Positions 1 through 64,000 of a stretch of 64,000 nt of DNA are shown piece by piece. The first letter of the stretch is position 1; each line of letters opens with the position of its first letter. Source of the stretch: Longimicrobiales bacterium (GTDB taxonomy: Bacteria; Gemmatimonadota; Gemmatimonadetes; Longimicrobiales; RSA9); the NCBI GenBank assembly GCA_035461765.1, contig DATHUY010000071.1:1-64000 (forward strand), given 5' to 3'. Position numbers and translations under genes: made by a program. The notes beneath the pieces are model-generated. The model was not told where the DNA came from and searched no databases. It saw nothing but the letters and a program-made list of their open reading frames with translations.

Positions 1-1167
1 CGGTTCCGGACGGCCCTGGCCACCGCGCAGATCGCGCTCTCGATGGCCCTGCTCGTGGCCGCCGGGCTGTTCATCCGCAGCCTGACCAACATCAACAGGA
101 TCGACCTTGGCCTCAACACCGAGAACCTGGCCACCTTCTCGATCTCGCCGGAGTTGAACGGCTACGCCCCGGAGCGGTCGCGGGCCCTGTTCGAGCGGCT
201 CGAGGACGAACTGGCGGCGATCCCCGGCGTCACGTCCGTCTCGGCGGCGATGGTGCCGCTGCTGGCCGGCAGCAACTGGGGGAGCGACGTCAGCGTGGAG
301 GGCTACAAGCCGCTGCCCGACCAGGGGGCGCACGGCCGGTTCAACAGCATCGGGCCCGGCTACTTTCGCACCACCGGCACGCCGCTCATCGCCGGGCGGG
401 AGTTCACGCGGGCGGACGCCCTGACCACTCCGAAGGTGGCGGTCGTCAACGAGGAGTTCGCGCGGCGCTACAACCTGGGGCGCGAGGCGGTCGGGAAGCG
501 GATGGGCGTGGGCGGCAGCGAGCTCGACATCGAGATCATCGGGCTGGTTCGCAACGCCAAGTACAGCGAGGTGAGGAACGAGGCGCTGCCGCTCTTCTTC
601 CGCCCGTACCGGCAGGACGCGGAGGTCGGCGAGCTGACCTTCTACGTCAGGTCGGGGACGGAGCCGTCGCGGGTGCTGGCGGCGATCCCCAAGGTCGTGG
701 CGCGGCTGGACCCGAACCTCCCGGTCGAGCGCCTGATGACGCTGGAAGAGCAGGCCCGCCAGAGCGTCTTCCTCGAGCGCTTCATGGGGGTCCTGTCGGC
801 CTCGTTCGCCGTGCTGGCCACGCTGCTCGCGGCCGTCGGCCTGTACGGCATGCTCGCCTACTCGGTGACGCAGCGCACCCGCGAGATCGGCCTGCGCATG
901 GCGCTGGGCGCGGCGCCGGCGACCCTGCGGGGGATGGTGCTGCGACAGGTGGCGTGGATGACCGCGATCGGCGGGGCGATCGGCCTGATGGTCGGCCTCG
1001 TGGTCGGCCGCGCGGCGCGGTCGCTGCTGTACGAGTTGGAGGGCTACGACCCGGCCGTGCTCGCGGCGTCGGCGATCGGCCTCGTGCTCGTCGCCCTGGC
1101 CGCCGGCATCATCCCGGCCCGGCGCGCCGCCGCCGTCGATCCCCTCACGGCGCTGCACTTCGAGTGA
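1..1167 (+). CDS. ABC transporter permease, MacB/ADOP type (C-terminal part, 5' end outside window)
   Basis: Inner-membrane permease of the MacB/FtsX family, probably the acidobacterial-type ADOP subfamily whose members are about 800 residues long. The frame is open from base 1, so the N-terminal part lies upstream; the 388 residues visible here end at a TGA at 1165. They begin inside a transmembrane helix preceded by the arginine-rich linker typical of ADOPs (RTALATAQIALS then an ALLVAAGLFIRSL helix). Next comes a MacB-like periplasmic core (about residues 50-255) with the motif VVNEEFARRY. The end is the FtsX domain with three helices, including the family-typical stretch RTREIGLRMALGA and the ending PARRAAAVDPLTALHFE. 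The substrate cannot be read from sequence, and no partner ATPase is in the window, which is usual for these orphan permeases. Confidence 0.88.
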   Translation, partial: RFRTALATAQIALSMALLVAAGLFIRSLTNINRIDLGLNTENLATFSISPELNGYAPERSRALFERLEDELAAIPGVTSVSAAMVPLLAGSNWGSDVSVEGYKPLPDQGAHGRFNSIGPGYFRTTGTPLIAGREFTRADALTTPKVAVVNEEFARRYNLGREAVGKRMGVGGSELDIEIIGLVRNAKYSEVRNEALPLFFRPYRQDAEVGELTFYVRSGTEPSRVLAAIPKVVARLDPNLPVERLMTLEEQARQSVFLERFMGVLSASFAVLATLLAAVGLYGMLAYSVTQRTREIGLRMALGAAPATLRGMVLRQVAWMTAIGGAIGLMVGLVVGRAARSLLYELEGYDPAVLAASAIGLVLVALAAGIIPARRAAAVDPLTALHFE

Positions 1168-1178
1168 CAGGTTGTCGG

Positions 1179-1214
1179 TCGGGACGAATTTCGGAAATTG
1201 CAGATTCGTCCCGA
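1179..1214. terminator. Stem-loop after the ADOP permease, possible terminator
   Basis: A perfect 11-bp inverted repeat (TCGGGACGAAT and ATTCGTCCCGA) encloses a 14-nt loop, 12 bp after the permease stop and 89 bp before the next start. There is no T run after it, so intrinsic termination is uncertain; it could instead be a repeat or a protein site. Confidence 0.4.
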
Positions 1215-1302
1215 TCGAAGTGAAGCGCGCCTCGGGACCCAGAATTCAGGACCCCGACGACCCAAAACGATGCTACTGTGATCGGCCAGAGGGAGGTGGC
1301 CG

Positions 1303-1824
1303 ATGGTCTTCAGACTGGTGCCCCTGGTCCTCCTCGTCTTCCTGATCGCGCCGGCAGCCCAACCCGACCCGGCGAGGCCTCAGTCCAACCAGGCGAATCG
1401 CTCTCAGCACGTCAAGAACGGCGTGGACCATTTCAACCGCGCCTTTTACGAGCTGACGCCGCGCAAACGCGACGTGGAGGCGACGCGTGCGTTCGACCTG
1501 GCGATCGTGGAGTTCGAGGCGGAACTGCGCGCCTCACCGGGCTCGGTGGACGCGCACCGCTACCTTGGGCGGATCTACACCCTCCGCAAGCAGTTCACGA
1601 GGGCCGCCCGGCATTACGACGAGATGTGCGCGCTCGTGCCGGGCGACGTGGATGCCTGCGTCCTGGCGGCTGTCGCCTACGCTGAGGCGGGGCAGCGTGC
1701 CGAGGCCCGGGACCGGCTCCTGGCGGCGAAGGCGCGCACGACGGACCCCGAAGCACTCGCCAAACTCGATCAGTATTTGTCGAAGCTCGATCGGCACGAG
1801 CCGGGCGACGAGAGGGGGAGGTGA
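1303..1824 (+). CDS. Exported TPR-repeat protein
   Basis: Protein of 173 residues with an N-terminal signal peptide (about residues 1-20, hydrophobic LVPLVLLVFLIAPAA), so it is exported. Residues 50-160 form helix pairs typical of tetratricopeptide repeats: a first pair around AFDLAIVEFEAELRASP, a second around AHRYLGRIYTLRKQFTRAA and a third around ACVLAAVAYAEAGQRAEA. TPR proteins are adaptors, and no catalytic motif is present. The start follows a good ribosome binding site (GGAGGTGG). The gene ends just ahead of the metallophosphoesterase start, so the two are probably cotranscribed and may work on the same envelope process. The exact role is unknown. Confidence 0.8.
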   Translation: MVFRLVPLVLLVFLIAPAAQPDPARPQSNQANRSQHVKNGVDHFNRAFYELTPRKRDVEATRAFDLAIVEFEAELRASPGSVDAHRYLGRIYTLRKQFTRAARHYDEMCALVPGDVDACVLAAVAYAEAGQRAEARDRLLAAKARTTDPEALAKLDQYLSKLDRHEPGDERGR

Positions 1825-1826
1825 CC

Positions 1827-3662
1827 ATGCACCCGCGCACACCTCGCCTCTGCCGGAGCGCGGCCGCGGCGCTCGCCGCCGCCCTCGTGGCCGTCGCGCT
1901 GCTCGGCGGCATGCCGGGAGTCGACGCCGGCAGCCCGGGCGGCGCCCGCTACCTCCCCGACACCGACAAGGTCTTCTGGTTCATCCAGACCTCGGACCTG
2001 CACATCGGCACTCGAGGCGGAACCGATGCCGACAGGCTTCGGTGGCTGGTCACCACCGGGCGGTCGGTCATCAACCCCCAGTTCGTCGTCGTGACGGGCG
2101 ACCTGACCGACTCGACCAACGGCAACTGGCTGGGGATCCCGAACGGCCCGCACCAGGCCGAGTGGGATGAGTACCAGTCGATCCTGGCGGCCGCCGGCGT
2201 GGGACCGGACATCTACTACGACCTGCCCGGGAACCACGACGCGTACAGCGACAAGACGTTCGCTTACTACCGCGCAAACTCGATTCAGGGGCGCGCGACG
2301 GGGCTGACCCAGCACTCCTGGACGAGGGAGTTCCCCTTCGGCAAGTACCACTTCCTCGGCGTCAACTCCAGCGGCAACACCGGGGCGGCCTTCAGCATCT
2401 CGTTTCCGTTCGGCGACCCCGCCGGCCTCGATGCGGCCGAATTGTCGTTCATCGACCAGGAACTGAAGGCTCACACCGACGCCGCGCTGACGTTCGTCTT
2501 CGGGCACCACCCGGTCACCGACACAGGGGCAGCCGACGACACGTGGCTGTTCTATGGCCAGGAGGAGCTCATCGCCGCGCTCGACGGCTTCGGTGCCTCT
2601 GCATACAACTACGGCCACACGCACGATCTCACCGACACGCAGTTCACCGGCAACTCATACACCGGTTTCATGGGCAACGGGGGCATCCGGTACACCAGCG
2701 TCACCTCGCTGGGCAAGAGCAGCTCGCTGCACTACAACGTGATCGCCGTGGACTGCAACGCCGTCAGCTCGGTCCCCCAGACGGTGAACACCTGGCCCGT
2801 GGTCCTGATAACCGCGCCCGCGAGCAAGTACGTCGGGTCGGCGCCCAACCCCTACGCGTATTCCGTCCCGAACTCGGCCACCAACCCGGTCAGAGCCCTC
2901 GTGTTCGACGCTGGAACCGTCGCCAGCGTCTCGTACAGGATCGACGCGAGCACCGTCTGGCAGCCGATGTCGCGGGTCCCGTCGAACCACGCGCTCTGGC
3001 AGGGAACCTGGAATGCGTCGGCGGTTGCGGCGGGCGAGCACTCGCTGGAGGTTCGTGCCGTCGGAACGACGACCCGCTCGCACACGATCCGCGTGCAGGT
3101 CCAGGCCACCACACCAACGCCCAACCAGCCGCCGACTGCCGTCGATGACGCCTACTCCACGCCGGCGGGCGTCACCCTCAGCGTCCCCGCAGCCGGCGTC
3201 CTGACAAACGACACCGACGCGGACGGCGACGCCCTCACGGCACTGCTCGCGAGCGATCCCGTGCACGGGACGGTGGCGCTGCACGCCAACGGCGGCTTCA
3301 CGTATATCCCGGCAGCCGGCTACACCGGGGACGACAGTTTCGCTTACACGGCGCACGATGCCCGCGACCTCGTCTCCAACACGGCCACCGTATCGCTGAC
3401 CATCACCGCTCCCCCGCCAACCACGGAGACGGTGACGATTTCGGCGGCGACCTACACCAAGAGGACCAGGACGCTGGCCGTCACCGCGACGAGCAGCGCC
3501 CAGCCTGGCGTCACGCTCACGGTCGAGGGTTACGGCCAGATGACGTGGAACGCGAAAAAGAACCTGTACACCTACAGCAGCCTGACCACCACGCCTCCCG
3601 CCACCGTCACGGTCACCTCCACCGGCGGCGGCTCCGCCACCCTGGGGGTCAAGACCAAGTAG
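1827..3662 (+). CDS. Secreted calcineurin-like metallophosphoesterase with Ig and cadherin-like domains
   Basis: 611-residue secreted phosphoesterase. ATG 1827 is preferred over GTG 1821 because the GGGGGAGG ribosome site sits 6 bases ahead of it. A signal peptide covers about residues 1-34. The catalytic domain (about 50-300) carries all the metal-ligand blocks of the family in order: SDLHIG, GDLTDS, GNHDAY, GHHPVTD and GHTHD. The arrangement resembles the TMEM62-like branch. An Ig-like beta domain (about 320-425) follows, then a Big_9/VCBS-type cadherin-like repeat (VLTNDTDADGDAL and a GYTGDDSFAYTAHD strand, about 435-525) and a short C-terminal beta domain. The substrate (phosphodiester or phosphomonoester outside the cell) is not known. 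The extra domains suggest binding to the cell surface or to polysaccharide. Confidence 0.88.
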   Translation: MHPRTPRLCRSAAAALAAALVAVALLGGMPGVDAGSPGGARYLPDTDKVFWFIQTSDLHIGTRGGTDADRLRWLVTTGRSVINPQFVVVTGDLTDSTNGNWLGIPNGPHQAEWDEYQSILAAAGVGPDIYYDLPGNHDAYSDKTFAYYRANSIQGRATGLTQHSWTREFPFGKYHFLGVNSSGNTGAAFSISFPFGDPAGLDAAELSFIDQELKAHTDAALTFVFGHHPVTDTGAADDTWLFYGQEELIAALDGFGASAYNYGHTHDLTDTQFTGNSYTGFMGNGGIRYTSVTSLGKSSSLHYNVIAVDCNAVSSVPQTVNTWPVVLITAPASKYVGSAPNPYAYSVPNSATNPVRALVFDAGTVASVSYRIDASTVWQPMSRVPSNHALWQGTWNASAVAAGEHSLEVRAVGTTTRSHTIRVQVQATTPTPNQPPTAVDDAYSTPAGVTLSVPAAGVLTNDTDADGDALTALLASDPVHGTVALHANGGFTYIPAAGYTGDDSFAYTAHDARDLVSNTATVSLTITAPPPTTETVTISAATYTKRTRTLAVTATSSAQPGVTLTVEGYGQMTWNAKKNLYTYSSLTTTPPATVTVTSTGGGSATLGVKTK

Positions 3663-3672
3663 TCCCCGGATT

Positions 3673-3700
3673 GGTGGGGCGCGACACGTTGCGCCCCACC
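3673..3700 (+). terminator. Intrinsic terminator-like hairpin after the metallophosphoesterase
   Basis: A perfect 10-bp GC-rich stem (GGTGGGGCGC and GCGCCCCACC) with an 8-nt loop starts 10 bp after the stop codon and is followed by GTTTGC. The position fits a transcription terminator, although the T tract is short. Confidence 0.55.
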
Positions 3701-3735
3701 GTTTGCGCCCCCACCACCCCACCGTTCTCTCCCGC

Positions 3736-3765
3736 TTGACGGCGGGGCACCCAGAGACGTAACAT
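3736..3765 (+). promoter_or_regulatory. Predicted sigma-70-type promoter of the ArsR-methyltransferase gene
   Basis: TTGACG at 3736-3741 and TAACAT at 3760-3765 are separated by 18 bp. Transcription would begin near 3772, leaving only about 10 bases before the ATG at 3783. No ribosome binding site precedes that ATG, so the mRNA may be almost leaderless. Confidence 0.5.
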
Positions 3766-3768
3766 TAA

Positions 3769-3784
3769 ATCCGGATATACGGAT
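3769..3784. promoter_or_regulatory. Inverted-repeat operator candidate overlapping the start codon
   Basis: ATCCGGATATACGGAT is a near-perfect 16-bp palindrome: the outer ATCCG and CGGAT arms are perfect and the AT-rich centre has one mismatched pair. It covers the predicted transcription start and the first two bases of the ATG. ArsR-family proteins bind such AT-centred palindromes, so autoregulation is the natural reading. No second copy is visible before ahcY. Confidence 0.45.
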
Positions 3785-4739
3785 GAATAGCGTCGCCCCC
3801 GTTCTCGATCACCTCTCCGTTGTCGCCGACGCCTTCCGGGCGCGAACGCTGGCGGTCCTGGCGCGGCAGGAGCTGACCGTGTCGGAGCTGTGCGACGTGC
3901 TCCAGCTGCCGCAGTCCACGGTCAGCCGCCACCTGAGGATGCTGGCCGACGCGGGGTGGGTGGCGTCCCGCCGCGAGGGCACCAGCCGTTATTACAGCCT
4001 TCCGTTGGACGACCTCGAACCCTCCCGCAGGCAGCTCTGGGGGCTGGTCAACGAGCAGGTGGCGCGCACCGCCGAGGCCGCACAGGACGAAGCCCGGCTG
4101 CGGAGCGTGCTCGCTGGGCGGCGATCGAAATCGGCCGCCTTCTTCTCCTCCGCCGCTCACCGCTGGGACATCGTCCGGGCCGAGCTCTTCGGCCGGGACA
4201 GCCACCTGCCGCCTCTCCTGGCACTGCTGGACCCAGGCTGGGTGGTGGGGGACCTGGGCTGCGGCACCGGCCAGGTGAGCGAGGCGTTGGCACCCTTCGT
4301 GGGCAGGCTGATCGCGGTGGATACGTCCGGCGAGATGCTCGAGGCGGCGCGGGCGCGGCTGCGCGATTACCCGAACGTCGAGACGTGCCCCGGCACCCTG
4401 GAGCGGTTGCCGCTGGGCGACGCGCAGCTCGACGTCGGCCTTTTGGTCCTCGTCCTGCACCACACCGCCGATCCCGGCCGAGTGCTGGTCGAGGCGGCAC
4501 GCGTGATCCGGCCCGGCGGCGTGGTGCTGGTGGCCGACATGCTTCCTCACGATCACGACGAGTATCGCCAGACGATGGGCCACGTCTGGCTCGGGTTCGG
4601 CGAGCGGCAAATGGAGCGCTGGCTCGCGGCCGCGGGGTTCGAGCGGATGCGCTGGCACCACCTGCCCGTGGAGCCGGGGGTGAAAGGACCGGGACTGTTC
4701 GCGGCCACCGCCCGGCGGACGACATTCTCGTCGGGATGA
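3783..4739 (+). CDS. ArsR-family regulator fused to a class I SAM methyltransferase
   Basis: 318 residues in two parts. Residues 1-85 are a winged helix of the ArsR type: SELCDVLQLPQSTVSRHLRM is the recognition helix, followed by the wing VASRREGTSRYYSL. Residues 110-310 are a Rossmann methyltransferase with the SAM-binding loop VGDLGCGTG, an acidic residue at the end of strand 2 (AVDTS) and the post-motif LVLVLHHT. I see none of the cysteine clusters used by arsenic sensors. Fusions of this kind often lie beside methionine and SAM-cycle genes, where the SAM-binding domain is thought to sense SAM or SAH. Here the next gene is ahcY, 78 bp downstream on the same strand, which supports a SAH-responsive role. 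That role is inferred. The start was chosen because the HTH domain begins right after it. Confidence 0.87.
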   Translation: MNSVAPVLDHLSVVADAFRARTLAVLARQELTVSELCDVLQLPQSTVSRHLRMLADAGWVASRREGTSRYYSLPLDDLEPSRRQLWGLVNEQVARTAEAAQDEARLRSVLAGRRSKSAAFFSSAAHRWDIVRAELFGRDSHLPPLLALLDPGWVVGDLGCGTGQVSEALAPFVGRLIAVDTSGEMLEAARARLRDYPNVETCPGTLERLPLGDAQLDVGLLVLVLHHTADPGRVLVEAARVIRPGGVVLVADMLPHDHDEYRQTMGHVWLGFGERQMERWLAAAGFERMRWHHLPVEPGVKGPGLFAATARRTTFSSG

Positions 4740-4817
4740 TTTGGTCGATCAGCAATTTGTAAGACGTTTCTGTAATTTCGGGAAATGACTCCCGAGATCG
4801 ATGTTCGGAGGTAGCGC

Positions 4818-6313
<1,496 letters not shown>

Positions 6314-6317
<4 letters not shown>

Positions 6318-6410
6318 TAACGAAAACGGGAGCGGGATCGTGTCCGGGATCGGGATCGGGAAAACCCGAACACGTACACGAACACGATCCCGCTCCCGGG
6401 TTCGTACTAG
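6314..6410. repeat. Long palindromic element between convergent genes, likely bidirectional terminator
   Basis: Perfect 17-bp arms at 6327-6343 and 6382-6398 (CGGGAGCGGGATCGTGT and its complement). They extend outward with one bulge and two mismatches to CTAGTA at each end, so the stop codons of both ahcY and the carbon-nitrogen hydrolase lie inside the palindrome. The inside is made of repeated words (GGGATC and ACACG). It belongs to the same word family as the element at 10915-11056. Confidence 0.65.
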
Positions 6411-7225
6411 CCAAGCCAGTCGCAGTAGAGCTCGGGTCGGCGCTGCCTGAGGAAGAGCTGACGCGCGTGGGACTCTGCGTTACGCGCGAAATTGATGTCC
6501 GTTAACAGTATCTCGTCGCTGCCCTGTGCGGCGCGTGCGATCACGACGCCGTCGGGTGCACACACGAACGACTCGCCGGCGAACTCGAGCCGGTCCTCCC
6601 TGCCCACGCGATTGCACAGCGCGGTGTAGTAGCCGTTCTGGAATGCGGCGACGCGAAGCTCGCTCTCGTAGAGGCCTTCCGGCCACTCGCCTACGGCACC
6701 CGCCTGCGGAATGACCACGAGATCGGCGCCGCCGAGGGCGAGGGCGCGCATGTACTCGGGGTAATGACGGTCGTAACAGATGGCGACGCCGATGTTACCC
6801 GCGCGTGTGCGGTATACGGGCGCGCCGTTGTCGCCTGGGGTGTAGTAGCCCTGCTCGTGGAAGCAGTCGTAATCGGTGATGTGCACCATGCGGGTGACGC
6901 CGAGCAGAGTACCGTCGGCGTCGATCACCGGCGAGGAGTCGAACGTCTCACCACGATCGAGCTCGAAAAAGTTCAGGACGACGACCACTTCCAGTTCGCG
7001 CGCCTTCCTGCGGAACGCGGTGACGAGCGGGCCATCGAGCGGCTCGGCGAGCGAAGTGACATCCCCGGCTGCCGGATTCTGCGGGTGAAACCACTCGAAG
7101 GCGAGCTCGGCATAGCAGACGAGTGAAGCGCCGGCGCGCGCGGCCTCCACCAGGCTGGCGAGGCCGCGCTCGATGTTGTCCTGCTTGTCCCTCGTTGCGT
7201 GCTGCTGAACGAGCGCGACCCTCAT
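6407..7225 (-). CDS. Carbon-nitrogen hydrolase (nitrilase superfamily)
   Basis: 272-residue amidohydrolase of the nitrilase superfamily, closest in motif order to N-carbamoylputrescine amidase and beta-ureidopropionase. The nucleophile is Cys150 in GVAICYDRHYPEYMR, the general base is Glu40 in CYAELAFEW, and the second structural Glu is in HEQGYYTPG. The catalytic Lys normally found in the R-K-x-H block is replaced: the protein reads TRMVHITD, with Met113 at that place. This may be a subfamily trait, so hydrolytic activity is not certain. The ATG overlaps the stop of the BNR-repeat gene by 4 bp (ATGA), so the two are translated together. Cytosolic, as no signal peptide is present. The substrate is unknown. 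Confidence 0.85.
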   Translation of the reverse strand: MRVALVQQHATRDKQDNIERGLASLVEAARAGASLVCYAELAFEWFHPQNPAAGDVTSLAEPLDGPLVTAFRRKARELEVVVVLNFFELDRGETFDSSPVIDADGTLLGVTRMVHITDYDCFHEQGYYTPGDNGAPVYRTRAGNIGVAICYDRHYPEYMRALALGGADLVVIPQAGAVGEWPEGLYESELRVAAFQNGYYTALCNRVGREDRLEFAGESFVCAPDGVVIARAAQGSDEILLTDINFARNAESHARQLFLRQRRPELYCDWLG

Positions 7226-10200
7226 CGGATCCGATCGAGCTCGGACCGCACGGCATCCACCTGCTCACGCAGCTCGTCATAGCGCTCGTATGCATCGCGA
7301 TGGGGGCGGTTGTCGCCGCGGCTCACGATGCCGTTCAGGTAGCTCACCTGCGCAGCGAGCATCGGCTGCGGGTACGCCTGCTCGCTGCGCGTGACGACGC
7401 GCTGCTCGAGCGCATCGATCTGCGCCAGCGCGCGGCTGTTGCCGGACCGGCGCTCGCGCGCGGCACGCAGGTTCGTCTGGATCTGCTGGACGTCGCTCAC
7501 CAGCTGCGCCACGCGCGTCGCCAGCTCGTACTGGGCCTGCAGGTCGGCGGCCGTGATGCCGTCGGCGGCCAGCCTCGGATCGACCTCCACGACGATCGGT
7601 GCAGTGAGCGGCTGGGAGCCGGGCACCGTGAGCCGCGCGGTGTAACGGCCGGGCGGCATCATGGGGCCGGAACCGCGGCCGCCGCCTGGGGCGGCCGCGC
7701 GCAGATCCCACTCGAATCGGTTCAGTCCGACATCGGTGGACAGGCCGCGGGCGCTGGAGCCGGGTCCGCCGAAGCGGCCGGCCTGTGCACCCGGCATGCC
7801 GGGGCGTTGCGCGGCGGGGGTCGCCGTCGCGGTGTCATTCGCGAAGCTGCGGACGACCGAGCCGGAGGCATCGACGATGTCGAGCGTCATGACTCCCCGC
7901 ACCGGGTCACGCAGATGGTAGTCGATCTGCGCGGGCTCATCGCTACCACGATATGCCGTGCCCGGTGTGAACAGGTGGGCGCGCGCGGCCGCGACCTCGT
8001 CACTCAGCTGATGCAGCGGTGTCAGGTTGTCGACGATCCAGAAACCGCGACCCTGCGTCGCCACGATCAGGTCCTGGCGATAAACCTTCATGTCGCTGAT
8101 CACGGTCGCCGGCAGGTTCTGCTGGAACGGCTGCCATGTGCCGCCGTTGTCGAACGAGATGAACGCACCGAACTCAGTGCCGGCGTAAAGCAGGCCCTCA
8201 CGATCCGGATCCTCGCGCACAACGCGCGTCGGATGATCCTGCGGGAACCCGCTCGCGGGACCCGACAGCTTCGTCCACGTGCGGCCGTAGTCGTCCGTGC
8301 GATAGATGTGCGGCGTCCAGTCGTCGAACATGTAACGCAGCACGGCCACGTACGCTCCGCCCGCGCGATGCGGCGATGCCTCCACCGTCTGGACGCGGCC
8401 GCCGCCGGGCAGATCCGGCGGTGTTACATCGGTCCATGATGCGCCGTTGTCCCGTGTCACGTGGATCGGCCCGTCGTTGGAGCCGGTCCAGATCACGCCG
8501 CGCTCCACAGGCGATTCCGCCACCGTGTACAGCGTGCTGTAGAATTCCTCTCCCGTGATGTCGCGGGTGATCGGCGTGCCCGAGATGACGTGGCCGCGCG
8601 GATCGTTGGCCGTGAGGTCAGGCGAGATCGTCTCCCACGTGCGACCGCCGTCCGTCGTGCGGTGCAGATACTGCGACCCGTGATAGACGACGTTCGGATC
8701 GTGCGGCGACACGACGATCGGGACAACCCGCTGGAAACGGTACTTCAGGTCGCGCGGATTGTGGCCGTACATGTTGGCGGCGCCGACGGAGTACTCCGTC
8801 GCCTGGCCGGTGATCTCGCTGTAACGGTAGAAACGGCCCTTGCAGTTGCTGAAGAAGATGCGGCCGTTGCTGCCGGGCTGCGGCACTGCGGGTCCCGTCT
8901 CGCAGCCGCCGATGCTGGTGCGCCAGTTCGTCGGGTCATCCGCGCGCGCACCCGCGCCGGTGCTCGGCACGCCGATCGTCGTGTTGTCCTGCTGGCCGGC
9001 GTAGATCCAGTAGGGGTAGCGGTCGTCGACGTCGACCTGGTACAGCTCGGCGGTCGGCTGATTGTTCTGCGAGCTCCACGTACGGCCGCCGTCGTTCGTG
9101 ACATTCACGCCGCCGTCGTTCGACTGGATGAACACGTCCGGGTTCGTCGGATTGATCCACATCCCGTGGTTGTCGCCGTGCGGTGTCGACAGGCGCTGGA
9201 ACGTGGCGCCGCCGTCCGTCGACTTCCACATCGTCTCGTTGTTGACATAGACGACATCCGGGTTCTTCGGATCGACATCGACGTACGTATAGTAGAACGG
9301 GCGGTTGAGCAGCCCGGCCTGATTGCTGACGCGGGTCCAGGTCGCGCCGGAATCGTCACTGCGATAGAGACCGCCATGCACGCCGCCTGGCACGCCCAGC
9401 GTGCCGTCACCGGCCTCGATCAGCGCGAACACGCGGCTGGGATTGCTCCTCGCGATGCTGACGCTGCTCTTGCCGATGTACTCGTTCGGCAGGCCGTTCG
9501 TGAGCTTCGTCCAGGTATCGCCGCCGTCCGTGCTTTTGTAGATGCCGCCCTCGCGCGCGCCGCTGATGATCGTCCACGGCTTGCGCTCAGCGCGCCACAT
9601 GCCCGCGTACAGCTCGTCGGGATTGGCGGGATTCATGTCGATGTCGACCGCACCTGTGCTGTCCGAGACGAAGAGCACCTTGTCCCACGTACGGCCGCCG
9701 TCGCGCGTGCGGAATACGCCGCGCTCGGAATTCGGGCCGAACGGGTTACCGACCGCGGCGACGAACGCGACGTCGGGATTGGCCGGGTGCACGACCATGT
9801 CGCCGATGACACCGGCCTTCTCGAGTCCCGCGAAGCGCCAGGTCGCGCCTGCGTCATCGGAGCGGAACACGCCCCTGCCGATCGATACGTTGCTGCGAAT
9901 GGCCGCCGAGCCGGTGGCGACATAGATGATCGAGGCGTTCGACGGTGCGACCTCGATCGCGCCGATCGAGCCGACCGGTATCTGGCCGTCGGTGATGTTC
10001 TCCCACGACCGGCCGGCGTCCGTCGTCCGGAACACGCCGCCGCCGGTGCCGCCGAAATAGAACGTGTTCGGCTGCGTCGCGTGGCCGGCCACGGCTGTGA
10101 CGCGGCCGCCGCGGGTCGGGCCGATGTAGCGGTACTCCAGCCCATCGAGCAGCGCCGGATCCACGGAAGCGGCAGACGGCGGCGCCGCTGCCTGGGCACC

Positions 10201-10299
10201 GGCGGAATTCTGCGCATGGGATGGCGCGGGCAACGCGGCCGCGACAATCAGTGCAAAGGCCATGGCCGGCGGGGTGATCCGGATCAGCTTGGGCAGCAT
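7222..10299 (-). CDS. Secreted BNR/VPS10-type beta-propeller protein
   Basis: 1025-residue exported protein. Start 10299 is chosen because a standard signal peptide follows (MLPKLIRITPPAM, hydrophobic core, cleavage after PSHA); an upstream in-frame ATG at 10344 gives a poor N-terminus. The protein is filled with Asp-box repeats of the form SxDxGxTW (for example TTDAGRSWENI, STDGGDTWTKL, SDDSGATWTRV), which build one or two beta-propellers, as in sortilin/VPS10 and sialidase-like proteins. No sialidase active-site set is recognisable. Residues from about 930 form a predicted helical, coiled-coil-like tail. Databases often call these glycosyl hydrolase BNR repeat proteins, but enzymatic activity is unproven. 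It is the first gene of a two-gene operon with the carbon-nitrogen hydrolase. Confidence 0.85.
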   Translation of the reverse strand: MLPKLIRITPPAMAFALIVAAALPAPSHAQNSAGAQAAAPPSAASVDPALLDGLEYRYIGPTRGGRVTAVAGHATQPNTFYFGGTGGGVFRTTDAGRSWENITDGQIPVGSIGAIEVAPSNASIIYVATGSAAIRSNVSIGRGVFRSDDAGATWRFAGLEKAGVIGDMVVHPANPDVAFVAAVGNPFGPNSERGVFRTRDGGRTWDKVLFVSDSTGAVDIDMNPANPDELYAGMWRAERKPWTIISGAREGGIYKSTDGGDTWTKLTNGLPNEYIGKSSVSIARSNPSRVFALIEAGDGTLGVPGGVHGGLYRSDDSGATWTRVSNQAGLLNRPFYYTYVDVDPKNPDVVYVNNETMWKSTDGGATFQRLSTPHGDNHGMWINPTNPDVFIQSNDGGVNVTNDGGRTWSSQNNQPTAELYQVDVDDRYPYWIYAGQQDNTTIGVPSTGAGARADDPTNWRTSIGGCETGPAVPQPGSNGRIFFSNCKGRFYRYSEITGQATEYSVGAANMYGHNPRDLKYRFQRVVPIVVSPHDPNVVYHGSQYLHRTTDGGRTWETISPDLTANDPRGHVISGTPITRDITGEEFYSTLYTVAESPVERGVIWTGSNDGPIHVTRDNGASWTDVTPPDLPGGGRVQTVEASPHRAGGAYVAVLRYMFDDWTPHIYRTDDYGRTWTKLSGPASGFPQDHPTRVVREDPDREGLLYAGTEFGAFISFDNGGTWQPFQQNLPATVISDMKVYRQDLIVATQGRGFWIVDNLTPLHQLSDEVAAARAHLFTPGTAYRGSDEPAQIDYHLRDPVRGVMTLDIVDASGSVVRSFANDTATATPAAQRPGMPGAQAGRFGGPGSSARGLSTDVGLNRFEWDLRAAAPGGGRGSGPMMPPGRYTARLTVPGSQPLTAPIVVEVDPRLAADGITAADLQAQYELATRVAQLVSDVQQIQTNLRAARERRSGNSRALAQIDALEQRVVTRSEQAYPQPMLAAQVSYLNGIVSRGDNRPHRDAYERYDELREQVDAVRSELDRIR

Positions 10300-10512
10300 G
10301 AGAGTCTCTCTGTGGCGGTCAGACGGGGAGCGGGCTTCGGGCAACGGCGAAACTAAGGCTTCGGGCCGTCTTCAACCAGTCGGCGCGCCAAATGCGTGAT
10401 GGAGCAACGCGGGCACGCCCGGGGACATAGCGCCGACTGTGGGGTAGTTGCGGATGGAGGAAGCGGTAGCAGCCGGAGAGCCTGGACCTGCGCCGCAGGA
10501 CTGGTATCAGAG

Positions 10513-10911
10513 ATGAGCACACTTTTTCAAGACGGCAGCCTTGCCTGGTTCGTCCTGGTTATAGCCGCCGGGGCCCTGTTCTCGGTCGCGCTCCGGCGCG
10601 CCCTGCGGGCACGCGCACGGCAGCGGGTGGTCGAACAGCCCAATTCCCACTATACGTCGCCGATCGTGCGCAACGGCGAGACGCGGCACCGCTGGCAGAA
10701 CATCGACATGGAGCGGATCCACGAGGCCAACCGCGGCGAGGTGACGCGCCTGCTCGACCGGGTCCAGGCCTCGGGCGTCGATTCGATCAGTGAGCGCGAG
10801 CGCGTCTTTCTCGACCAGTTCGCCAGCGCCCCCGCCCCCAAAACGCCGGCGCCGCCGCGCGACACGGGACGGCACGTCGCGTCGGATCTGCAGCACAGAC
10901 CCGCGACCTGA
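10513..10911 (+). CDS. Small single-pass membrane protein with DUF6576-like tail
   Basis: 132 residues. ATG 10513 is preferred over 10396, which would add 39 low-quality residues. One transmembrane helix (about residues 8-30, SLAWFVLVIAAGALFSVAL) is followed by a basic stretch and a helical C-terminal motif EVTRLLDRVQASGVDSISER ending in ERVFLDQFA. This resembles the short domain found at the C-terminus of many rhomboid-like proteins (DUF6576). No rhomboid catalytic domain is present, so this is the tail on its own. Function unknown. It is divergent from the BNR-repeat gene across about 210 bp and convergent with the next gene across a palindromic element. Confidence 0.7.
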   Translation: MSTLFQDGSLAWFVLVIAAGALFSVALRRALRARARQRVVEQPNSHYTSPIVRNGETRHRWQNIDMERIHEANRGEVTRLLDRVQASGVDSISERERVFLDQFASAPAPKTPAPPRDTGRHVASDLQHRPAT

Positions 10912-10914
10912 ACT

Positions 10915-11056
10915 AAATCGGGAGCGGGAGCGGGCTCGTGTCCGGTACCGGGATCGGGACCGCGTCTGCAGGGGTGAGGGCCGGCGACACCTGACCCCCC
11001 GCTCGTCCGAACCCGATTCCCCCTCCCGAACACGATCCCACTCCCGCTCCCGATTT
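10915..11056. repeat. Long palindromic element between convergent genes
   Basis: Arms of 31 bp at 10915-10945 and 11026-11056 match at 28 positions (AAATCGGGAGCGGGAG and its complement begin and end it). The loop of 80 nt is GC-rich. It fills the gap between two convergent genes and shares the words CGGGAGCGGG and TCGTGTCCGG with the element at 6314-6410. A role as bidirectional terminator or REP-like repeat is likely. Confidence 0.65.
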
Positions 11057-11064
11057 CGTCGCAG

Positions 11065-11550
11065 TCAGTCCTCGGGCGGCCTCCCGGTCTCAACCAGCTC
11101 CCGATTGTACCACCAGATCGTCCGGCTCAGCTCATCGTTTGCCACGTTCGTCACGTACCCGCCGTAGACGGTGATGGCGAGGGCACTTCCCATCAGCAGG
11201 GCGCTCGATACGGGACGATCACTCCAGTTCGTCAGGAACGAGCCGAGTACGAACGCGGCCGGGCCGGCGATGTTGGCAATGAATGCGCGGCGGCGGTATG
11301 TGTCGTAGCGCAGGGCGTGGAAGTACGCGGAGTCGGGCCGCGGGAACATGGGTGCCAGGCGGCCGCTGAATCCGGGCAGCACTACCATGACACTGTCGTT
11401 CTGGCCACGCACGATGGCTGCGGGTGTGGTGAACCCCGGCGCGCGGACGCGGAGCGCGCACTCGGCATAGCTGCACGGCTCGGATGTCTGAGCGCCGAGC
11501 GGCCCGGCGAGGGAAAGGGCGAGGCCGCAGCCAATGAGCACACGCTTCAT
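11065..11550 (-). CDS. Hypothetical membrane protein with signal peptide
   Basis: 161 residues, not recognised. The N-terminus is a signal peptide (MKRVLIGCGLALSLAGPLGAQ). A short region with two cysteines (CSYAEC) and a beta-rich part follow. Two predicted transmembrane helices come next at about residues 90-108 and 115-135, with the sequence TNWSDRP between them. AGGA lies 7 bases ahead of the ATG, supporting the start. Its 3' end abuts the palindromic element, with the DUF6576-like gene convergent on the other side. Confidence 0.6.
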   Translation of the reverse strand: MKRVLIGCGLALSLAGPLGAQTSEPCSYAECALRVRAPGFTTPAAIVRGQNDSVMVVLPGFSGRLAPMFPRPDSAYFHALRYDTYRRRAFIANIAGPAAFVLGSFLTNWSDRPVSSALLMGSALAITVYGGYVTNVANDELSRTIWWYNRELVETGRPPED

Positions 11551-11626
11551 GCTTTCGTCCTGATTGGAGATCTGATTAGGTCGAACGATACGGACCCGGT
11601 TCTTCGCTGTCCACCAGGTCCGGCCG

Positions 11627-12925
11627 CTACGTCGTGAGTCTGCGCGCGAGACGTCGCGCGAGCGCGAGGATCGTCAGCACGGTCGGCCGCCCGAGTGCCT
11701 CCGGGAACACGCTCGCGTCGCAGACATATAGACCGCGCACGCCCGTCCCGAGTTCCGCGTCGACCACGTCGCCGATGCGTGCGGTGGCGCTCGGATGGGT
11801 GCCGCGGAGGGGTGTGCGGATGAGAGAGTCCTTGCGGCAGCCGGCGGCGACGAGGATGCGACGGGCCACTTCCTCTGCGCGTTCCAGCCGCAGCGCGTCC
11901 GTCCGGCTCAGCCCCTTCGACACGCGGCCGCGCGCATCGATGCCGCCGCTCACCTCATCACGCACCTTGATCATCACACCGAGCGTGTGTCCCCACCGCG
12001 GCCATGTCAGCGGCCATGCCGCTCCCTTCACGGCCATGATGATCGGATACATGAGCCACGGATCGATGAGCGTCGAGTACATCACGTCGAGCTCGGGATC
12101 CTCGCAGCTCCACGTCATCGGCGGGTCCTCACCCATCCCCGGCACCTTGCCGCTGCCGTAGACCATCACGGTCGTGTCCATGGCGACGCCGTGTCCCGCA
12201 TCGATGCCCGCGGTGCGGAGCAGCATCGGCGTGCCGAGCCCGCCGCCCGCGAGAATAACATTCGATGCGAGATGCGTGAACGCGCCTCCGGGTCCGTGCC
12301 CCGCGACTCCGACAGCCACGCCGTCCTGCACGATGACCCGGCTGACGCGCGAGCGCGAGTGCAGCATGGCCCCGGCCGCGACCGCGTCATCGACGAACTC
12401 ACCGGCAGTCCACTTGGCACCGCACCGGCAGCCGAGCAGGCAGCGCGCGCCGCAGTCGAACGGACGCGCGCGCGCAGGCAGCATGAATTTGTCCTGCGGG
12501 CGCCAGTCCATGCCGAGGCTGATCGCGGCATCGGCAACGCGTGTCGAGCCGGCGCCGCGCAGCTCCGGCGCGAGCGGCGCGACGGCAAGCTCGGCATGAA
12601 GGTCCGCCGCCTCCGCACGCACGTCGACGTGATGACGCTCATGCAGCCAGGCCGGCGGCGGCGCAGAGCAGCCGGCATACATGGATGTCGCGCCGCCGAC
12701 CATGAGTGGCCGCACGATCTGCACACCCTCCTTCGTGAAGAGCAGCGCGCGCTTCTCGGCGTAGAGGAGTGCACCCGCGTACGTGCCGTACAGCGGATTG
12801 CCGCGCCAGTCGCGGCCGCGCTCCAGAATCAGCACGCGGCGCCCGGCACGGCTCAGGTCGCGTGCGACGCCGGCGCCTCCCGGACCGCTGCCGACGACGA
12901 TCGCATCGAAATGTTCACTGCTCAT
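11627..12925 (-). CDS. GMC-family FAD-dependent oxidoreductase
   Basis: 432-residue flavoprotein of the glucose-methanol-choline oxidoreductase family. Start 12925 places the FAD-binding loop at the N-terminus (DAIVVGSGPGGAGVARDLSR, then the acidic end of strand 2 in LILERG). A cysteine-rich loop, CGARCLLGCRCGAKW, is typical of one GMC subfamily. The C-terminal domain carries GTHPSATARIGDVVD and the FAD-contacting GLYVCDASVFPEALGRPT. No signal peptide is evident. It starts 4 bp after the sugar ABC ATPase stop and must be cotranscribed with it, so a sugar, glycoside or sugar alcohol is the likely substrate. That is inferred from context. Confidence 0.87.
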   Translation of the reverse strand: MSSEHFDAIVVGSGPGGAGVARDLSRAGRRVLILERGRDWRGNPLYGTYAGALLYAEKRALLFTKEGVQIVRPLMVGGATSMYAGCSAPPPAWLHERHHVDVRAEAADLHAELAVAPLAPELRGAGSTRVADAAISLGMDWRPQDKFMLPARARPFDCGARCLLGCRCGAKWTAGEFVDDAVAAGAMLHSRSRVSRVIVQDGVAVGVAGHGPGGAFTHLASNVILAGGGLGTPMLLRTAGIDAGHGVAMDTTVMVYGSGKVPGMGEDPPMTWSCEDPELDVMYSTLIDPWLMYPIIMAVKGAAWPLTWPRWGHTLGVMIKVRDEVSGGIDARGRVSKGLSRTDALRLERAEEVARRILVAAGCRKDSLIRTPLRGTHPSATARIGDVVDAELGTGVRGLYVCDASVFPEALGRPTVLTILALARRLARRLTT

Positions 12926-12929
12926 AAGC

Positions 12930-14093
12930 TCACGCGCTGCCGGGTGGTTGCGGCTGCATGGCGGGCGCCGTGTCTGCCACGGCGCGCAATCCGGCGATGG
13001 CTGATCCGCTGGTCGGGTCGAAGTAATGCAGACGCCCACGGTCCATGGCGATGGCCAGCCGCTCGTCGACGCGGGGCAGGCGGTCTGGCGCCACGCGTGC
13101 CACCAGCTCGGTGCTGCCCGCGCTCGCGTAGACGAAGACCTCGTTACCCATTGGCTCCACGGCATCGACCGTGACCTCCGTGCGCACCACGTCCGCCGGG
13201 CCGCTGCCCTCCAGGTAGAGATCCTCCGGCCGTATACCGATCCCGAGCCGGCCGTCCGCGAGTCCTGCGAGGTGCTTGCGGGCGCCCGGCGGCAACGGGA
13301 CGCGCAGGCCGCCATCCATCGCGACAACAGTTACCGTCCCGTCGTGCTCCTCGAGCGTGCCGTCGACGAAATTCATGGCGGGGCTGCCGATGAACCCGGC
13401 GACGAACTGGTTGGCTGGGCTCTCGTAGAGCTCGAGCGGCGCACCGATCTGCTGGATGTGGCCCGCGCTCATGACGACGATGCGGTCGCCCATCGTCATG
13501 GCCTCCACCTGGTCGTGCGTGACGTAGATCATGGTCGCATCGAGCTGGCGGTGCAGGCGTGCGATCTCCTTGCGCGTCTGCACGCGCAGCTTGGCGTCCA
13601 GGTTGGAGAGCGGCTCATCGAAGAGGAAGACCTGCGGATGCCGTACGATGGCGCGGCCGACTGCGACGCGCTGGCGCTGGCCGCCGGAGAGCTGGCGCGG
13701 CCTGCTGCCCAGGATCGCTCGGATGTCGAGGATGTCCGCCGCCTCGCGCACGCGTCGGTCGATCTCCGTCTTCGACTCGTTGCGGAGGCGCAGGGCGAAG
13801 GCCATGTTCTCGTACACCGTCATGTGCGGGTAGAGCGCGTAGTTCTGAAAGACCATGGCGATGTCGCGCTCGCTCGACGGGACATCGTTCACGAGGCGGT
13901 CACCGATGCGCAGCTCACCCGCTGTAATGCTCTCCAGGCCGGCGATCATGCGGAGCGTCGTGCTCTTGCCGCAGCCGGACGGACCGACCAGCACGACGAA
14001 CTCGCCGTCCCTGACCTCGAACGAGGCATCGTGCACGGCAACGAAGCTGTTGTCGTACACCTTGCGTATGCCGTCCAGTCTCACACTCGCCAT
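12930..14093 (-). CDS. Carbohydrate ABC transporter ATP-binding protein (MsmK/UgpC/MalK type)
   Basis: 387-residue ATPase that powers CUT1-type sugar importers from the cytoplasmic face. Walker A GPSGCGKST, Q-loop in MVFQNYALYPHMTV, signature LSGGQRQRVAVGRA, Walker B VFLFDEPLSNLD and the H-loop VTHDQVEAMTM are all intact. Residues from about 240 form the OB-fold regulatory domain of the MalK class (GIRPEDLYLEG). GAGG lies 5 bases before the ATG. The two permeases and binding protein it would serve are encoded 8-11 kb away on the same strand (22537-25525), with no other importer in the window. Its start is only 12 bp from the divergent GH1 start. Confidence 0.93.
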   Translation of the reverse strand: MASVRLDGIRKVYDNSFVAVHDASFEVRDGEFVVLVGPSGCGKSTTLRMIAGLESITAGELRIGDRLVNDVPSSERDIAMVFQNYALYPHMTVYENMAFALRLRNESKTEIDRRVREAADILDIRAILGSRPRQLSGGQRQRVAVGRAIVRHPQVFLFDEPLSNLDAKLRVQTRKEIARLHRQLDATMIYVTHDQVEAMTMGDRIVVMSAGHIQQIGAPLELYESPANQFVAGFIGSPAMNFVDGTLEEHDGTVTVVAMDGGLRVPLPPGARKHLAGLADGRLGIGIRPEDLYLEGSGPADVVRTEVTVDAVEPMGNEVFVYASAGSTELVARVAPDRLPRVDERLAIAMDRGRLHYFDPTSGSAIAGLRAVADTAPAMQPQPPGSA

Positions 14094-14105
14094 TCGACCT
14101 CGCGC

Positions 14106-15476
14106 ATGAATCGATCAGAGTTTCCGGCCGACTTCCTCTGGGGCGCCGCCACGTCAGCGTACCAGATCGAAGGCGCCGCCCTCGAGGACGGTGCCGGGCC
14201 GAGCATCTGGGACCGCTTTTCGCACGTACCCGGCAACACCGCGAACGGTGATACAGGGGACATCGCGTGCGATCATTATCACCGCTATGTCGCCGATGTC
14301 GCGCTCATGGTGCAGCTCGGCCTCCAGTCGTACCGCTTCAGCATCGCATGGAGCCGTGTCCTGCCCGACGGCCGCGGCAGCGTGAACCAGCGCGGCCTGG
14401 ATTTCTACAGCCGCCTCGTGGACGCACTGCTCGAGCGTGCCATCGTACCGAACGTAACACTCTACCACTGGGATCTGCCTGCCGCACTGGACGACCGCGG
14501 CGGCTGGACCCATCCGGACAGCGCGCACTGGTTCAGCGATTTCGCTTCACTGATGTTCCGCACACTCGGCGACCGGGTGGACATGTGGGCCACACTGAAC
14601 GAGCCCTGGGTCGTCGTCGACGGCGGCTACATGCACGGCGTCATGGCTCCCGGCCAGCGCAGCCTGCCCAAGGCAGCACGCGCCGCGCACAATCTGCTGC
14701 GTGCGCACGGCGCCGCCGTGCAGGCGTACCGTGCCGAACGGAACGGCCGCATCGGCATTGTCGTCAACCTGGAGCCAAAGGACCCCGCATCCGAGGCGCC
14801 TGCCGACATCGCGGCGGCCACGCGTGCCGATGCATACATGAACCGCTTCTACCTCGATCCGCTCATGCTCGGCAGCTACCCGGCCGAGCTGCACGACATT
14901 TTCGGCGGGGCATTTCCCGAGGTCGCAGCGGCGGACATGGAGCTGATCCGCCAGCCGATCGACTTCCTCGGCATCAACTTCTACAAGCGCGGTGTGACCC
15001 GGCATGATCCGGCCGCATGGCCCGTGTATGCTTCGCTGGTACCCCAGCCACAGCACATGATGACCACGCTCGGCCCGGACTGGGAGGTGTATCCCCCGGC
15101 ACTCACCCGCACGCTGCTCCAGGTGCGCGAGCGCTACGGCGACATCCCGCTCTACGTCACGGAGAACGGCGCCGCGTTCTACGACCCGCCGCACACCATC
15201 GACGGCGTGGTGCACGACCCGCTGCGCGTGCACTACCTGCGCGAGCACATCCGTGCCGCGCACGATGCCATCCGTCAGGGTGTCGATCTCCGCGGTTACT
15301 ACGTCTGGTCGCTGCTCGACAACTTCGAGTGGGCCGGCGGCTATGCGCCGCGCTTCGGCATCGTGCACGTCGACTATTCGTCGCTCGCCCGCACGCCGAA
15401 GGACAGTGCGCACTTCTATGCCGCCGTGATCCGTGCGAACGGCCTCCCGGAACCAGGGGCGGACGCCGCAGTCTGA
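14106..15476 (+). CDS. GH1 family beta-glucosidase
   Basis: 456-residue retaining beta-glycosidase of family GH1, cytosolic because no signal peptide is present. The N-terminus is canonical (FPADFLWGAATSAYQIEGA). The acid/base glutamate is in ATLNEPWVV and the nucleophile in YVTENGAAFYD, with the usual C-terminal motif LLDNFEWAGGYAPRFGIVHVD. Length is normal for the family. The start is fixed by the conserved N-terminus even though no ribosome site precedes it. It is the only plus-strand gene inside an otherwise minus-strand glucan locus, between the GH94 phosphorylase and the ABC ATPase. It probably cleaves short imported beta-linked glucose oligomers such as sophorose. Linkage preference cannot be read from sequence. 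Confidence 0.94.
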   Translation: MNRSEFPADFLWGAATSAYQIEGAALEDGAGPSIWDRFSHVPGNTANGDTGDIACDHYHRYVADVALMVQLGLQSYRFSIAWSRVLPDGRGSVNQRGLDFYSRLVDALLERAIVPNVTLYHWDLPAALDDRGGWTHPDSAHWFSDFASLMFRTLGDRVDMWATLNEPWVVVDGGYMHGVMAPGQRSLPKAARAAHNLLRAHGAAVQAYRAERNGRIGIVVNLEPKDPASEAPADIAAATRADAYMNRFYLDPLMLGSYPAELHDIFGGAFPEVAAADMELIRQPIDFLGINFYKRGVTRHDPAAWPVYASLVPQPQHMMTTLGPDWEVYPPALTRTLLQVRERYGDIPLYVTENGAAFYDPPHTIDGVVHDPLRVHYLREHIRAAHDAIRQGVDLRGYYVWSLLDNFEWAGGYAPRFGIVHVDYSSLARTPKDSAHFYAAVIRANGLPEPGADAAV

Positions 15477-15529
15477 CCGCCGTTCGCCGCGGACGAGCAG
15501 CCGGTCCGCCGGCGCTGGTCGCGTCCTGC

Positions 15530-18500
15530 TCAACTGTCACGTGCCGCGGCAGCGCCAGCCGGGATGCGCGCCTGTACGTGGTGCTCTCCGCCATCGCGCA
15601 GGAGCGGGACGCTCAATTGCGCGCCGCTGTCACGGGCGGCACCGTCGAGCGTGATCTGCCGCTCACCGCGGCTCACGTCGATTCTGTACACCGTCCCTTC
15701 CGGCAACCGCAGGGTCACACGGAATCCGGGCCAGTCATCCGGAATGCACGGCGTGAGTAGCAACTCGCGGCCCTCGTGCAGATCGACACCGAGGACGGAC
15801 TCCAGTGCGATACGGAACATCCAGCCGGCGGATCCCGTGTACCACGTCCAGCCGCCGCGTCCCACGTGCGGCGCGACGCCGTATACATCGGCCGCAATGA
15901 CGTACGGCTCGACCATGTAGCGAGCCGCGGCGGCGGGAGTGCCGCCGCGCGTGGCAGGACTCAGCATCTCGAGCAACCGGGCAGCGCGCTCCGTGCGGCC
16001 GTTGGCCGCGAGCGCGCGGACGGCCCAGAGCACGCCGTGCGTGTACTGACCGCCGTTCTCACGCACGCCGGGCAGGTAGCCCCTGATGTATCCGGGATCG
16101 TTCGGGGTGCGGTCGAACGGCGGTGCAAGCAGGCGGATCAGGCCCGCATCCTCATCGACGAGATGGTGCTCCATCGCGTCGAGCGCCTGTGCTGCGCGTT
16201 CCGGCGGTGCCGCACCGGACATGACGGCCCACGCCTGGGCGAGAGCATCGATGCGGCACTCATCGCTTTGCGCGGAGCCGAGCGGAGCGCCGTCATCATA
16301 ATACGCGCGACGATACCACTCACCATCCCAGCCGGCATCGTTCAGCGCAATCGCGAGGTGCTCCTGGTATGCGCTGTATGCCGCGACGCGGTCATCATCG
16401 CCGCGTGCAGCGCACAATGGCATGAAGTCACGCAGGATGTCGTAGATGAAGAAGCCGAGCCAGACGCTCTCTCCCCTGCCCTCGCGGCCGACGCGATTCA
16501 TCCCGTCGTTCCAGTCGCCGGCGCCCATGAGCGGGAGACCGTGCGCGCCGCTCGTGAGTGAACGGTCGAGCGCGCGGCAGCAGTGCTCGTACAGCGTGCC
16601 GCTCGTGCCGGAATCCTCCGGCACCACGAACGCCTCATCCTCGCCCGGCTCGAGCGGCTCGGCGTGCAGGTAGCGGATGGTCTCGTCGAGTATGTCCCGG
16701 TCGCCGGTGTGCGATACGTAGAACGCCGTGATATACGGGAGCCACAGCAGGTCATCGGAGAAGCGCGTGCGGATCCCCTTGCCGAGCGGCGGATGCCACC
16801 AGTGCAGCACATCGCCCTCCACGAACTGATGCGCGGCGTGCAGCAGGATCTGCCGGCGCGTGATGGCCGGATCGACATAGACGAGCGCGGATGAGTCCTG
16901 CAGCTGATCGCGGAATCCGAACGCGCCGCCCGACTGCTGATACGCCGAGCGCGCCCACATGCGACAGCTCAGGTTCTGGTAGACGAGCCAGCCGTTGACC
17001 ATGACATCAATGGCCGGCGACGGTGTCTCGATGTGAACGGCCCCCACGCGATGCCGCCACTGCTCGCCGACAGCCGCGAGGGCCGCATCGATCTCATCGG
17101 TCCGCGCGAAGCGCCGCACCACCGCGGCTGCCGCGTTCTCGTCTGACGCTTCGCCAAGCAGGAACGAGAACGTAGCCGTCGCCCCCGCCTCCAGTGCGAG
17201 GGCGCGGGACAGGGCGAAGCAGGGATCGCGGCCGGCGCCGGTCCAGCCATCCAGCGGGTCCGCACGGACGCCCGCCGGCGCGGCCATGTGCCCGTGCGCG
17301 CCGAGGAACGCCTTACGGTCCGTGGTCCACGACCCGGTGCAGGCAGATTCCTCTTCCGCAGTGCCGCCAACGGCGGTGCCCGCCGTCGCGTTCCCGCCCT
17401 TGGCGCCGGCCGCGCCGGCCGCCCCAGACGCGCCCGCCACGGTGATCGCCGCAAACGCGATGCGGCCGGAGAACTCGCCGCGCTCGTCATTGCGCGCCAT
17501 CAGCGCGTCGACGGCAGCTGACCGCCACGTGGTCACGCGTCCGCGCGTGTCAGCTTCGTGTGCGCCGAGCACCAGCTGCGCATAACCGTAGAGGGTCAGG
17601 CGACGTGGACGGCTGCCGAGGTTCGTCAGCCGCACGCGCGCGATGCGCGCCGGTGCGTCGGCGGGAACGAAGATGCAGGTGTCATGTGCAATGCCGCCGC
17701 TCTCGTGCAGGAACCGTGTGGATCCGAAGCCGTGCCGCACCTCGTAATCGCCGCCGGCCGGTGCCGGACCCGCTGTCGGAGACCACACCGCTCCGGTCTC
17801 GTCATCCCGGATGAACAGCGCCTCGCCGTGCGGGTCGGACACCGGGTCGTTGAACCAGGGCGTAATGCGGTTCTCGCGGCTGTTCGCGGCCCACGTGTAC
17901 ATCGCGCCGCTCTCCGACACGATGCAGCCCGCCTCTTCGTTCGCCATCACGTTCACCCACGGCAGCGGCGGCCGTCGCGGCACGCCGTCTTGTGCCGGCA
18001 TGTGGATGACGTAGGCAGTTCCATCCTGCTGAAAGCCGCCCCAGCCGTTGTGGAAGCGGAGATCGCTGGCCTGGACGGGGTCGGCGGCGGCCGCAACATG
18101 GCCTGCGGTGCTGTGGCCCGGCGCGTGATCGACGCCCGCGTCATCGCCGGTCGCGTCAGCGGCGACCGGGTCATCGGCGGTCGCCATCCGCGGCACTACC
18201 GCGTCATCGGGCGGCGGAATGCGCAGCAACCGGGTCTGTTCGCCGTGGACAAGCAGCTGCTCGCGCCAGCGCCGCGGCAGCCCGAGTGCGGCGAGGCCGT
18301 CGCTCGGAGGGGGTGTGCAGGTGACGAACGAGGCGGCAGCAGCGGCGACATGCGGGAGCTGGTCGATCGTGTGCAGCACGAGGTCGCGGGAGGCAGCGCC
18401 CGCGAGTACCGAGATCACAGCCGTCGCGGCACCGGGCTCCAGCGTTATGACACGTCGCATGCTGAACACCGGATCCAGCACGTTGCCGACCGTGCCGCTC

Positions 18501-19189
18501 AGCTGGCCGCCGCAGGCGAGCGCTGCCGGATCATGGAGGTCCCTGCCGCGCCCGATGAAACGAGCGCGGTCCGTCTCGTACTGCGCAGGATCCTCGCTTG
18601 AATCCACGAGGAGGCGGTGCGCTGCCCAGAGTGGCCGGTCATCCGGACTGCGTGCGCGCCGCCAGGCCAGCAGAGCATCACGCGACGGGTCGTGGGCCGT
18701 CTGCACGAAGAGCTTGGAGAACGCCGGATGCGCCGCATCGGCAGCGGGCGTGTTGAGCGCGAGCTCGGCATACGTCGTGACCTCGAACGTGCGCGGGACC
18801 GTCCCCGTATTGCGAAGCGCCAGGTGCCGCAGCTCGACATCGAGGTCGGGCGGCACGCATACCCGCGTCGTGCATTCCAAGCCTTCACCCTCGTCGTGAA
18901 ACTGCGCGATGCCGCCATCACAGCGGAACGTGCTGCCGGAGGACCCAGCCGCGGGACCGGCAGCAGCCGTTCGGAACGTGCCGCTTTCGACGTCGCGCAG
19001 GTAGATGTGCACGCCGTCGACATCGCGCGTCGGATCCGGCACCCAGCGCGTGAGCGCGAATCCGTCGAGCGCACAGAAGCCGCCGCCGTTCGCACTCAGC
19101 AGTGTCGAAAAGCGGCCGTTCGAGAGGAGCCACGCCTGATAGCAGGTGTCGTCGCCCCGCGAATCGTCGATGTCTGCCGGGTTCTGCAT
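15530..19189 (-). CDS. GH94 phosphorylase, probable 1,2-beta-oligoglucan phosphorylase
   Basis: About 1219 residues. ATG 19189 has AAGGA just ahead and is preferred over ATG 19201. Two super-sandwich modules (about 1-270 and 340-600) precede a catalytic (alpha/alpha)6 barrel. The barrel shows the GH94 signature GFRDQLQDSSALV near residue 756 and the general-acid block MGAGDWNDGMNRVG near 890, then GYLPGVRENGGQYTHG and GWTWYTGSAGWMFR. GH94 enzymes cleave beta-glucosides with phosphate. Cellobiose and chitobiose phosphorylases are near 800 residues, whereas the two-module form of about 1100-1200 residues fits 1,2-beta-oligoglucan phosphorylase, giving glucose-1-phosphate. Two Ala/Gly-rich linkers add length. 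No signal peptide, so it is cytosolic. It lies 21 bp after the glycosidase-like gene, in the same operon as a GH144 enzyme. Confidence 0.88.
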   Translation of the reverse strand: MQNPADIDDSRGDDTCYQAWLLSNGRFSTLLSANGGGFCALDGFALTRWVPDPTRDVDGVHIYLRDVESGTFRTAAAGPAAGSSGSTFRCDGGIAQFHDEGEGLECTTRVCVPPDLDVELRHLALRNTGTVPRTFEVTTYAELALNTPAADAAHPAFSKLFVQTAHDPSRDALLAWRRARSPDDRPLWAAHRLLVDSSEDPAQYETDRARFIGRGRDLHDPAALACGGQLSGTVGNVLDPVFSMRRVITLEPGAATAVISVLAGAASRDLVLHTIDQLPHVAAAAASFVTCTPPPSDGLAALGLPRRWREQLLVHGEQTRLLRIPPPDDAVVPRMATADDPVAADATGDDAGVDHAPGHSTAGHVAAAADPVQASDLRFHNGWGGFQQDGTAYVIHMPAQDGVPRRPPLPWVNVMANEEAGCIVSESGAMYTWAANSRENRITPWFNDPVSDPHGEALFIRDDETGAVWSPTAGPAPAGGDYEVRHGFGSTRFLHESGGIAHDTCIFVPADAPARIARVRLTNLGSRPRRLTLYGYAQLVLGAHEADTRGRVTTWRSAAVDALMARNDERGEFSGRIAFAAITVAGASGAAGAAGAKGGNATAGTAVGGTAEEESACTGSWTTDRKAFLGAHGHMAAPAGVRADPLDGWTGAGRDPCFALSRALALEAGATATFSFLLGEASDENAAAAVVRRFARTDEIDAALAAVGEQWRHRVGAVHIETPSPAIDVMVNGWLVYQNLSCRMWARSAYQQSGGAFGFRDQLQDSSALVYVDPAITRRQILLHAAHQFVEGDVLHWWHPPLGKGIRTRFSDDLLWLPYITAFYVSHTGDRDILDETIRYLHAEPLEPGEDEAFVVPEDSGTSGTLYEHCCRALDRSLTSGAHGLPLMGAGDWNDGMNRVGREGRGESVWLGFFIYDILRDFMPLCAARGDDDRVAAYSAYQEHLAIALNDAGWDGEWYRRAYYDDGAPLGSAQSDECRIDALAQAWAVMSGAAPPERAAQALDAMEHHLVDEDAGLIRLLAPPFDRTPNDPGYIRGYLPGVRENGGQYTHGVLWAVRALAANGRTERAARLLEMLSPATRGGTPAAAARYMVEPYVIAADVYGVAPHVGRGGWTWYTGSAGWMFRIALESVLGVDLHEGRELLLTPCIPDDWPGFRVTLRLPEGTVYRIDVSRGERQITLDGAARDSGAQLSVPLLRDGGEHHVQARIPAGAAAARDS

Positions 19190-19222
19190 TCTTTCCTTCA
19201 TGCGCGGCGCGAGGCCGCGTCG

Positions 19223-22200
19223 TCAGTATCTCTCAGGCACGGAGTCCGGCCGCGGTCCGTATTCGATCCGGAAACTGGCGGGCCACCGGTCGAGGCGGAT
19301 CGCACCGTCCGCCGTCGGTCGTACTTCCCGCCCGTCCGCGACGGCCCGCCGGATCGGACGTTCGTCCAGCAGACTGATCACGATGCCGGCATCCGGCACG
19401 CGGATCCCGGGCTCCAGCACGATCTCGAGACCGGCGTCGACGCTGCGCATCGTGTAGCCGACTGTGCCATGGGGCGTGCGCAGGCCACGCACACGCACCG
19501 TATCGCCGCCTTCGAGCCACTCCGGCAATACGCCCGCCCCTATCACCAGCGCGCCATCGTACTCGCGCACGTGGGCGAACATGTCCGTGACGGAGCGGAT
19601 GAAGTCGGAGCCGACCCAGCCGTGCGGCATATCGCCGATGAAGCGCGGCTCGCCGCGATCGCGCGATACCACCTCGGCCCAGTGGTTCCACCCCGAGGGT
19701 CGCACGTCGCGCAGGAACCAGTCGAGCGCCTCGTGCGCGCGGCGCCGCTCGCCCAGACGCACGAACGCGCCGATGACCCGCAGCTCGTACGGCGTGTATG
19801 CATCCCAGTCGACGGCGCCATCCCGGCGTGCCGTGAAATGGGCCCAGTACCGGTCGAACGTGGCACGCATCTGCGGCTCGAGCGCCGACAGCTCGCCTGC
19901 CGGTGTAATGCCGACGGTCGTGGACGTCGCATCGAAGTCGCCCAGCTCCACGGAGCCGGGGAGATAGTCGATGCCGTGCTCGGCCATCGCACGCGCGAAC
20001 GAAGCATGCAGGTCACGCCGGAACTCATCGCGGATACCGGCGAACCGTGTCTGCTCCCCATCGCTCCCCAGCACGCCGGCCAGCCAGGCCGCATCCGTGA
20101 GGCCCCTGAGCACGAAGAACGCGTCCCAGTATGAGTGCATCGGCTTCGCCGAGTAGCCTTCGTGGCTGATGGACTGCGGCACCATCCCGTAGTACGCGAT
20201 GCTGTCAGCGGTGCGGTACACGGGAGTCATGCGCGAGTGGCGCAGCGAATCGATGTGCGCGACCGCACGCGTGATGTTCGACCAGTGCTGCCGCACGAGG
20301 GTCGTGTCGCCCGTGAAACGGAAGTACTCTGCGATCAGGTAGATGAGCTGGCCGTGGCTGTCGTGCTCCGGCACCGGGTCGGCCCCGCGTGCATCCACGC
20401 AGCACGGCACCTTGCCGTTGTCGTACTGGAACGGCGCGAACCACTCGATGAACTCGCGTACCTCACGCTCATGCCCGAGGCGGAGGAGTGCGGCGGACGT
20501 GAGCGAGCCATCGCGGATCCAGGACCTCTCGTAGGATCGCGAACCCGGCTGGATGGCGGGGCCATCGCGGTTGATCAGCACATAGGCCAGGTTGCTGCGC
20601 AGCAGGTCGCCGAGCGGCGGCGCTCCGGCCGGCAGCTCGACATCGAAACGGTTCAGCTCGGCGCGCCACGAGCGGGCCACCGCAGCGAGCCTCTGTTCGC
20701 CCAGATCCTCTGCATCGCTGCGATTCGTCACCGACGTGTATGACGGAGTGCCCGCTGCCGACGCGAGGGGCACGGCGACGAGAATGTCGCGCGCGGTGCC
20801 GGGATCCAGGCGCAGTTCGTAGGACAGCGCGGCCGATGCATGGCCGAACGGATCGCTGATGGAACGGGAAGTCGGCACACGCCGTCCCGCGATGGCGCGC
20901 ATGACACCGCCTGCGTCGAATGATGTCGCCCCGAACGCGGCTGGAGTGCTCACCGGGATGACGAGACGGTCGTCCACGGTAACGACATCGCCGGCATACG
21001 AGATATGCCGGATGGTCGTGACTCCGCCCGGGGTGTTCAGGAACTGCCAGGACGGATTGACCTGGAACGGCCGCAGCGCGAGGAATAGCGATGGTGAGAG
21101 AGAGCGGCGGCCGGTGTTGCGGACGCGATACCGCAGCCACAGCATGGAGGCCGAGGGGTCGCCGTCCGCCCAGGCCGTGACATCGAGGTGCAGATCGTCC
21201 ACGCGCCACGAAACGGTCGGTATCGGCATGTAGCCGTCGTGCAGAGACTGCGTGACGGTGGCGTCCGCCCACGTGATCAGACGGCCGTCGAGGTGGAGGA
21301 ACGGCTCGACGGAGAACGCGGCCTTGCCGACCTCGACCGCGCCCTCTTCGTTGATCAGTGCCTCCTCCGCTGCGCCGCTCACTCCGATGAGCGTCCAGTA
21401 TGACTGCACGCGTCCCAGGTACTTCGGGTAGTGTCCGGGCGGGGCGTCCGCGGCGATGGTCTCGAACAGTGTGTTGCGCGACTCGGCCCACTCGATCGGC
21501 TGTACGGCCAGCCCGCGCAGCGCGTAGTCGCCCGGGCCCGTCAGCAGTCGCAGCCGCAGCCACCGCGACTCGGACTCGGGCAGCGACAGGTAGTCACGCG
21601 CGCCGGCTCCGCCGCGGACCGCGCGGACCGTCTGCCACGACCGCCCGTCGCTGGAGATGTCGACGTCGTAGTCCCGGGCTCGCGCCGTGGTATCCCAGTG
21701 CACGATGAGGCCGCCGTACTCGCGCGTGCGCTGGAAGTCGAGCGTTACAACCTGCTCCGGATCGGATCCCGAACGCCATACGGTCGTCGAATCATCGTCG
21801 ATCAGTGCACCTGTCCCGCCCGGCGCGGCCGTGCTCGATGCCGTGACCAGCGGTGCGATGTCATAGGGCCGGACGGGCTCGCGCGGTGTGACCGTGATGC
21901 TGTCGATCCAGACCGTGCCACGGCCGCCGCTCCCCGCGGTGATCGCGAGCTCGAGCGCGCGCACATCGCGGATCTCGCCGCCACCGCGCGGACCCCATGC
22001 GAACGTCACGTGCCGGCGGCGGAACGTCACGCGACGCCAATCCCCATTGAACTCGAAACGGGGACGGTTCACCCACCACACGTTCTCGCCCGTCGCGTCG
22101 ATCAGCTTGAGCTCCAACGTGTTCGGCGGCGCGTCGCCGCGCAGCCAGAAGCCGATCTCGTAGTTCTCCGGCAGACGCACCCGCACGTCCCGCCGGAACG

Positions 22201-22540
22201 CCGCCCAGCCGCCGCCGCCGCGGAAGTCGAAATCCACCCTCAGCCCGCCGCCGCTCACACCACTGTCCGCGGACAGCTCCATGTGAACGCCCGTGGCCGG
22301 CGCGACCGACCACGCCGACACGTCGTCGAACGCATCGATGACGTGCGGCGCCGCCGCGGGCGCCGGTTCCGCGCCGCCGCGTGACGCGCACCCACCGATG
22401 ACGAACACGAGGGCGATGTGCACAGCACGCGAAGACGCTCGTGACGACACCCGGTCCCGCAGCCATATACCAGCCCGCAGCCACACCCCGTCCCGCCGGC
22501 GCGGCACCCTCGTTGGAGGCATATCCGATCCGCGCGTCAT
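19223..22540 (-). CDS. Discoidin-domain (alpha/alpha)6 glycosidase-like lipoprotein, family unassigned
   Basis: 1105 residues. A long basic N-terminus leads to a hydrophobic segment and a lipobox-like VFVIGGC (Cys near 51), so it is probably a surface or periplasmic lipoprotein. A jelly-roll carbohydrate-binding-like region (about 65-215) and an F5/8 type C (discoidin) domain (about 225-345) follow. The next part is a beta-sandwich (about 365-620). Last comes a helical barrel (about 650-1000) with YERSWIRDGSLTSAALLRLG, PEHDSHGQLIYLIAEYF and GWVGSDFIRSVTDMF, the build of GH15/GH63/GH94-like enzymes. I cannot assign a GH family. The ATG overlaps the permease stop by 4 bp (ATGA), placing it firmly in the glucan operon. 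It probably acts on the same polysaccharide as the GH144 enzyme. Confidence 0.75.
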   Translation of the reverse strand: MTRGSDMPPTRVPRRRDGVWLRAGIWLRDRVSSRASSRAVHIALVFVIGGCASRGGAEPAPAAAPHVIDAFDDVSAWSVAPATGVHMELSADSGVSGGGLRVDFDFRGGGGWAAFRRDVRVRLPENYEIGFWLRGDAPPNTLELKLIDATGENVWWVNRPRFEFNGDWRRVTFRRRHVTFAWGPRGGGEIRDVRALELAITAGSGGRGTVWIDSITVTPREPVRPYDIAPLVTASSTAAPGGTGALIDDDSTTVWRSGSDPEQVVTLDFQRTREYGGLIVHWDTTARARDYDVDISSDGRSWQTVRAVRGGAGARDYLSLPESESRWLRLRLLTGPGDYALRGLAVQPIEWAESRNTLFETIAADAPPGHYPKYLGRVQSYWTLIGVSGAAEEALINEEGAVEVGKAAFSVEPFLHLDGRLITWADATVTQSLHDGYMPIPTVSWRVDDLHLDVTAWADGDPSASMLWLRYRVRNTGRRSLSPSLFLALRPFQVNPSWQFLNTPGGVTTIRHISYAGDVVTVDDRLVIPVSTPAAFGATSFDAGGVMRAIAGRRVPTSRSISDPFGHASAALSYELRLDPGTARDILVAVPLASAAGTPSYTSVTNRSDAEDLGEQRLAAVARSWRAELNRFDVELPAGAPPLGDLLRSNLAYVLINRDGPAIQPGSRSYERSWIRDGSLTSAALLRLGHEREVREFIEWFAPFQYDNGKVPCCVDARGADPVPEHDSHGQLIYLIAEYFRFTGDTTLVRQHWSNITRAVAHIDSLRHSRMTPVYRTADSIAYYGMVPQSISHEGYSAKPMHSYWDAFFVLRGLTDAAWLAGVLGSDGEQTRFAGIRDEFRRDLHASFARAMAEHGIDYLPGSVELGDFDATSTTVGITPAGELSALEPQMRATFDRYWAHFTARRDGAVDWDAYTPYELRVIGAFVRLGERRRAHEALDWFLRDVRPSGWNHWAEVVSRDRGEPRFIGDMPHGWVGSDFIRSVTDMFAHVREYDGALVIGAGVLPEWLEGGDTVRVRGLRTPHGTVGYTMRSVDAGLEIVLEPGIRVPDAGIVISLLDERPIRRAVADGREVRPTADGAIRLDRWPASFRIEYGPRPDSVPERY

Positions 22541-23361
22541 CCCTTGACGCTCCCCATCGTGATCCCCTCCACGTAGTACCGCTGGAGGAACACGAAGACG
22601 AGCATGACGGGCAGCGTGGTGAGCACGGCGCCCGCCATCATGAGCTCGGTATCCTGCACCCGCTCGCCGGAGAGGTTCGCGAGCGCGACCGGGAGTGTGA
22701 ACATGCTGTCATCGCTCAGTACGATGAGCGGCCACATGAAGTCGTTCCACGTGCTGAGGAACGTCCAGATGGCGAGCGTCGCGAGGATCGGACGCACGAC
22801 CGGCAGGATGACGGACCAGTAGATGCGGAACTCGCCCGCGCCGTCGATGCGTGCGGCATCGATGAGGTCGTCTGGAATGGAGAGGGCGTACTGCCGGATC
22901 AGGAAGATGCCGAATATACTCGCCATGCCCGGGATGATGACACCCCAGTAGGTATTGATGAGGCCGAGCTCGCGCATGAGCAGGAACAGCGGCAGCATCG
23001 ACACCTGCACGGGGATGACCAGGCCCAGAGTGAGGAAGCGGAACGTGCGGTCGCGTCCGCGGAACCGGAGCTTCGCGAACGCGTACCCGGCCATCGAATT
23101 GATCAGCAGCGAGACGACCGTAACGGTCGTCGCAATGAACGCGCTGTTGATCAGGTAGCGGCCGAGGTTCAGCCGGGTGAACAGCGCGCGGTAGTGCTCG
23201 AGCGTCACACGCTCGGGCAGGAGCCGCGGTGGATACTGGTTGGCCGCGCCCGTCTCCATGAGGGATGCGGACACCATCCATACCATGGGAAGCAGCGCAA
23301 TGACGCAGCCGATCGCGAGCAGCGCGTAGATCAGTATGGCATGCAGCCGACGCGAGATCAT
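22537..23361 (-). CDS. Carbohydrate ABC transporter permease (CUT1, MalG type)
   Basis: 274-residue inner-membrane permease with six predicted helices. The EAA loop that contacts the ATPase reads DAARIDGAGEFRIYWSVILP, and the C-terminus has the MalG-like form FLQRYYVEGITMGSVKG. The real start is ATG 23361, whose ATGA overlaps the stop of the partner permease; upstream in-frame codons are shadow sequence. It pairs with the MalF-type permease next to it and the lipoprotein at 24221-25525. The ATPase is probably the one at 12930-14093. Confidence 0.94.
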   Translation of the reverse strand: MISRRLHAILIYALLAIGCVIALLPMVWMVSASLMETGAANQYPPRLLPERVTLEHYRALFTRLNLGRYLINSAFIATTVTVVSLLINSMAGYAFAKLRFRGRDRTFRFLTLGLVIPVQVSMLPLFLLMRELGLINTYWGVIIPGMASIFGIFLIRQYALSIPDDLIDAARIDGAGEFRIYWSVILPVVRPILATLAIWTFLSTWNDFMWPLIVLSDDSMFTLPVALANLSGERVQDTELMMAGAVLTTLPVMLVFVFLQRYYVEGITMGSVKG

Positions 23362-24224
23362 GCCGCCTCCCGCTGGAGACGGAACTGGAACAGCGTCCAG
23401 ACGAGGATGATCGCGAACAGGATGAATGCGACGGCGGCGGCTACGCCCATGCGCCACCAGCGGAATCCCTCCTCGTACATCAGCAGCACGAGCGATGTGG
23501 TGCTGCGCAGCGGCCCGCCGGCGGTCATGACGTACGGCTCGGCGAACAGCTGGAAGTAGCCGATCATCGTGATCACGCCCACGAACAGGAACGTCGGAGC
23601 GAGCATGGGCAGCGTGATGTGGCGGAACTTGCGCAGTGCACCCGCACCGTCCAGCTCAGCGGCCTCGTACAGCTCTGATGGTATGGTCTGCATGCCGGCG
23701 ATGAAGATCAGCATGTTGTAGCCGAAATTCTTCCAGATGGCGAGCAGAATGATCGCGGGCATGGCGGTGCGCGGGTCCCCCAGCCAGTCGACGGGGCTGA
23801 CACCGAACCAGCCGAGCACATAGTTGAGCATGCCGTACTGCGGGTGGTACAGGTAGCGCCACACGATCGCGACGGCCACGAGCGTGGTGACGAATGGAAT
23901 GAAGAAGATCGTGCGGAAGAACGACTTGAAGCGCACCACGCGCGCATTGATGAGGAGGGCGGCCGCGAGCGATGCGGCGACCGTGAGCGGTCCGCCGACA
24001 AGCGCGAAGTAGAAGGTGTTGCGGAGCGCCGTCCAGAACACGGAGTTGCTGAACAGCTCGACGTAGTTGCGCAGACCGACGAAGCGCGCGTTGCCGGCGT
24101 CGGCGATCGCGTAGATGTCGAAGTCGGTGAGGCTCAGCAGAAGCGAGCCGGCGACGGGTATGAAGAAGAAAACGGCAATCAGGGCGAGTGCCGGCGCGAT
24201 GAAGAACCAGCCGGCGCGGCTCAC
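23358..24224 (-). CDS. Carbohydrate ABC transporter permease (CUT1, MalF/UgpA type)
   Basis: 288-residue inner-membrane permease with six helices. It starts at GTG 24224 (protein begins MSRAGWFFIAPALALI), which overlaps the binding-protein stop as GTGA. The longer open frame upstream is not protein-like. The EAA motif ELYEAAELDGAGALRKFRHI and the family motif MIGYFQLFAEPYVMTAGGP are clear. It forms the translocation pore with the downstream MalG-type subunit for an oligosaccharide delivered by the neighbouring lipoprotein. Confidence 0.94.
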   Translation of the reverse strand: MSRAGWFFIAPALALIAVFFFIPVAGSLLLSLTDFDIYAIADAGNARFVGLRNYVELFSNSVFWTALRNTFYFALVGGPLTVAASLAAALLINARVVRFKSFFRTIFFIPFVTTLVAVAIVWRYLYHPQYGMLNYVLGWFGVSPVDWLGDPRTAMPAIILLAIWKNFGYNMLIFIAGMQTIPSELYEAAELDGAGALRKFRHITLPMLAPTFLFVGVITMIGYFQLFAEPYVMTAGGPLRSTTSLVLLMYEEGFRWWRMGVAAAVAFILFAIILVWTLFQFRLQREAA

Positions 24225-25525
24225 GGCGTGGCCCCGCTGCGTGGCCCCGCGCTGCGCGCGAGCAGCCAGCGCCGCTTCTCGAGCATGCGGTCCGTATCCC
24301 GGTCGAGCGCAGCCAGCGCGTCGGCCGCCGACGTGCCGCCGCGGATGGAAGATTCCGCATGCTCGATGACACGGCTCATGATCGACTCGATCTCCGGTAC
24401 CGCCGGCAGCGGCCGCACGCGCTGGAGCTGCTCCCAGAACGCCCTCGTCAATGGCGCCGTCGCCAGGTCGGACTCGCGCCACGCAGCCGTACGCGCCGGC
24501 AGGCTGCCCGTCAGGTCGTAGAACCGCTGCTGCTGCTCCGGCCGTGACAGGTACTCGATCAGCCGCCAGGCCGCTTCCGGGTTCCGCGATTCCCGGTACA
24601 TCACGAGACTCGCGCCGCCGGCAAGCGAGACGCCGCTCGCAGGACCTGTCGGTCCAGGCATGGGCGCCGTGGACCAGGAGTCCTGCATGTCGGCGGGCAG
24701 GCGGCGCCGGAACTCGCCGAGGTTCCACGGACCGGTGATCCACATTGCGAAGAAGCCGCGCCCGAACTCCTGGTACGGGTTGGCGACGTCGTAATGGCCC
24801 ATGGGCGGAGCGAGACCGTCGCGGTAGAGGCTCAGGTAGAACTCGTACGCCTCCCGGAACGCCGGTTCGCTGAACACGCCGCGTGTGCCATCGTCACCGA
24901 GCAGCAGTGATCCGTTCTGAAGTCCGAAGATCGCCGGCTGCGCCCACTCGTTGGTCGGCAGGAATATCGCGTAGCCGTCATCGCCCGCGATGCGCTTCAC
25001 GGCGTGCATCGCCTCGAGCCAGCCGGCCCACGTCTGCGGTATCGAGTCGTACCCGGCCTGCGCCAGCAGATCCGTGCGGTAGAAGATGACGCGCGTGTCC
25101 ACGTACCACGGCACGCCCCAGAGCGTGTCACCGACCACGTTCGTGCTCCAGATGCCGTCGAAGTATTCGTTCGCCGCGAGCTCCCGTGACCGGGCTATCC
25201 ACGGGTCCAGCGGCTCGAGCGCCCGGATGGCGGCAAACTCCGCAACCCACGTGTTGCCGAGCTGGGCGACATCGGGCATCGCACCGCCGACGTATGCCGT
25301 CAGCAGCTTCTCGTGTGCAGCCGTCCACGGGATCTGCTGCACCTGAACACGGATGTCCGGGTTCTCGCGATGGAAGGCGTCCATCATCTCTGCCACTACC
25401 TCGCCTTCGCGGCCCATGCCCCAGAACCGGATGGTCGTCACAGCATCGGAGGGCGGCGGCCCGCATGACGGCAGCAGCAGCAGAAGCAGCAGCAGGGGGA
25501 CGAACGTCGCGCGACGAATGATCAC
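24221..25525 (-). CDS. Sugar ABC transporter substrate-binding lipoprotein (family 1)
   Basis: 434-residue extracellular solute-binding protein, cluster B/family 1. GTG start 25525 overlaps the esterase stop as GTGA. A signal peptide with lipobox LLLPSC (Cys near 21) anchors it in the membrane. The mature part begins TTIRFWGMGREGE and has the usual features: PDVAQLGNTWVAEF in lobe 1, the hinge region WGVPWYVDTRVIFYRTDLL, and FFAMWITGPWNL in lobe 2. Aromatic residues line the expected sugar cleft. Given the GH144 and GH94 neighbours, beta-1,2-glucan oligomers are the likely ligand. That is inferred from context. Confidence 0.93.
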   Translation of the reverse strand: MIIRRATFVPLLLLLLLLPSCGPPPSDAVTTIRFWGMGREGEVVAEMMDAFHRENPDIRVQVQQIPWTAAHEKLLTAYVGGAMPDVAQLGNTWVAEFAAIRALEPLDPWIARSRELAANEYFDGIWSTNVVGDTLWGVPWYVDTRVIFYRTDLLAQAGYDSIPQTWAGWLEAMHAVKRIAGDDGYAIFLPTNEWAQPAIFGLQNGSLLLGDDGTRGVFSEPAFREAYEFYLSLYRDGLAPPMGHYDVANPYQEFGRGFFAMWITGPWNLGEFRRRLPADMQDSWSTAPMPGPTGPASGVSLAGGASLVMYRESRNPEAAWRLIEYLSRPEQQQRFYDLTGSLPARTAAWRESDLATAPLTRAFWEQLQRVRPLPAVPEIESIMSRVIEHAESSIRGGTSAADALAALDRDTDRMLEKRRWLLARSAGPRSGATP

Positions 25526-26295
25526 GGCTCATCCCGCGGACCGGGCTGCCCGCGCCGGTGCGACAGCAGCCACTCGTACAGCTCGGGATCTGCGTACGTG
25601 CGCGTCCACGCGTCGTGGCCGACACCCTCGTATCGCGTGTAACGCACATGACCATCACAGCCGCGCAGACGCTCCACCAGCTCGTCGGAATGCCACACCG
25701 GCACGACCTGGTCCTCCACTCCGTGGAACGCCCACACCGGCAGATGGCGGATCGTGCACGGTCCCGTGATCGTGCCACCGCCGCTGATCGGCGCGATGGC
25801 CGCAAATCGATGCGGGAACTCGAACGCCAGGTGCCAGGCGCCGTATCCGCCCATGCTGAGCCCGGTGACGTAGATCCGGTCTTCGTCGACCGAATGCGCC
25901 GCACTGACCTCCTCGATCAGCGCGTCGAGGAACAGCGTGGACCAGGTGCGGTCCTCGGGCACCTGGGGCGAGACCACGATGAACGGGAAATCCATGGTGG
26001 CTTCGCGGATCAGCTTCGGCGGTCCATGGAACGCGACCCGCTCGACATCAGTGCCGCGCTCACCGGCTCCGTGCAGGAAGAGCAGCAGCGGCCAGCGCCG
26101 GCCGGGGTCGTAGTCGCGGGGCAGGTAGAGCAGGTATTCGCCGGTGACGGTGCGCACGACCTGCGTGTGCAGCGTGCGCTCCACCTGCCGTCCCGGCTCG
26201 CCTGCCCGCGGCACTGCGGACCGGTTCACGCTCACGGACACGCACCCGGCGAGCACCGACAGTAGCGACAGTACGGCGACGCTCCGGGCATTCAA
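25522..26295 (-). CDS. Alpha/beta-hydrolase esterase lipoprotein
   Basis: 257 residues with a TTG start that overlaps the GH144 stop as TTGA. The signal peptide ends in a lipobox (VLAGC, Cys near 18), so this is an exported lipoprotein. The fold is that of the feruloyl-esterase/PHB-depolymerase-like alpha/beta hydrolases: oxyanion region LLLFLHGAGERG, nucleophile Ser in the elbow GLSMGGYGAWH, acid in GVEDQVVP and catalytic His in EGVGHDAW. It lies between the endo-glucanase and the binding protein. Bacterial cyclic beta-1,2-glucans can carry succinyl and other ester groups, so removal of such groups before uptake is a reasonable but untested role. Confidence 0.87.
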   Translation of the reverse strand: MNARSVAVLSLLSVLAGCVSVSVNRSAVPRAGEPGRQVERTLHTQVVRTVTGEYLLYLPRDYDPGRRWPLLLFLHGAGERGTDVERVAFHGPPKLIREATMDFPFIVVSPQVPEDRTWSTLFLDALIEEVSAAHSVDEDRIYVTGLSMGGYGAWHLAFEFPHRFAAIAPISGGGTITGPCTIRHLPVWAFHGVEDQVVPVWHSDELVERLRGCDGHVRYTRYEGVGHDAWTRTYADPELYEWLLSHRRGQPGPRDEP

Positions 26296-27704
26296 GATCC
26301 CTCCATCGTGTCCAGCCAGCCGCCCGTGAACCCGGCGCGTCGCAGACCCTCGCGGATGTAGGTGCTGCGTCGCAGGTGGTGCCAGATCAGGCCGGTGCGA
26401 TGGTTCTCCGCCATCAGCAGGATCGGGCCCTGATCGATACCGAGGTAGTCAGTGTCGAACCAGCCACTGCCCGGCACCACGCGGCCGTGCGTCAGTGTGA
26501 TGCCGGCATACCGGAAGGTCGGGTTGAACGCGTCCAGAAAGCCGTACTCACCCCACACCGCGGGATAGCGCTCACGCATGGTACGCAGCGAGTTGATGGC
26601 GATTCCGGGAGCGAACGGGATCGAGCCGCCCGCGGCCGTCGGCACCAGTGTGCCGTCGTCCCGTACGCCGGTGTGCGATGCACCGCGCGCCGTATACGTC
26701 CAGAACTGCCGCGGCGTACCGTTCACGACGAGCGTCGTGTCCACGGGTCCGTCCGACGCCGTCAGGCCCCAGACGTCGGCGTCGTAGCCCGTCCAGCCCA
26801 TTGGATTCGCGATAGCGTACTCGCGCTGGGCGAGCACCGCCCGCCTCGAGTTCTCGAACCAGTCGATGCCGTGACCGCGGATGAACGGGTCCTGGATGCC
26901 GCGGAAGTCGATGAAGATGTGCGAATACTGATGGCCGAAGAGGGGCGCGAAACCGACGTACGCCTGGCCGTGGAACTGCCCCCAGCGGGCGGTGCTCATG
27001 TACGTGTCCCAGAGGGATTCGTCGACCGGGTGCGTCGGTGAGCCGAGCGCGAGGATGAGCAGGATCATCGCTTCGTCATAGCCGTGCCATTCCGACTCGA
27101 TGAAGCCCGTCTCCGGATGCCAGCCCATCGAGATCCGGTCCGGATTGTTGACCATCGACTGCCAGTCCACGCGTCGGTACAGCGAATCGGCGAGCGCGCG
27201 GATGTACGCCTCGTCCGCGTCGACGCCATCGAAGTACTGCTGGCTGAAGAGCACGCCGGCCATGAGCAGTGCGGTGTCGATCGTGGACAGTTCCACCCGC
27301 TCGAAGCGCGCGCCCGTCTGCATGTCGAGGAAGTGGTAGAACAGCCCGTTGTGGCCGGTGCGGCCGGCGGGCTCGGGCCCCTGCGGCGCATGGAGCAGGA
27401 AGCGGAGCGTGGTCAGCACGCGATCAGCTCCGTCATCGCGCGTGATCCAGCCCCGTTCGATGCCCACCGCGTAGGACGGCAGGCCGAAGCCGATCGCTGC
27501 CACGCTCGAGAACGATTCGGTCGGCCAGCGGTCGGGCACCAGCCCGTTCGCAGGGTTCGCCTGCTCCCAGAAGAAGCCGAACGTGCGCTCCTGCACCTCG
27601 TCGAGGAACGACTCATCCGCTGGTGTGAGCGTCGGCCCGGATACGGTGGAGGATGCGCATCCGGCGAGGACGATAGTGGTGAGCAGGGAGAGAATACGTC
27701 GCAT
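26292..27704 (-). CDS. GH144-type endo-beta-1,2-glucanase (PF10091 glycoamylase fold) lipoprotein
   Basis: 470 residues. Start 27704 gives a clean signal peptide with lipobox VLAGC (Cys near 15). The rest is a single (alpha/alpha)6 barrel of the PF10091 type. Clear family blocks are FGFFWEQANPANGLVPDRWP near the N-terminus and GLFYHFLDMQTGARFERVEL followed by STIDTALLMAG, whose acidic residues lie in the active-site region. Others are GWTGYDADVWGLTASDGP, the block ending FDTDYLGIDQGPIL and the near-terminal ENHRTGLIW. This fold holds the bacterial endo-beta-1,2-glucanases (GH144), and the length fits. Acting in the periplasm or on the surface, it would cut beta-1,2-glucan into oligomers. It is followed by four transport/esterase genes in direct overlap. 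Other activities of PF10091 cannot be excluded. Confidence 0.85.
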   Translation of the reverse strand: MRRILSLLTTIVLAGCASSTVSGPTLTPADESFLDEVQERTFGFFWEQANPANGLVPDRWPTESFSSVAAIGFGLPSYAVGIERGWITRDDGADRVLTTLRFLLHAPQGPEPAGRTGHNGLFYHFLDMQTGARFERVELSTIDTALLMAGVLFSQQYFDGVDADEAYIRALADSLYRRVDWQSMVNNPDRISMGWHPETGFIESEWHGYDEAMILLILALGSPTHPVDESLWDTYMSTARWGQFHGQAYVGFAPLFGHQYSHIFIDFRGIQDPFIRGHGIDWFENSRRAVLAQREYAIANPMGWTGYDADVWGLTASDGPVDTTLVVNGTPRQFWTYTARGASHTGVRDDGTLVPTAAGGSIPFAPGIAINSLRTMRERYPAVWGEYGFLDAFNPTFRYAGITLTHGRVVPGSGWFDTDYLGIDQGPILLMAENHRTGLIWHHLRRSTYIREGLRRAGFTGGWLDTMEGS

Positions 27705-27729
27705 GGCCGCGCCTGTTGCAGGTGAAATA

Positions 27730-27759
27730 CCCCGTGCGGACGGCGACATCCGCACGGGG
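27730..27759 (-). terminator. Hairpin between the TonB receptor and GH144 genes
   Basis: Perfect 11-bp stem (CCCCGTGCGGA and TCCGCACGGGG) with an 8-nt loop, followed on the minus strand by TATTTC. It starts 15 bp after the receptor stop. It could be a partial terminator that lowers expression of the downstream enzyme and transport genes, or an mRNA-stabilising processing site. Confidence 0.5.
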
Positions 27760-27774
27760 CACGACGTAGCAGTA

Positions 27775-30696
27775 CTAGTACCGGAAATCCAGGCCGAGCT
27801 GGAACCGTCGTCCCGGATCGGCCGAGCCGAGGTCCGGCGTCCCGAAGTTCTCGATCAGTCTGCCGTTCGCAGGATCGTCCGGATTGTAGACCCGGTACAG
27901 GTCGCGATACGTCCGGTAGTTCGCATGATCGAACACGTTGATCGCTTCCGCAATCAGCCCGATCTGCCCCTGGCCCGGCAGGTTGAAGCTCTTCTGGAGA
28001 CGCAGGTCGACCTGCCTGAAATCATCAGGATCCTGCGAGTACCAGTCGATGACGGCGCGGCGCGGACCCCACTCGTTCAGCTCGTCCTTTCTGCTGAACG
28101 GCACTCCCGAGCCCCACTGTGCGAGCGTGCTCAGGCGGAAGTCGTACGGCAATCCGACGATGCCGCTCGCAACGATGCGATGCTTCTCGATCGGCGAGTT
28201 CACCTCCGGCCACTGCGACGGATCGTCGAGGAAGTCGAACGAGAAGAAGTCCCAGCCCTTGCGTTTGCCCTGCGCGAACGTGTAGGCCAGGCTGAAGCCC
28301 CAGCGCGATGCTTCGGTGAACACCTTCTCCGCCGTGAGGTCCATCGCGTCGTACGTGCTCTCACCCTCGTCCGTCGACAGCAGCACCTTGTAGCGCGAGC
28401 CGAGCTCCTGCGTGCCTTCGCAGAAGCCGTGCACGCTGTGAGCGCGCGCACAGTACCAGCTCGTGATGTTGCTCGTCCGCACGCCGCGGTATGCGGCGCC
28501 CAGGACCACGTTCGAGACGGTCTGGCGCAGGCCGAAGTTGAACTGATTCGACTTCGGCGGCTCGCTGTCGTTCTTGAGCAGCCAGATCTCGCTCGTGATA
28601 CCCGGGTTCACGCCCGTGCCCGCGTTGTCCACGAGGCCCTGGAGACCCGCGATGCTCTCGTACGACGGGTCCCACAGGATCCGGCCCGTGTTGTTCGGAT
28701 CCGTCGTGAAGTCGAAGTACCGGATGATCCAGTTGAGGCGGAAACGCTCGTCGATGAGGTGATTCCAGATCTCCCGGTCGTAGTACACGCCGAAGCCGCC
28801 GTGCACGATCGTCTGCCCGGTGCCGAGCAGGTCATAGGAGAAGCCGACGCGGGGCTGGAATGCACCCAGATACATCGGCCGGTCTTCGGTGCCTCTCGTG
28901 AAATAGTCTTCGGGATCGCGGCCGGTCGCCTCCAGGATCGGCCCGAGTGCGGTGCGCACACTGTCAGGCGTCACCCACTTGTTGTTGAACATGTTCGTTT
29001 CGGCATCCCAGCGCACGCCGAGGTTGAGCTGGAGCCGGTCCGTAACGTCCCAGTCATCCTGGATGTACGCGCCGAACTGCACGTTGCTCTCCTCCATGCC
29101 GGGATCGCCCGAGCCCCAGCGCGCAAACGCCGGCGCCGACAGGCTCGCATTCACATCATAGAAGAACGTCGGATTGCCATCCTGCCACTTCTCGACCTCG
29201 TAGTTGAGGAAGTCGAGGTTCACGCCGCCCTTGATCACATGGTCGCCCATCCACGTGACACCGTGGCGCGTCAGGTCGTTACGCAGCGCGAGACGATCCT
29301 GCACGAACCGCTGCTCGGAGCTCTTCGCTCCAGTCAGAATCACGCCCATGTACTCGCGGCCCACCGTGCCGGACTCGCCGATTACTGTCGGATTCCACGT
29401 CGAGCGCTGCGCGCTGATCTGCGCCTGATTGAACCACGGCCCTGACGACAGTCCGTGCTGCAGGTTGAGCACGTTGTAGCCGATCTTCACATCCTCAGCC
29501 GACTCGAACGATGTCGTACCGCCGAAGCCGCGCTTGTCGCTTTCGAACCGACCGTTCCAGCTGAGGCTGAGCGTCTGATTGTCGGCCGGCTGATATGACA
29601 GCTTCGCAACGCCCAGATGCGAACGGAACGGCTGGTCGAACGTCCCCTCGTAGAGGCCGAGACGCTGGCCGGTGGAAGGTACGACGGTGTCCGCGAACTC
29701 CGGTCGACCGAGTGTCACGGTCGATGCGCGGTTCTGAATGTTGTTCTCGTAGGCCGCGAAGTAGTGGAGCCGGTCGCGGATGATCGGCCCGCCCGCGCTG
29801 ATGCCCATCTGAAAGCGCTCGTAGTCCGGCTTCGGCACGCAAAAGTCCTCTTCCTCGCAGCGCCGCTCCAGGCCCGGGTTCTCGCCGACCAGATCCTTGT
29901 TCTGACCCAGTATGAAGCCGTTGAGCTGGAAATCGTTCGTGCCGCTCTTCGTCGTTGCGGTCACGATCGCGCTGGCCGCGCGCTGGTACTCCGCCTTGAA
30001 GTTCTGCGTGATGACGCGGAACTCCTGCACCGCGATCTGCGGGAACGGGTTGCCCCGGCTCGCATCCTGGCCGTGCACGCCGCCTTCGAGAATGTCGTTC
30101 TTGAAGCTGGCACCATCGATGAACACGTTGATCTTCGTCGCGGGCAGGCCCGCGGCCGTGATCTGCTTGTTCGTCTCGTTCTGGCTGACCGTGATGCCCG
30201 GCGCGAGACCTGCGAAGTTCAGGAAGTTACGGTCCGGCTGCGGCAGCGAGCGCATCTGCTCCTCCGTCACATTCGTCGCCACCTCCGACGTGCGCGTCTC
30301 GACCGTCCGCGTGCCTACGGCCGTGATGCCTTCCAGTCGCACCGCCTGCGTGGACAGTACGAGATCGATCGTGAGCGACTGGCCAATGAGCACGCGCACC
30401 TGCCGCGACTGCGATCCGTACCCGATCATCTCGACCGTCAGCTCGTACGTCGCCGGCTGCACACCCACGAGCGCGTACGTGCCGTTCTCCAGCGTCACCG
30501 TGCTGCGCTGAGCGCCCGTCTGCGGGTTCTCGAGGCGCAGCTGCGCACCGCCCACCGGCTCACCCGCATCGGTCACCACCCGGCCGCGGATCACTCCCGT
30601 CGTGTTCTGCGCCGCCAGCTCGCTCGAGCCCAGCAGCACGAACAGCGACAGCAGTACGAACGATCCCAGCCCCTTCATTTTCGGTACCTGGATCAT
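27775..30696 (-). CDS. TonB-dependent receptor, Oar-like with carboxypeptidase-regulatory domain
   Basis: 973-residue outer-membrane receptor. ATG 30696 has an ideal AAGGAGG seven bases ahead. Signal peptide about 1-29 (ending ELAAQ). Residues 33-115 are a carboxypeptidase-regulatory-like beta domain (GVIRGRVVTDAGEPVGGAQL). The plug follows (EEQMRSLPQPDRNFLNFAGL, GITVSQN). The rest is a beta-barrel with many aromatic strand ends, and the final residues GRRFQLGLDFRY end in the aromatic residue expected for outer-membrane insertion. It lies directly after the LacI gene (56 bp) and before the GH144 gene, so it probably imports the glucan or its large fragments into the periplasm with energy from TonB. 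No SusD-like partner is next to it. Confidence 0.92.
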   Translation of the reverse strand: MIQVPKMKGLGSFVLLSLFVLLGSSELAAQNTTGVIRGRVVTDAGEPVGGAQLRLENPQTGAQRSTVTLENGTYALVGVQPATYELTVEMIGYGSQSRQVRVLIGQSLTIDLVLSTQAVRLEGITAVGTRTVETRTSEVATNVTEEQMRSLPQPDRNFLNFAGLAPGITVSQNETNKQITAAGLPATKINVFIDGASFKNDILEGGVHGQDASRGNPFPQIAVQEFRVITQNFKAEYQRAASAIVTATTKSGTNDFQLNGFILGQNKDLVGENPGLERRCEEEDFCVPKPDYERFQMGISAGGPIIRDRLHYFAAYENNIQNRASTVTLGRPEFADTVVPSTGQRLGLYEGTFDQPFRSHLGVAKLSYQPADNQTLSLSWNGRFESDKRGFGGTTSFESAEDVKIGYNVLNLQHGLSSGPWFNQAQISAQRSTWNPTVIGESGTVGREYMGVILTGAKSSEQRFVQDRLALRNDLTRHGVTWMGDHVIKGGVNLDFLNYEVEKWQDGNPTFFYDVNASLSAPAFARWGSGDPGMEESNVQFGAYIQDDWDVTDRLQLNLGVRWDAETNMFNNKWVTPDSVRTALGPILEATGRDPEDYFTRGTEDRPMYLGAFQPRVGFSYDLLGTGQTIVHGGFGVYYDREIWNHLIDERFRLNWIIRYFDFTTDPNNTGRILWDPSYESIAGLQGLVDNAGTGVNPGITSEIWLLKNDSEPPKSNQFNFGLRQTVSNVVLGAAYRGVRTSNITSWYCARAHSVHGFCEGTQELGSRYKVLLSTDEGESTYDAMDLTAEKVFTEASRWGFSLAYTFAQGKRKGWDFFSFDFLDDPSQWPEVNSPIEKHRIVASGIVGLPYDFRLSTLAQWGSGVPFSRKDELNEWGPRRAVIDWYSQDPDDFRQVDLRLQKSFNLPGQGQIGLIAEAINVFDHANYRTYRDLYRVYNPDDPANGRLIENFGTPDLGSADPGRRFQLGLDFRY

Positions 30697-30752
30697 GAGT
30701 CTGCCTCCTTGATCGGTTTGTGCATCATCACATCCCACCTGACCTGCGTTCC

Positions 30753-31763
30753 TCACACGCGCTGCGCGGCACCACACGACCTCCTGACCGTCAGCTCCGT
30801 CGGCAGCAGCTCCTGCCGGCGCGTCACCTGGCCCCGCGATGACATCATTTCGAAGAGCCGGCGCGTCGCACGTCCGCCCAGCTCCGGCATTGACACCCGC
30901 ACCGTCGTGAGCGGCGGCGTCACGTACCGCGCGATCGGGATGTCATCGAATCCCACTACCGCCATCTGCTCCGGCACCCGCACACCCGCCTCTCCGAGCG
31001 CGCTCAACGCGCCAATCGCCATCGAGTCATTTGCCGCGAACAGCGCCGTCACCGGCTCGGCCAGCTCCAGCAGCCGCGACGCCGCGGCATGTCCCGACGA
31101 CTCGGAGAAGTCACCCCCGACTTCCAGCTCGGCAGTCGGCTCCACACCCGCCGCACGCAGCGCCTCGTGCGCACCCCGCAGTCGCTCGCGCGCATCATGG
31201 TTCCGCATCGGGCCCGTGATGAGCCCGATCCGGCGATGACCCAGCTTCAGCAGATGCTCCGTGACGGCGTAGGCACCGCCGCGATTGTCGATGTTCAGGG
31301 AGTCACAGGTCCGATCGTCACTCTCACAGTTGAGGAGCACGACCGGCAGGGATTCCGGGAGATTGCGTGACAGCGTGGTGGCATCGAGGTCCGGGGACAT
31401 CACGATCAGACCGTCGACACGGCCGCGCATTGCGCGCAGCGCCGCTTCGATCTCCGCCTTTTCGTTGTGCGAGCTCGATACCAGCAGGTGCCAGCCCGAC
31501 TCCTGCACGACCTGGTCAATACCGCGAATCACTTCCGAGAAGAACTCGCCATACAGGTCCGGCAGCACCACGCCCACCGTCTGCGTGCGTCGCGTGCTCA
31601 GCGTCCGCGCCGCGCTGTTCGGGATGTAGCGCAGCCGCCTCGCCACATCATCGATCCGGCGCCGCGTGTCCTCGCGCACCGGCCCGCTGTTGTTGAACAC
31701 GCGCGATACCGTCGCGACCGACACACCGGCCTCACGCGCCACATCCCTGATCGTCGCCGACAC
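30753..31763 (-). CDS. LacI-family transcriptional repressor of the glucan locus
   Basis: 336 residues. Residues 3-50 are the LacI helix-turn-helix and hinge (TIRDVAREAGVSVATVSRVF, then RRLRYIPNSAARTL with the hinge-helix positions conserved). Residues 60-330 form the two-lobe periplasmic-binding-like sensor (VGVVLPDLYGEFFSEVIRGI, GLITGP, AANDSMAIGAL, VVGFDDIPIARYVTPPLTTV). It heads a minus-strand run that goes through the TonB receptor, GH144, esterase, ABC importer, glycosidase-like protein and GH94. Two matching operator sites and a strong promoter lie upstream, so it probably represses itself and the operon until an oligosaccharide or sugar phosphate binds. Confidence 0.94.
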   Translation of the reverse strand: MSATIRDVAREAGVSVATVSRVFNNSGPVREDTRRRIDDVARRLRYIPNSAARTLSTRRTQTVGVVLPDLYGEFFSEVIRGIDQVVQESGWHLLVSSSHNEKAEIEAALRAMRGRVDGLIVMSPDLDATTLSRNLPESLPVVLLNCESDDRTCDSLNIDNRGGAYAVTEHLLKLGHRRIGLITGPMRNHDARERLRGAHEALRAAGVEPTAELEVGGDFSESSGHAAASRLLELAEPVTALFAANDSMAIGALSALGEAGVRVPEQMAVVGFDDIPIARYVTPPLTTVRVSMPELGGRATRRLFEMMSSRGQVTRRQELLPTELTVRRSCGAAQRV

Positions 31764-31805
31764 AGCCCCTCCTGGGGTCGTCGAACGGAACCGCGCCCCG
31801 GCGTC

Positions 31806-31819
31806 TGTAACCGTTTACA
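31806..31819. promoter_or_regulatory. LacI-type operator O2 in the leader
   Basis: TGTAACCGTTTACA is an almost perfect 14-bp palindrome of the LacI-family type (central CG, one mismatched pair). It lies between the predicted transcription start and the lacI-like start codon, 47 bp from the second site. Confidence 0.65.
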
Positions 31820-31852
31820 GCCGGGCAGACAGCAGTGGCTCGCGGCACGGAG

Positions 31853-31866
31853 TGGAAGCGGTTACA
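31853..31866. promoter_or_regulatory. LacI-type operator O1 overlapping the -10 box
   Basis: TGGAAGCGGTTACA matches 12 of 14 positions of the reverse complement of the other operator and touches the -10 hexamer at 31866-31871, a position that would block RNA polymerase. The two sites have a centre-to-centre distance of 47 bp. Confidence 0.6.
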
Positions 31867-31895
31867 TAGTACCGCTACCTGCATCCCGGAGTCAA
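31866..31895 (-). promoter_or_regulatory. Promoter of the LacI/glucan operon
   Basis: On the minus strand TTGACT (31890-31895) and TACTAT (31866-31871) are separated by 18 bp, close to the sigma-70 consensus. Transcription would begin near 31859, giving a leader of about 95 nt that contains operator O2. Confidence 0.6.
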
Positions 31896-31929
31896 CGATT
31901 ATGGGCTGAGGGCTGCCCGCGCCTGGGGA

Positions 31930-32934
31930 CTAAGGTGCCTGCTGCGAAGGACTTACACCCCGAGCGGACGAGCGGCCCAGGAGCGGGAACAGGATGGCCG
32001 CCAGACCGACGGGCACATAGAACGTGAACAGGCGCCAGGCGGCTGTGGCGAGGCCAATGAATCCGGAGGGGAGGAGGGTGGCATAGACGGCGGTGAACGC
32101 GACCTCGGCGCCGCCGGCGGCGCCGGGCGTGGGGACGAAGGACATCATGGTGAAGACGACCCACTGGAGCAGCCAGAACAGCACGGGATCGAACGGCACA
32201 CCGAGGAAGAGCGCGAGGGCCGTGATGACGGAGTAGCGAGCGATCCAGTGCAGCGCGGTGAGCGTCAGGGTGAGTGCGAAGCGGGCCTTGCCGCGATCCA
32301 TGATGAGGGTGAGCGCAGCGTGCGCGTCGTCGAGCACTCGGCGGAGCCGTCTGCGTGTGCGTCCCCAGATGCGAAGGCTCAGGGTTCGAACGCGGGTACC
32401 CGCGTGGCCGCGGAGTGCGCCGCGGCCGAGGAGCCACGCAATGGCCGTAACGAGGATGGCGATACCGAGCACGGTCAGGACGTTCTCGCTGAGCAGTCGT
32501 GTGCTGCTGGCGACGACGGGCAGCCGCCAGGCGGCGGTCCAGACGACGGCGATAGGGAGCGCGAGCGCGAAGAACACCGCGTCCTCGAATTTCGGCATGA
32601 GTGCGAGCGTAGCGGCCTGTCCGGGTTTGACGCCGTGGCGCACGAGCATTCCCCAGCGGAACGCCTCCCCGCCGATGGCGGTCGGTGAAACGGCGGATCC
32701 GAGGTCGACGACGAGCGTCATGCGGAGCAGCTCTATCGCGGGGACGCGGTGTCCGAGGAATCGGGACCAGACGAGCAGGCGCAGGGACCCGGTGACCCAG
32801 GGTACGAGCGTGAGTGCGAGCGCGGCGAGCAGATACGTACGTGGCAGCGCGTCGAGCGACTGGAGCAGTGCGCGATCGGTGCCGAGCCAGGTGTAGGCGA
32901 TGTTACCGAGCACACCCAGTGGCAGGACGAGCAA
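31930..32934 (-). CDS. Flippase-like membrane protein (lysylphosphatidylglycerol synthase TM region / UPF0104)
   Basis: About 334 residues with seven to eight predicted helices. The family hallmarks are a helix with DLGSAVSPTAIGGEAFRWGM near residue 75, the block ATLALMPKFEDAVFF, and the late SFVPTPGAAGGAEVAF. Members of this group (MprF N-terminal half, AglD-like) are linked to flipping of lipids or polyprenyl-linked sugars. TTG 32934 is the listed start, but the frame stays open upstream and translation may begin a few codons earlier, nearer the stop of the glycosyltransferase. It is the last gene of a three-gene set with two GT4 glycosyltransferases, suggesting glycolipid or surface-glycan assembly. 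Confidence 0.82.
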   Translation of the reverse strand: MLVLPLGVLGNIAYTWLGTDRALLQSLDALPRTYLLAALALTLVPWVTGSLRLLVWSRFLGHRVPAIELLRMTLVVDLGSAVSPTAIGGEAFRWGMLVRHGVKPGQAATLALMPKFEDAVFFALALPIAVVWTAAWRLPVVASSTRLLSENVLTVLGIAILVTAIAWLLGRGALRGHAGTRVRTLSLRIWGRTRRRLRRVLDDAHAALTLIMDRGKARFALTLTLTALHWIARYSVITALALFLGVPFDPVLFWLLQWVVFTMMSFVPTPGAAGGAEVAFTAVYATLLPSGFIGLATAAWRLFTFYVPVGLAAILFPLLGRSSARGVSPSQQAP

Positions 32935-32975
32935 CGCAATGCGGAACGCGCGCTGTCCGGCTCCGCTGCGCGGCT

Positions 32976-34121
32976 TCAGCGTGAGCGGTAGATCTGCAGC
33001 AGTGTCTGGAACGTGCGCCTCCAGGAGAATTCCGCTTCGACGCGCGTGCGCGCGCGCTGCCCCATGCGGCGCCAGTCGTCACGCGGCGTTGCGCTGATGC
33101 GGTCCGCCATGGCCGCGGGCGTGTCCGGGTCGACGAGGAAGCCATCCACGCCGTCCACAACGCGGTCGACCATTGCGCCCGCCCGTACGCCGACAACGGG
33201 CAGGCCGCACGCCTGTGCCTCGACGACGGACAGTCCGAATGTCTCGTGCGCCATGGCGGACACATAGATGTCGCAGGTCGCGAGGAGCGCGGCCAGCTCG
33301 GCCCTGTCCTGTACGAACGGTATCACGCGGGCACGCGGATCGGCCTGCGCGCGCTCCTCCAGATGTGCGCGCATGGGGCCTTCTCCCGCGATCACCAGGC
33401 GCGCATTGAGATGTGCGGGCAGCCGATCGAACGCGTCGAAGACGATGTCGGGACGCTTCTCCGCGTCGAGCCGGCCGGCATAGACCATCACGAGATCGTC
33501 ATCGCCCGCGCCGAGTCGCGTGCGCACGTCCGGCGAGCGGCGTGCCGGCGAGAAGGTGTCGAGGTCCACTCCGAGCGGCACGTACATCGCCTGTGGCAGA
33601 CCCATGTCGTGCAGCCGGTCGCGCATGACGGGCGAGATGGCGACGACGATATCGCACCGCCCGTACAGCGCGCGCAGATAGCGCTCGGCGACGTGCCGGG
33701 CCGCGCCGGCGACGTGGCGCCCTGCACGTTTGCGCAGCGGCGTCTCGACGTAGGCCACCGGCAGATCCGTCATGTACAGTGCACTGACCACTGCCGGATG
33801 CCTGCGCCGGTGCCACAGCGCCGTCCACGGGAGGTTGTACGCGCAGTGCACCTCGATGACGTCCGGCAGCTCATCGCGCAGAATGCGCAGCACGCGGTTC
33901 GAGCGGTACAGCAGGCGGTACATCGCGGAACCCGGCAGCAGCGGTGACGCGACGGTGTAGGTGGTTAGCGGACCGTCACGCGTCACGGCGTCTTCCGCGC
34001 CGGGCACGATCAGCACGTGCTCGAGCCCCTGCTCGCGGCACCAGTCGCGCTCCGCATGCAGCATTGTCCGCACGCCGCCGCCCGTCGGCGCGTACGACTG
34101 TGTGACGGCGCAGAGTTTCAC
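32976..34121 (-). CDS. GT4-family glycosyltransferase
   Basis: 381 residues, starting at GTG 34121, which overlaps the stop of the upstream glycosyltransferase as GTGA. The N-terminal acceptor domain begins MKLCAVTQSYAPTGGGVRTM with the glycine-rich loop of GT4 enzymes. The C-terminal nucleotide-sugar domain has VYAGRLDAEKRPDIVFDAF and the E-x7-E motif HETFGLSVVEAQACGLPVVG. It adds a sugar from an activated donor to a lipid or glycan acceptor on the cytosolic side. Donor and acceptor are not identifiable. Confidence 0.9.
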   Translation of the reverse strand: MKLCAVTQSYAPTGGGVRTMLHAERDWCREQGLEHVLIVPGAEDAVTRDGPLTTYTVASPLLPGSAMYRLLYRSNRVLRILRDELPDVIEVHCAYNLPWTALWHRRRHPAVVSALYMTDLPVAYVETPLRKRAGRHVAGAARHVAERYLRALYGRCDIVVAISPVMRDRLHDMGLPQAMYVPLGVDLDTFSPARRSPDVRTRLGAGDDDLVMVYAGRLDAEKRPDIVFDAFDRLPAHLNARLVIAGEGPMRAHLEERAQADPRARVIPFVQDRAELAALLATCDIYVSAMAHETFGLSVVEAQACGLPVVGVRAGAMVDRVVDGVDGFLVDPDTPAAMADRISATPRDDWRRMGQRARTRVEAEFSWRRTFQTLLQIYRSR

Positions 34122-35266
34122 GCCCAGCGTCTGACGGGTTCGGGCCGGCTGCCCGCGATCCTGCCGTATTCGCACAGGAGAACGGAGTTGACGGCTGCCC
34201 AGCTCCGCTCCAGGGCGCGCTGCCGCGCCGCACGGCCCATCGCCGTGCGCAGCTCGTGATCGGCGACGAGGCGCTCCACCTTGTCGGCGAAGTCCACGGG
34301 GTCGTTGGCGCGCGCGACCAGCCCGCTGCGCTCGTTCTCGATCACACTCTGCGGTCCGCCCCGATCCGACACGACGGCAGGCACACCCGACGCCATCGAC
34401 TCCTGCACCACGTTGGCGAACGTTTCTGTCGTCGAGGGGAACACGAAGATGTCGGCGGAGGCATACCAGCGGGAGAGATCGGGACCGGACTGATGTCCGG
34501 CAAAATGCGCGTGCGGCAGATCGTGCTCGAGCCGCTTTCGCATCGGTCCATCGCCGACGAGGGCCAGACGATACGGAACGTTGCGCGCGCGCAGCTCGCG
34601 ATCCATGGCAACGAAGTCGGCCATGTCCTTTTCCTTCACGAGCCGGCTCACGAGCAGCACGAGCGGCGTGCGTGCATCCGCACCCAGGCGCGCACGCAGC
34701 GCTGCATCGCGCCATTCGGGCGCGAACCGGCGCGAGTCCACTCCGCGCGACCAGAGCCGCACGTTCGTGATGCCGTGCTCGTTCAGCTCCTCGATGATGC
34801 TCGTCGACGGCGCGAACGTGGCCGTGCAGCGGCAGTAGAACCAGCGCAGGATGCCCCAGCCCATGCGCTCGAGGCGGCCTACGCGGTAATACGGGAAGTA
34901 CGCGACGAAGTGGGTATGGAACGTCGCCACCACGGGTATCCCCCGAGCCCGTGCATAGGCCTGTGCCCAGATGGCCATGGGCGTGGGACTGACGACGTGC
35001 ACGATGTCCGGCTCCCACGCATCCAGCTCGGCCGCGATGCGGCGGCCGCCCGGCAGACTCACGCGGTAGTCGCGGTAGAGCGGGAAGGTGAACGAGCGCA
35101 CCTTGCGCGTGCGGTGTTGCCAGGGAATCTCCGGGGGAGGGACGAACGGCGCGTATACGCGGAAATCGATTCCCTCCTCTTCCAGGGCCGCGAACAGATG
35201 ACCGAGCGTATGCGACACGCCGTCGACGAGCGGCAGCAGACTCTCGGTAAAGAACGCGATTCTCAT
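34118..35266 (-). CDS. GT4-family glycosyltransferase, alpha-mannosyl/glucosyl-lipid type
   Basis: 382 residues. ATG 35266 starts the typical N-terminus MRIAFFTESLLPLVDGVSHT, a form seen in MgtA/PimB-like enzymes that glycosylate diacylglycerol or phosphatidylinositol. The donor domain includes LVSRLVKEKDMADF and the E-x7-E block TETFANVVQESMASGVPAVV. The neighbouring second GT4 and flippase-like gene suggest stepwise synthesis of a glycolipid. The 168 bp upstream, to the erythromycin-esterase-like gene, hold no recognisable gene. Confidence 0.9.
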   Translation of the reverse strand: MRIAFFTESLLPLVDGVSHTLGHLFAALEEEGIDFRVYAPFVPPPEIPWQHRTRKVRSFTFPLYRDYRVSLPGGRRIAAELDAWEPDIVHVVSPTPMAIWAQAYARARGIPVVATFHTHFVAYFPYYRVGRLERMGWGILRWFYCRCTATFAPSTSIIEELNEHGITNVRLWSRGVDSRRFAPEWRDAALRARLGADARTPLVLLVSRLVKEKDMADFVAMDRELRARNVPYRLALVGDGPMRKRLEHDLPHAHFAGHQSGPDLSRWYASADIFVFPSTTETFANVVQESMASGVPAVVSDRGGPQSVIENERSGLVARANDPVDFADKVERLVADHELRTAMGRAARQRALERSWAAVNSVLLCEYGRIAGSRPEPVRRWA

Positions 35267-35434
35267 CCAGATGATCCCCGTATGCTGCGCTCCGGTCCGT
35301 CCCGCCGGTGCCGTCGTTCCGGCCCTGTGCCGGCGGCAGATCCCGTTGAATGGCCCTGTCTCGCAAGGTCCGGCCGCAGCGGGCGATGCGCAAGCCACGG
35401 GCCGCGAAGTGCGTGCGGAGTATGACGGCCCTGC

Positions 35435-36739
35435 TCACTGGCCGGTCGGATACGTCTCCGGCGCCTCGCCGTCGAGCCGCGCCCGCATGTGCAGCGGACG
35501 CAGCGCCGTGGTCCGCTCCAGGTGGATGAAGGCGTCATACCGGGCGGGCATCACGGTAGGCACATAATTGCCGTACCGCTCGCGCGACGGGTGATACACG
35601 ACGCCGATGGCGCGATGGTCCCGCGGCCCATCGAAGTCCGCGGCACCCTCCAGGTCGGCCGTCAGCATCAGCAGATCGTCGCCGACCGCTTCATGCAGGA
35701 GCGATTCCCAGCTGCCTTCGCGCGCGGGCGGTACCCGCATGCGCTCCATCGGCTCGCCCCACCCGCTACCCGCGATCACGCTCCCCTCGTAGCCGCCGAA
35801 GCCGACGAGCACGACACTGCCGGGGCCCCACGTCTCACGCGCGATCTGGCCGATGTTCGTCATTCCCGCGGCCGCCATGTCGGTCGCCCGCGCGTCGCCG
35901 ATGTGGGTGTTGTGCTCCCACACCACCGCCTTTGCGTCCGTGCCGTGAAACGCGAGCAGACGCTCCAGGGTCTCCGCCATGTGCGTGTCCCGGACGTTCC
36001 ATGACTTCGACCCGCCCCGCACCATCGTTCGGTAGTACAGCTCCGCATTGCGCGCGACGAGCGCGTTCTGCTCGGCATTGAAGTATGCTTCCCTGCCGTC
36101 CTCCGCATACTGCGGCGCCTTGCGGCGCAGCTCCCGCAGGATCGCGATCGTCTCGTCCTCGCATGACGTCGGCACCACCGCCGTCGCCATCGCATACTCC
36201 TGCGCGTCGTCGCGGTACGGATCGAAGCAGCCGTATGCAGTCCGCGCGGTGCGGGCGGCCTCTGGATCGATGCGGTCGAGGTAGTCGAGCACGGCATGCA
36301 TGCTGTCCCACAGCGAGTAGACATCGAGGCCATAGAATCCGACCTGGCGGGCCGGCGGCCGGTTCGCGTTATGGCGCTGCAACCAGGTTGCAAGCGCGAC
36401 GATCTCCTCGTTCGCCCACATCCAGGTCGGCCAGCGCGAGAACGCGTGCAGCACCTCCCGGGCATCGGATGCCGCACCGTCGTAGCCCTTCACGAAGCGG
36501 TTCACGGTGTAGCAGTCAGGCCAGTCCCCTTCGACCGCAATGAAGTCGAAGCCCTTCTCGCTGATGAGGCGCCGCGTGATCCGATCGCGCCAGATGTAAT
36601 ACTCGGACGTGCCGTGCGACGCTTCGCCGAGCATCACGACGTGCGCGTCGCCGATCCGCTCGAGCAGCGGGTCGAGATCGCTGTCGTCAGCGAGCGGCCG
36701 CGCAATCCGGCGAAGTCGGTCTGCGAGAGGCTCGGACAC
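35435..36739 (-). CDS. Erythromycin esterase superfamily protein
   Basis: 434 residues. GTG 36739 has AAAGGAG six bases ahead. The protein has the Ere-superfamily active-site blocks: LGEASHGTSEY near residue 37 (catalytic His42 and Glu39), FIAVEGDWPDCYTVN, and the late VVWEHNTHIGDARATDM with its two histidines. True macrolide esterases belong to this superfamily, but most chromosomal members have unknown substrates. Nothing here (no mobile element, no other resistance gene) points to macrolide resistance. Cytosolic. It is divergent from the ABC operon across 180 bp that hold a repeat. Confidence 0.87.
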   Translation of the reverse strand: MSEPLADRLRRIARPLADDSDLDPLLERIGDAHVVMLGEASHGTSEYYIWRDRITRRLISEKGFDFIAVEGDWPDCYTVNRFVKGYDGAASDAREVLHAFSRWPTWMWANEEIVALATWLQRHNANRPPARQVGFYGLDVYSLWDSMHAVLDYLDRIDPEAARTARTAYGCFDPYRDDAQEYAMATAVVPTSCEDETIAILRELRRKAPQYAEDGREAYFNAEQNALVARNAELYYRTMVRGGSKSWNVRDTHMAETLERLLAFHGTDAKAVVWEHNTHIGDARATDMAAAGMTNIGQIARETWGPGSVVLVGFGGYEGSVIAGSGWGEPMERMRVPPAREGSWESLLHEAVGDDLLMLTADLEGAADFDGPRDHRAIGVVYHPSRERYGNYVPTVMPARYDAFIHLERTTALRPLHMRARLDGEAPETYPTGQ

Positions 36740-36777
36740 GGCTGGCTCCTTTCAGACGGGGCGGCTGGCCGTCGGCG

Positions 36778-36841
36778 GTCGTCGGCTGCCCGTCGGCTGG
36801 GTCGTCGGCTGCCCGTCGGCTGGCCGTCGGCTGGCCGTCGG
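36778..36841. repeat. Short tandem repeat in intergenic region
   Basis: A 23-bp unit (GTCGTCGGCTGCCCGTCGGC plus TGG) occurs twice in tandem at 36778-36823, followed by further copies of an 11-bp part of it (CCGTCGGCTGG). It lies between two divergent genes and leads straight into the left arm of the palindrome at 36837. Confidence 0.7.
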
Positions 36842-36962
36842 ACGCGGAACCCCTTATTCGTTATGGCCGCTTCCGACATGACTTTGCCCCCGAACCCGCC
36901 TTGCCGCCGGGACATTTGAATGACCATACCGGCCGTAATGCATAAGGGGTTCCGCGTCCGAC
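36837..36962. repeat. Palindromic element spanning the start of the ABC ATPase gene
   Basis: Arms of 32 bp at 36837-36868 and 36931-36962 match at 29 positions; the first 21 are perfect (GTCGGACGCGGAACCCCTTA then T). The right arm lies inside codons 4-15 of the ATPase gene starting at 36920, and the 62-nt loop holds the upstream region of that start. Confidence 0.7.
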
Positions 36963-37615
36963 TGCGGGGCGTCACCCGGGCCTACGCCGACGGCGCCACG
37001 CGCCACCGGGTGCTGACGGGGATCGATCTGGATGTGGAGCCCGGCGAGATGGTGGCGCTCCTCGGCCCGAGCGGGTCCGGTAAGTCCACCCTTCTCAACA
37101 TCATAGCCGGACTCGACGCACCGGATGACGGGACCGTGGAAGTCGGCGGTCAGGACCTCGGCCGTATGACGGAGCGCGGACGCACCCTGCTGCGGCGCCA
37201 GGAGATCGGCTTCGTCTTCCAGTTCTTCAACCTGATCCCGACACTCACCGCGCTGGAAAACGTGCTGCTTCCGTTGGAGCTGACCGGCCGGAAGGACGGA
37301 GCGGCCGCGCGGGCGCTCCTCGAGCGGGTGGGTCTGGCGGATCGGGCGCGTGCGTTTCCGGAGGAGCTGAGCGGCGGCGAGCAGCAACGCGTCGCGATCG
37401 CTCGCGCGCTCGCTCACGAGCCGAAGCTGCTGCTGGCGGATGAGCCGACCGGCAACCTCGACAGCGCGACGGGCGCGCGCGTGCTCGACCTGCTCACCGG
37501 CCTCGTCAGCGAGCGCGGTACCGCCATGGTGATTGCCACACACAGTCGCGAGGTGGTCGAGCGGGCGGACCGTGTGCTCACACTGCACGATGGCGCGATC
37601 GTGAGCAGCGCGTGA
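36920..37615 (+). CDS. ABC transporter ATP-binding protein (LolD/MacB/AttE type)
   Basis: 231-residue ATPase of the lipoprotein-release/MacB group. Walker [11 protein letters not shown]-loop [14 protein letters not shown], signature [14 protein letters not shown], Walker [14 protein letters not shown] and H-loop [10 protein letters not shown] are complete. The ATG at 36920 has no good ribosome site; ATG 36938 is an alternative. Codons 4-15 are encoded by the right arm of a palindromic repeat, so the first residues ([14 protein letters not shown]) may be repeat-derived. GTGA overlap with the permease gene shows translational coupling. With the next two genes it makes an AttEFGH-like system. 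Confidence 0.92.
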
Positions 37616-40230
37616 TACCGGTGCTGCTGCGTGCAGGCGCGCGCTATCACCTGCGTCATCGCCTGCAGCTGGCGCTCGCGCTGCTCGGCATCGCACTCGG
37701 CGTCGCGGTCGTGGTGGCGGTAGACGTGGCCACGGCCAGTGCGCGCCGTGCGTTCGACCTCTCCACCGAGGCCGTATCCGGACGCGCGACGCACGAGATC
37801 ACGGGCGGGCCTGACGGTATAGCCGACAGCGTATACATCCGCCTCAGATCGGCTTCCGTACAGGGTGCGGCCGTCGCACCGGTCATCGATCGCTACGTGC
37901 GGCTGCCCGCCCACGACGATCGGGTGCTGCGCCTGCTCGGCGTCGATCCCTTCGCCGAGCCGCCCTTCCGCGAGTTCTTCGGGCAGACGTCGGCCCGCAC
38001 CGACAACCGCGCTGCGGCAGAAACGGCGAGCACGAACGACGCGGCTGACGACGCCCGTGCGCAACGCGACATCGACGACCGTCTGCCGGACGTCGGCATC
38101 CTGCTCACGACGCGCTCCGTCGTCCTCGCCCGCTCCACTGCAACCGCGCTCGGTGCGGGCGTCGGCGATTCGCTCCAGGTCGCGTTCGGAACGGCATCCG
38201 GCAGCGCCGTGATTGCCGGCGTGTTCGATCCCCACGATGAGACCGCGCGCCTGGCTCTCAATGACCTCATCCTCGCCGATATCGCCACTGTACAGGAGCT
38301 CACGGGAAGCCTCGGCAGGCTCGACAGGATCGAGGTGCGTGCGGATTCCGAAGCAGCCGCATCTGCACTCGCGGCCCTGTTGCCGACCGGCCTGCGACTG
38401 GTGGAAACCGCCGCGCGCGCGGGGGCGACCGCCGGCCTCACACAGGCGTTCGATACGAACCTCACGGCGCTGGCGCTGGTCGCGCTCGTGTTCGGCATGT
38501 TCCTGATCTACAACAGTGTCTCGTTCTCCGTTGTCCAGCGCAGGCCGCTGCTCGGCCTGCTGCGCGCGCAGGGCGTCACCGCGCGCGAGCTGTTCACGCA
38601 GATCCTCGCCGAAGCGGCCGTGCTCGGCGTCCTGGCCACGTTCCTCGGCCTCGGCGTCGGGACCGCGCTCGGATCCGTGCTCCTCCAGCTGGTCGCCCGC
38701 ACGATCAACGACCTGTACTTCGCGCTCACCGTGACGTCGATCCGTCTCGAAGCGCTCACGTTCGCGAAGGCCGCTCTGCTCGGTCTGGGTGCGACCGTGG
38801 CCGCCGCCGTGCCACCCGCAGTCGAAGCGCTCCGCACACCACCGCGCGCTACGCTCGCGCGTGCGGTCGTTGAACGCAGGGCCATTCGCACAGCACCGCG
38901 ACTCGCGCTCGCCGGCTTCGCAGCAGCCACCATCGCCGCGCTGCTGCTGCTGCTGCCATCACGCAGCATCACCCTCGGCTTCGCCGCGCTCTTCGTGCTC
39001 ATCCTCGCCGGTGCGCTCGTTACACCCGGCGCTACGATCCTGCTGATGCGAGCAGTGCACCCCGTCGCGCGCCGGCTCGGCGCAATCGGCCGCATGGCAC
39101 CGCGCGGCGTCACCGCATCACTCAGCCGCACCGCGCCCGCGATCGCTGCGCTGGCGGTGGCCCTGTCGGTAGGCATAGCCGTCACCCTGATGATCGCTAG
39201 CTTCCGCGACGGCGTCGTACGCTGGCTCGAGCAGTCGCTCCAGGCCGACATCTACATCGCCGCGCCGGATGTCGGTGCAAACCGCAGTGACGTCACGCTC
39301 GATCCACTTCTTCCCGCAGCGGTGCGCCGGCTGCCGGGCGTCGATGGCGTCTCGACATACCGTCAGCTGTCGCTGTTACTTAACGACGCGGACCTGGTCC
39401 GGATGATCGCGTTCGACCCGTTCGAGCAGCATCGTGACGCGTTCGAGCTGCTCGATACCGATGCCGGCGCGGCCTGGCGCGCGTTCGACCGAGGCGCCGT
39501 CCTGGTATCCGAACCGCTCGCCTACCGCCGCGACCTCGGCGCAGGGGACACGCTCGTGCTGCCGACCGACCGCGGACCTGCACCGTTCGAGGTCGCCGGA
39601 ACATACCGCGATTACGCGAGCGAGCACGGCGTGCTCTTCATGCCGCGCGCTGCGTACGAGTCCTGGTGGCGCGACCGATCGGTGACATCGCTCGCCGTCT
39701 TCACGACGGATGGTGCGGACGTCGATCGGGTTCTCGCGCGCATCCGTGACCTGCCCCCCGCCCGCGGCATCGTCGCGCGACCCAACCGCGGCCTGCGCGA
39801 AGCCACGTTGCTGGTGTTCGACAGGACATTCCTCATCACCGGCGTGCTGCGGCTGCTCGCCCTCATCGTCGCATTCGTCGGCGTCACGGGAGCACTCATG
39901 GCGCTCCAGCTGGAACGCGCGCGGGACATGGGCGTATTGCGCACCCTCGGCCTGACCCCGCTGCAGGTATGGTCACTCGTGACCGCACAGACAGCACTGA
40001 TGGGATTCGCCGCAGCGGCGCTTGCCGTACCGCTCGGAGTCGCGATGTCGTGGGCGATGGTGCACGTCATCAACCGCCGCTCGTTCGGCTGGACGTTCGA
40101 TATGGTATTCGACGCCGCACCATTCCTGCAGGCACTCGCCGTCGGCATCGGGGCGGCCATGCTCGCAGGACTCTACCCGGCACTGCGCATGGCACGACTG
40201 CGGCCGGCACACGTGCTGAGGGACGAATGA
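37612..40230 (+). CDS. Large FtsX-type ABC permease (fused AttF/AttG-like)
   Basis: 872-residue inner-membrane permease. One helix near residues 18-38 is followed by a periplasmic MacB-like core (about 40-270). A first FtsX domain comes next, with helices near 285, 330 and 380 and the motif LLGLLRAQGVTARELF. Two more helices lie near 430-480. A second core (about 520-735) and a second FtsX domain (MGVLRTLGLTPLQVW, helices near 750, 795 and 840) complete it. The two halves look like two permeases in one chain. GTG start within the ATPase stop (GTGA) and an ATGA overlap with the next gene tie the three together. The substrate is unknown; related systems extract or export lipidic compounds. Confidence 0.9.
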   Translation: MIPVLLRAGARYHLRHRLQLALALLGIALGVAVVVAVDVATASARRAFDLSTEAVSGRATHEITGGPDGIADSVYIRLRSASVQGAAVAPVIDRYVRLPAHDDRVLRLLGVDPFAEPPFREFFGQTSARTDNRAAAETASTNDAADDARAQRDIDDRLPDVGILLTTRSVVLARSTATALGAGVGDSLQVAFGTASGSAVIAGVFDPHDETARLALNDLILADIATVQELTGSLGRLDRIEVRADSEAAASALAALLPTGLRLVETAARAGATAGLTQAFDTNLTALALVALVFGMFLIYNSVSFSVVQRRPLLGLLRAQGVTARELFTQILAEAAVLGVLATFLGLGVGTALGSVLLQLVARTINDLYFALTVTSIRLEALTFAKAALLGLGATVAAAVPPAVEALRTPPRATLARAVVERRAIRTAPRLALAGFAAATIAALLLLLPSRSITLGFAALFVLILAGALVTPGATILLMRAVHPVARRLGAIGRMAPRGVTASLSRTAPAIAALAVALSVGIAVTLMIASFRDGVVRWLEQSLQADIYIAAPDVGANRSDVTLDPLLPAAVRRLPGVDGVSTYRQLSLLLNDADLVRMIAFDPFEQHRDAFELLDTDAGAAWRAFDRGAVLVSEPLAYRRDLGAGDTLVLPTDRGPAPFEVAGTYRDYASEHGVLFMPRAAYESWWRDRSVTSLAVFTTDGADVDRVLARIRDLPPARGIVARPNRGLREATLLVFDRTFLITGVLRLLALIVAFVGVTGALMALQLERARDMGVLRTLGLTPLQVWSLVTAQTALMGFAAAALAVPLGVAMSWAMVHVINRRSFGWTFDMVFDAAPFLQALAVGIGAAMLAGLYPALRMARLRPAHVLRDE

Positions 40231-41630
40231 CCATCCGCCCGCCATCCCGTACGCACCACGTGCACGGGATTCCCCTGCCATCCCACGTCCACATTGAGCG
40301 TTGCGCCGGCCTCCTGCTGCTCGTGATGACCGTCGCCGTCGCATGCGACGCTTCCGCTCCCGCACCGCCCGGTGCGACCATGAGCGTGGCCGACCTGCTC
40401 GGGGGCGCCGATACACTGCATGCGCGCGCAATAGAGCCACGTGCGTTCACGTTCCCACTGGACCACGGACCGCACCCGGACTACCGGACGGAGTGGTGGT
40501 ACTTCACGGGCAATCTCACCACCGCCGATGGCCGCGAGCTCGGGTATCAGCTGACGTTTTTCCGTAGTGCGCTCACGGACTCGGCATCGTATGCGGCAGC
40601 GAATTCAGCCGCCTCCGGTAGCGATGTGGCGACCGGTGGCGGCGCAGACGTGGCCGGCGCAACGGGCGCGGGCGGTGCGGCCGGTGGCGGCGCAGACGTG
40701 GCCGGCGCAACGGGCGCGGGCGCTGCGGCCGGCGCCGGCGCAACGGCCGTTGGCGGCGCTGCCGGCGCGTCCGCGCCGTCTCGCTCTCCATGGCGCTCGC
40801 GGCACGCGTACATGGCGCATTTCGCGGTGAGCGATGCAGCGACGGGTCAGTTCGAGGCGGCCGAACGATTTGCCCGCGCGGCGCAGGGACTCGCTGGTGC
40901 GACGGCCGAACCGCTGCGCATCTGGCTGGAGGACTGGAGCGCCGAGTCGCTGAACGCGACCACGTTCCCGCTGCGGCTGCGCGCGAGCGCCGGTGACATC
41001 GCGATCGACCTCGTCGTCGAACGCGGCAAGCCGATCGTGTTGCAGGGTGACCGCGGACTCAGCAGGAAAGGTCCGGAGCCGGGCAATGCGTCCTATTACT
41101 ACTCCATGACGCGCATGCCGACGCGCGGCACCATCCGCACCGCGGAAGGCACGTGGACAGCGAGCGGCACGAGCTGGCTGGACCGCGAGTGGAGCACCAG
41201 TGTTCTCTCACCGGGCGTCACCGGCTGGGACTGGCTCTCGCTCCAGATGGATGACTCGACCGAGCTCATGATGTACCGCCTGCGTCGCGCGGACGACGCC
41301 GTCGATCCCTTCAGTGCCGCGACATTCGTCGCGCCCGATGGCAGCACGCGCAGCATCCCGGCCTCCGGGTTCACCATGGCACCCACGCGCTCCTGGACAT
41401 CGGCCGATGGCACCGCGTATCCGGTCGCCTGGCGCATCACGGTCCCCGCACTCGATCTCGCGCTCGATGTCGCCGCCGCCATCGACGACCAGGAGCTGAA
41501 TCTCGCCGTCCGGTACTGGGAAGGGATGGTGCAGGCGACTGGCACGCGCGCCGGGGGCCGCGTCACGGGTCGCGGCTATCTCGAGCTGACGGGCTACGAC
41601 AGTCCCGCGAATCGGCGAACGCGTCGATGA
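40227..41630 (+). CDS. Lipocalin-like lipoprotein (AttH / hydroxyneurosporene synthase CrtC-like fold)
   Basis: 467 residues. ATG 40227 overlaps the permease stop (ATGA) and has GAGGG just ahead. A signal segment with a candidate lipobox (VAVAC) suggests a lipoprotein. The double lipocalin domain shows the family motifs PDYRTEWWYFTGNLTTADGR, YQLTFFRSAL, and later WLDREWSTSVLSPGVTGWDW. Such proteins are annotated as AttH or carotenoid 1,2-hydratase-like and often follow a LolD-type ATPase and FtsX permease. No carotenoid genes are nearby, so a transport-linked binding role is more likely. An Ala/Gly linker made by a 48-bp tandem repeat interrupts the first domain. Confidence 0.85.
   Translation: MTIRPPSRTHHVHGIPLPSHVHIERCAGLLLLVMTVAVACDASAPAPPGATMSVADLLGGADTLHARAIEPRAFTFPLDHGPHPDYRTEWWYFTGNLTTADGRELGYQLTFFRSALTDSASYAAANSAASGSDVATGGGADVAGATGAGGAAGGGADVAGATGAGAAAGAGATAVGGAAGASAPSRSPWRSRHAYMAHFAVSDAATGQFEAAERFARAAQGLAGATAEPLRIWLEDWSAESLNATTFPLRLRASAGDIAIDLVVERGKPIVLQGDRGLSRKGPEPGNASYYYSMTRMPTRGTIRTAEGTWTASGTSWLDREWSTSVLSPGVTGWDWLSLQMDDSTELMMYRLRRADDAVDPFSAATFVAPDGSTRSIPASGFTMAPTRSWTSADGTAYPVAWRITVPALDLALDVAAAIDDQELNLAVRYWEGMVQATGTRAGGRVTGRGYLELTGYDSPANRRTRR
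40633..40728. repeat. 48-bp tandem repeat inside the AttH-like gene
   Basis: Two copies of a 48-bp unit (40633-40680 and 40681-40728) differ by essentially one base and encode a repeated 16-residue block with GGGADVAGATGAG. The period is a multiple of three, so copy-number change keeps the frame. Confidence 0.75.
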
Positions 41631-41667
41631 CAGGCTGCGGCAACCCTTGCGAACGGCGCACGCGCCA

Positions 41668-44187
41668 ATGACAAGACAGGGCCTGCCGATCGACGACGTG
41701 CTGCCTGATCTGGTGCATGCGCTCAGCACGAGCACGCGCGTCGTGCTGCACGCGCCGCCGGGCGCCGGCAAGACGACACGCGCACCGCTCGCACTACTGA
41801 CATCGATTGCCGGTCGCATCATCATGCTCGAGCCGCGACGCCTCGCCGCACGCGCCGCGGCAGCGTGGATGGCTCGGAGCCTGGGCGAGGCTGTGGGCGA
41901 AACGGTCGGGTACCGGGTGCGCCTCGATTCGCGCGTCGGGCCGCGCACGCGCATCGAGATCGTTACGGAGGGCGTGCTCACGCGCATGCTTCAGGACGAC
42001 CCGTCACTGGACGGATTCGGACTCGTCATCTTCGACGAGTTCCACGAGCGCAGCGTTCATGCGGACACGGCGCTCGCGCTTGCGCTCCAGGCACAGCAGC
42101 TGCTCCGGCCGGATCTGCGACTCCTCGTGATGTCCGCGACACTCGATATCGCCGCCATCGTCGACCTCCTGGATGCGACGGCGGATGGCGCGACTCCCGT
42201 CATTCGCAGCGAAGGCCGCAGCTGGCCGGTCGAGACGGAGTACCTGGCGCGTCGCGTCGAGGGCCACATCGAAGCCGCGGTTGCGCATGCCGCCGCGCGC
42301 GCGCATGACCGGCACGAGGGTGACATCCTGGTATTCCTGCCGGGCGTCGCCGAGATACGCCGTACCGCCGAGCACCTGGCGAGCGCGTCGCTTCCCGCGT
42401 CCACGACCGTGATACCGCTTTATGGCGACCTGTCGCAGACCGAGCAGGATCGAGCGATAGCACCGAGCCCGCCGGGACGTCGCAAGATCGTGCTGGCGAC
42501 GTCGATCGCGGAGACGAGCCTGACCATCGAGGGTGTGCGCGTGGTCGTTGACAGCGGCCTCATGCGCGTCCCCCGCTTCTCCCCGCGCACCGGCATGACA
42601 CGACTGACGACCGTGCCGGTTTCGCGCGCTGCCGCGGATCAGCGGCGCGGCCGTGCGGGCCGGCTGGGGCCCGGGCTGTGCCTGCGCATGTGGACGGAGG
42701 GCGACCACACGGCCCTGCTCGCGCACCGCCCGCCCGAGATTCTGGAGGCCGATCTCGCGCCTCTGGCGCTGGAGCTGGCGGCGTGGGGTGTCTCCGATCC
42801 ATCCGAGCTCCAGTGGATCGATCCGCCGCCCGCCGCGGCCTACGAGCAGGCGCGCGAGCTGCTGCGCGAGCTCGATGCCATGGAGGTCAGCGGCGCTCTC
42901 ACCGAGCACGGTGCATCGATGGCGCGGCTGGCCGCACATCCGCGGCTCGCGCACATGCTGTTGCGCGCTCGCTCGCTCGACCGCGTCGCGGCGGCATGCG
43001 ACCTGGCCGCTCTGCTCAGCGAGCGCGACATCCTGCGCGCACATGACGGGCCGGCCGACCCCGATGTGCGACTGCGCTTGCCCTTCCTGCGGGGCGACTC
43101 CCGCCCGCCGCCCGGACATCGCATCGACCATGGGGCACTGCAGCGCGCGCGCGCCGAGTCGCGCCACTGGCGACAGCGGCTGCACGTGCGCGCAAACACT
43201 GTCGACGCCGGTGACGATGACGTCACACCGGTTCTGCTGGCGCTGGCATACCCGGACCGCATCGCGCTCCAGCGGGGCGCGCGCGGGCATTTTCTGCTGA
43301 GGAACGGCGCCGGTGCAATGATGGAAGCACAACACGCACTGGCCGGGCAGGAGATGATCGTTGCAGCGGAGCTGGGCGGCCACGGCCGCAACGCCACGAT
43401 CTATCTCGCCGCGCCCATGGGCCGCGCGGATGTCGAGCTGCATTTCGCCACGCAGATCGACACGCTCACGACCATCGATTACGATGCTGCCGCGGGATCC
43501 ATGCGTGCAAGGGAGGTGCGTAGGCTCGGCGCGATCATCCTCGCCGAACGACCCGCGCGTGATATCACGAGCGACGCGTTCACGGCCGCGCTGCTCGATG
43601 CCGTGCGTCGGCACGGCCTCGACATCCTGCCGTGGACCTCATCCGCGCGCGAGCTTCGTCAACGGCTCGCATTCCTGCACCATCACGACGCCGACGCCTG
43701 GCCGGACGTGTCGGATCAGGCCCTGATCGCCACACTCGAGGAATGGCTGCAACCGTGGCTGCCCGGTGATGTGAAGGGCGACGCGCTCCGCCGCGTCAAT
43801 CTCGCGGAAGCCCTCCTCGCCCGTGTCGCCTGGGACGTGCGGTCCGCCATCGACAGGCTCGCGCCCACTCACATGCAGGTACCGAGCGGCTCCCGCATCG
43901 CCATCGACTATGCGGACCCGGCTGCGCCCGTCCTCGCCGTGCGACTCCAGGAGATGTTCGGCGCTGCCGACACGCCGCGCATCGCCGGCGGTCGCGTCCC
44001 GCTCACGCTGCACCTGCTCTCCCCCGCACGACGCCCCGTCCAGGTTACCCGGGACCTCGCCAGCTTCTGGCGCACGGCGTATTTCGACGTGAGGAAAGAC
44101 CTGCGCGGGCGTTATCCAAAGCATTACTGGCCGGATGACCCGCTGGAGGCCGAGGCGACGCGCCGCACCCGACCGCGCGGCGGCTGA
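41668..44187 (+). CDS. hrpB: ATP-dependent RNA helicase HrpB
   Basis: 839-residue DExH-box helicase of the HrpB family, cytosolic. Start ATG 41668 is used; a TTG at 41647 is also possible, and neither has a clear ribosome site. Motif I HAPPGAGKTTRAPL, motif Ia MLEPRRLAARAAA, motif II IFDEFHERS, motif III VMSATLD and motif VI QRRGRAGRLGPG are all present. The helicase-associated domain follows, and the HrpB-specific C-terminal domain ends at about residue 830 (the block FDVRKDLRGRYPKHYWPDDP is diagnostic). The usual length is about 810-850 residues. HrpB homologues occur in many bacteria, with no firmly known essential role. Confidence 0.95.
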   Translation: MTRQGLPIDDVLPDLVHALSTSTRVVLHAPPGAGKTTRAPLALLTSIAGRIIMLEPRRLAARAAAAWMARSLGEAVGETVGYRVRLDSRVGPRTRIEIVTEGVLTRMLQDDPSLDGFGLVIFDEFHERSVHADTALALALQAQQLLRPDLRLLVMSATLDIAAIVDLLDATADGATPVIRSEGRSWPVETEYLARRVEGHIEAAVAHAAARAHDRHEGDILVFLPGVAEIRRTAEHLASASLPASTTVIPLYGDLSQTEQDRAIAPSPPGRRKIVLATSIAETSLTIEGVRVVVDSGLMRVPRFSPRTGMTRLTTVPVSRAAADQRRGRAGRLGPGLCLRMWTEGDHTALLAHRPPEILEADLAPLALELAAWGVSDPSELQWIDPPPAAAYEQARELLRELDAMEVSGALTEHGASMARLAAHPRLAHMLLRARSLDRVAAACDLAALLSERDILRAHDGPADPDVRLRLPFLRGDSRPPPGHRIDHGALQRARAESRHWRQRLHVRANTVDAGDDDVTPVLLALAYPDRIALQRGARGHFLLRNGAGAMMEAQHALAGQEMIVAAELGGHGRNATIYLAAPMGRADVELHFATQIDTLTTIDYDAAAGSMRAREVRRLGAIILAERPARDITSDAFTAALLDAVRRHGLDILPWTSSARELRQRLAFLHHHDADAWPDVSDQALIATLEEWLQPWLPGDVKGDALRRVNLAEALLARVAWDVRSAIDRLAPTHMQVPSGSRIAIDYADPAAPVLAVRLQEMFGAADTPRIAGGRVPLTLHLLSPARRPVQVTRDLASFWRTAYFDVRKDLRGRYPKHYWPDDPLEAEATRRTRPRGG

Positions 44188-44270
44188 GAGCGGCACCCGC
44201 CTTGCGCCCTGTACCGGGCCGACCGCGTGCATTACACTCCAGCACCCCGGATCAACTCAGCGGAGTCACC

Positions 44271-44645
44271 ATGTTCGAGGACCAGAAGCCGATCTCCCGG
44301 ATGGCACTGAAGGTCGGCATCGCCGGATTCATCGGATTCGGCGCAATCGCCACGGGGCTGTTCGTCACGCGCAAGGGACGGCACCTCGTCCGCGAGGCGT
44401 GGGAGGGCCGTGAGCGCACCCGCATCGAGGACCGGGTCCTCGACGCGCTGTGGAGCGACCCGCGGCTGGCGCGCCGTCGTCTCGACGTCGCGGAAGGCGT
44501 CGATGGCCAGGTCAAGCTGGTGGGCGTCGTGCGTACCAACGCCGAGCGTCACCACGCCGTGGATATCGCCGCTGGCGTGAAAGGTGTGAGCATGGTGCTC
44601 GACGCCCTCGAGGTCGTCCCGCGCGAGAAGAGCCGACGCGCCTGA
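44271..44645 (+). CDS. Membrane-anchored BON-domain protein
   Basis: 124 residues. ATG 44271 has CGGAG seven bases ahead. One transmembrane helix (about residues 15-34, VGIAGFIGFGAIATGLFVT) precedes a single BON domain (about 50-118: EDRVLDALWSDPRLARRRLD, GQVKLVGVVRTNAERHHAVD, GVKGVSMVLDALEV). BON domains bind phospholipid surfaces or small ligands and often occur in envelope-stress proteins. The stop and the next start overlap (TGATG), so it is coupled to the PF09818 ATPase. Confidence 0.82.
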   Translation: MFEDQKPISRMALKVGIAGFIGFGAIATGLFVTRKGRHLVREAWEGRERTRIEDRVLDALWSDPRLARRRLDVAEGVDGQVKLVGVVRTNAERHHAVDIAAGVKGVSMVLDALEVVPREKSRRA

Positions 44646-46345
44646 TGCCGTTGCTGTCTGCGCTGGCCGATACGCTGCGCGGGCTGGACGGACGCGGGTA
44701 CAAGTCCTACAAGGCGATCGCCGGCCGCTACGATGCCGGTGCATTCGAGCTCCTGATCGACCACGTTCAGGGGGATCCGTTCGCGGAGGCCAGCCGGCTC
44801 CGCGCTCTGGTACCGCCCGCTTCCGCACAGCTACCCGGCTCGGCCATCACCAACTCTGCACGGATTGCCGCTACCGCCGACTTCCTGAACCGCGCCCTGC
44901 ACGAAGCGCTGCATGCCGCCGGCAGTCGGCGCGGCTCCGGCCGGAGCGGCGAGCTGAGCGTGCTCCGACCCGGCCAGGAAGTGCTTGTGCGCACGAGCAT
45001 CACGGTCAGTTCCGACGGCGCGGTCGAAGCACGCTTCCGCGCCGGGCTGCCCGCGAACGGCCGCAGCATCCGCGGCCACGACGCTGCCGAAATGCTCACG
45101 CGCGATGTCGTGACCGCAGTGCGCGCCGCACTCTTCTTCCCTGCCCTCGATGCCGCGGCGCTACGGCGCCATGTCGAGACTGTCGAGGACGCCCGCGCGC
45201 TGCGCGACCAGCTCGACGACCACGGCCTCGTCGCGTTCGTCGCTGATGACGCACGTCTGCCACGCCGTACCGGCATCGATGACCGGCCACTCGAAGGCGA
45301 CGTCATCCCGTTCACGGCGCCCGACTCACTGAGGGTCACGCTCCACGCACCGAACACCGGCGCCATCACCGGTCTCGGCATACCGCGCGGCGTGACCCTG
45401 ATCGTCGGCGGCGGATTCCACGGCAAGTCCACACTGCTCCGCGCGATCGAGCGTGGCGTGTACGACCATATACCGGGCGACGGCCGTGAGCGCGTCGTCA
45501 CGGCCGCCACGGCCGTCAAGGCGCGCGCCGAGGACGGTCGCGCTGTCGCAGGCACCGATATCGCCAACTTCATCGGCCGCATTCCCGGCGGCGCCGACAC
45601 ACGCGCTTTCGACACCCGCAACGCCAGCGGCTCCACGTCGCAGGCGGCAGCCATCGTCGAGGCGATCGAGGTGGGCGCACGCGTGCTGCTGCTCGACGAG
45701 GATACGTCCGCCACAAACTTCATGATCCGCGACGCGCGCATGCAGGCCCTCATCGCCGACGAGCACGAGCCCATCACGCCATTCATCGACCGCGCTCGCC
45801 ACCTCGCCGACGTGCAGAACATCTCAACCATCGTCGTGGTCGGCGGATCCGGCGACTACTTCGACATCGCCGACACCGTCATCGCGATGCGCGACTTCAG
45901 ACCCGCCGAAGTGACGGCCGAAGCGAAACGGATAGCGGAGCAGCAGCCGACACGGCGCCACGCCGAAGGCGGTACCTGGCGTCCCATCCGCGTCCGCTCG
46001 CCTGACCCCGCGTCCATTGATCCACGCCGCGGCCATCGCGAAGTCGACGTGAAGGCGCGCACCGAACAGCGCGTCATGTTCGGCGAGCAGGAAGTCGAGC
46101 TCAGCGCCGTAGAACAGCTCGTCGAGCCCGCCCAGGCCCGCGCCATCGCTCTCGCCCTCGCCCACGCACGCTCCCGCTGGACCGCCGCGACCACCCTGCA
46201 CGACGCGCTTCGCGACATCATGTCCATCGCCGCGCACGATGGACTCGACGCCTTCCAGGAACACCTCACCGGGGATCTGGCGGAATTCCGGATATTCGAG
46301 CTGACGGCGTTTCTCAACCGCATCCGCGGGTTCAGCACGCGGTAG
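44645..46345 (+). CDS. Predicted ATPase of the ABC class (PF09818)
   Basis: 566 residues. The ABC-class ATPase family (PF09818) is recognised from KSYKAIAGRYDAGAFELLID at the N-terminus, the Walker A-like loop IVGGGFHGKSTLLRAI near residue 260, GSTSQAAAIVEAIEVGARVL, and the Walker B LLLDEDTSATNFMIRD near residue 355. Unlike transport ATPases it has no partner permease and is probably soluble. Function is unknown across bacteria and archaea. Direct translational coupling to a BON-domain membrane protein is the only functional hint here. Confidence 0.88.
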   Translation: MPLLSALADTLRGLDGRGYKSYKAIAGRYDAGAFELLIDHVQGDPFAEASRLRALVPPASAQLPGSAITNSARIAATADFLNRALHEALHAAGSRRGSGRSGELSVLRPGQEVLVRTSITVSSDGAVEARFRAGLPANGRSIRGHDAAEMLTRDVVTAVRAALFFPALDAAALRRHVETVEDARALRDQLDDHGLVAFVADDARLPRRTGIDDRPLEGDVIPFTAPDSLRVTLHAPNTGAITGLGIPRGVTLIVGGGFHGKSTLLRAIERGVYDHIPGDGRERVVTAATAVKARAEDGRAVAGTDIANFIGRIPGGADTRAFDTRNASGSTSQAAAIVEAIEVGARVLLLDEDTSATNFMIRDARMQALIADEHEPITPFIDRARHLADVQNISTIVVVGGSGDYFDIADTVIAMRDFRPAEVTAEAKRIAEQQPTRRHAEGGTWRPIRVRSPDPASIDPRRGHREVDVKARTEQRVMFGEQEVELSAVEQLVEPAQARAIALALAHARSRWTAATTLHDALRDIMSIAAHDGLDAFQEHLTGDLAEFRIFELTAFLNRIRGFSTR

Positions 46346-46399
46346 GCTGCTGTCCCTGCCCGGGTGTGTGTGCGGCGCTTCTGGGAAGGATGGAACGGC

Positions 46400-46657
46400 G
46401 GTGTCAGGTTGTCATGGGCAATGGGCAGAGGCAGGGGCATGTGGAAGGCGCACGCACACGTTTACGGGCACGGGCAGAGGCAGCCAACCTTCCCTCTCGT
46501 GAGTCACCTTCCCCGACTACTGCCGGGGCAGGGGCGCTGCGCGGAGGACGGTTGTACGGGCAGGATGTTCGACAGTGCCCGTGCCTCTGCCCGTAAACGT
46601 GTGCGTGCGCCTTCCACATGCCCGTGCACGTTCCCACGCCCATGACAACCTGACACC
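46400..46657. repeat. Compound long palindrome
   Basis: Two perfect pairs of arms are nested. The outer 19 bp are 46400-46418 and 46639-46657 (GGTGTCAGGTTGTCATGGG and complement). The inner 36 bp are 46435-46470 and 46588-46623 (begins GGGCATGTGGAAGGCGCACG). Next to the inner arms the words CGGGCA and GAGGCA appear in swapped order on the two sides. The loop is about 117 nt. Confidence 0.85.
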
Positions 46658-46810
46658 ATCCGTCCCAGGCACGGCCCTCACGGCAGGTCCCGGCCGACAT
46701 GGCGCACGGCCACCTCCCTGACGTAGGGATTCTCCCCACACAACCTTCCTCCTCTTCCCCACGCGATTTTCCCTGCATCACCCGACAACCGACCGCCCCC
46801 TGAAACCGCA

Positions 46811-46822
46811 TATTCTCATGAG
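46811..46822 (+). promoter_or_regulatory. Putative -10/operator patch of the Rrf2 gene
   Basis: TATTCT (46811-46816) resembles a -10 box and overlaps the 8-bp palindrome CTCATGAG (46815-46822), flanked by AT-rich bases (ATT and TAAT). No good -35 is visible. It is the only AT-rich palindrome in the region and a candidate site for the Rrf2 regulator. Confidence 0.3.
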
Positions 46823-46842
46823 TAATTCCTAACGGAGGTCAC

Positions 46843-47265
46843 ATGCTCTCACAGACTGCCGAATACGCACTCCGCGCCGCGCTCTTCCTGGCGCGCGAGC
46901 AGAACCGTCGGCCGGTGCCGGCGGATACGATCGCGCGCGCGCTCGGTGCGCCGCCGAACTACATGTCGAAGACGCTGAACGCGCTGGCGAAAGCCGGCAT
47001 CGTGAGTGGCATGCGCGGGCCGACGGGTGGATTCATGCTGATTCGCAAGCCCGAGCATCTCACGGTGGCGGACGTGGTGGGCACGTTCGACGAGCCGGCG
47101 AAGAGCCCGATGTGTCTGCTGGGCGGCCGGCCGTGCAACGCCGACAACCCGTGTCAGGCGCATGTGCGCTGGATGGCCGTGACGGCGGCGATGGCCGAGC
47201 CGCTGACGTCCACTACCGTGGCGGATCTTCTGACCGATGTCGTCGTTCTGGACCAGGCTGTTTGA
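46843..47265 (+). CDS. Rrf2-family iron-sulfur regulator, NsrR-like
   Basis: 140 residues with GGAGG at the right distance from the ATG. Residues 1-80 form the Rrf2 winged helix ([46 protein letters not shown]). Three cysteines at 91, 98 and 104 ([15 protein letters not shown]) give the C-x6-C-x5-C pattern used by NsrR and IscR to hold an iron-sulfur cluster. NsrR proteins sense nitric oxide. The gene lies 40 bp ahead of nirK, which makes NO, so control of nirK by NO is the likely job. There are no isc or suf genes nearby, which argues against an IscR role. Confidence 0.88.
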
Positions 47266-47305
47266 ACTGCGGCACAGCCGCTCTACCCAATCGATGGAGA
47301 TAGCA

Positions 47306-48385
47306 ATGTTGAGAATGGTGAAGTTTGCGGGGATGGGCACGGCGGCAGTCGTCGTGATCGCGGGCGCGACGCTCGTGGCACGCGGTGGCAATGCCGCAGA
47401 CAACACGATCCCGGTACGTGAGGCCCCGTCGATCCGCGGCGAGGAAGTGGCGGTGCTGACGGCGGCGCCGAACGTGCCGGCACCGATCACGCGCACGTAT
47501 GCAACGAAGGTGATCGTCGAGCTGGAGGCGGTCGAGCGCACGATGCGCCTGTCGGACGGAGTGGATTACACGTTCTGGACGTTCGGCGGCACTGTGCCGG
47601 GCTCGTTCATTCGCGTTCGCGAGGGTGACCTGGTCGAGTTCCGGATGAAGAACCACGAGACCAGCACGGTCGCGCACAACATCGACCTGCACGCAGTGAC
47701 GGGGCCGGGCGGCGGCGCGAAGGCGACGCTGACGGCGCCGGGTCACGAGTCGACGTTCTCGTTCACAGCGCTCAATCCGGGCCTGTACGTCTACCACTGC
47801 GCGACGGCGCCGGTCGGCATTCACATCGCGAACGGCATGTATGGCCTGATCCTGGTGGAGCCGAAGGAGGGTCTGCCGCCGGTCGATCGTGAGTTCTACG
47901 TGATGCAGAGCGAGTTCTACACGAAGGGTGCGCATGGTGAGAAGGGTCTGCAGCCGTTCGACATGGCGAAGGCCGTCTCGGAGAACCCGGACTATGTGGT
48001 GTTCAATGGCTCGGTCGGCGCGCTGCTCGGCGACAACCAGCTGCACGCGAATACGGGCGAGACGATCCGTCTCTTCGTTGGTAACGGCGGCCCGAACCTG
48101 GTGAGCTCGTTCCACGTGATCGGCGAGATCTTCGACAACGTCTACACCGAGGGTGGAACGCAGGTCGCACAGAAGAACGTGCAGACTACTCTCGTGCCGG
48201 CAGGCGGCTCTGCGATCGTGGAGTTCCGCGCCGAAGTGCCGGGCGAGCTGGTGCTCGTCGACCACTCGATCTTCCGCGCATTCAACAAGGGCGCGCTCGG
48301 CATGATCGAGATCAGCGGTGCAGACAACACGGTGGTGTTCGAGCAGCAGGGCATGAACCAGCCGTCCTCACGGTCGGCCCAGTAG
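47306..48385 (+). CDS. nirK: Copper-containing nitrite reductase, class II (AniA-like)
   Basis: 359 residues. Periplasmic enzyme that reduces nitrite to nitric oxide with two cupredoxin domains. ATG 47306 with GGAGA ahead gives a signal peptide (about 1-31). All copper ligands and catalytic residues are present: type 1 His124, Cys165, His173, Met178; type 2 His129, His164, His320; catalytic Asp127 and His270. The loop [14 protein letters not shown] between Cys165 and Met178 is short and matches the class II NirK form (as in AniA). Downstream nirV and a SCO-type copper protein complete the locus. No nor or nos genes are in the window. Confidence 0.96.
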
Positions 48386-48394
48386 GACGTGACC

Positions 48395-49210
48395 GTGAAC
48401 GCCTTTGCTCTCCTCGCGGTGTTCCTGCCGGTGCCGGTCGCGTCAGCCCCTGCGGCTGACGTGGCCGGCCCGGACCGGGTGGCAGCCGTCGCCGCACGGG
48501 CGACGCCGCCCGCGACCCGTGAGTTCGTGCGAATCCCCGCGGGCATACACGTCCCGTTCTATGGCGATGGTGACACTGAGACGATCGAGGCGTTCGAGCT
48601 GGATGCACATCCCGTCACGCAGCACGATTACCTCCAGTTCCTGAAGAACAATCCGCAGTGGCGCCGCGACCGCGTGAAGGCGGCATTCGCCGACGACGGC
48701 TACCTCCGCGACTGGTCGGCGCCATTGCAGCCGACCGATCCTGCGGCGCCCGTCGTCGGTGTGTCGTGGTTCGCGGCGCGCGCCTTCTGCAGTGCCACGG
48801 GCGGCCGCCTCCCGACAACGACCGAATGGGAGTACGTCGCGGCTGCGAGCGCCGACGAGCGCGATGCGTCGCGCGACGCGCAGTTCCAGGCCATGGCCCT
48901 CGAGTTGTTCACGCGACCGCGGCCCGCAACGCTGCCCGGTGCCGGGAGCGGCGCACGCAACTGGTACGGCATCCGCGACCTGCACGGCTTCGTGCGGGAG
49001 TGGGTGGTCGACTTCAACAGTGTGATGATCTCTGACGACTCACGCGGCACGGGCGGCAATGACCGGCAGCTGTACTGCGCGGCCGCCGCCAGCACTGCCC
49101 GCGATCCCTCGGACTACGCGGCGTTCCTGCGGTACTCGTTCCGTGCCAGCCTGAACGGCCGCTCGACACACAGCAACCTCGGATTCCGCTGCGCCAGGAG
49201 CGTACAATGA
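48395..49210 (+). CDS. nirV: NirV-like formylglycine-generating-enzyme-fold protein
   Basis: About 271 residues with an N-terminal signal segment (NAFALLAVFLPVPVASA). GTG 48395 is preferred because AGGA lies seven bases ahead; GTG 48389 is the other choice. The FGE/SUMF1 fold is seen in EFVRIPAG, AFELDAHPVTQHDYLQFL, VVGVSWFAARAFCSATGGRL with PTTTEWEYVA, and the C-terminal LGFRCAR. NirV proteins of this kind follow nirK in several denitrifiers. Their exact role in nitrite reductase assembly or use is not settled. The stop overlaps the SCO gene start (ATGA). Confidence 0.85.
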   Translation: MNAFALLAVFLPVPVASAPAADVAGPDRVAAVAARATPPATREFVRIPAGIHVPFYGDGDTETIEAFELDAHPVTQHDYLQFLKNNPQWRRDRVKAAFADDGYLRDWSAPLQPTDPAAPVVGVSWFAARAFCSATGGRLPTTTEWEYVAAASADERDASRDAQFQAMALELFTRPRPATLPGAGSGARNWYGIRDLHGFVREWVVDFNSVMISDDSRGTGGNDRQLYCAAAASTARDPSDYAAFLRYSFRASLNGRSTHSNLGFRCARSVQ

Positions 49211-49878
49211 CTTCGATCATGCGCACCGCCCGGCTCGCCGCCGCGCTCACTCTCATGACAATGCTCCTCACGAGCTGCAGCGAAGCGCCCGCCGCGAGCG
49301 TCACTGATCGGGACGCCGCGATCGCGCTTGCCGCGGACGCGCAGACGTCGAATGCGCACGCAGGGCATGGCAGCGCGCCCGCACCCGCGAAAGGATCGGA
49401 GTTCTCGATCTACGATCTGGAATCGGCCTGGCAGGACCAGCAGGGTCTGCCGCTCACGCTGCGCGATCTGGCCGGCCGGCCGCGCGTCATCGCGATGGTC
49501 TACACGAGCTGCGCGTATGCCTGCCCGCGCATTCTCAAGGACATGAAGCGCATCGAAGGCGAGCTGCGCGCCGAGGGGATAGACGCAGGCTACGTGATGG
49601 TGTCGATCGACCCCGAGCGCGACACCCCCGCGCGCCTGGCGGAGTACGCGGCGTCGACCATGCTCGATCCGCAGGACTGGATTCTGCTGACCGGGACGGA
49701 CGATGGCACTCTCGAGCTGGCGGCCCTGCTCGGCGTCCGGTACCGCCGTGTCAGTGAGACCGACTTCGAGCACTCCAATGTCATCACGCTGATCGACGGC
49801 GACGGCAGGATCGTGCACCGGCAGGTGGGACTGAACGCCGAGCCCACTGCTCTCGTAGCGGCGGCTCGGAGCCTCTAG
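49207..49878 (+). CDS. SCO1/SenC/PrrC-family copper chaperone lipoprotein
   Basis: 223 residues. Signal peptide with lipobox LLTSC (Cys near 24), so anchored in the periplasm. The thioredoxin-like SCO domain has the copper-binding CxxxC in VYTSCAYACPRILKDM and the conserved His in FEHSNVITLID, plus SIDPERDTPARL. SCO proteins deliver copper to cytochrome oxidase or other copper enzymes. Here the gene is coupled to nirV after nirK, so it may load the copper of NirK, and it lies close to the cbb3 locus, which also needs copper. Its stop overlaps that of the next, convergent gene. Confidence 0.93.
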   Translation: MTSIMRTARLAAALTLMTMLLTSCSEAPAASVTDRDAAIALAADAQTSNAHAGHGSAPAPAKGSEFSIYDLESAWQDQQGLPLTLRDLAGRPRVIAMVYTSCAYACPRILKDMKRIEGELRAEGIDAGYVMVSIDPERDTPARLAEYAASTMLDPQDWILLTGTDDGTLELAALLGVRYRRVSETDFEHSNVITLIDGDGRIVHRQVGLNAEPTALVAAARSL

Positions 49879-50204
49879 TCGCCGGGGTGCGTGCCCGGAC
49901 GCACGTCGTCCGGCCCCTGCGTAGGATCCGGCTTCCCGTGCGCCCGGAACGCGCCCAGCGCCGCACCGGCGGCCGCCCCCAGCAGCATCACCCACATCGC
50001 GATCGCCGACCGTACGGCGCCGGTCCACATCTGCGGCGGGTAGTGCAGCAGTGTGATGGCGATGGTGATCGCCACCGTGTGACCGATAACGCCGCCCCAG
50101 AACGCGCCGCGCTGGGTTGGCGAGCGGTCACGGAGGCGATGACCGAGCCACAGCAGGACGCAGGGCACGATCAGCAGGCCCGCCAGGAATGCCAGACGTG
50201 CCAT
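49875..50204 (-). CDS. Small hydrophobic membrane protein
   Basis: 109 residues, not recognised. It begins MARLAFLAGLLIVPCVLLWL and has three predicted helices (about 3-20, 38-55 and 65-85), ending in a hydrophilic tail (GKPDPTQGPDDVRP). The ATG overlaps the PepSY gene stop (TGATG), so the two are translated together. Context suggests a link to copper, redox or the oxidase. Confidence 0.7.
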   Translation of the reverse strand: MARLAFLAGLLIVPCVLLWLGHRLRDRSPTQRGAFWGGVIGHTVAITIAITLLHYPPQMWTGAVRSAIAMWVMLLGAAAGAALGAFRAHGKPDPTQGPDDVRPGTHPGD

Positions 50205-50770
50205 CACTGCCTGCTCCGCGGAAACAGCCACAGCCAGTACCCGCTGATCACCAGGACGATGAGCGTGACCGCTCCGAGATCGCTCAGCAGTACCCAGTTG
50301 TCGCCGAAGATCTCGCCGGAGTGGAGCTTCTCGATGAAGACATCGTTGCGTTCCCCGATGTGCAGCACGCGGCCATCGGTGAGGTCGAGCGTCACCTCCG
50401 TGACGACACTGTCGCGGAACCGCACCTTGATGAGCCCGTCGCGGGGGCGCACATCCATGCGATCGACGCCGGCCGCTCCGGCCATGGGCGCCGCGGCCGC
50501 CGCAATGTCCGCCAGCCGTGCGATCGGCAGCGCGCTCTGAAGTGCGCCGGTCGGCTCGTGCGGGACGTCGGGCATGAGGCCGAGCGGTCGCTTGTGGTTG
50601 AGAAGGATCCCGCTGATCGAGAGCACGAGCACGATGCCGGTGGTGACGACGCCCAGCCACAGATGACCGTGGAACATCAGGCGCGCGACACGGCGGGTGC
50701 CCGGGGTCAGCGGCTCGCGGCCGCGCGCCCGCGGGAACGCGCGACGCTCTCGTGTCTCGCCTTCTTCCAT
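50204..50770 (-). CDS. PepSY-associated TM domain protein
   Basis: 188 residues; ATG 50770 has GGAG five bases ahead. The layout is helix (about 30-55, FHGHLWLGVVTTGIVLVLSI with GILLNHKRP), periplasmic PepSY-like part (about 60-145, with LDLTDGRVLHIGERNDVFIE and the family motif KLHSGEIFGD), and a second helix (VTLIVLVISGYWLWLFPR). It resembles half of the iron- or copper-linked PepSY_TM reductases. The gene is followed by a small coupled membrane protein. It lies next to the nir and cco copper-enzyme genes. Confidence 0.82.
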   Translation of the reverse strand: MEEGETRERRAFPRARGREPLTPGTRRVARLMFHGHLWLGVVTTGIVLVLSISGILLNHKRPLGLMPDVPHEPTGALQSALPIARLADIAAAAAPMAGAAGVDRMDVRPRDGLIKVRFRDSVVTEVTLDLTDGRVLHIGERNDVFIEKLHSGEIFGDNWVLLSDLGAVTLIVLVISGYWLWLFPRSRQ

Positions 50771-50983
50771 TACCGCTCCATCGTCTGCATGCAGGGGACG
50801 CGGACAGAATACCGGCATCCGCCGGCAGCCGCCACTCGGATTGGACGCGGCACCACCGCGGATTGTTTGGTCGCGACGCAGCGGCGACGCGATTCACCAG
50901 CGCGCGACTCGTTGGGGGGCGCGGCTCGGCGGCGTCGCCACGTCTCACATGCGTCGACTGCGACCTGGTGGATTGGTCCTGCT

Positions 50984-51118
50984 TCAGTCGTGCAGGATGC
51001 GCTCGGGCGGGTCGTCGAGGTCGTCGAACTGGCCGTGCAGCGCTGCGATGACGAACAGCAGCGCGAACACACCGCCGAGCATTAGGGCGATCGGCAAAAG
51101 GAAACCGATCGCGTTCAT
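50984..51118 (-). CDS. ccoS: cbb3 oxidase maturation protein CcoS
   Basis: 44-residue protein found by reading the minus strand after ccoI: MNAIGFLLPIALMLGGVFAL, then LFVIAALHGQFDDLDDPPER ending ILHD. One N-terminal helix followed by the short acidic motif GQFDDLDDP is the CcoS signature. The ATG overlaps the ccoI stop (ATGA). CcoS is needed for cofactor insertion into cbb3 oxidase. Confidence 0.9.
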   Translation of the reverse strand: MNAIGFLLPIALMLGGVFALLFVIAALHGQFDDLDDPPERILHD

Positions 51119-53430
51119 GATTCTTCCGCGCGCACGATGCGCTCGACGCGGAACGCGCCCCAGATCACGAGTCCGCTGGACAGCGGCATCAGGAGTGCGG
51201 CGACAAGCGGGTTGACCAGTCCTGCGGCGGCCGCGCCGACTGCGGCGATATTGTACGCGAGGGAACGTCGAAGATTGGCGTCGATCACGCGGCGGCAGGC
51301 CGTGGCCGTGCGAAAGCCGGCCAGGATCGGTGCAACCGCTTCGGACGATATGACGCCGTCGGCGACGAGCACACTGCTCGCCGCGCCGCTCGACATCGCG
51401 ATCCCGACGTCGGCGGCGGCGAGCGCGGGTCCGTCGTTGAGGCCATCACCCGCATACAGCACATGCCTGCCGTCCTCGCGCAGCGTCCGGATCCGGTCGG
51501 CCTTGCCTGTCGGATTGACGCCAGCGTCGGTCTCCTCGATGTCTGCGGCCGCAGCCATGCTCAGTGCCGCGGCGTTGTTGTCGCCGCTCAGCAGCATAAC
51601 GCCGATGCCGCGGTCCCGGAGCGAGCGCACCGTGGCACGGGAGTCCGCGCGCAGCTCGTCGCTCAACCGTATTTCACCATATGATCTGCCATTGGAATCG
51701 AGCAGCCGGACCAGCCCCGCGCCGCCACTGCGCAGTGACCACCACGCCCCGTCGACGACTCCCTCGACACCGGTTCCGGGCAGCTCCCGCGCGACACTTG
51801 CCGCGGGCAGCGGTATGCCGCGGCGCGCGCATTCGGCGACGATCGCGCGTGCGATCGGGTGAATGCTGTGGCGCTCCAGACCGGCCGCGATGCGAATCAC
51901 ATCGTCGTCGGCGTTGGTGACGGTCATGAGGCCGGAAGTGATCGTGCCCGTCTTGTCCAGCACCACGGTGTCCACCTGGTTCAGCGCCAGCAGCGCCTCA
52001 CTCGAGCGGAACAGGAGCCCGCGCCGCGCCGCCGCACCGAGGCCCGCGGCCGCGGCCAGCGGATGCGACAGCGCCAGCGCGCACGGACACGCAACCACGA
52101 GCACCGCGACCGTGACGGGGACCGCGGCCGCGACGCCACCCCATAACGCCCAGCCCGCGAAGGTCAGCGCCGCGACCATCAGCGTCGCGGCCGTGAACAG
52201 CGGAGCAATGCGATCGGCGGCAGTGGGTCGCGTGCCGCGGTCCGCCGCCACCTGCAGCTGTGCGGCCATCCGGTTCAACATCGTGTCCGCACCGACCGCC
52301 ATGACTCGCACGCGAACGGCGCCGTCGACGAGCACCGTGCCGGCTTCGACACGGTCGCCCGACTCCACCTCTACCGGCTCGGCTTCTCCCGTGAGCAGCG
52401 CGCGCCGCAGCTGCCCGCGTCCCCGCACGATGATGCCGTCCGCCGCCACCTCCTCGCCTGGCCCGACCTCGATTGTGTCGCCCACCACCAGCTCCGCGAC
52501 GGCTATCGTTTCGACACCGCTGTCGGTGGTCCGCCGCGCGGCATGCGGTACGCTGGCCGCCAGTGACACCGCGGCCTCGGCGGCGCGACGCCGGCCGCGC
52601 GACTCGAGCATGCGTCCGGCAAGCAGCAGCGCGACGAGCATGGCGAGGGAGTCAAGATACGTTTCGTGTCCAGCCAGCGTCGCAATCACGCCGTGGCCAT
52701 ACAGGATCGCGATGCCCAGCGCAATCGGTACATCCATGTGCAGCACGCGCGCACGCAGACCTGCGATCGCTCCGGCGAAGAATGGAGACGCACACCAGAG
52801 CGCGACCGGTGTCGCGAGCACCAGTGCGGTCCAGCGGAAGAGCTGCAGGAAACGCGGCTCCATCACGTCGAGCCAGCCGGCATAGATCGAGGCGTGCAGC
52901 AGCATCACGTTCATGGCCGCGAACGCGGCTACACCCATGCGCAGCAGCAGTGCACGGTCCGGCCTGCTCTCCTCGCCCAGAGCACGCGGTGAGTAGCCGA
53001 GCGTGGCAATGCGGTCTGCCAGATGCGCGAGGCTGGTGTCCGCCGGATGCCAGCGAAGCGTGGCGCGGCCTGACGCATAGCTCACGTGCGCGTGCGTGAC
53101 GCCCGGCGTCGCCTCCAGCACCCGCTCCACGACCCACACGCAGGATGCGCAGCGCAATCCGTCCACCCGCAGCCTGACCTCGCACAGACCGCCGGGCAGC
53201 GGCTCGACCGGCACGGCCGACCAGCCCCCCGCTACGGGCGCCGGCCGCGGTGCGAACGCGGTCCGCTCCTCGTAGTATCGTTGCAGACCCGCACCGTGGA
53301 TGATGTCGTACGCGACCTCGCAGCCGGCGCAGCAGAATGCGTCGGCTTCATCCTCGACAGCCGTGCCGCAATGCGGGCACCGGGCTGGCCGGATGTCTTC
53401 AGCGATCCGAGGTCTGGTACGATGGGACAA
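51115..53430 (-). CDS. ccoI: Copper-translocating P-type ATPase of the FixI/CcoI (CopA2) type
   Basis: 771 residues. A zinc-ribbon-like start (CPHCG and CCAGC, residues 18-36) and a heavy-metal-binding domain with LRCASC (near 93-98) come first, and eight helices are predicted. The metal site is CPC in VACPCALALSHP, the phosphorylation site DKTGT, and the hinge GDGLND. These are features of the CopA2/FixI group that exports copper for cbb3 oxidase assembly. The start is a TTG at 53430; no better codon exists before the first cysteine, and the gene overlaps the end of the ccoH-like frame by 32 bp. The next gene is ccoS. Confidence 0.94.
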   Translation of the reverse strand: MSHRTRPRIAEDIRPARCPHCGTAVEDEADAFCCAGCEVAYDIIHGAGLQRYYEERTAFAPRPAPVAGGWSAVPVEPLPGGLCEVRLRVDGLRCASCVWVVERVLEATPGVTHAHVSYASGRATLRWHPADTSLAHLADRIATLGYSPRALGEESRPDRALLLRMGVAAFAAMNVMLLHASIYAGWLDVMEPRFLQLFRWTALVLATPVALWCASPFFAGAIAGLRARVLHMDVPIALGIAILYGHGVIATLAGHETYLDSLAMLVALLLAGRMLESRGRRRAAEAAVSLAASVPHAARRTTDSGVETIAVAELVVGDTIEVGPGEEVAADGIIVRGRGQLRRALLTGEAEPVEVESGDRVEAGTVLVDGAVRVRVMAVGADTMLNRMAAQLQVAADRGTRPTAADRIAPLFTAATLMVAALTFAGWALWGGVAAAVPVTVAVLVVACPCALALSHPLAAAAGLGAAARRGLLFRSSEALLALNQVDTVVLDKTGTITSGLMTVTNADDDVIRIAAGLERHSIHPIARAIVAECARRGIPLPAASVARELPGTGVEGVVDGAWWSLRSGGAGLVRLLDSNGRSYGEIRLSDELRADSRATVRSLRDRGIGVMLLSGDNNAAALSMAAAADIEETDAGVNPTGKADRIRTLREDGRHVLYAGDGLNDGPALAAADVGIAMSSGAASSVLVADGVISSEAVAPILAGFRTATACRRVIDANLRRSLAYNIAAVGAAAAGLVNPLVAALLMPLSSGLVIWGAFRVERIVRAEES

Positions 53431-53572
53431 CGGTGTCAGCGCCTTTCACCGCAATGGTGATGAATGCGATGTTGACGAGAATCATCATCACGAACCCGAT
53501 GATGATCCCGATCACCCACGGCGACCGCTTTGTCTGCACTCCGCTCTCAGCCGGCGCCGCAGGCGCAATCAT
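53399..53572 (-). CDS. ccoH: Short FixH/CcoH-like membrane protein
   Basis: 57 residues read on the minus strand: a hydrophilic start (MIAPAAPAESGVQTKRSPW), one helix (VIGIIIGFVMMILVNIAFIT), then IAVKGADTVVPSYQTSDR. The core W-x-FVxxxxVNxxF and the following V-V-x-x-Y match the N-terminal helix of FixH/CcoH. The usual periplasmic domain of about 100 residues is missing. The ATG overlaps the ccoG stop (ATGA), and the place between ccoG and ccoI is exactly that of ccoH in classical fixGHIS operons. Confidence 0.75.
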   Translation of the reverse strand: MIAPAAPAESGVQTKRSPWVIGIIIGFVMMILVNIAFITIAVKGADTVVPSYQTSDR

Positions 53573-54900
53573 GGGCCCGAACCTCCTGCTGCCGTCTTGA
53601 ATGTCGTGTCCAGGACGCGCTCGCCCGACTCCGACATCACGTGCACGCGCAGCGGCAGCGTGCGGGCCGTCGCGGCGATGGCGGGAGCGCGCACGACCAT
53701 CGCCACCATGCGCCCTTCGGCTTCCTTCAGCTCGACCGTGGGCGTGAGCACTTCGGCATCCGTGATGCCTTCGACACTGACCGTGAACGACTGCGACGCA
53801 CCCGGCCGGTTGTTGGCGAGTCGCAGCAGATACGTGTTACGAACCCAGCCGTCGTCATCGACCGTGTAGAGCGACCCGGGCATGCGCGACACGGAAGCCT
53901 CGAACGGTACCCGCACGGTTACGAGTGCCGCTCCGACCGCCACGATCGTCGTGAGTGCCGCTGCGTAGGCGACGGTGCGCGGACGCCAGAAGCGGGTGCG
54001 CCGGCCCGCGAGCGTGGCCAGGTTGCTGTAGCCGATCAGCGAGTCGTGGCCGAAGCGTCCCATCACGTCCGTACACGCGTCGATGCAGCGTGCGCACGTG
54101 ATGCATTCGAGCTGGAACCCGTCCCGGATGTCGATCCCCTGCGGACAGGTCGTCACGCACTTGCTGCACTCGATGCAGCGGCCGTCCTTTTTCGCGTCCT
54201 TGCCCCCACGCGGATCGCCGCGCGCCGGATCGTACGCGATGATCAGGGTGTTGTCGTCCGTCATCGCGCTCTGGAATCGCGCATACGGACAGAGGTAGTT
54301 GCAGAACTGCTCGCGGAACCACGTGAAGTCGAGGAACCAGCCCGCAGCAAAGATGCCGACCAGCGCGTAGCTCACGCCACTCGCATTGCCCGACCACAGC
54401 TCGCGCGTCGGCGTGAAGAAGCTCATGAACGACATGGACACGACGAACGCGGCCAGTGCGAACAGCGTCCATTTCGCCGCTTTCCGACCGGCCCGGGCCC
54501 AGGAGAAGCCGGCGCTGTCACGGCGGATGCGCGTGGTACGCTCACCTTCGATCCAGCGCTCGATCGGCCGCACCCACGCATCCAGCAGCACCGTCTGCGG
54601 GCACGCGTACCCGCACCACAGCCGGCCGAACAATGACGTGAAGAAGAACAGCGCGAACGCCAGGAACAGGAGTACCAGCACGAGCAGGATGGTATCCGTG
54701 GCAGTGAAGATCGCGCCGAACGAGTAGAGCCGACGGTCGGGCAGATCGAGCATCAGCGCCGGGTTGCCGTCGATCTGGAGCCAGGGCAGCCCGAACAGGA
54801 TCAGGTGCAGACCGAGGAACGTGCGCCGGCGGATGCGCTGGAACGCTCCGTCGATGTGCTGCAGGTAGACCCAGTTGCGGGTGCCGGCGAACCCGAGCAT
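53569..54900 (-). CDS. ccoG: cbb3 oxidase accessory protein CcoG (FixG/RdxA), 4Fe-4S membrane protein
   Basis: 443 residues with about five helices, then a ferredoxin domain with two clusters (CIECSKCVTTCPQGIDIR and CITCARCIDACTDVM) and a C-terminal Ig-like FixG domain (about 330-440). Two membrane-proximal motifs, GRLWCGYACPQTVLLD and FREQFCNYLCPYARFQS, are also typical. CcoG is thought to reduce copper for insertion into cbb3 oxidase. The start lies next to the ccoP stop. Confidence 0.95.
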   Translation of the reverse strand: MLGFAGTRNWVYLQHIDGAFQRIRRRTFLGLHLILFGLPWLQIDGNPALMLDLPDRRLYSFGAIFTATDTILLVLVLLFLAFALFFFTSLFGRLWCGYACPQTVLLDAWVRPIERWIEGERTTRIRRDSAGFSWARAGRKAAKWTLFALAAFVVSMSFMSFFTPTRELWSGNASGVSYALVGIFAAGWFLDFTWFREQFCNYLCPYARFQSAMTDDNTLIIAYDPARGDPRGGKDAKKDGRCIECSKCVTTCPQGIDIRDGFQLECITCARCIDACTDVMGRFGHDSLIGYSNLATLAGRRTRFWRPRTVAYAAALTTIVAVGAALVTVRVPFEASVSRMPGSLYTVDDDGWVRNTYLLRLANNRPGASQSFTVSVEGITDAEVLTPTVELKEAEGRMVAMVVRAPAIAATARTLPLRVHVMSESGERVLDTTFKTAAGGSGP

Positions 54901-54901
54901 G

Positions 54902-55408
54902 TCAGTCCCCGTGCAGCGACAGGATGTAGGCGGCGGCCTGGTTCACGCGCTCCGGCCCCAGGATGGGGCCCCACCCCGGCATGCCCTTCGCCGGGACGCC
55001 TTCCGTGATCGTACGCACCACGTCCTCCGGCGAGCTGCCGTGGATCCATTCCTCATCCGTCAGGTCCGGACCGATGCCGCCCCGCAGCTCGGGCCCGTGG
55101 CAGGCCGCACAGTTCGTCGCGTAAACCGTCTCCCCTGCTTCCGCCATGCCGGGCGTGATCGTGAACTCCGCGGGCGTCGCGGACTGCGGCCAGCGCAGGT
55201 CGGCGGCCGCGAGCTCAGCGGCGAGGGCCTTCTCCTGCGAGCGGTCTGCGATGAAGTGGTAGTGGATCGTGTACGCGAACGCCCACACAATGCAGAACCA
55301 GAACAGGCCGAGCCACCAGTCCGGCAGCGGGTTGTCGTATTCTTCAATGCCATCCGCCTCATCGGCATGGCCCAGGACCTGGTTGGGCGGCTCCTTCTTC
55401 CTGCTCAT
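54902..55408 (-). CDS. ccoP: cbb3 oxidase subunit CcoP, monohaem form
   Basis: 168 residues. The conserved N-terminal helix with its lead-in (IEEYDNPLPDWWLGLFWFCI) is followed by one periplasmic cytochrome c domain with CAACH (near residue 101) and the distal Met ligand in AKGMPGWG. Classical CcoP is about 300 residues with two haems, so one c domain is absent. It begins with an ATGA overlap on the ccoQ stop. It passes electrons to CcoO/CcoN at the periplasmic side. Confidence 0.92.
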   Translation of the reverse strand: MSRKKEPPNQVLGHADEADGIEEYDNPLPDWWLGLFWFCIVWAFAYTIHYHFIADRSQEKALAAELAAADLRWPQSATPAEFTITPGMAEAGETVYATNCAACHGPELRGGIGPDLTDEEWIHGSSPEDVVRTITEGVPAKGMPGWGPILGPERVNQAAAYILSLHGD

Positions 55409-55584
55409 GCATCATCTCCTGTCGTCAGCGGCAGCCGTGCCGCATCCTCGAATCGCGCACGGTTGCTGCCCTTGTATGCCCACCACGTCCACCCGACGAA
55501 GCATGCGACGAACAGCACCGTCATCGCGCCCATGATCCACGCGTTCTGGACGTATCCCGCCGCATCGCGATATACCGGGTTCAT
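55405..55584 (-). CDS. ccoQ: cbb3 oxidase small subunit CcoQ
   Basis: 59-residue single-helix protein on the minus strand: MNPVYRDAAGYVQNAWIMGA, helix MTVLFVACFVGWTWWAY, then KGSNRARFEDAARLPLTTGD. The WxxxxAY-K-x(4)-R-F-x-D-A-A-x-L-P-L pattern is the CcoQ hallmark. ATGA overlaps tie it to ccoO before and ccoP after. CcoQ stabilises the oxidase complex. Confidence 0.9.
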   Translation of the reverse strand: MNPVYRDAAGYVQNAWIMGAMTVLFVACFVGWTWWAYKGSNRARFEDAARLPLTTGDDA

Positions 55585-56384
55585 GATCCGCCCTCCGTCG
55601 CAGGCGCGGGCGTCGCGGCGGTCGTGGCCTCCGCCGCCTCGAGCGCACGCCGGCCGTCCTGGCCGAGCCGCTGGAGATATGCGATCAGTGCGATGATCTC
55701 GCGGTCCGGTTCGCTGTCGATCTGCGCGGCCGCGAGACTCCGCGTGATGAGAGCCGCCTGTGCGTTCAGGTGCGCGGCCACCTGCTCGATGGTCGCGTTG
55801 TCATACGGCACGCCGAGCCGACGCATCGCCACGACCGACGCCATCACGTCGCGCGGGTCGATCCGACGCTCGAGCAGGAACGCATACGGCGGCATGATGC
55901 TGCCCGGCGACGTGCTGCGCGGATCACGCATGTGCTCGTAATGCCACGCGTCCGGGTACTTGCCGCCCACACGCTGCAGGTCCGGCCCGATTCGGCGCGA
56001 GCCGAGCAGGAACGGCCGCTCGTAGACGAGCTCCCCCGCGCGCGTCCACTCGCCGTACCGCTGCAGCTCCGCGCGCATCGGCCGGATCATCTGCGAGTGG
56101 CAGACGTAGCAGCCTTCGCGGATGTAGATGTCGCGCCCGGCCAGCTCCAGCGGCGTAAACGGCGTCACGCCGGCCAAAGGCTGCGGTCCGGTCTTCACGG
56201 AGAACATGGGTACGATCTCGACGATGCCGCCGATCGAGATGACGACTGTCGTGAGCACCGCGAACAGGCCGATGCGGCCCTCGAGCAGCCGGCGATGCCA
56301 GTGCTCCTTCGCCGGCTGACGTCCGGCCGCTGCGCGGGCGTTTTCCGGTGTGCGATCCTGCGGCGTGCGCCGATCTTCCGACAT
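55581..56384 (-). CDS. ccoO: cbb3 oxidase monohaem subunit CcoO
   Basis: 267 residues. One N-terminal helix (about 34-58, GLFAVLTTVVISIGGIVEIV) anchors a periplasmic cytochrome c with CYVCH in IREGCYVCHSQMIRPMRAEL, the strongly conserved CcoO block. GSRRIGPDLQRVGGKYPDAW and the Met ligand in SIMPPYAFL follow. GAGGAG lies ahead of the ATG. It follows ccoN by 11 bp. Confidence 0.95.
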   Translation of the reverse strand: MSEDRRTPQDRTPENARAAAGRQPAKEHWHRRLLEGRIGLFAVLTTVVISIGGIVEIVPMFSVKTGPQPLAGVTPFTPLELAGRDIYIREGCYVCHSQMIRPMRAELQRYGEWTRAGELVYERPFLLGSRRIGPDLQRVGGKYPDAWHYEHMRDPRSTSPGSIMPPYAFLLERRIDPRDVMASVVAMRRLGVPYDNATIEQVAAHLNAQAALITRSLAAAQIDSEPDREIIALIAYLQRLGQDGRRALEAAEATTAATPAPATEGGS

Positions 56385-56395
56385 GACGCTCCTCC

Positions 56396-57970
56396 TCAGG
56401 CCGCAGCCGGTGTGGGTACCGACAGTCTCTCACGCCGCGCCGCGCGCACGGTGAGGACGAAGTTGATCGCCATCATTATCGCGCCGGTCAGGTACATCGT
56501 GCCGCCCGCCACACGCAGCCAGTAGAACGGCTCCAGCTGCGTCACGATCTCCGTGAAATTCGGGTACTTGAGCTGACCGGCGCCGTCCACGCCGCGCCAC
56601 ATCAGCCCCTCCATGAGCCCGGCCGCCCACATCGACACCGTGTAGAGCACGATGCCGGACGTCGCCAGCCAGAAGTGCGTCGTCGCCCAGCCCGGTCGCG
56701 CGAGCGGCCGGTTCCACAGGCGCGGTGCGAGCCAGTACAGCACCGCAAACGAGATCATGCCCACCCAGCCGAGTGCGCCGCTGTGCACGTGACCGACCAC
56801 CCAGTTCGTGAAGTGGGCGAGTCCGTTGACGGCGCGTATCGACATCATCGGGCCTTCGAACGTGCTCATGCCGTAGAAGCTGACCGCGACCACCATGAAC
56901 TTCAGGATCGGATCGGTGCGCACGCGGTCCCACGCGCCGCGCAGCGTCAGCAGCCCGTTCAGCATGCCGCCCCATGACGGTGCGAGCAGCATGATGCTGA
57001 ACACCATGCCGAGTGTCTGCGCCCACTCCGGCAGGGCCGAGTACAGCAGATGGTGGGGGCCCGCCCAGATGTAGAGGAACACGAGCGCCCAGAAGTGCAC
57101 GATCGACAGGCGGTAACTGTATACCGGCCGTTCCGCCGCGCGCGGCAGGAAGTAGTACATGAGACCGAGCAGCGGTGTCGTCAGGAAGAAGCCCACGGCG
57201 TTGTGGCCGTACCACCACTGCACCAGGCCGTCCGTCATGCCCGCGAACACAGGGTAGGAGCGGCCGATCGTCGCCGGGATCGCGAGGCTGTTGACGATGT
57301 GCAGCACGGGGATCGTGATGACGAACGAGATGTAGAACCAGATCGCGACATACAGGTGCTCGACCCTGCGGCGCGCGATCGTGCCGAAGAAGTTGATCGC
57401 GAAGAGCACCCAGACCACCGTGATGAGCACGTCGAGTGGCCAGATCAGCTCGGCGTATTCCTTCGACTGCGTCATGCCGAGCGGCAGTGTGATGGCCGCA
57501 CCGACGATGATCGCCTGCCAGCCCCAGAAGTGCAGCTTCGAGAGCGTATCATTGAACATCCGCGTCTTCAGCAGGCGCTGGAGCGAGTAGTAGATGCCCG
57601 TGAAGCAGATGTTGCCGGTGAACGCGAATACCACCGCGTTCGTGTGGAGCGGCCGCAGCCGGCCGAACGTCGTGTATGGCGAGTTGAGATTGGCCGGCCA
57701 CCACGCCAGCTGCAGCGCGATGATCACACCGACCAGCATCCCCACCAGCGCCCATACCACCGTCGCAATGAAGAAGAGGCGCACGATGTCATCATCGTAC
57801 GCCGGGCTCACCGAGGTCGGTACTTTCGTCCGTTCCATGCGCGGCAGCGTCGCCACGCCTCCTCCAGAAGATGAGAATGGGAGGGAACCGGAGCTTCCCC
57901 CCATCAGCGGCTGGGCGCCGCTCCCACTCCCGGCCCCGCTCCCACCCTCATCCCGGTTCGAATCAGCCAC
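56396..57970 (-). CDS. ccoN: cbb3 oxidase catalytic subunit CcoN
   Basis: About 524 residues, twelve helices. Catalytic subunit that reduces oxygen with high affinity. Haem and copper ligands are visible: RPLHTNAVVFAF (low-spin haem His), SIVHFWALVF and WAGPHHLLYSA (CuB site), and VGHVHSGALGW (haem ligands). GTG 57970 is chosen because AGGAGGAG lies nine bases ahead. It gives a Ser/Gly-rich N-terminal extension of about 45 residues not found in most CcoN. ATG 57838 would give the usual length. The extension is encoded by an imperfect palindrome. First gene of the ccoNOQPGHIS run. Confidence 0.95.
   Translation of the reverse strand: MADSNRDEGGSGAGSGSGAQPLMGGSSGSLPFSSSGGGVATLPRMERTKVPTSVSPAYDDDIVRLFFIATVVWALVGMLVGVIIALQLAWWPANLNSPYTTFGRLRPLHTNAVVFAFTGNICFTGIYYSLQRLLKTRMFNDTLSKLHFWGWQAIIVGAAITLPLGMTQSKEYAELIWPLDVLITVVWVLFAINFFGTIARRRVEHLYVAIWFYISFVITIPVLHIVNSLAIPATIGRSYPVFAGMTDGLVQWWYGHNAVGFFLTTPLLGLMYYFLPRAAERPVYSYRLSIVHFWALVFLYIWAGPHHLLYSALPEWAQTLGMVFSIMLLAPSWGGMLNGLLTLRGAWDRVRTDPILKFMVVAVSFYGMSTFEGPMMSIRAVNGLAHFTNWVVGHVHSGALGWVGMISFAVLYWLAPRLWNRPLARPGWATTHFWLATSGIVLYTVSMWAAGLMEGLMWRGVDGAGQLKYPNFTEIVTQLEPFYWLRVAGGTMYLTGAIMMAINFVLTVRAARRERLSVPTPAAA
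57870..57952. repeat. Imperfect palindrome within the predicted 5' end of ccoN
   Basis: Arms at 57870-57891 and 57930-57952 share GATGAG, TGGGAG and CCGG in the same order, with small differences between. The words resemble GGGAGCGGG of the intergenic elements at 6.3 and 10.9 kb. It encodes the Ser/Gly-rich extension of CcoN. Confidence 0.45.
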
Positions 57971-58151
57971 GGTACGCGTCTCCTCCTGCATCGGGTTCGA
58001 CTTCGCGCGGAAGCGCGAGCAGCAGAAATAGCCGGATTTCGGGATGTGGCTACAAGCGGGAAACGCCCGCATCGGACGTGGGGAAATACCCTACGCGCGC
58101 AGGGGGATTCTCCTGATTGAGAAGCGGCGAGCGGGTGTGCGAACGTCGTGC

Positions 58152-58790
58152 ATGAACATCATTGTCGCCGCAGCGCTGGCCGGCATGCTCGCGACGCCGC
58201 ACTGCGCGGCCATGTGCGGTGGCTTCGCCACGCTCTGCGCCCGGCCCCGGAGCGGCCTCGCCGGGTGGCACATCGGGCGCCTCGCGACGTACGCGGCGCT
58301 CGGCGCGATCGCCGGCAGCGTGGGCGGCCTGATCCCCGGCCCCGCATGGCTGCCCGCGGCACTGGCGACCGCGCTGCTGGTATGGTTCGCAGCCGCCCTC
58401 GCCGGCCTCGTACCGCAGCCGGCACTCCGCATACCCGGCCTCTCACGCGCCGCGCAGCTCGTCGCGCGCCGCGATGCCGTCGCCGCGCGGGTCGTGTTCG
58501 GATCGCTCACGGGCCTGCTGCCCTGCGGCATGGTATACGCCGCACTCGGCATGGCCGTCGCCGCGGGCGGCGCGGTCACCGGGGCCGGAGTCATGCTCGC
58601 GTTCGGCGCCGCCACCATTCCCGGCCTGACGATCCTGTCGATCGGCCTTCAGAGGATCGCGCTGAGGAGTCTCTGGACGCGCCGCGTCGTCGCTATCCTG
58701 ATCCTGATCCTCGGCCTCTGGTCCGTAAGCATGCGTGCAACTGCCCATGCGCCGGCCGCACAGGCCATGGAGGCGCACCAGTCACACTAA
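58152..58790 (+). CDS. Sulfite exporter TauE/SafE-like (DsbD_2) membrane protein linked to cbb3 oxidase
   Basis: 212 residues, six predicted helices. Two Pro/Cys motifs in mirrored halves, TPHCAAMCGGF near residue 16 and TGLLPCGMVYAAL near 122, mark the SafE/DsbD_2 (PF13386) family. Members often sit beside ccoNOQP and ccoGHIS and may move copper or reducing power across the membrane. It is divergent from ccoN across 181 bp, so a shared control region is likely; I see no complete FNR box there. A His at the C-terminus (EAHQSH) could bind metal. Confidence 0.85.
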   Translation: MNIIVAAALAGMLATPHCAAMCGGFATLCARPRSGLAGWHIGRLATYAALGAIAGSVGGLIPGPAWLPAALATALLVWFAAALAGLVPQPALRIPGLSRAAQLVARRDAVAARVVFGSLTGLLPCGMVYAALGMAVAAGGAVTGAGVMLAFGAATIPGLTILSIGLQRIALRSLWTRRVVAILILILGLWSVSMRATAHAPAAQAMEAHQSH

Positions 58791-58895
58791 CGGCGACTGC
58801 CTCGACTCCCGGCCGCTACGCCGTCGGTGCCGGGCGCCCGCCGCCGATCAGCGGCACCTGACCCCGCGCGCGCCTTCCGTTAGATTCGACGCGCG

Positions 58896-60002
58896 ATGAC
58901 AAGAAGAACCGGCACCGCGGACCTCCCGCTCCATACCGGCCGCGCCCCCGCCTGGCTGTTCGACCGCATGAAGCAGCTCGCGCCCGCGATCGTCGAAGCG
59001 ATCGTCGTGGACCGCGGCCCTGCCGCCGTCCTGGAGCGCCTCTCCGATCCGCACTGGTTCCAGGCGTTCGGCTGTGTGCTCGGCTTCGACTGGCACTCGA
59101 GCGGCGTGACGACCACCGTGTGCGGTGCCCTCAAGGACGGGCTCGCCGGCCGCGAAGCGGATACCGGCATTTACGTCGCTGGCGGCAAGGGGAAGACGTC
59201 ACGCAGGACACCGCAGGAGCTGGTTGCGATCGGCGGGCGTACCGGCCTCGATGGCAACCGTCTGGCCTATACGAGCCGGATGACGGCAAAGGTGGACAGC
59301 GCCGCGGTGCAGGACGGCTTCGACCTTTACCATCACTCGTTTTTCGTCGCGAGCTCGGGCGAGTGGGCCGTGGTGCAGCAGGGTATGCGCGACCGCGACG
59401 GCTCCGCGCGGCGCTACCACTGGCTGGGCAGCCGTACCGCGGATCTCGTCAACGAACCGCATGCGGCGGTCGCCTCGGATGTGCGGAGCGAGTCCGTGCT
59501 GAACCTGGTCGCGGCGGAGTCGAACGCGACGCGCGACGCAGCCGCACGATTCGCCGGAGAGGATCCACGACACACGGCGAAGGAGATTGCGCGCGCGATC
59601 ACGCTCGAGCTGCCGCGTCGTCACTGGGTGGACATCGAGCGCGACATCAACCCGCGACATCTGAAGGCCGTGCTGCTCAGCACCTGGCAGACCGCACCCG
59701 CCGACTTCGAGACGCTGCTTGCAGTGAAAGGTGTCGGTCCCGCCACGCTGCGCGCGCTGGCGCTCATCTCGGAGCTGCTGTACGGCGCCCCCGCGAGCAG
59801 TCGGGACCCCGCCCGCTACAGCTTCGCGCACGGCGGCAAGGACGGCTTCCCGTTCCCTGTCGATCGCAGGACGTACGACGGCTCGATCGAGTTCCTGAGG
59901 GATGCCCTCGGTCGCGCCCGCATCGGCAGCAGCGACCGGCTGCACGCGCTGAAGCGGCTCGGCCAGTGGCAAACGAACAAGCCGGTCAGCTCGCGCTCCT
60001 AA
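58896..60002 (+). CDS. DUF763-domain protein
   Basis: 368 residues, soluble. The DUF763 family (PF05559) is seen in the start RTGTADLPLHTGRAPAWLF, DPHWFQAFGCVLGFDWHSSG, and LYHHSFFVASSGEWAVVQQG followed by MRDRDGSARRYHW. A helix-hairpin-helix-like motif (LLAVKGVGPATLRALALISE near residue 275) suggests contact with nucleic acid. DUF763 is common in archaea and thermophiles and has no assigned function. The gene stands alone, convergent with the zinc-ribbon gene 50 bp on. Confidence 0.88.
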   Translation: MTRRTGTADLPLHTGRAPAWLFDRMKQLAPAIVEAIVVDRGPAAVLERLSDPHWFQAFGCVLGFDWHSSGVTTTVCGALKDGLAGREADTGIYVAGGKGKTSRRTPQELVAIGGRTGLDGNRLAYTSRMTAKVDSAAVQDGFDLYHHSFFVASSGEWAVVQQGMRDRDGSARRYHWLGSRTADLVNEPHAAVASDVRSESVLNLVAAESNATRDAAARFAGEDPRHTAKEIARAITLELPRRHWVDIERDINPRHLKAVLLSTWQTAPADFETLLAVKGVGPATLRALALISELLYGAPASSRDPARYSFAHGGKDGFPFPVDRRTYDGSIEFLRDALGRARIGSSDRLHALKRLGQWQTNKPVSSRS

Positions 60003-60052
60003 CCGCACGGGTCGCCGGCACCGGCGTGGCAGCGGCGCGCCGGCTAACGCCG

Positions 60053-60577
60053 CTAGCTGCGCTTCCGGTCGCGCCAGTCGCTCGCGGCGGGCGACCACGT
60101 CTGCGGCGGACGGCCGCCCAGCTCCGCGGCCGGCGGTGGCGCGGCCGCCTGCACGATCGCCGAGCGACGCAGTGACTCCTCCACCACCGGCGCCTCGCCG
60201 ATCTCCAGCCACAGCTCCGCACGGCACTGCGCGCATGTGATGGTGTGCGGGATGTACAATACGGTGCCCCGCTTCAGCTCGAGCGCGCTCTCACAGCGTG
60301 GACAGGTTCCCCGCAGATGCACGACTTCCCATTCCGCTACCCAGGCGCGGCGCGTGAAGTACAGGCCGAGCAGGAACACGACGGCGGCCGGCTCGAGGTG
60401 CGGCGGGATCAGGAATCCGAGCGGCGTCGCCACGCCCACGCCGGCGAACGTGAGGAGCGTCCGCATGACGCGCTCGGAGCGCGTCCTGTGGAATGCCACG
60501 AGGTCCGCGGCAGTCGCGTACACGCCCGTGCTGCCGATCCGCGCCGCCACCTGCTCCGCACCATCAGGAATGGTCAT
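60053..60577 (-). CDS. Membrane protein with zinc ribbon
   Basis: About 174 residues (ATG 60577; an upstream ATG 60604 would add nine). Two predicted helices near residues 40-75 (LLTFAGVGVATPLGFLIPP and a second ending LLGLYFTRRAW) precede a zinc ribbon with CPRC and CAQC (about 91-120), then a Pro/Ala-rich tail with SAIVQAAAPPPAAELGG. Not assigned to a known family. Function unknown. Confidence 0.7.
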   Translation of the reverse strand: MTIPDGAEQVAARIGSTGVYATAADLVAFHRTRSERVMRTLLTFAGVGVATPLGFLIPPHLEPAAVVFLLGLYFTRRAWVAEWEVVHLRGTCPRCESALELKRGTVLYIPHTITCAQCRAELWLEIGEAPVVEESLRRSAIVQAAAPPPAAELGGRPPQTWSPAASDWRDRKRS

Positions 60578-60761
60578 CGATTCTCGATACAGGCTCGGAT
60601 GCATATCGCGCCGCCGCGGGCGCAGCGTATACTAATCGTGAGCCATACGCCGCCGTCAATAGGCGCGCTGCACGGCAGGACCGGGCCCCGTGCTTTCCGC
60701 TGGCCTGCACCCTGCATGCAACTCGGGGCCTCAATCCTTTGAACGATCCACAGGAGACGAC

Positions 60762-61343
60762 ATGAGACGACTCGGGGTGATGATGGCAGCGGCCGCCGTG
60801 GGCTTCGCCGCATGCGAGCCGGCGGACACCGCGCCGGAGCCGGCCGTGCGCGATACGACTGCCGCGGTGCCGGACCAGTCGGCCGCGGAGGAGCGGATCG
60901 AGGTGCAGCTGATGGATTCGACGGGCGAGCAGGTCGGCGTATCCCACCTGTCGCAGCAGGGCGACGGCGTCGAAGTGCACATCCGCGTCGCGAACCTGGA
61001 GCCGGGCAGCGAGCATGGGCTCCATTTCCATGAGAACGGCACGTGCGAGCCGCCGACGTTCGAATCGGCGGGCGGTCACTTCAACCCGACCGGCATGCAG
61101 CACGGCCTCGAGAATCCCCAGGGTCCGCACGTGGGCGACATGCCGAACATCCGCGCCGGCGAGAACGGCGTCGCGGACACGACGTTCGTGAAGCCGAACA
61201 CGCTGCTGCGCGGCGATTCGACATCGCTGCAGCGGCCGGGCGGCATCGCGCTCGTCGTGCATGCGGGACCGGACGACATGCGCACCGATCCGTCCGGCGA
61301 CTCCGGCGCGCGCATCGCCTGCGGCGTGGTCAGGATCCAGTAG
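60762..61343 (+). CDS. sodC: Cu/Zn superoxide dismutase lipoprotein
   Basis: 193 residues. ATG 60762 with AGGAG ahead gives a signal peptide and lipobox (GFAAC, Cys near 18). Family blocks are GLHFHENGTCEPP (copper His pair and disulfide Cys), SAGGHFNPTGMQHG and PHVGDMPNI (zinc site and bridging His), IALVVHAGPDDMRTDPSGDS, and GARIACGVV with the second disulfide Cys. It converts superoxide to peroxide and oxygen outside the cytoplasm. Bacterial SodC lipoproteins of this kind protect the envelope. Confidence 0.95.
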   Translation: MRRLGVMMAAAAVGFAACEPADTAPEPAVRDTTAAVPDQSAAEERIEVQLMDSTGEQVGVSHLSQQGDGVEVHIRVANLEPGSEHGLHFHENGTCEPPTFESAGGHFNPTGMQHGLENPQGPHVGDMPNIRAGENGVADTTFVKPNTLLRGDSTSLQRPGGIALVVHAGPDDMRTDPSGDSGARIACGVVRIQ

Positions 61344-61355
61344 CCCGAGGGCGGT

Positions 61356-61410
61356 CGGGCCGGCGTCAGCCTGCGGCGCTGTACAGCCCACCGCAGGCTG
61401 CCCCGGCCCG
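61356..61410. terminator. Bidirectional terminator between sodC and the DinB-like gene
   Basis: Perfect 10-bp stem (CAGCCTGCGG at 61367-61376 and CCGCAGGCTG at 61391-61400), extended by a perfect 8-bp outer stem (CGGGCCGG and CCGGCCCG) across a small internal loop. It fills the gap between two convergent genes. Confidence 0.65.
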
Positions 61411-61414
61411 GACG

Positions 61415-61942
61415 CTACCAGCCTTCCCGCTCGCGCAGTGCCGTGATGTGCGCGACGTGATGACGGCCGTGCCACGAGTACATCTCGATGAGCACGGCCA
61501 TCGTCATCAAGCCGCTATCCGGGTGTATGAGCCGCCGCGCATAGTCCGCCTCACTCATGCCACGCAGCACGCCCAGCCAGCGCGCGTGCAGTGCAGCCAG
61601 CAGATCGAGCGACACATCGATCGGGCCGAGCCGCGGAAACGTCAGGTTCGCCCACGCCTTCTCATCATATGGCCGGATCGTCGGCTCCGTCTCAGTCAGC
61701 GCCAGGCACGTCCGTACATACGCATTCACGTGGCTGTCGGGGACGTGATGCACCACCTGCCGCACCGTCCAGCCGCCGTCGCGATACGGCGTGTCCAGCT
61801 GCGCATCGCTCAGACCTGCCACCGCCTCACGCAGCCGGGCCGGAGCCTCCTCGATCGTCCTCAGCCAGTCGCGCCGGTCCGCAGGCTCCGGCACGGCAGT
61901 CGGCTTGAATCGGCCTATGGGGTAGCTCAGGTCTTTGCTCAT
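61415..61942 (-). CDS. DinB/YfiT-like metal-dependent protein (bacillithiol-transferase type fold)
   Basis: 175 residues; ATG 61942 has GGGAG close ahead. The DinB four-helix fold is shown by YPIGRFKPTAVPEPADR, GGWTVRQVVHHVPDSHVNAY and the C-terminal MYSWHGRHHVAHITAL, whose three histidines (in VHH and WHGRHH) bind a metal. The N-terminus matches the YfiT/BstA group, some members of which transfer low-molecular-weight thiols. The thiol used by this organism is unknown. Confidence 0.87.
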   Translation of the reverse strand: MSKDLSYPIGRFKPTAVPEPADRRDWLRTIEEAPARLREAVAGLSDAQLDTPYRDGGWTVRQVVHHVPDSHVNAYVRTCLALTETEPTIRPYDEKAWANLTFPRLGPIDVSLDLLAALHARWLGVLRGMSEADYARRLIHPDSGLMTMAVLIEMYSWHGRHHVAHITALREREGW

Positions 61943-62198
61943 CGTTCTCCCGTTGCGGTGGTCCCGCTCGAATGGCGGCATGCGGCAATCTGACAGGCCC
62001 GAAACCCCGCCACAACGCCCGCCGCGGCCGCTGATACTGGCATCGACCCCACGCCCGCGTGCGTGCCCGCGTGCGCGCCCGTCCGTCTACGGGCCGCTCC
62101 TCACACTCAGACGGCCCGGCTCGCGGTCATCACGGAAACACGCCGGCGCCGGTTCGCGAAACTTGACGGGAACGGTCTCCCGGGGCGATCCTGCCTCC

Positions 62199-62558
62199 AT
62201 GAAGTTTCTCATCCGTCTGGTCCTCGCCGCGGCCGCCCTCTGGGCCACCGTCTACCTCGTGCCGGGGATCACGTACAACGGGCCACTGCTCCACCTGCTC
62301 ATCGTCGCGATCGTCTTCGGCCTCGTCAACGCCCTCATCCGGCCGCTCCTCGTCGCGCTCACCTGTCCGCTGATCATACTGACGCTCGGCCTCTTCGCCC
62401 TGGTGCTCAACGGCCTGATGCTGTGGCTCACGAGCGCACTGTCGGGCGCGCTCGGCATCGGATTCCACATCAGCGGCTTCGTCCCCGCTTTCATCGGCGG
62501 CCTCGTGTTCGGCATCGTCAGCGCGATACTGAACATCTTCGTGAGCGACGACGACTGA
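62199..62558 (+). CDS. YvlD-type membrane protein (phage holin family 4 / DUF360)
   Basis: 119 residues with four predicted helices: LIRLVLAAAALWATVYLVPG, LHLLIVAIVFGLVNALIRPL, TCPLIILTLGLFALVLNGLM and the C-terminal PAFIGGLVFGIVSAILNIFV. The motif GLVNALIRPLL and the following LTLGLFALVLNGLMLWLTS are diagnostic of PF04020. Although the family is called phage holin, most members are chromosomal membrane proteins without phage context, and no phage gene is near. Function unknown. Confidence 0.88.
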   Translation: MKFLIRLVLAAAALWATVYLVPGITYNGPLLHLLIVAIVFGLVNALIRPLLVALTCPLIILTLGLFALVLNGLMLWLTSALSGALGIGFHISGFVPAFIGGLVFGIVSAILNIFVSDDD

Positions 62559-62736
62559 TCGCGAGCTGCAGGCCCGCAGTCCATCCCGCGCGTCTTCATG
62601 ACGTCGCGTATGTCCCTATCCCGTCACAATTTCGCATCTCGCACGTTACGTCTGGACAGCTCGTCCGTGCCGGACGACAGCGACCCTGCACTCGTGTCGT
62701 TTCGTCTCGCGCAGCGGACCGTCTGCAGCAAGTCCG

Positions 62737-62765
62737 TTGCTGTGACGGGATTTCTGACTTACTGT
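62737..62765 (+). promoter_or_regulatory. Possible promoter of the SusC-like gene
   Basis: TTGCTG (62737-62742) and TACTGT (62760-62765) are 17 bp apart. The match to consensus is moderate. Transcription would begin about 65 bp before the ATG at 62837. The rest of the 278-bp gap holds no gene I can support. Confidence 0.35.
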
Positions 62766-62836
62766 CACGCTCTCGCCGATGGCGGGATTTTCTCGTAACC
62801 GGACCGATGTCGTATCCACGTACCAGGAGTGTGCTC

Positions 62837-64000
62837 ATGTCCCGACGAGGACCCATCATCCAGCTCGCAAGCGTGCTGGGCTTCCTGCTGTGTACCGGGC
62901 AACTGGCTGCACAGCAATCGTATACGATCACCGGCCGCGTCGTTGCCGCCGGCTCGGGCACCGCCATTCAGGGCGCACAAGTATCCCTGCGCGGTACGAG
63001 CGGCGGTGGACTCACCAACAATACCGGTCTCTACTCGTTCCAGGTGAATACGGCGCCCGGCCAGTACAATGTCGAGGTGGCGTTTATCGGCCGTGAGACC
63101 GTCACGCAGGCGGTCGAGCTCGGCACCGAGACGACGGTGCGTGTCCCGGACATCGAGCTGCGCGAGCGCGCACTCGAGCTGGACGCGGTGATCGTGACCG
63201 GTACCGCGGCGCCGACGGCGCGCCGCGCGCTCGGTAACGCGGTCTCGACAGTCAGCTCGCGCGAGCTGGCGGCCACGCCGGCGACAACGATCGATCAGGC
63301 GCTGCAGGGGCGCGTGTCGGGCGCCGTCATCACGGCCAACACCGGGACGCCGGGCGGTGGTGTCTCCGTTCGCCTGCGCGGCACGAGCTCGATCACCGGC
63401 GGTGCCGAGCCGCTGTACATCATCGACGGCGTGATCATCGATAACAACTCCGATCAGCAGCTGAACCTCGGATATCGGTCCAACTCGTCCAATCGCCTGG
63501 CCGATCTCGATCCGAACGACATCGAGCGGATCGAGATCCTGAAGGGTGCTGCCGCCGCGGCGCTCTACGGCTCGCGTGCCAATAACGGTGTCGTGCAGAT
63601 CTTCACGCGCCGGGGTCGCACGGGTGATCCGGAGATCACGGTGTCATCGCGGTTCGGACGCTCGGACCTGGAGAAGCGCATCGACTTCGCGCTGACGCCC
63701 GTCGACATCGACGGCAATACCGTCCAGCGGTTCGATCCCCAGGACGTCATCTTCCGTGACGGGTCACAGATGGAGCATCACGTCTCGCTCTCGGGCGGCG
63801 GAGGTGATACCCGCTACTACCTGTCCGGCGGGTTCACAGACGAAGAAGGCATCATGATCGGCGCCGGCCACGAGAAGCTGAACGTGCGCATGAACGTCGA
63901 CCAGGGCCTGGGTAACTTCCAGCTGTCGGCGGGTGCTAACTACATCCGCAGCAACACGGACCTGGTCATCAACGGCGAGCAGGGTGAAGGTGGACTGCTT
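62837..64000 (+). CDS. SusC/RagA-family TonB-linked outer-membrane protein (partial, runs off window)
   Basis: 388 residues are visible with no stop before the window ends. AGGAG lies seven bases before ATG 62837. Signal peptide about 1-29 (ending GQLAAQ). Residues 33-110 form the carboxypeptidase-regulatory beta domain (YTITGRVVAAGSGTAIQGAQ). The TonB plug follows, with the SusC signature QGRVSGAVITANTGTPGGG, VRLRGTSSITGGAEPLYIID and GAAAAALYGSRANNGVVQIF. After that the barrel begins (MEHHVSLSGGGGDTRYYLSG). Such proteins import oligosaccharides or peptides with a SusD lipoprotein, which would be expected just beyond the window. Confidence 0.93.
   Translation, partial: MSRRGPIIQLASVLGFLLCTGQLAAQQSYTITGRVVAAGSGTAIQGAQVSLRGTSGGGLTNNTGLYSFQVNTAPGQYNVEVAFIGRETVTQAVELGTETTVRVPDIELRERALELDAVIVTGTAAPTARRALGNAVSTVSSRELAATPATTIDQALQGRVSGAVITANTGTPGGGVSVRLRGTSSITGGAEPLYIIDGVIIDNNSDQQLNLGYRSNSSNRLADLDPNDIERIEILKGAAAAALYGSRANNGVVQIFTRRGRTGDPEITVSSRFGRSDLEKRIDFALTPVDIDGNTVQRFDPQDVIFRDGSQMEHHVSLSGGGGDTRYYLSGGFTDEEGIMIGAGHEKLNVRMNVDQGLGNFQLSAGANYIRSNTDLVINGEQGEGGLL

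Follow-up and report, generated by a model that had tools for sequence, protein, structure and literature searches.

The stretch of DNA analyzed here, hereafter the window, comprises 64,000 nt of a Gemmatimonadota MAG (G000; 4.68 Mb in 171 contigs, 99% complete). Within it, a gene coding for an ABC-class ATPase (PF09818; 44636..46345, plus strand) and a gene coding for an Rrf2-type regulator (PF02082; 46843..47265, plus strand) are separated by the 497-bp gap of the original prediction, which is bounded by the ATPase stop (46345) and the Rrf2 start (46843) and houses a large palindrome. Further downstream lie the gene for a multicopper oxidase of the nitrite reductase-like type (Cu-oxidase_2/3; 47309..48385, plus strand) and SUMF1-like (FGE-sulfatase) and SCO1 (SCO1-SenC) genes, the region that the original prediction named the nir locus. 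The ATPase gene is outside the palindromic element and, given that the stretch beginning at 46723 is conserved in the same-genus genome G001 (SH-MAG3), the element sits just upstream of a conserved Rrf2 leader.

The fold-back with two perfect arm pairs that had been proposed for positions 46400-46657 is indeed present. Alignment of its copies places the limits of the whole element, which has no assigned strand, at approximately 46395..46662 (268 bp). Its outer arms (46400..46419, plus strand, and 46638..46657, minus strand) are 100% complementary over 20 nt, instead of the 19 given previously, and carry the common terminus of the family, GGTGTCAGGTTGTCATGGGC. The inner arms (46435..46470, plus strand, and 46588..46623, minus strand) are 100% complementary over the expected 36 nt, the left one containing the near-invariant core of the family, CATGTGGAAGGCGCACGCACACGTTTA. 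The swapped modules were also found beside the core: toward the loop, the left arm has CGGGCA, CGGGCA and GAGGCA (46465..46482, plus strand) and the right one, read in reverse complement, CGGGCA, GAGGCA and CGGGCA (46576-46593), with an overlapping third pair of 13 nt (46470-46482 and 46582-46594) representing the module-swapped register. The loop region (46483..46575, no strand assigned) corresponds to a part that is itself palindromic in longer, 335-bp copies. Mononucleotide shuffling (300 rounds) gave longest perfect arms of 9 nt on average and never above 16 nt, and the predicted RNA fold reaches a minimum free energy of -195.5 kcal/mol on the plus strand (z -14.4, with 0 of 200 shuffles as low) and of -195.8 kcal/mol on the minus strand (z -15.2). 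No Rfam family scores above its gathering score anywhere in the 64-kb window, palindrome included, and the two palindrome ends are the sole matches of the terminal 20-mer in the 64 kb when up to 3 mismatches are allowed (0.01 expected).

The original prediction proposed a search for further copies in the same genome, the absence of which was to count against it, and the family was found to occupy 14 places. The search returned 55 rows at E ≤10, of which those above 0.01 were dropped and those at the same place merged, leaving contigs C71 (the window), C140 (two places), C150 (two), C112, C146, C54 (two), C51, C168, C167, C1 and C4. Twelve of these 14 places are palindromic, and a single arm is kept at C1 and C4. 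The copies fall into a length class of about 250-269 bp, the short subfamily to which the window element belongs together with those of C140, C150 and C112 and, more distantly, that of C146, and another of about 334-340 bp (C54, C51, C168 and C167). Beyond G000, the distribution of the family is narrow. Among 99 genomes searched, G000 included, it was identified only in G000 and G001, and a scan of public genomes for a 22-nt core yielded five stretches, all from Gemmatimonadetes bacterium SH-MAG3. With up to 3 mismatches, the 20-mer of the ends occurs 22 times in G000 and 10 times in G001, against 0 for a reversed control pattern; G015 has two matches to the end motif, each with 3 mismatches. 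All genomes are drafts, nearly all of them MAGs, in which contig mis-joins at repeats are possible. Positions 1-582 of C54 and 13461-14040 of C167 are alike at 95.7% across element and flanks, a likeness that may be due to strain variants, duplication or an assembly effect.

Comparison with G001 reveals several places at which the palindrome is present in one genome and absent from the other. The place corresponding to that of the window copy is found in G001 contig C25, where no palindrome stands between the end of the ATPase gene and Rrf2; a second G001 contig, C354, stops at the same point in an unrelated tandem array, so that the assembly there is not simple. This array (CGCTACGGTTGGGCGATTTCCCGCGCC...; L148, 1-260) lies at the contig end and adjoins the ATPase gene. 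Both C150 copies are likewise missing from the matching G001 contig, C203, with 135 bp in G001 versus 424 bp in G000 between the matched flanks of the second place, and flanks that align poorly with C203 at the first. On the other hand, the insertions at C146, C51 and both C54 places are common to the two genomes and have conserved flanks, and C140:4801 has a G001 counterpart with a conserved flank on one side. Four or five older insertions are thus shared and the window and C150 copies are restricted to G000, as expected of a mobile palindrome with both old and younger insertions. The earlier proposal of recent copying is upheld by the window copy, which is 98% identical to C140:19250 (89-94% to four others) and absent from the matching place in G001. 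No target-site duplication was visible by eye across the copies, the flanks of which have diverged.

The perfect arms had also been attributed to gene-conversion-like upkeep, an idea that finds some support in the core of the element and none in its modules. Alignment of 17 copies, of which 12 belong to G000 and five to G001, shows a core of 28 pairs that is almost invariant; seven of these pairs are changed somewhere once gaps are set aside, three on both sides and four on one side. Each two-sided change is confined to a single copy (C150:13812, G001:C180 or G001:C157) and gives another standard pair there, and the three observed compare with 0.08 expected by random placement (P 1.5e-5), a statistic computed on related copies in which the three changes lie in different copies and different pairs. 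Moreover, C51 and C54:182, both of them old places, are 98.5% identical in G000 while their G001 counterparts are only about 75% alike, which indicates later homogenization between copies. The hexamer modules beside the core, in contrast, are shuffled between arms and their pairing is not kept. Hence, the core seems to maintain pairing or to be subject to arm-to-arm copying, and the modules do not. The structured RNA that the original prediction considered possible gains no backing from Rfam, and RNAalifold reports no net covariation (term +0.91 kcal/mol, with two-sided change in three of 63 pairs) because the arms barely vary, and covariation was accordingly dropped as proof of RNA structure.

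The S23 gene enters the picture in G001 contig C77, where arms homologous to those of the window (62-137 and 622-704; 87% complementary over 77 nt) enclose an intact ORF of 144 codons (232-663), the end of which extends into the right arm. Its product is an S23 protein, matching PF05635 (23S_rRNA_IVP) with an E-value of 5e-19 and TIGR02436 (four helix bundle protein) with an E-value of 1e-16, and its nearest solved structure by sequence is PDB 2gsc (XCC0516; E 1e-6). This is the single S23-bearing copy seen for the arm family of the window. The window copy has neither an S23p ORF nor an S23 remnant in its loop, and tblastn with 49 S23 proteins detected no trace of S23 in the gene-less copies, the best chance matches (E ≥0.009) falling outside the elements; S23 may therefore have been gained by the palindrome, and not lost from it. 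The one S23 gene of G000 itself, at C39, is enclosed by other arms, composed of GCACGC units, and its G001 counterpart (C269) has an in-frame stop. Since those arms are different, a helper for the recent spread in G000 is not visible. In G001:C77 the S23 gene adjoins groEL, as does that of G002:C129, between different arms, which could reflect either arm replacement or the landing of S23 in a hairpin loop; in G000, a contig end interrupts groEL at the place matching G001:C77.

We extended the analysis to S23 loci in general. In a search of 200 genomes of the phylum, 105 were found to encode S23, with up to 13 genes per genome, and the best loci of this search and those of another S23 search were combined into a set of 51, for which the best inverted match between the 300-nt flanks was scored. 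Arms of at least 32 bits are present at 39 of the 51 loci, versus two of 180 intervals of the same size shifted inside those same loci and none of 102 shuffled flanks, and arms of at least 36 bits at 33 of the 51, versus none of the 180 shifted intervals; these controls are random intervals, not matched to small intergenic genes. In a background scan of the 64-kb window, 36 bits were attained at one of 419 positions. The remaining 12 loci lack strong arms. Most arms consist of arrays of 6-8-nt units, which differ from locus to locus. A second and more abundant family of palindromes, composed of CGGGAG/CGGGAT hexamers, is represented in the window at 6320-6405 and 10912-11059; with the former as query, 75 match rows were obtained in G000, 25 in G002 and six in G001, and one of the G002 matches (C129:19449-19515) is located immediately downstream of an S23 gene. 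As hexamer hairpins are common in G000, the association of S23 with arms could partly be a shared intergenic preference.

The same layout was identified on plasmids and in a second genus. A tblastn search of plasmids with the S23 protein gave 27 records at E ≤10, from which 12 Leptospira rows, with 26% coverage, E-values of about 2 and positions lying for the most part in RHS genes, were dropped as chance matches, and one place was studied in each of the other 15 (14 cyanobacterial and one from Gemmatirosa). Ten of these 15 loci have arms of at least 34 bits, versus four of 60 controls, a separation poorer than that obtained for the phylum. The S23 gene of Nostoc edaphicum pNe_5 has GGGAACA units ahead of its start and TGTTCCC units directly past its stop. 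Three of the plasmid genes are located in cas loci, between cas10 and a cmr3-type gene in a Picosynechococcus plasmid, with arms of just 26.8 bits, and between cas6 and cas4 in plasmids of Anabaena sp. 90 and Pseudanabaena. In the second genus, G005:C173 holds an S23 element whose arm turned up at 15 additional places of G005, at none of which was S23 detected by tblastn; these comprise gene-less palindromes at C94, C19 and 10.5 kb of C173, weak ones at C181 and C34, and otherwise single arms. An elaborate arrangement is seen in G004:C124 (L151), where two tandem S23 genes are separated by three gene-less hairpins, each of about 140 bp; the arms are of GGAGCA type throughout, and relA-like DNA (relA having been named by eye) lies alongside.

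Taken together, the dispersed copies with common ends, their presence and absence in the sister genome and the C77 S23 gene between the same arms, along with the occurrence of S23 within inverted arms at most of the sampled loci of the phylum and on cyanobacterial plasmids, lead us to interpret the window palindrome, with a probability of about 0.72 and from sequence comparison, as a mobile hairpin element in its gene-less, non-autonomous state, the version with a gene carrying S23 in its loop. In such an element, the S23 protein would recognize the folded arm, with its near-invariant core, in the form of RNA or extruded DNA and would promote the copying of the arm into new intergenic places, and the gene-less palindromes would spread by means of S23 made elsewhere. 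A hairpin inserted between co-directional genes would be transcribed and, by analogy with the 23S rRNA IVS, probably cut by RNase III, so that it might do little harm to its host. As to the copying itself, host replication or repair acting on the S23-bound hairpin is our guess. Retro-copying by a resident reverse transcriptase is unsupported, as no match to PF00078 (E ≤1e-4) was obtained in G000 or G001, with matches in four of the 13 genomes searched.

Several other explanations have to be weighed against a mobile hairpin element with S23 as its gene. The palindrome could be a hairpin mobile in its own right, with S23 as a distinct mobile gene that enters hairpin loops, as in 23S rRNA helices, which would agree with the lack of S23 remnants in gene-less copies, with the location of S23 beside groEL in two genera between different arms and with hairpins being more numerous than S23 genes. 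Such an insertion, however, should have left the inner sequence of the gene-less copies on both sides of the gene, which is not the case in the C77 loop, and the plasmid arms closely abut the S23 start and stop, making this a doubtful explanation, if one to be kept in mind. Common ends, dispersed copies and the gene-less state would also fit an ordinary MITE, which is the standard reading of such bacterial repeats; the element would then be a non-autonomous derivative of an IS with a DDE transposase, its outer 20-26 nt the TIRs and the C77 S23 gene a chance passenger. Yet the terminal 20-mer pairs inspected in G000 and G001 bracket nothing or S23, the sole transposase found between such ends is that of an IS3-type element nested in a copy (G001:C173), no target duplication is seen between the diverged flanks and the S23-in-arms layout recurs with unrelated arms, all of which renders a MITE improbable. 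The nested element (L093, 2250-3520), rejected as an IS partner, has two frames and interrupts a palindrome arm; its family was named by eye from these frames and the ends. The left flank of G001:C173 matches G000:C167 and its right flank G000:C140, the result of either a rearrangement between the genomes or a mis-join at the repeat.

Origin as a REP/BIME-type repeat moved by a RAYT is suggested by the two Y1 transposases encoded in G000 and by the other REP-like palindromes of this genome, but we rejected it as very improbable because both Y1 genes have flanking inverted repeats of their own (53 nt at 77% and 27 nt at 93%); in addition, neither Y1 locus contains GGTGTCAGG, and an element of 250-340 bp is far longer than a REP. 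The 27-nt repeat belongs to the second Y1 gene, at G000:C107:885-4199 (L043). Elsewhere in the window, an inverted pair at 36834-36965 (GCCGTCGGACGCGGAACCCC...) resembles by eye the repeat flanking the Y1 gene at G000:C107:99619 and is probably a RAYT-linked REP pair. Finally, the very strong fold and the position between co-directional genes might point to a structured RNA or terminator that has a fixed place in the Rrf2/nir leader and serves the host, an explanation hardly credible for an element that is absent at the matching place of the sister species, present at 13 other places and devoid of any Rfam match.

Insertions in rRNA are the main setting in which S23 genes are known. Should S23 normally live in mobile elements with inverted arms, this would explain its occurrence between unrelated operon genes, as in the three plasmid cas loci mentioned above, and would provide an origin for many large palindromes and heptamer repeat pairs. 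The question would then be how an element whose one small protein is not a known enzyme copies itself, for which the window copy and its partner in the sister genome offer a concrete starting point. More broadly, we tentatively propose, at somewhat less than even odds, that S23 is the sole gene of a widespread and overlooked class of mobile hairpins, found in at least two phyla and made of inverted arrays of 6-8-nt units, which can leave behind large families of gene-less palindromes and which move although they encode neither a transposase nor a reverse transcriptase. This class would also take in, as members or relics, the 23S rRNA IVS and the inverted heptamer repeats of Xanthomonas and cyanobacteria. 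Screening by title and start of abstract, in a collection without most subscription journals and bioRxiv, turned up, among the papers listed, none that connects S23/IVP genes located outside rRNA with inverted repeats on both sides of them; on this weak evidence, the link may be new.

Short, dispersed, palindromic and non-coding elements with fixed ends in intergenic positions are well known among MITEs such as Correia and RUP. These share the layout described here, with the difference that no parent transposase was found in G000 or G001 and that the gene-bearing relative encodes S23. REP and BIME sequences, associated with RAYT, are dispersed extragenic palindromes as well, but the window element is about ten times longer and is not linked to the Y1 genes of G000. 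Among proteins, PMC10053308 describes the Avd of diversity-generating retroelements as a homolog of PF05635, whereas G000 and G001 have no reverse transcriptase. In the portions consulted of the respective articles, PF05635 is termed functionally uncharacterized and its IVP domain is recorded in 16S and 23S insertions of CPR bacteria (PMC11270868) and, in 18 cases, in cas loci (PMC3936711), and PMC10910872 just expands the abbreviation IVP. Heptamer repeats, studied as G-quadruplex repeats, occur in Xanthomonas, often as inverted pairs between genes, and also in Nostoc, as described in PMC4692102; these arrays of units of about 7 nt are of the same style as the arms found around S23. The accessible text of that article and that of PMC4679880, on TAACTGA heptamers, make no mention of 23S, S23 or a helix bundle.

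The gene-bearing copy resembles the 23S rRNA IVS in that an ORF of the S23 family lies in the loop of a long stem formed by terminal inverted repeats, a stem also present in the window copy. IVSs without an ORF also exist. In Coxiella burnetii, the 23S rRNA IVS with its S23p ORF is described in PMC4990558 as a selfish element. The elements reported here differ from the 23S rRNA IVS in that the window copy lies between ABC-ATPase and Rrf2 genes, outside rRNA, and in that each genome harbors many dispersed copies, of about 250-340 bp, that are present or absent between sister genomes.
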